From an uncultured Hyphomicrobiales bacterium (GTDB taxonomy: Bacteria > Pseudomonadota > Alphaproteobacteria > Rhizobiales > Aestuariivirgaceae), in assembly GCA_903930095.1 (NCBI GenBank), contig CAIYXE010000389.1, positions 1-14,304 on the forward strand: 14,304 nucleotides of DNA, given 5' to 3'. This document shows, piece by piece, positions 1-14,304 of this stretch (position 1 is its first letter; each line of letters begins with the position of its first letter). The notes under the pieces are model-generated. The model saw only the letters and a program-made list of their open reading frames with translations. It was not told the origin of the DNA and did no database searches. A program made the position numbers and the translations under genes.

Positions 1-713
1 ACTATTTCAGCGTCAACCGCGAGGGCACCGAAGCGCTTGCCGCGGCCGCGCTGCCAGCACGGGTGGGCCGCTTCGTCCACATCTCCTCGCTTGCCGCGCG
101 CGAACCGCAGCTGTCGCATTATGCCGCAAGCAAGAACGCGGCGGAGCAGGTGGTGGCGCGGCAGGATCTGGCACTCAACGCCGTGATCATCCGGCCGCCC
201 GCCGTCTACGGGCCGGGAGACCGCGGCACGCTGCCGCTGATCCGCGAACTGACGCGGCCGCTTGCCGCCATTCCCGGGCGGCGCGCGGCGCGCTTCTCCC
301 TGATCCATGCCCGCGATCTCGCCCGTATCATTGCTGCGGCAATCGAGGGTACAGAGCAGGGCATTCACGAGGTGAGCGATGGGAGGCCGGGCGGCTATGG
401 CTGGGAGGATCTGATCGGCACCGCCAGCGCGTTCCGCGGCGCGCCCGTCCGTGCGCTCTTCCTGCCCCGCGCCGTTCCGGCGGCGGTGGCGGCGGGTGCT
501 GAAGCGCTGGCGCGGATCACCGGAAGGCCCGGCCTCGTGAACCGCGGCAAGGTCGCGGAGCTTTATCACCCTGACTGGGTGTGCCGGCAGGGCACGCTCG
601 GCCTTTCTGATCCGACCGGCTTCGAACAGGGCTTCGCGGAGACCGTGGCATGGTACCGCGAGGCCGGATGGTTGCCTCGCGGCGCTGCTGCCGATAGAAA
701 CCCGGCACACTGA
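1..713 (+). CDS. cerR: Extended SDR / NAD-dependent epimerase-like reductase, probable ceramide reductase (CerR type), 5' end missing
   Basis: The reading frame is open to the left edge of the window (first full codon at 3), so the N-terminal Rossmann GxxGxxG motif lies outside. Visible are an NxxGT-like stretch (VNREGTEAL, around 15-41), a strand with the catalytic Ser (FVHISSLAA), the catalytic pair YAASK about 40 residues into the visible part, and a 'RPPAVYGPGDRG' segment. All are typical of extended short-chain dehydrogenases. The family includes sugar epimerases and the bacterial ceramide reductase, which reduces the 3-keto group of the sphingoid base. The CerR assignment comes mainly from context: 5 to 11 bp separate it from an ACP gene followed directly by serine palmitoyltransferase, the order I recall for Caulobacter. 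In Caulobacter the reductase is reported to act in the periplasm. The missing N-terminus prevents a check for an export signal. Membership of the SDR family is near certain; the substrate is inferred. Confidence 0.75.
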   Translation, partial: YFSVNREGTEALAAAALPARVGRFVHISSLAAREPQLSHYAASKNAAEQVVARQDLALNAVIIRPPAVYGPGDRGTLPLIRELTRPLAAIPGRRAARFSLIHARDLARIIAAAIEGTEQGIHEVSDGRPGGYGWEDLIGTASAFRGAPVRALFLPRAVPAAVAAGAEALARITGRPGLVNRGKVAELYHPDWVCRQGTLGLSDPTGFEQGFAETVAWYREAGWLPRGAAADRNPAH

Positions 714-717
714 AGGA
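713..717 (+). promoter_or_regulatory. Ribosome binding site that decides the ACP start
   Basis: AAGGA overlaps the stop codon of the reductase gene. Three ATG codons follow in a row (719, 722, 725). The spacer is 1, 4 and 7 nt respectively, so the third ATG at 725 is the best-placed start. The layout also suggests translational coupling with the gene before it. Confidence 0.55.
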
Positions 718-724
718 CATGATG

Positions 725-964
725 ATGACCGATACCGAGGACCGGATCTGCAAGCTGCTCGAACCGTTCAACACGAACGGCACGGTGCTTTCGGCTTCGA
801 CCGACATCTCGACCGACCTCAACATCGATTCCGTCACGGTGATGGATTTCGTGATGGAGGTCGAAGACCATTTCGACATCGAGATTCCGCTGAACGTGCT
901 GTCCGAGACGCGCACCGTCGCGGATCTTGCAAATGTCGTCGACGCCCGCGTGAAGAAGGACTGA
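725..964 (+). CDS. Dedicated acyl carrier protein of the sphingolipid operon
   Basis: A small acidic protein of 79 residues (81 if translation starts at 719). It has the four-helix ACP pattern and the phosphopantetheine attachment motif 'LNIDSVTVMDF', with the modified Ser at about residue 36. The usual motif is DSL; here it is DSV, which is common in specialised ACPs. Helix II/III carries the expected acidic run (EVEDHFDIEIP). It probably presents a fatty acyl thioester to serine palmitoyltransferase, or to the N-acyltransferase, in the cytoplasm. In Caulobacter an ACP encoded next to spt is needed for ceramide formation. It lies between the reductase gene and spt, with 3 bp to the spt start, so all three are surely cotranscribed. 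No acyl-ACP synthetase is present in the window; one may lie upstream. ACP identity is very secure; the partner assignment is inferred from position. Confidence 0.92.
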   Translation: MTDTEDRICKLLEPFNTNGTVLSASTDISTDLNIDSVTVMDFVMEVEDHFDIEIPLNVLSETRTVADLANVVDARVKKD

Positions 965-967
965 GAC

Positions 968-2179
968 ATGGACCTGCTGATGAAGCTCAAAGGCATCGCC
1001 GAGCGCCACACGCGGATGAGGTCGCTGGGGGTCGATGCCATCGGTGTGACCAACGAGAGGATGCTCTCGCCCACCCGCGCCATCATCGACGGCCGCGAGA
1101 CGATCCTCGCCGGCACCAACAACTACATGGGCATCACCTTCGATGCCGAGTGCATCGCGGCGGGCAAGAAGGCGCTGGATGAATTCGGCACCGGCACGAC
1201 CGGCTCGCGCATCGCCAACGGGTCCTTCGCGCTCCATGACGACCTCGAGCGCGAATTCGCGCGCTTCCTCGACCGCCGGCACTGCATCGTCTTCACCACG
1301 GGCTACCAGGCGACTCTCGGCATGATGTCGGGCCTGGCGGGCCCGCGCGACACGATCTATCTCGACGCCGACTCGCACAGCTCGATCTATGACGGCTGCA
1401 CGCTTTCAGGCGCAAAGCTGGTGCGCTTCCGCCATAATGACGCGGCCGACCTCGACAAGCGCCTGTCACGCGGGGAGCAGGACGAGGGCGGCGGCAAGCT
1501 CGTCGTGCTGGAAGGCATCTACTCCATGCTGGGCGACAGGGCGCCGCTCGCCGATTTCATCGAGGTGAAGAAGAAGCACGGCTTCCAGCTGCTCGTCGAC
1601 GAGGCGCATTCCTTCGGCGTGCTGGGCCCCAATGGCCGCGGCCTTGCAGATGAAGCGGGCCTCGAGAAGGAGGTGGACTTCATCGTCGGCACCTTCTCGA
1701 AGAGTGTTGGCGCCATCGGCGGCTTCGGGGCGGGGGACCATCCCTACTTCGAGTATCTCCGCTATGCCATGCGGCCCTATATGTTCACGGCGTCCTCTTC
1801 CCCGGCTTCGGTTGCAACCTCGCTCGCCGCGATCCGCAAGCTGGCCGCCGAGCCCCAGCGCCGGACCCGGCTGATGGAGAATTCGGCCCGCCTGTTCCAC
1901 GGTTTCAAGGCGCTGGGCCTCGACCTCGGCTGCGACGTGGTGAGCCCCGTCGTCGCGGTGCGCTGCCCGGACGAGCCATCCACCATCGCGATGTGGGATG
2001 CGTTGCTGAAGGCGGGCGTCTACGTCAACATCGCGCTGCCACCGGGCACGCCCAACAAGCTGTGCCTGCTGCGCTGCTCGGTCTCGGCCGCCCACAGCGA
2101 GGCGGAGATTGACCGGGTCATCGAACTCTTCGGCGCGGTCGTCGCCCATGGTCATGGCAGGAAGGTCGCGAACGGCTAG
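968..2179 (+). CDS. spt: Serine palmitoyltransferase (PLP-dependent alpha-oxoamine synthase)
   Basis: 403 residues, the usual size for soluble bacterial Spt and its relatives KBL and BioF. It condenses L-serine with a fatty acyl thioester to give 3-ketosphinganine, the first committed step of sphingolipid synthesis. Fold-type I PLP landmarks are all present: the cofactor-stacking His in 'DADSHSSIYDG' (H137), 'LVDEAHSFGVLGPNGRG' with D211 and H214, and the Schiff-base lysine K245 in 'GTFSKSVGAIGG'. The glycine-rich 'GTGTTGSRIANGS' is also typical of the family. AAGGA at 956-960 stands 7 nt before the ATG. The adjacent ACP and SDR reductase favour Spt over 2-amino-3-ketobutyrate ligase (normally next to threonine dehydrogenase) or BioF (biotin operon). 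It converges on a lipid-kinase operon 219 bp downstream. Confidence 0.88.
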   Translation: MDLLMKLKGIAERHTRMRSLGVDAIGVTNERMLSPTRAIIDGRETILAGTNNYMGITFDAECIAAGKKALDEFGTGTTGSRIANGSFALHDDLEREFARFLDRRHCIVFTTGYQATLGMMSGLAGPRDTIYLDADSHSSIYDGCTLSGAKLVRFRHNDAADLDKRLSRGEQDEGGGKLVVLEGIYSMLGDRAPLADFIEVKKKHGFQLLVDEAHSFGVLGPNGRGLADEAGLEKEVDFIVGTFSKSVGAIGGFGAGDHPYFEYLRYAMRPYMFTASSSPASVATSLAAIRKLAAEPQRRTRLMENSARLFHGFKALGLDLGCDVVSPVVAVRCPDEPSTIAMWDALLKAGVYVNIALPPGTPNKLCLLRCSVSAAHSEAEIDRVIELFGAVVAHGHGRKVANG

Positions 2180-2205
2180 CGCGGCGTGCGGCCAACTTGC
2201 CCAGT

Positions 2206-2264
2206 GTCCTCTCCCGCAACGCGGGAGAGGAAGGGGACCCAACGAAGTTGGGGGAGGTGAGGGA
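2206..2264 (+). repeat. Double-hairpin intergenic repeat (REP-like)
   Basis: A perfect 10-bp stem, CCTCTCCCGC / GCGGGAGAGG (2208-2217 with 2221-2230, loop AAC), is followed by a 6-bp stem CCCAAC / GTTGGG (2238-2243 with 2247-2252, loop GAA) and a purine-rich GGGGAGGTGAGGGA tail. Elements with this pattern recur in many alphaproteobacterial genomes, as far as I recall. It lies 26 bp after the spt stop, where it could also end or stabilise transcripts from both converging operons. There is no T-run, so it is not a classic intrinsic terminator. Confidence 0.65.
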
Positions 2265-2286
2265 ACACGGGTCAGATCAATTCCTT

Positions 2287-2336
2287 GAGCATGATCTTGT
2301 CGCAAAAGTGGTTTCCACTTTTGCGGACCATGCTCT
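2287..2336 (+). repeat. 50-bp rhizobial-type palindromic repeat, copy 1
   Basis: An 11-bp perfect inner stem, CGCAAAAGTGG / CCACTTTTGCG (2301-2311 with 2315-2325, loop TTT), and an outer 7-bp stem GAGCATG / CATGCTC (2287-2293 with 2329-2335) form a long hairpin in the gap between spt and the lipid kinase gene. A second copy in opposite orientation lies at 6699-6748 (45 of 50 positions identical by hand alignment). The sequence resembles a dispersed intergenic palindrome that I recall as common in Rhizobiales. Confidence 0.8.
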
Positions 2337-2398
2337 CGCCTTCACAAACAATCGAGGTGGTCACCAGCTGCGCAAGCTATTGAGTCTGGAGGCAGGCG

Positions 2399-3379
2399 CT
2401 AGGCCCGCACGAAGGTGAGCAGCGGACCCGTCTCCAGCCGCAGTGGTTCATCCGTGGGCGGAGGAAAGAACTCGCCGTCGATCACGAACATCACCTTGGA
2501 TGTCACTTCCAGTTGATCCGCGCAGAAACTCACCGACCCGGGTGGAGGCGTGCGGCCCTCGCCGCCATACATGACGGGCAGCATCCAGCGGGCCACCGAG
2601 GGGACGGGATAGGGAAACACCGTGGTGCGGATCGGCGCCGTCTTGCCGCCCCAGAACGGCCTGGTGTTGAGCACCAGCTTGTCGAGCGTTGTCGACATCT
2701 GGAGAAGCTGCGGGCCTTCCGTATAGATCCGGCCCTTTGCCCGGACCGAGATCGGATAGGGCCGGTCGAAGCGGCTCGTGTCGTCGGGATCGGGTGCTGA
2801 GAACAGGTATTTGCGCAGCGCCGTGGCCAGCGTTCCGGCCACCGCCCATTGCCCTTTCACACCCTTGTCGTTGAAGGCTTGCTGGCAATAGCGCGTGGCC
2901 ACCGCCACAGCACCCGTGCCCACGAACATGCCATGGCGCACCTGCCCGTCACCGGGGTTGGCGCAGCGGATGGTGTGGCGCGTCAGAACGTCATGCGCCG
3001 CGAGGCTTCTGAGGAAGGCTGCCTGGCGCTCGATCACATGGCTTCCAAAGCCGATGTCGTTGGCGCTCAGATTGGTTGTGCCATGCGGGAGAAGCGTGAA
3101 CCGGGGAGGGGAGGGAAAAATGCCGTGCTCGGCGACAAGGGTGAGGATTTCCTGGATCGTGCCGTCGCCTGAGCTGATGAAGAGATCGCTCACCCCCTCT
3201 GCCGCCATCTCCCGCATGAAGCCTTCCAGCTGTCCGAAGCGCTCCAGGATGCGGATGAGGATTCCCGTGCTGCCGGCCAGGCTTGCCGCCAGCGCCAGCC
3301 CCTTGCCGCTGCCCTTGCCGGCGCTCGGGTTGACGATCAGCCCGGCGCGTCTCGCGGGCTGCCCGCTGACCTGCACCAT
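2399..3379 (-). CDS. Lipid kinase of the diacylglycerol/sphingosine kinase (DAGKc) family, candidate ceramide kinase
   Basis: 326 residues. DAGKc landmarks in order: nucleotide-loop 'LIVNPSAGKGSG' (residues 14-25), the catalytic-loop signature SGDGT (70-74; GGDGT in most relatives) and 'LPHGTTNLSAND' (97-108; usually PxGTxND). A C-terminal 'VIDGEFF' carries the conserved Asp-Gly-Glu. The family phosphorylates lipid alcohols such as diacylglycerol, sphingosine or ceramide at the cytoplasmic face of the inner membrane. Caulobacter has a ceramide kinase (CpgB) of this family encoded close to spt, and here the gene faces spt across 219 bp. Ceramide kinase is therefore the best guess, with diacylglycerol or undecaprenol kinase as alternatives. 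It starts 3 bp after the lptG stop, so it is cotranscribed and probably coupled to lptG. The family call is secure; the substrate is inferred. Confidence 0.8.
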   Translation of the reverse strand: MVQVSGQPARRAGLIVNPSAGKGSGKGLALAASLAGSTGILIRILERFGQLEGFMREMAAEGVSDLFISSGDGTIQEILTLVAEHGIFPSPPRFTLLPHGTTNLSANDIGFGSHVIERQAAFLRSLAAHDVLTRHTIRCANPGDGQVRHGMFVGTGAVAVATRYCQQAFNDKGVKGQWAVAGTLATALRKYLFSAPDPDDTSRFDRPYPISVRAKGRIYTEGPQLLQMSTTLDKLVLNTRPFWGGKTAPIRTTVFPYPVPSVARWMLPVMYGGEGRTPPPGSVSFCADQLEVTSKVMFVIDGEFFPPPTDEPLRLETGPLLTFVRA

Positions 3380-3382
3380 GGT

Positions 3383-4459
3383 TCAGACCGTCTCCGCCCT
3401 GAGGGTGAGCACCGCAGCCAGCGAGCCGAAGACCGCGAGCGGGAACCACGCCGCAAGCCATGGCGTTACGAAACCAAGCTCGCCCATGGTGAGGGAAATG
3501 CCGTCGACGATGAAGAACAGGAAGCCCATGCCCACGCCCGCCGCGAACAGCACGCCAAGCCCGCCGCCGCGGCGGAACCTGGTGGCCAGCGGAAGGCACA
3601 GCGCCATCATGAGGAGGCCGGAAAAGAACAGCGACACGCGCTTGTGCGCCCATGTCTCGTAAACCCAGACCGGCCTGATCCCGAAGCCCTGGTTCTCGAT
3701 GAAATAGGAGAGCTCGGCGAGCGACATGTCTTCCGGGGCGCCGGAGCGCGCACCGGCCTGGGCTGGCTTCATGGCCCCCGAATAGACCAGCGTCTCCAGC
3801 CGCGACGGCTGGAGATTGTCGCGGTAGTAGACGAGCACGCCGGAGAGCGTCCAGCGGCCGCCCGAAAGCTCCGCCTGGGCGGCGTAGATCTGTTCGCGCA
3901 GTAGGCCGTTGCCGTCACGCCGGAAGATGATCACGTCCTCGAGCCTGGTCGAGTCGGCATTGGCGGAGCCGGCGCGCAGGATGTCAGGGCCGGCGCGCAT
4001 CCAGATCGGGTCCTTCTCGCCCACCTTCAGCTTGTCGGCCCCGTAATCGCCGATTCCCCAGTCGCGCAGTTGCGGCGTCGTGGCGGGAATGGCGGAGTCG
4101 GACAGCACGAACTGCAGTCCCCCGGCCACGAAGGCCAGCGGCAACAGCATGAGCAGCAGGCGGATCGGCGACAGGCCCGCCGCCCAGATTGCCACCATCT
4201 CGTTGCGATAGCTGAGCTCGGTCAGCGACAGCAGCATGGCGAGCAGCATGCTGATGCCCATGTAGTTCGAGACGACGGACGGCGCGCGGTGCAGCATGTA
4301 GTCGATCAGGATCCAGGGCTCTCCCGGGCGCAGCGCCTGCACGTCCTTGGCGTTGGCCAGAAGGTCGAGCGAGAGCACGAAGAAGGAGATGCCGAGAAGG
4401 ATCGCGACATAGCGGGTCGCGACCATGCGGATGAGCATCCAGCCGATGATCTTCATCAT
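3383..4459 (-). CDS. lptG: LptG-family permease subunit (YjgP/YjgQ)
   Basis: 358 residues if begun at the ATG at 4459-4457, which overlaps the lptF TGA as ATGA. The frame stays open farther upstream inside lptF, but that extension is Arg/Ala/Pro-rich and not LptG-like. Layout: one N-terminal membrane helix (about 12-35), two more (about 65-82 and 97-118, with the connecting 'RNEMVAIWAAGLSPIRLL'), a periplasmic beta-jellyroll of roughly 160 residues, and three C-terminal helices (about 280-350). LptF and LptG with the LptB ATPase drive lipopolysaccharide out of the inner membrane. The reader should note that neighbours are sphingolipid-type genes, not lptD-surA-pdxA-ksgA, so this may be a paralogue for another lipid. 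Family identity is strong; cargo is open. Confidence 0.87.
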   Translation of the reverse strand: MMKIIGWMLIRMVATRYVAILLGISFFVLSLDLLANAKDVQALRPGEPWILIDYMLHRAPSVVSNYMGISMLLAMLLSLTELSYRNEMVAIWAAGLSPIRLLLMLLPLAFVAGGLQFVLSDSAIPATTPQLRDWGIGDYGADKLKVGEKDPIWMRAGPDILRAGSANADSTRLEDVIIFRRDGNGLLREQIYAAQAELSGGRWTLSGVLVYYRDNLQPSRLETLVYSGAMKPAQAGARSGAPEDMSLAELSYFIENQGFGIRPVWVYETWAHKRVSLFFSGLLMMALCLPLATRFRRGGGLGVLFAAGVGMGFLFFIVDGISLTMGELGFVTPWLAAWFPLAVFGSLAAVLTLRAETV

Positions 4460-5673
4460 TGTGCCGCACTCCAGCCTGAACGGCGCAGCAGCGCGTGGCG
4501 CAGGCCTGACACGGCATCCCCCGCGCGGTCGATGAAGCTGCTCACCACATCGTTGCGCAGGGTGAAACAGGTTGCGGCGTAGCGCCATCCGGCAAAGAGC
4601 GTCAGCAGCAGCCAGGGCAGCCACATGCTGACATAGGGCGACACGATGCCGTTGTTGGAGGCGGAGGCGCCCTTGTGGATGATCTCATTGTAGAGAACGA
4701 TCAGCACCAGCGCGACACCGGTGCGGAAACCCCGCGAGCTGCGCCGGGAGCCCACCGCGAAGGGAATGGCCAGGAACGGCAGGATCAGGATGCTGGCCGC
4801 GGTGACGAGCCGTTCGTGCAGCTCTGAGGATACCTCCTCGCGGCTGGCCTTGGGGGGTGGCTTGTCGAGTGCTGCGAACAGTTCCGGAAGTGTGAGCTCG
4901 CGCTCGTCCTCGCCGCGCGGGCGGAAGATGTCCTTGGAGAGGCGGCCGAGCGGCGTATCGGCGATTGCGAACTCCGTCGTCTCGCCCACGGCTGGCGTGG
5001 GCGAGGTGACCGCCGGCCGCTCCTTGAAGGATAAGCGGTGCCCGTCGGCGAGTTGCAGCGTGGGCCGCTGGCCTGCGGCATTTTCAAGCAAGGCGCCGCG
5101 CGCCGCCGTCACCGTCTCGGAGCCTTCCGCACCCTTGTCCTGGAAGATGAAGGCGTGCTCGAAGGCGTTCTTTCCGCGGTCCAGCCGGTCGATGATGAAG
5201 GTGCGTTCGCCCGCCTGCATGAAGACGCCTTCCTCCGCCAGATAGAACACGTCGATATTCTGCACGTCGAACACCACGGAACGGTAGGCATAGCGGGCAT
5301 GCGGCTGCACCCAGCCTATGATGAGCAGTGAGAGCGCCGCGAGCAGGGCGCCCAGCACGATCACCGGGCGTGCCATCCGGTTGAGGCCGATGCCGGAGGC
5401 CATGAAGGCGTCCGTCTCGGAATTGGCGGACATCTTGCCGAAACCCAGCAGGAGCCCGAGGAACAGTGCTGCGGGAAGGGCGGTGCCGAGATAGTGCGGC
5501 ACCAGGTAGGCCAGCATCTCGAACACGGCGGTGAAGGAATTCTTCTTGCCCAGCGTCGCGTCCAGGAGGCGGACCATGCGGTCGGCCAGCAGCATGAGAA
5601 GGCCGATCACCAGCGCGCCCGCCAGCGGCAGCGAGACCTGCTTCAGCACATGCCTGTCGATGATGGGGAGCAA
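4456..5673 (-). CDS. lptF: LptF-family permease subunit (YjgP/YjgQ)
   Basis: 405 residues with the LptF pattern: an N-terminal helix after 'IIDRHVLKQ' (about 14-32), two helices around the family's conserved 'GKMSANSETDAFMASGI' segment, a periplasmic jellyroll from about 125 to 290, then three helices from about 295 to 370. The start is TTG at 5673: an in-frame stop lies only two codons upstream (5680-5682) and GAAGG stands about 10 nt before it. The last 30 or so residues form an Arg-rich cytoplasmic tail longer than I expect in the family. LptF partners LptG to form the transmembrane part of the exporter; LptB, LptC and LptA homologues are not in the window. The stop overlaps the lptG start (ATGA). 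The gene follows the phosphoesterase after 61 bp, probably in one operon. Confidence 0.87.
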   Translation of the reverse strand: MLPIIDRHVLKQVSLPLAGALVIGLLMLLADRMVRLLDATLGKKNSFTAVFEMLAYLVPHYLGTALPAALFLGLLLGFGKMSANSETDAFMASGIGLNRMARPVIVLGALLAALSLLIIGWVQPHARYAYRSVVFDVQNIDVFYLAEEGVFMQAGERTFIIDRLDRGKNAFEHAFIFQDKGAEGSETVTAARGALLENAAGQRPTLQLADGHRLSFKERPAVTSPTPAVGETTEFAIADTPLGRLSKDIFRPRGEDERELTLPELFAALDKPPPKASREEVSSELHERLVTAASILILPFLAIPFAVGSRRSSRGFRTGVALVLIVLYNEIIHKGASASNNGIVSPYVSMWLPWLLLTLFAGWRYAATCFTLRNDVVSSFIDRAGDAVSGLRHALLRRSGWSAAQ

Positions 5674-5734
5674 CCGGACTCAGCCTTCGCGGAGGTGGGA
5701 ACGTGTCATTCCGGTAATCTAGCCCAGCCGGTGC

Positions 5735-6661
5735 TCAGGAAGAAAGGACGAATTCGGTCGAGTGGCCCACCTGCCGCGTGACCGGGTCGAAGCAGCGCAC
5801 GGTGACCTCCGTCAGCCATTTTCCGCCCTGGCGCTGGATCCTGTACAGGTTCCAGGCCGCCACCGGGTGGTGCGCGCTGCGGATCAGCGAGGCGGAGGGA
5901 ACGCCCACCACATGGACCGCGCCGAAGCGGGAGTTGAGGCTGTTCAGCATGTGCTCATGGTTGTGGCCGTGAAGGACGAGTTCCGCCCCCTGTGCCTCCA
6001 GCACCGCCCGCAGTGCCGTTGCATCAAGAAGCGCCTTGCGGGGCTTGGCGAGGCCGGGAAGCGGCGGATGATGGATCATCACCACCCGGGCATAGCCGCG
6101 TTCGCGCAGGTCGGAGAGAAGGAAGGCCAGCGATTCGATCTGCGTGGGGCCGAGCAGCCCCGCTGCCCGGTGCAGCGGTTGCGGCACCGCGGTCGAGACG
6201 CCGATCAGGGCCACGTTGCGGCGCAGCCGGACATAGGGAAAGGGTGCCGCGATCTGCGGGCCCGACTGGGCCAGCCCCACCTTCATGTCGCCCTGCATGT
6301 AAGGGGCAAGGTGCATGAGCCCATGCTTCCAGTCCATGCGCACATAGGTGTCGTGGTTGCCGGGCACGAAGCTGATCCAGTCCGGTTTGCCGAAGGCGTC
6401 GAGCCAGGCGCCGGCGGCTGTGAACTCGTCATGGGCGGCGACGTTCACGATGTCGCCCGTCAGCGCCACATGGTCGGGGGCTGCCGCCACAATGTCCGCC
6501 GCGATTGCCGCAGCCACCGCCGGCGAATGCGCCCGGTGCCGGTTGAGGCGCCAGTTGATTGCCCCGATCGTCCGCTTCAATGCGAAGTGGCGGCGGGCGG
6601 AGCCCGCGGGCAGGGGGCCGAGGTGCAGGTCGGAGAGATGGGCGAGACTGAATGCCGACAC
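5735..6661 (-). CDS. Calcineurin-like metallophosphoesterase
   Basis: 308 residues if begun at GTG 6661. All five metal-binding blocks are visible: 'HLSDLHLG' (D11, H13), GD (69-70, in 'ALTGDIVN'), GNHD (101-104), HH (197-198, in 'MIHHPPLPG') and 'HGHNHEH' (231-237). This is the binuclear-metal phosphoesterase fold shared by CpdA/Icc cAMP phosphodiesterases and by LpxH, the lipid A pathway enzyme. The sequence alone does not fix the substrate. No membrane segment is seen. The frame stays open up to a GTG at 6727, but that extension would be encoded by the palindromic repeat at 6699-6748, so the shorter start is preferred. Its position at the head of an lptF-lptG-lipid kinase operon suggests a phospholipid or lipid-phosphate substrate, which is inference. 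In rhizobia I recall such phosphoesterases next to DAGK-family kinases. Confidence 0.85.
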   Translation of the reverse strand: MSAFSLAHLSDLHLGPLPAGSARRHFALKRTIGAINWRLNRHRAHSPAVAAAIAADIVAAAPDHVALTGDIVNVAAHDEFTAAGAWLDAFGKPDWISFVPGNHDTYVRMDWKHGLMHLAPYMQGDMKVGLAQSGPQIAAPFPYVRLRRNVALIGVSTAVPQPLHRAAGLLGPTQIESLAFLLSDLRERGYARVVMIHHPPLPGLAKPRKALLDATALRAVLEAQGAELVLHGHNHEHMLNSLNSRFGAVHVVGVPSASLIRSAHHPVAAWNLYRIQRQGGKWLTEVTVRCFDPVTRQVGHSTEFVLSS

Positions 6662-6698
6662 GTGTTCCGCTGGCCGCTTTTGAGGGTTCCGAGCGTTT

Positions 6699-6748
6699 AG
6701 AGCATGATCCGCGAAAGTGGAAACCACTTTTGCGGCAGGATCATGCGC
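6699..6748 (-). repeat. 50-bp rhizobial-type palindromic repeat, copy 2 (inverted)
   Basis: Read on the - strand it matches copy 1 (2287-2336) at 45 of 50 positions. The inner stem AAAGTGG / CCACTTT (6714-6720 with 6724-6730, loop AAA) extends through a G.T pair, and the outer stem GCATGATCC / GGATCATGC (6702-6710 with 6738-6746) is perfect over 9 bp. Most differences from copy 1 are transitions. Confidence 0.8.
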
Positions 6749-6825
6749 GCGCGGGCACGGCCCCTTGGCGGGTCAGCCCTGCCGCTTCGACGTCCACCTC
6801 AGCCGAACGCCCGCCGCTCTGAAGG

Positions 6826-6867
6826 TGTCACCCATGTTTCCGGACAACCCGTTACCCATGCGTCCGG
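6826..6867. repeat. Short tandem repeat, possible IS terminal remnant
   Basis: Two copies of an 18-bp unit of the form YGTYACCCATGYKTCCGG begin at 6826 and 6850, a 24-bp period, and match at 14 of 18 positions. Tandem units of this kind (TGTTACCCATGTGTCCGG-like) are, as far as I recall, found in the ends of IS481-type insertion sequences in alphaproteobacteria, where they could bind transposase. No transposase gene is nearby, so this would be a relic end. Confidence 0.4.
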
Positions 6868-6900
6868 TCTGTGCATGGCGGCCGGGGGCGCACTGAAACG

Positions 6901-7911
6901 TCAGGAATACTTCCGCAGATAATCCTCGCACAGCGGCAGCGTGCCGTGGGTGTAGCCCGCACCCAGGGATTTGGGGAATTCCGCCTCGATGTGGGACGCG
7001 ATCCACGCGACGAGCAGGATGCGGCGGAGCATGATGAAGGTGGGGATTTCGACTTCGTCTTCCCTGGGCAGCACCAGCTGCTTGCGATAGCCCTTGACCC
7101 AGCTTTCGATCAGCCCCGGCACCTGCGGCTCATGCTCGTAGAAGGAGACGGGTGTGGCCGCGTCATACATGTACCAGCCGAAGCCGCAGTCGTCGAAGTC
7201 GATGGCTTTCACCGACTTGCCGTCGATCAGCAGGTTCGCCAGACGCAAGTCGCAGTGGATGAGGCCGAAACGCTCGGCACCCTTGCCATAGGCCTTGAGC
7301 CTCCTGCCGATGAGGTTGGCGGTGCGCTGGAAGAGCCGTTCCTTCTCGGCGTCCATGCCCACGCCATCGCGCCAGCGGCCCCAATGAGGGTTGTCATCAC
7401 CCAGCGCCGTATCGAAATCCCAGGTGAGGCGGGTGAACCAGGAGGGGCGCTGCCACTGACGCGCTTGGATATGCATGCGCGCGGTAATCTCGCCCAGCAC
7501 CTCGAAGGGTTCGGACAGGTCCTCGCCGATGCCGGGTTCGGCGCCCGTCTCCCAGTCGAACAGCACCACGTTGCGCGGGCGCGGCAGGCGTGGGTGGGAG
7601 ACCTGCTGGATGATCTCGCCATTCTTTCCCTTCACGGGGTTGGGCGTGGTGACGACGCCCGTTTGCCGCAGGTCCACGGCCCAGGCCAGTTCGGAGGCAA
7701 TCGCCTGCCGCGAATGATAGCCGTCGCGATGCACGCGCAAGGCCCATCGCCTGCCATCGGGTGCATTCACCTTGTAGGTGGCGTTCTCGGAGAGATTCAG
7801 CATGTTCGCCATGGTGCCCGCAGGCAGGTCGTAATGCGACAATGCCTTGTTGGCGAGGTCGAGCAGGATCGGCAACTGGTCGTCATGTGCGAGGGAATCG
7901 AAATCCGTCAT
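6901..7911 (-). CDS. APH/choline-kinase-fold phosphotransferase (SrkA/RdoA, homoserine-kinase-II-like)
   Basis: 336 residues from ATG 7911; the frame stays open to a TTG at 7971, but the ATG gives the family-like N-terminus. Kinase landmarks: nucleotide-contact 'LSENATYKV' (40-48), 'WALRVHRDGYHS' where Arg59 replaces the usual catalytic-pocket Lys, the catalytic loop 'HCDLRLANLL' (D221, N226) and the metal-binding 'AIDFDDCGFG' (D238). The substitution and the wording around it resemble COG2334 (RdoA/SrkA) proteins, which are protein or small-molecule kinases. The protein is soluble and cytoplasmic. It lies 75 bp after the large GNAT gene on the same strand and could be cotranscribed with it. 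Because this fold also contains choline and ethanolamine kinases, a lipid head-group role is imaginable near sphingolipid genes, but nothing in the sequence shows it. Confidence 0.8.
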   Translation of the reverse strand: MTDFDSLAHDDQLPILLDLANKALSHYDLPAGTMANMLNLSENATYKVNAPDGRRWALRVHRDGYHSRQAIASELAWAVDLRQTGVVTTPNPVKGKNGEIIQQVSHPRLPRPRNVVLFDWETGAEPGIGEDLSEPFEVLGEITARMHIQARQWQRPSWFTRLTWDFDTALGDDNPHWGRWRDGVGMDAEKERLFQRTANLIGRRLKAYGKGAERFGLIHCDLRLANLLIDGKSVKAIDFDDCGFGWYMYDAATPVSFYEHEPQVPGLIESWVKGYRKQLVLPREDEVEIPTFIMLRRILLVAWIASHIEAEFPKSLGAGYTHGTLPLCEDYLRKYS

Positions 7912-7986
7912 GGCCACTCTGTCAGGCTTTGCGTGCGCCGGTTCCTGCCAGAACGCGCTTGATCTCCGCAAGCCCTCGCGCTCCGT

Positions 7987-9144
7987 CTATGGCCTGTGGC
8001 CGCCGCTGATCGCGCGTTCATAGATGCGGTAGGTCTTGTAGGCCCGGCCGCCGAAAGTCTCGATCATGCGGCGCATGCGCTTGTTGTCCTCGAGGATCCA
8101 GGACAACTCGCCCCGCATGGTGCCACGCGAGACGTGGTAGCTGCGCACCCGCGCGAGCGCCGCCATGCCCAGCACGCCGCCCATCGCCGTGCCGTGAAAG
8201 GCCTTTCTCACCCCCATGAGCGGCATGCGGACAGAGCGCGGCGGGCGGCCCATAAGATTCCATGCGAGCTTTGCCCAGCCAAAGGGCAGAAGCCTGCCGT
8301 CGAGCCCGCGGATCCAGTCGTTGATGTTGGGAAGCGACACCGCCATGGCGGCGGGCTCGCCCTTGTATTCCGCGATGGCGATGTAGTCCCCGGTTACCAG
8401 CAGCTTCAGATTGTTGCCGAGTGCGGTCATCTCCTCCTGGGTCCAGGGCACGAAACCCCAGTTCTCCGACCAGGCGTCATTGGCGATCGCGACGATGATC
8501 TCGAGTTCGCGCATCAGCCGCTTCTTGTCGAGCGGGCGCACCTCGATGTCCGGGTTGGCCAGTGCCCTGTCATAGGCGGCCTTCAGGGTGCGCGGGATCT
8601 CGCCCGGATCCTCGAAGTCATAGGCGATCACGTCCTTGGCCTTGGTGAAGCCCAGCTCCTCGAGGCGGGTGGCGTAGTAGGGCAGGGCATGGCCCATCAT
8701 CATCGAGGGCGGCGTGTCGAAGCCCTCGATCAGCAGGCCGATCTCGTCATTGATGGAGAAGTTGAACGGGCCCTGCATGCGGCTCATGCCCCGGGCCTTC
8801 AGCCAGGAGGAGGCAGCCTCGAACAGGGCGGCGAACACGGCAGGATCGTCCTCTGCCTCGAGAAAGCCGAACTGGCCGGTGCCATCGGCAAAGCGCTCCG
8901 CGCGCAGCCGGCAGGACTGCGCCGAGATGCGCCCCACCAGCCTCTCTCCCCGGAACGCCAGGAAAAGGGCCACCTCGGCATGGCGGAAATAGGGGTTCTT
9001 GCCGGGGTCGAGGTGTTCCAGCCGCTCCAGGTAAAGCGGTGCTACCCAGTTCGGATCCTGACGGTACAGGCCGAAGGGCAGGTCGAGGAAGGCCTTGAGG
9101 TCCGCCTTGCCGCCGACGGGCCGCACGCTGATGGGCTGGGTCAT
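7987..9144 (-). CDS. Large GNAT-fold acyltransferase-like protein, candidate bacterial ceramide synthase (N-acyltransferase)
   Basis: 385 residues from ATG 9144. The frame is open to 9219, but the 25 extra residues lack family character and would overlap the divergent Nudix start. Recognisable family segments: 'FLDLPFGLYRQDPNWVAP' near the N-terminus, 'NPYFRHAEVALFLAF', 'RLVGRISAQ', 'MQGPFNFSINDEIGLLIEGF' in pieces, and a C-terminal 'RGELSWILEDNKRMRRMIE'. The last segment is the pattern of duplicated GNAT domains in YghO-like proteins. No transmembrane helix is evident. The Caulobacter ceramide synthase is a GNAT-type protein unrelated to the eukaryotic enzyme and adds the second acyl chain to the sphingoid amine in the cytoplasm. 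This gene sits 5 kb from spt, so it is the obvious local candidate. That is inference: YghO-like GNAT proteins also occur without spt. Confidence 0.6.
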   Translation of the reverse strand: MTQPISVRPVGGKADLKAFLDLPFGLYRQDPNWVAPLYLERLEHLDPGKNPYFRHAEVALFLAFRGERLVGRISAQSCRLRAERFADGTGQFGFLEAEDDPAVFAALFEAASSWLKARGMSRMQGPFNFSINDEIGLLIEGFDTPPSMMMGHALPYYATRLEELGFTKAKDVIAYDFEDPGEIPRTLKAAYDRALANPDIEVRPLDKKRLMRELEIIVAIANDAWSENWGFVPWTQEEMTALGNNLKLLVTGDYIAIAEYKGEPAAMAVSLPNINDWIRGLDGRLLPFGWAKLAWNLMGRPPRSVRMPLMGVRKAFHGTAMGGVLGMAALARVRSYHVSRGTMRGELSWILEDNKRMRRMIETFGGRAYKTYRIYERAISGGHRP

Positions 9145-9217
9145 GGTCAAGGGATTAGCCTCGCTTCCGCGTGAACTCAAGCTTGGCGCAGCGCTGGGCA
9201 AGCGGTAACGAGGCGGC
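9145..9217. promoter_or_regulatory. Divergent promoter region between the large GNAT gene and the Nudix gene
   Basis: A 73-bp gap separates two divergently transcribed genes, so promoters for both must lie here or in the neighbouring coding ends. I cannot identify convincing -35/-10 boxes. GAGGCGG at 9210-9216 may serve as the weak ribosome site of the Nudix gene. Confidence 0.4.
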
Positions 9218-9697
9218 ATGAACGAGAGACTGAAGCGCCTGTTCTACCGCGTGGCGAAGCCCGTGCTGCACCCTGTCTACCGGCAGCTGCGCGGCATGAC
9301 GCTGGGTACCCGCACGCTGGTGCTGAAGGACGCGGACGCGCAGGTGATGCTGGTCCGCCACGGCTATGCCGCGGGCTGGATGCTGCCCGGCGGCGGCGTC
9401 GAGCGCGGCGAGGCGCTGGCCGAGGCAGCCGTCCGCGAGGTCCGGGAGGAGACCGGCATCGTGGCGGAGGAGGAGCCGCTGCTGCATGGCATGTTCCTCA
9501 ATGACCGCCAGTTCCGCGGCGATCATGTGGCCTGCTTCGTGCTGCGGCGGTTCAGCGAAAGGCCGGTGAGTGCAGGCTTCGAGATCGCCGAGGCGCGGTT
9601 CTTCCCGTCTGCCGCGCTGCCGGAGGGAACAACCAGCGGCACCAGGCGGCGCCTTGCGGAGGTGCTCGAAGGCCGTCCACCTTCTCGCGCGTGGTGA
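9218..9697 (+). CDS. Nudix hydrolase
   Basis: 159 residues with a complete Nudix box GX5EX7REUXEEXGU at residues 59-81 (G59, E65, R73-E74, E77-E78, G80). It is preceded by '[13 protein letters not shown]', so metal-dependent hydrolysis of a nucleoside diphosphate linked to some group X is expected. The N-terminal 30 residues are basic and amphipathic ([19 protein letters not shown]) and could lie along a membrane, though there is no true transmembrane helix. The box does not reveal the substrate. The gene is divergent from the large GNAT gene, 73 bp away, and is followed by 222 bp without a clear gene. Family call is secure; function is general only. Confidence 0.9.
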
Positions 9698-9919
9698 GGG
9701 GCTGGGCTTTTCCTTGACCTTGCTGCTGCCGCAGGGTAAGGCCCGCCGCCATGACCGTGATGGACCATCTCCGCCTGCGACGACGAGCCCGCGCCAAGCG
9801 TGCTGGCGCACGCGCCTGAACGGGCCTCCGGTTTTCTCCCAGCGCATCACGTGATTGCAGCGCAGAGGGGCTGACGGGGGCTCCTCCGAAGCCTTCCTCC
9901 CGTTCCCGAGATCATCACC
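9698..9919. other. Intergenic region with a promoter-like sequence and a 22-codon open frame
   Basis: TTGACC at 9714-9719 and TAAGGC at 9737-9742 are 17 bp apart, a plausible sigma-70-like promoter. It is followed by ATG 9751 opening a 22-codon, Arg/Ala-rich frame that ends at TGA 9817-9819. The frame has no obvious ribosome site and may be chance. A 10-bp perfect palindrome, ATCACGTGAT, lies at 9845-9854. Around 9875-9905 a weak imperfect hairpin contains repeated CCTCC motifs. No recognised RNA family is identified. Confidence 0.35.
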
Positions 9920-10471
9920 ATGCGCGGTTCCATTGCCTGCGAAGACACAACACACCAGGACCATGACGCCGTCGAGCATCTGCTCGACCTGAGCTTCGGC
10001 TCCAACCGCCACGGCAAGACATCCTACCGGCTGCGTGAGGGCAGCACCCCTGTTCTGGGCCTGTCGCTGGTGGTGCGCGATCCGGGCGTCAGGCTGTCGG
10101 GCACCATCAGCTTCTGGCCGCTCGCCATCGGCGCGGGGGCAACGCCAGCACTTCTCCTCGGGCCGCTCGCCGTGCATCCGGACCGCCAGGGCCTGGGCAT
10201 CGGCCTTGCGCTGATGCGCGAAGGCCTGGCGCGTGCCGCCGCACAGGGCCATGCGCTGGTGCTGCTGGTGGGCGATGAGCCCTATTACGCGAAGCTTGGT
10301 TTCCGCAAGATTCCGGAGGGGCTGATCAGCCTGCCGGGGCCGGTGGACCCCGGCCGATTCCTCTATCTCGATCTGAAGCCGGGAGCGCTGGAAGGCGCCT
10401 CGGGCATGGCCTCAGCGGCCCTCGCGGTACCACATGGCGCTGAAGGCGAGGAGCAGCACGCCCAGGCTTAG
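9920..10471 (+). CDS. GNAT-family N-acetyltransferase (YhbS-like)
   Basis: 183 residues. The acetyl-CoA binding signature is clear: 'LLGPLAVHPDRQGLGIGLAL' at about residues 76-95 contains the Q/RxxGxG/A loop (RQGLGIG). It is followed by 'GHALVLLVGDEPYYAKLGF', the YY/GF element typical of YhbS-like acetyltransferases. The acceptor substrate is not predictable. The ribosome site is weak. The last 20 codons overlap the end of the convergent membrane-protein gene by 60 bp. The tail they encode (GMASAALAVPHGAEG...) has no family character, which suggests that the stop codon was lost and the protein lengthened into its neighbour. Confidence 0.85.
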   Translation: MRGSIACEDTTHQDHDAVEHLLDLSFGSNRHGKTSYRLREGSTPVLGLSLVVRDPGVRLSGTISFWPLAIGAGATPALLLGPLAVHPDRQGLGIGLALMREGLARAAAQGHALVLLVGDEPYYAKLGFRKIPEGLISLPGPVDPGRFLYLDLKPGALEGASGMASAALAVPHGAEGEEQHAQA

Positions 10472-12472
10472 CAGCGTCGCGAAGAGCGGCGTGTCCGAGA
10501 CCGCAAGCACCCGGTGCGCGTCGTTGGCGCGCAGACCGATCCAGCCGCTGCCCGCAGCCTGGCGGCCCTGGTCCACCTTCACGAGCTGCGGCAAGCCGTC
10601 TTCGAGCCAGTTGACGCTGCCGCCCGTTGCGGTGGCGGCGGGGGCAAGCACCGCCGCCGTGGCAACGAGGCTCGACATCTCGCGCGCGTCAGCACTTCCC
10701 GCGGCCGCGACCGATACGAGCTTGCCGTCGGAGAGCCGGTGAAGGCCTGCCTCCGTCACCCGGAGAGAGCCCTGGAAGCGGCCGGGCGCCACCTCGTTGA
10801 GCGTGATCGTTTCGGTCTTGCCCGAAGGCAGCGTCACCGTCACGGGCTCGACCGCATCCGCCATGGTGCGGCGCTCGATGACGAGGTTGCCGGCGCGCTG
10901 GTTACCTTCGAGGGCTTCCTCCTCGAGGTCGGGTTCCTTCATCAGCCAGTGCGCCATGCGGCGCAGCAGTTCGGTCTGCGGACCGCCGCCCTCGAAGCCG
11001 CGCGACCACAGCCAGCCCTGGTCAGAGAGGAGTTGCGCCACGCGCCCCTCGCCCTGGCGCGCCAGCACCAGAAGCGGCTTGCCGTCGAGGCCGGACATCA
11101 CCGTTTCGCCCGTGCTGGTGGTCGTCTCGACGAGGCGGAACCAGCGGCCCCAGCTTGGGCTGTCGCCGCCTGAACCCGGAAGTCCGCGCGTCACCGGGTG
11201 CTTCTTTCCCTGCGCGGTGAGTTCCGGCTTGAAGGGGCCTTCCAGCACCTCGCCCGTGGGCGCTGCCGCGATGATGTCGGAGAGCGGCGTGTAGTAGAGG
11301 CCGTCCTCGTCCGCGAGGTCGGGGCCCGAGGCAATCAGCACCGCGCCGCCATCGGCCACATAGCGGGCGATGTTGGCCATGTAGGCCGCGGGCAGCACCG
11401 TCTGCCGCCGGTAGCGGTCGAAGATCACGAGGTCGAATTCGTCGAGCTTCTCGATGAAGAGTTCGCGCGTCGGGAAGGCGATGAGGGCAAGTTCCCTGGT
11501 CGGCGTTCCGTCCTGCTTCTCCGGTGGCCTGAGGATGGTGAAGTGGACGAGGTCCACCGAGGCATCCGCTTTGAGCAGGTTGCGCCAGGAGCGCTCGCCG
11601 GGGTGCGGCTCGCCCGAGACGAGCAGCACGCGCAGCCGGTCGCGCACGCCCTCGATCACGGTGACGGCGCGGTTGTTCTGGGTCGAGATCTCGCCCTCCA
11701 GCGGCGGGGCGGTGATCTCCACGATGTTCTGGCCGCCGTGGCCGATGGCGACGGGGATGTCGAAGGTCTGGCCCGGCGGCACGGTGAAGCTCTCGGGCGC
11801 GCCGCCGCCGACGGCGATGGACACGCTCACCGGCTGGCCGGGGCCGTTTGCTTCCTCGATGCGGAAGCTCACCGTCTGTTCCTGGCCCACCATGCCGAAG
11901 CGCGGGGCCTTCTCGATCACCACCTTGCGGTCCTTCTCGCTCCGCGAGCCGGTGATGATGGCGTGCAGCGGGCCGCCGGGGTTGGCCTTCGCCGCGTCCT
12001 GCGGCGCATCGTGCACCTGCCCGTCGGTGATCATGATGGCGCCGGCAAAGCGCTCGGGCGGAATGTCGGCCAGCGCGCGGTTCAGCGCCTCGAAGGCGCG
12101 CGTGCCGTCGTCCTCCGCGCTGATGCCGGACTTCACCTCGACGGTGCGCAGTTCAGTGTTGGGCAGCCGGGCGACCGCCGCCTTCAGCGCCGCCTCCGCC
12201 TCGGCCGTGCGGGGGCTGCGGCCGGCACTTTCCTGGCTGAGCGAGCGGTCGATCACCGCAACCGCGATGTCGGTCAACGGCTCGCGCTCCTCGTTGCGCA
12301 CCGTCGGGTTGGCGAGGGCGGCAAGCAGGATGGCCAGCGACAGGGCGCGCAGCAGGGCGCCGCGGGTGCGCGCCAGGGCAAGCGCTGCAACCAGCACGAG
12401 GCCGAGCACGCCCATGACGGCGATGACCGCCCAGGGCAGCACGGGGTCGAAGCCGATGCTCCAGGAACTCAT
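10412..12472 (-). CDS. Membrane protein with VWA-like and glutamine-amidotransferase-like domains
   Basis: 686 residues from ATG 12472, which overlaps the stop of the gene before it as ATGA. Two N-terminal helices (about 12-34 and 38-55) are followed by a von Willebrand A-like domain. This has the MIDAS-type 'DRSLS' (D75, S77, S79) and a later 'IMITDGQVHD'. A GATase1-like domain comes next ('RVLLVSGEPHPGERSW', 'DLVIFDRYR', 'VADGGAVLIASGPDL'), without the Cys nucleophile typical of active amidotransferases at the expected turn. One C-terminal helix (LFATLLSLGVLLLAFSAMW) ends the protein. Such proteins accompany MoxR ATPases, DUF58 and DUF4159 proteins in an alphaproteobacterial operon of unclear function, perhaps envelope assembly or stress tolerance by analogy with BatA/B. 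Only the DUF4159 partner is visible here. Domain identification is good; the cellular role is unknown. Confidence 0.82.
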   Translation of the reverse strand: MSSWSIGFDPVLPWAVIAVMGVLGLVLVAALALARTRGALLRALSLAILLAALANPTVRNEEREPLTDIAVAVIDRSLSQESAGRSPRTAEAEAALKAAVARLPNTELRTVEVKSGISAEDDGTRAFEALNRALADIPPERFAGAIMITDGQVHDAPQDAAKANPGGPLHAIITGSRSEKDRKVVIEKAPRFGMVGQEQTVSFRIEEANGPGQPVSVSIAVGGGAPESFTVPPGQTFDIPVAIGHGGQNIVEITAPPLEGEISTQNNRAVTVIEGVRDRLRVLLVSGEPHPGERSWRNLLKADASVDLVHFTILRPPEKQDGTPTRELALIAFPTRELFIEKLDEFDLVIFDRYRRQTVLPAAYMANIARYVADGGAVLIASGPDLADEDGLYYTPLSDIIAAAPTGEVLEGPFKPELTAQGKKHPVTRGLPGSGGDSPSWGRWFRLVETTTSTGETVMSGLDGKPLLVLARQGEGRVAQLLSDQGWLWSRGFEGGGPQTELLRRMAHWLMKEPDLEEEALEGNQRAGNLVIERRTMADAVEPVTVTLPSGKTETITLNEVAPGRFQGSLRVTEAGLHRLSDGKLVSVAAAGSADAREMSSLVATAAVLAPAATATGGSVNWLEDGLPQLVKVDQGRQAAGSGWIGLRANDAHRVLAVSDTPLFATLLSLGVLLLAFSAMWYREGR

Positions 12473-14304
12473 TGGCCGAGCCTCTCGAGCAGGGCCGGCA
12501 CATGGACCTGGTCGGCCTTGTAGTTGCCGGTCAGCGCATACATCACGATGTTGACGCCGGTGCGGAAGGCGAATTCCCGCTGCCGGTCGGCGCCCGGGAC
12601 CGAGGCGAAGATCGGCTGGCCGTTCTCGTCCATGGCCCAGGCGGCGGCATAGTCGTTGGATCCGATGATGATGCCGCTGACGCCGTCCGTGTTGCCCAAC
12701 GATGCTCCCTCGCTGTCGGTGCGCTCCACCCACAGCTTGCCGCCGGCGTAGCGGCCGGGGAAGCGGTCCATCAGGTAGAAGCTCTTGGTCAGCACATGGG
12801 TGTCCGGCACGGGCTCCAGCGGCGGGATGTCGAGCTTCGCCAGAATGCGGCGCAGCGCATCGGAGGCGGCACTGGCGCCGCCCGTCAGCGCGTCGGCGCC
12901 CGCGCCATCCTCACGCAGGTCGAAGAAGATGGTGCCGCCGCCCTTCATGAATGCGTCGATGCGGGCGAGTGCTGCATCGGAAGGAACGGTCGCGTCGGGC
13001 TTCACCGGCCAGTAGAGCAGCGGAAAGAACACGATGTCGTCGCGCTCGATGTTGATGCCCGCGGGCTCCCCCGTGACCACCGAGGTGCGCTCGCCCAGGA
13101 TCGCGCCGAGCCCCTTGAGGCCCTGCTCGCTCACCTCATCCAGTGCCTTATCCCCCGTGATGACATAGGCGAGCCTGGTTTCGAGCGCGTTGCGCATCGC
13201 ATAGTCGTCCGTGGCCTGGGCATGGGCCGGGGGCTGCCAGGCCAGGACGAGCAAGAGGCCAACCGCCGCCGCGGCGGCGCGGCGCTGGCGCAGGCGGTTG
13301 AGGCCGCCGCCGAGGACCAGTGCTGCAAGGCAATCGGCGAGGAACAGGATCATGGCCAGCGCGAAGGCATAGGGTGCCAGGGCGAGTGCCGGAAGGGGGG
13401 CAAGCGGGCGCAGCGTGACGGTGGAGGCAAGGCCCGAGATCGGCGTCAGCGCATCGCCGCTGCGGGTGATGTTGAGGGCGCGCTCCTGCAGGCCCCGGCG
13501 GTAGAGGCCGGCGGGGGTTGCGGCACTCACCACCGCCTTGTCGATCGCCGCGGCTGCAATGGGCTGGACGTCGGGCGCAGGGTCAGCGAGCTCGCCGAAG
13601 CCGTCGAGCGAGCGGAACGGCACGAAGGCCTGCGCCCCGGTCTGGGCCTGTGCCGGTGCGGCACCGCCGCCGGCTGAGGGGGCAAGGTCGAGCACGCGGC
13701 GCAGCATCTCGACGAAGAGGCCAGAGACAGGAAGGTTCGACCAGTCGGCATTGGCGGTGACGTGGAACAGCACGATCAATCCCTTGCCCGTCTTTTCCGC
13801 CGTCACCAGCGGGGTTCCATCCGCGAGCGTTGCCCAGACCTTGGCCGGAAGCTCGGAATCGGGCTCAGCCAGCACCTGCCGCGTGACCTTGACCACCGGA
13901 TCGGGGGTGAGCCCCGCGAAGGGGCTGGTCTCGGGGAAGGCCTGCAGCGCCTGCGGCGTTTCCCAGCTCAGCGCACTGCCCAGCGAGCGGCCACCCTCGC
14001 GCAGCGTGACGGGAACCAGCGCGTCCTGGGCGCCCGCAAGGCGGGGCCCGGCGAAGCGCAGCAGCACGCCGCCATTTTCGACCCAACCCGCCACCATCTC
14101 CTGCTGTTCAGGGGGCAGCACGCCGATGTCGGCCAGCACGAGCATGGAGAGGCCCTGGTCCAGCAGCGCCTTGAGCGCCGCGCTGTCGGCGGGCTCCGCG
14201 ATCTCGCCATATGGCTCGAGCGCGCGCGAGGCGAAATAGAGCGGCGAGAGCAGCGGCTGGGCGGTTTCGGAAGATGTGCCCGACATCAGCCCCACGGTCT
14301 TGCG
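12469..14304 (-). CDS. DUF4159 domain membrane protein (BatA-like N-terminus expected outside the window), partial
   Basis: The frame is open through the right edge (codons at 14304-14296 are in frame before the first possible internal start), so the N-terminus is missing and 611 residues are visible. First comes a GATase-like or Rossmann-like portion ('LSMLVLADIGVLPPEQQEM', 'WVENGGVLLRFAGPRL'). About 170-300 residues in is a second mixed region. Two hydrophobic helices then follow (LAPYAFALAMILFLADCLAA; AAAAVGLLLVLAWQ ending in a signal-peptide-like AHAQA). The last roughly 235 residues are the DUF4159 domain ('TRLAYVITGD', 'FFPLLYWPV', 'GGGTIFFDLRED', 'NIVMYALTGNYK'). Full-length relatives are about 900 residues, as far as I recall. 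It is coupled by ATGA to the VWA/GATase-like protein; a DUF58 and a MoxR gene are expected beyond 14304. Confidence 0.85.
   Translation of the reverse strand, partial: RKTVGLMSGTSSETAQPLLSPLYFASRALEPYGEIAEPADSAALKALLDQGLSMLVLADIGVLPPEQQEMVAGWVENGGVLLRFAGPRLAGAQDALVPVTLREGGRSLGSALSWETPQALQAFPETSPFAGLTPDPVVKVTRQVLAEPDSELPAKVWATLADGTPLVTAEKTGKGLIVLFHVTANADWSNLPVSGLFVEMLRRVLDLAPSAGGGAAPAQAQTGAQAFVPFRSLDGFGELADPAPDVQPIAAAAIDKAVVSAATPAGLYRRGLQERALNITRSGDALTPISGLASTVTLRPLAPLPALALAPYAFALAMILFLADCLAALVLGGGLNRLRQRRAAAAAVGLLLVLAWQPPAHAQATDDYAMRNALETRLAYVITGDKALDEVSEQGLKGLGAILGERTSVVTGEPAGINIERDDIVFFPLLYWPVKPDATVPSDAALARIDAFMKGGGTIFFDLREDGAGADALTGGASAASDALRRILAKLDIPPLEPVPDTHVLTKSFYLMDRFPGRYAGGKLWVERTDSEGASLGNTDGVSGIIIGSNDYAAAWAMDENGQPIFASVPGADRQREFAFRTGVNIVMYALTGNYKADQVHVPALLERLGQ

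Follow-up and report, generated by a model that had tools for sequence, protein, structure and literature searches.

The DNA analysed here, referred to below as the window, is a stretch of 14,304 nucleotides that represents one whole contig (C389) of an Aestuariivirgaceae genome assembled in 820 contigs and 89.8% complete. Among named sequences it matches an Aestuariivirga MAG best, at 88% identity. Open reading frames and protein family matches indicate that the minus-strand span 3383–5673 is filled by the lptF and lptG genes (Table 1). These form part of a head-to-tail run which encodes a metallophosphoesterase (MPE), LptF, LptG and a DAGK-type kinase and which faces spt and a cerR-like gene on the plus strand. 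The placement of the pair between a phosphoesterase and a lipid kinase, facing spt, had been proposed in the original prediction and is confirmed by open frames, Pfam and NCBIfam. Both permease proteins exceed the PF03739 cut-off of 27.9 bits (191 and 214 bits) over nearly their full length. There is a 4-base overlap between the lptG start, taken as the ATG at 4459 to give a protein of 358 aa, and the lptF stop; 3 bases separate the lptG stop from the kinase ATG (3379). From its position and domain, this kinase is probably a ceramide kinase like CC_1160. The minus-strand gene at 7987–9219, which by position and conservation is probably bCerS (CC_1154-like), is without any Pfam or NCBIfam match; a profile for it finds matches at spt-type loci of both the order and the class.

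Table 1. Genes identified in the window, with the evidence used to name them
Feature	Position	Strand	Evidence
cerR-like NAD-dependent epimerase/dehydratase, 5' end outside the window	3-713	+	PF01370, 2.3e-11
spt, serine palmitoyltransferase	968-2179	+	NF047599, 575 bits (cut-off 500)
Lipid kinase, DAGK_cat	2399-3379	-	PF00781, 2.8e-13
LptG, spt-linked (sphingolipid) type, permease subunit	3383-4459	-	PF03739, 3.5e-56; tree; profile
LptF, spt-linked (sphingolipid) type, permease subunit	4456-5673	-	PF03739, 3.5e-63; tree; profile
Calcineurin-like metallophosphoesterase (MPE), upstream of lptF	5735-6727	-	PF00149, 3.8e-10
APH-fold kinase between phosphoesterase and bCerS	6901-7971	-	PF01636, 2.1e-22
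Probable bacterial ceramide synthase (bCerS/CC_1154-like)	7987-9219	-	position and conservation only

The order bCerS-MPE-LptF-LptG-DAGK facing spt-cerR is kept in 8 of 10 relatives (L011–L016, L018 and L019). The locus L010 is a 3.7 kb contig which stops short of the kinase, and in L017 cerR is not seen up to the contig end. The APH-type gene of the window has no match in any of these 10 loci (L010–L019). More generally, loci of the spt type hold some or all of cerR, spt, kinase, MPE and bCerS, as judged with profiles built in this analysis. The PF00781-type kinase profile matches most of them (none in L105, L153 and L157), as does the MPE profile (none in L078, L079, L082, L083, L153, L155, L157, L159 and L164), and cerR-like matches adjoin spt at most. 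Loci of the second, lptD type have the arrangement LptF-LptG-LptD (L077, L080, L081, L085, L086, L089, L112–L115 and others), so that the premise that lptF and lptG normally lie by lptD holds for copies of this type. The presence of the same neighbours in spt-free relatives had been named as an argument against a special role of the pair; five loci of 13–16 kb from LpxC-positive, Spt-negative genomes (L112–L116) have no kinase or phosphoesterase profile match.

Further genes occur at some spt-type loci. An ABC-ATPase match lies directly next to bCerS in L087, L090–L092, L094, L096, L097, L103 and L111; the one examined, from L111, also carries a membrane domain and is a candidate flippase. L111 and L158 carry CDP-alcohol transferase genes, and these two loci and L153 carry genes for nucleotidyl transferases.

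Phylogenetic analysis separates two types of LptF and LptG within the Alphaproteobacteria. In careful trees of 67 LptF and 62 LptG rows, built without long branches and odd types (L099, L102, L106 and L116 for LptF; L101 and L116 for LptG), spt-linked and lptD-linked copies are split with 100/100 support for each protein, and the same split occurs in 100% of 200 bootstrap trees for both. The spt side comprises 39 of the 67 LptF and 35 of the 62 LptG rows; here, the lone LptF rows L004, L095 and L108 are counted on the spt side, while rows whose fetched stretch contains no lptD and no sphingolipid gene (for LptF, L135, L146 and L150; for LptG, L099, L135 and L146) are counted on the lptD side. 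The window pair groups with the spt-linked copies and apart from the lptD-linked ones in both trees. The expectation that spt-adjacent copies form a clade of their own is therefore borne out by the 100/100 branch in each tree. In a quick tree of all 71 LptF rows, the branch between the two sides receives an SH-aLRT value of 84, with L102 and L106 falling on the spt side and L099 and L116 on the lptD side.

Profiles built for the two types agree with this assignment. The spt-type profile gives 544 bits for the window LptF, against 93 for the next best of the four profiles, and 525 bits against 116 for LptG; the window is itself among the training rows, as are many of the other rows scored. The types are widely separated in this way except for diverged copies in L099, L101, L102 and L116. 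On the NCBI equivalog models for the LPS proteins, the window LptF scores 209 bits (TIGR04407, cut-off 230) and LptG 200.5 bits (TIGR04408, cut-off 240), both below the cut-off, whereas one lptD-type LptF of the same order (L081) reaches 266 bits on TIGR04407. The best 30 loci of the family are all of the spt type by profile, five of these genomes (G022, G068, G163, G189 and G203) having supplied training rows. No spt-type copy was found among 33 LpxC-positive, Spt-negative genomes (12 from the order and 21 from the class) whose best-matching locus was fetched; 32 are clearly of the lptD type and G005 weakly so. Both types were recovered from 10 genomes, in which one pair lies by spt, bCerS, the phosphoesterase or the kinase and the other is of the lptD type. 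These typing results cover neither a number of extra copies (G113:C165, G078:C205, G036:C55:130664, G036:C79, G135:C2, G172:C28 and G191:C40) nor some further ones (G196:C150, G199:C50, G006:C31, the copies of G114, four of G226 and the second pair of G298). There is strong evidence that the window pair is an LptF/LptG of the sphingolipid type. Among the unusual copies, strongly diverged LptF/G-like genes are present in G037 and G079, and G014 carries one LptG resembling the lptD type.

The genome from which the window derives appears to lack lipid A synthesis. LpxC was not found in it by model search, nor in any of the five family genomes searched, which include it, while the same model is positive in 123 of 150 genomes of the order. 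LpxB was found in none of 60 family genomes with a model that recognises the E. coli and Caulobacter proteins. In the same 60 genomes, Spt exceeds its cut-off in 55, the other five being partial or without a match. Loss of lipid A genes is judged here from these two enzymes, LpxC and LpxB, and on the two genes the lineage is probably without LPS. We considered that LpxC might have been missed because of the fragmented assembly and rejected this, since the 100% complete genome of A. litoralis (G068) is likewise without LpxC and LpxB matches. This genome belongs to the same genus as that of the window and has 100% identity to A. litoralis KCTC 52945 across 17,001 bases; A. litoralis is classified in the Aestuariivirgaceae, Hyphomicrobiales, Alphaproteobacteria.

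The remaining components of the Lpt bridge are present. LptB (375 bits, cut-off 240) and the only LptC found (57 bits, cut-off 38) are recognised by NCBIfam; LptA is recognised by Pfam (48.5 bits, cut-off 20.4) and falls under the NCBIfam LptA cut-off (42 of 71.7), as LptD, with 167 bits by Pfam (cut-off 22.4), falls under its own NCBIfam cut-off. LptC, LptA and LptB are encoded together ahead of rpoN on contig C457, and LptD on contig C783. The original prediction had proposed a search for LptC/LptA/LptB homologues near the pair; they exist in the genome, on a contig other than that of the window. There are three PF03739 matches in this genome, the window pair and a lone LptF on C783 adjoining lptD. 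Because of its position, this lone gene was considered as a remnant LPS LptF, an idea rejected because both tree and profiles place it among the spt-type copies. Neither a second adjacent LptF-LptG pair nor any lptD-type copy was found in this 89.8% complete genome. The window pair was thus the only adjacent pair found, an outcome which the original prediction had itself named as refuting, and the picture of a second transport system standing beside that for LPS fails, since LpxC, LpxB and an lptD-type copy were all not found. The argument from an only pair nevertheless loses its force, since it assumed that such a pair must serve LPS, while lipid A synthesis appears to be missing. What survives of the proposed dedicated Lpt-like permease is the separate spt-linked branch; what does not is its role as a second permease next to one for LPS.

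The number of LptF/G copies is related to the lipids that a genome can be expected to make. The number of PF03739 matches is exactly two in 47 of the 60 family genomes, three in 10 (the third of G198 being below the cut-off), four in one and one in two; these copy numbers are profile matches, so that the two of G173 are pieces of one gene. The two matches lie on different contigs in at least 6 of the 47 (G104, G179, G186, G193, G200 and G202). In the order, Spt exceeds 500 bits in 19 of 27 LpxC-negative genomes (7 of them identified by elimination) versus 6 of 123 LpxC-positive genomes (Fisher p 5e-13), the genomes being related and hence not counts of independent events. Counted here as Spt-negative are eight genomes with Spt-like matches of 458–476 bits, below the cut-off of 500 (G019, G050, G065, G087, G089, G101, G121 and G132), of which the LptF/G search covered G089 only. 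In this search, which included 44 of the 150 genomes, all six with both LpxC and Spt have 4–5 LptF/G matches and all 12 sampled with LpxC and without Spt have exactly two. Of 18 genomes with Spt and without LpxC, 10 have two matches and 8 have 3–5, while the eight with neither comprise five without a match, two with two and one with five.

A similar relationship is seen in a class-wide sample of 142 genomes, mostly one per family. At least four LptF/G matches occur in 5 of 6 genomes with both LpxC and Spt, the sixth (G282) having two, versus 1 of 111 with LpxC and without Spt (Fisher p 2e-7). These 111 include 99 with exactly two matches, two with three, six with one, three with none and one with four. 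Spt without LpxC was observed in 11 genomes (8 with two matches, one with three, two with none) and neither gene in 14 (six with none, six with two, one with one and one with three).

In the order, 22 of the 25 Spt-positive genomes have an LptF-LptG pair no more than about 10 kb from spt (in one, G078, the contig end truncates LptF); G014, G022 and G104 have no pair by spt. Genus g35 combines both states: G111 (100% complete; LpxC-negative by elimination) has the spt pair only and G034, G076 and G142 have LpxC and both pairs. Other genomes count against a general rule, among them the six of the class that have two matches and neither LpxC nor Spt. No LptF/G match was obtained in two Spt-positive, LpxC-negative genomes, G270 (100% complete, in one contig) and G274 (82%); in G282, with LpxC and Spt, neither of its two matches is on the spt contig within C18:1-50000; G062 (86% complete) has an spt-type pair and no Spt found over 500 bits. 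We also found lptD-type copies in four genomes in which LpxC was not detected, G263 (95% complete) and G290, G330 and G123 (each 90% or less); in the latter three LpxC may have been missed owing to their completeness. The idea that copy number would follow lipid type cleanly in each genome was consequently rejected, on G270, G274 and G282 and on the extra copies in 8 of the 18 LpxC-negative, Spt-positive genomes of the order.

Alignment with the E. coli proteins shows what the two types share and where they differ. LptF E84 and LptG E88, which we take to be the glutamates that couple the permease to LptB, are kept in all 36 LptF and all 35 LptG rows of the spt type, window included. Compared to alphaproteobacterial lptD-linked copies, cavity columns are shifted at LptF 27, 30 and 66 and at LptG 37, 40, 41 and 320. 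At LptG 41, R/K is found in 3 of 35 spt-type versus 22 of 24 lptD-linked rows, with D/E in 30 of the 35; at LptG 40, it is found in 6 of 35 (lysine in each, with the window as one of the six) versus 22 of 24 (arginine in each). Tyrosine at LptG 320 occurs in 0 of 35 versus 22 of 24, and alanine at LptF 66 in 30 of 36 versus 0 of 25. In the LPS-bound structure from S. flexneri, contacts to the 4'-phosphate and inner core come from LptG K40 and K41, and those to the acyl chains from LptF L66 and LptG Y320 (PMC6744409). At LptF 27, W is found in 0 of 36 spt-type versus 25 of 25 lptD-linked rows, and at LptF 30 the spt type has R (35 of 36) and the lptD-linked type Q (21 of 25); these two columns are not marks of LPS as such, since E. 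coli LptF itself has F27 and K30. Identity of the window proteins to E. coli LptF (20.1%) and LptG (18.7%) is near 20%, so that single columns may be misaligned. Two LPS contacts point in the opposite direction. Arginine at the LPS-phosphate contact LptF R33 is conserved in 35 of 36 spt-type rows, compared with 19 of 25 lptD-linked rows, and at LptG R133 it occurs in 12 of 35 spt-type versus 1 of 26 other rows. LptG K34 and R136 are kept in neither type. The LPS-phosphate contacts of E. coli were therefore rejected as a diagnostic set. Caulobacter lipid A is reported to be without phosphates (PMC11324152).

Together, these data suggest that the window pair supplies the permease subunits of an ABC exporter of the LptB2FG type, which would carry a (phospho)sphingolipid rather than LPS. 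We assign this reading a probability of about 0.75 from sequence comparisons, a value slightly reduced by the mixed residue evidence. Ceramide would be made by Spt, bCerS and CerR and phosphorylated by the DAGK-type kinase, and the phosphosphingolipid would take the place of LPS on the Lpt bridge; relatives that keep LPS have an lptD-type pair besides that of the spt type. The kinase makes a phosphorylated ceramide plausible, and probably this is the form exported. Gene content, linkage, clades, copy numbers, the residues and the presence of LptC/A/B/D are observed, and we infer the cargo, the direction of transport, which parts of the bridge are shared and the absence of LPS as a molecule. 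As LptC, LptA, LptB and LptD are kept while LpxC, LpxB and an lptD-type copy were not found, the bridge probably carries phosphosphingolipid, and, since lipid A synthesis appears lost, the whole of it is probably a sphingolipid bridge in Aestuariivirga. A broader proposal, to which we give marginally better than even odds, is that several Hyphomicrobiales families, Aestuariivirgaceae and others, have swapped LPS for phosphosphingolipid and use the Lpt bridge for sphingolipid only. The switch would consist of an exchange of LptF-LptG with LptB/C/A/D retained, and two pump heads would feed one bridge where both lipids are kept.

The alternative that survives best, though we consider it unlikely, is that the pair exports another envelope glycolipid or serves lipid homeostasis, its linkage to spt reflecting co-regulation of outer-membrane lipids and not cargo. 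The cargo is assigned by inference, and both G270, which has ceramide genes and no LptF/G match, and the diverged genes of G037 and G079 would fit such a role; the co-occurrence with Spt and the proximity of the pair to spt in most Spt-positive genomes of the order are, however, hard to explain otherwise. An ordinary LPS LptF-LptG pair merely relocated beside spt is already disfavoured and seems very improbable: it would account for membership of the same Pfam family, for the only adjacent pair found, for the retained LptB, C, A and D and for the conserved LptF R33, but the window copies fall off the lptD-linked side in both trees and below equivalog cut-offs that an lptD-type LptF can exceed, and LpxC and LpxB were not found. 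Least credible is that lipid A is made by enzymes which the LpxC and LpxB models fail to recognise because of divergence, with the spt-type pair carrying an unusual LPS. Retention of LptD and LptA and the search for two enzymes, LpxC in only five family genomes, leave some room for this, but against it stand the LpxC matches in most genomes of the order, the recognition of the Caulobacter and E. coli proteins by the LpxB model and the coexistence of spt-type and lptD-type pairs in LpxC-positive genomes.

A sphingolipid-type LptF-LptG working on an otherwise retained bridge suggests that the Lpt bridge is not specific for LPS and that specificity sits in LptF-LptG. The locus also makes the transport question testable in A. 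litoralis KCTC 52945, a strain with a collection number whose genome gave no LpxC or LpxB match, and in a genus of which one member is without both LpxC and an lptD-type pair. It extends the range of Gram-negative lineages in which lipid A genes are missing.

The LptB2FGC exporter of E. coli and Shigella shares with the system described here the Pfam family of its permeases, the LptB-coupling glutamates and LptB/C/A/D; it differs in serving LPS, for which LpxC and LpxB were not found in the window's genome. LPS-free sphingomonads have a sphingolipid in place of LPS in their outer membrane, and the state proposed here resembles theirs in this replacement, although Aestuariivirga belongs to another order. 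S. koreensis is named as such a sphingomonad (PMC11324152); here, trees and copy number tie the type of transporter to loss of LPS, a step absent from the sections of that article consulted. We found nothing in openly licensed PMC literature on loss of LPS considered together with sphingolipids; a hopanoid paper that came up is silent on the matter in the sections consulted.

The nearest known system is that of Caulobacter crescentus, in which CC_1168, CC_1156 and CC_1155 are a second LptC, LptF and LptG and probably phosphosphingolipid carriers, CC_1156 showing a co-fitness of 0.60 with CC_1159; orthologues are present in Sphingomonas wittichii, Zymomonas mobilis, Sphingomonadales and other groups (PMC11324152, 2024). 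In the sections consulted, the export role of LptF2/LptG2 is a proposal and transport is not investigated. The route of bacterial sphingolipids to the outer membrane was called unknown in 2024 (PMC11324152, PMC11087976), no flippase or transporter being identified in the part of PMC11087976 (2024) consulted. A later test of LptF2/LptG2 transport was not found in openly licensed PMC literature, judged partly by titles and abstract openings. As in the window, the Caulobacter genes are a second-type pair within a region for ceramide and ceramide-phosphoglycerate genes, and from the gene order the two pairs would belong to the same clade. The systems differ in that an LptC2 (CC_1168) is proposed in Caulobacter, whereas the single LptC found here lies beside lptA-lptB-rpoN, and in that Caulobacter vibrioides is LpxC-positive in our control, so that LptF2/LptG2 is there an addition to LPS, while the window's genome yielded neither LpxC or LpxB nor an lptD-type copy. 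What the present analysis adds is clade-wide evidence for a second type of LptF/LptG, the shifted cavity residues and an apparently LPS-free, sphingolipid-only state in Aestuariivirga.

In addition to the pair facing spt, the window's own genome carries an isolated third gene, an LptF-like one of spt type, which adjoins lptD and a Frag1/DRAM/Sfk1-family gene on a separate contig (see table). In another genome, G104, only LptG is found beside spt and a divergent spt-type LptF is located on a separate contig; this LptF may therefore be the partner of the spt-side LptG.

Features in the window and on contig C783 of the same genome (locus L004)
Feature	Position	Strand
LptF-like gene, spt type, without adjacent LptG	L004:811-1986	+
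Frag1/DRAM/Sfk1-family gene, adjoining	L004:1958-2821	
lptD, adjoining	L004:2830-5100	minus
APH-fold kinase, between phosphoesterase and bCerS	window 6901-7971	minus
DUF4159 protein	window 12469-14295	minus

Adjacent but strongly diverged LptF/LptG-like genes occur in three genomes of the order without LpxC, at G037:C8 (L101), G079:C38 (L102) and G114:C484, the loci examined being L101 and L102. All three genomes also include a regular pair.

Neither LpxC nor an LptF/G match was found in the one-contig genome G270, on whose contig C1 (L168) spt is grouped with a cerR-like gene of the epimerase type and with genes for a phosphoesterase and an AMP-binding enzyme. The same two absences characterize five order genomes, G051, G088 and G122 (family f51), G066 (f21) and G089 (f52), none of which has an Spt above the 500-bit cut-off (468 bits in G089). 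These could possess outer membranes lacking LPS or the Lpt pump, or their assemblies could have gaps.

No counterpart of the window's APH-fold kinase was found in related loci L010-L019. At the window's end, the DUF4159 protein precedes a large protein that matches DUF7408 weakly (together 10412-14295, minus strand), a stretch without link to the LptF/LptG finding.

The lipid kinase directly follows LptG in the window (2399-5673) and in seven of nine related loci (L011-L015, L018 and L019, among L011-L019), whereas in L111, from another genus of the family, a CDP-alcohol transferase (7935-9134) follows LptG. Since this enzyme is absent between LptG and kinase in window-type loci, their head group may be simpler.
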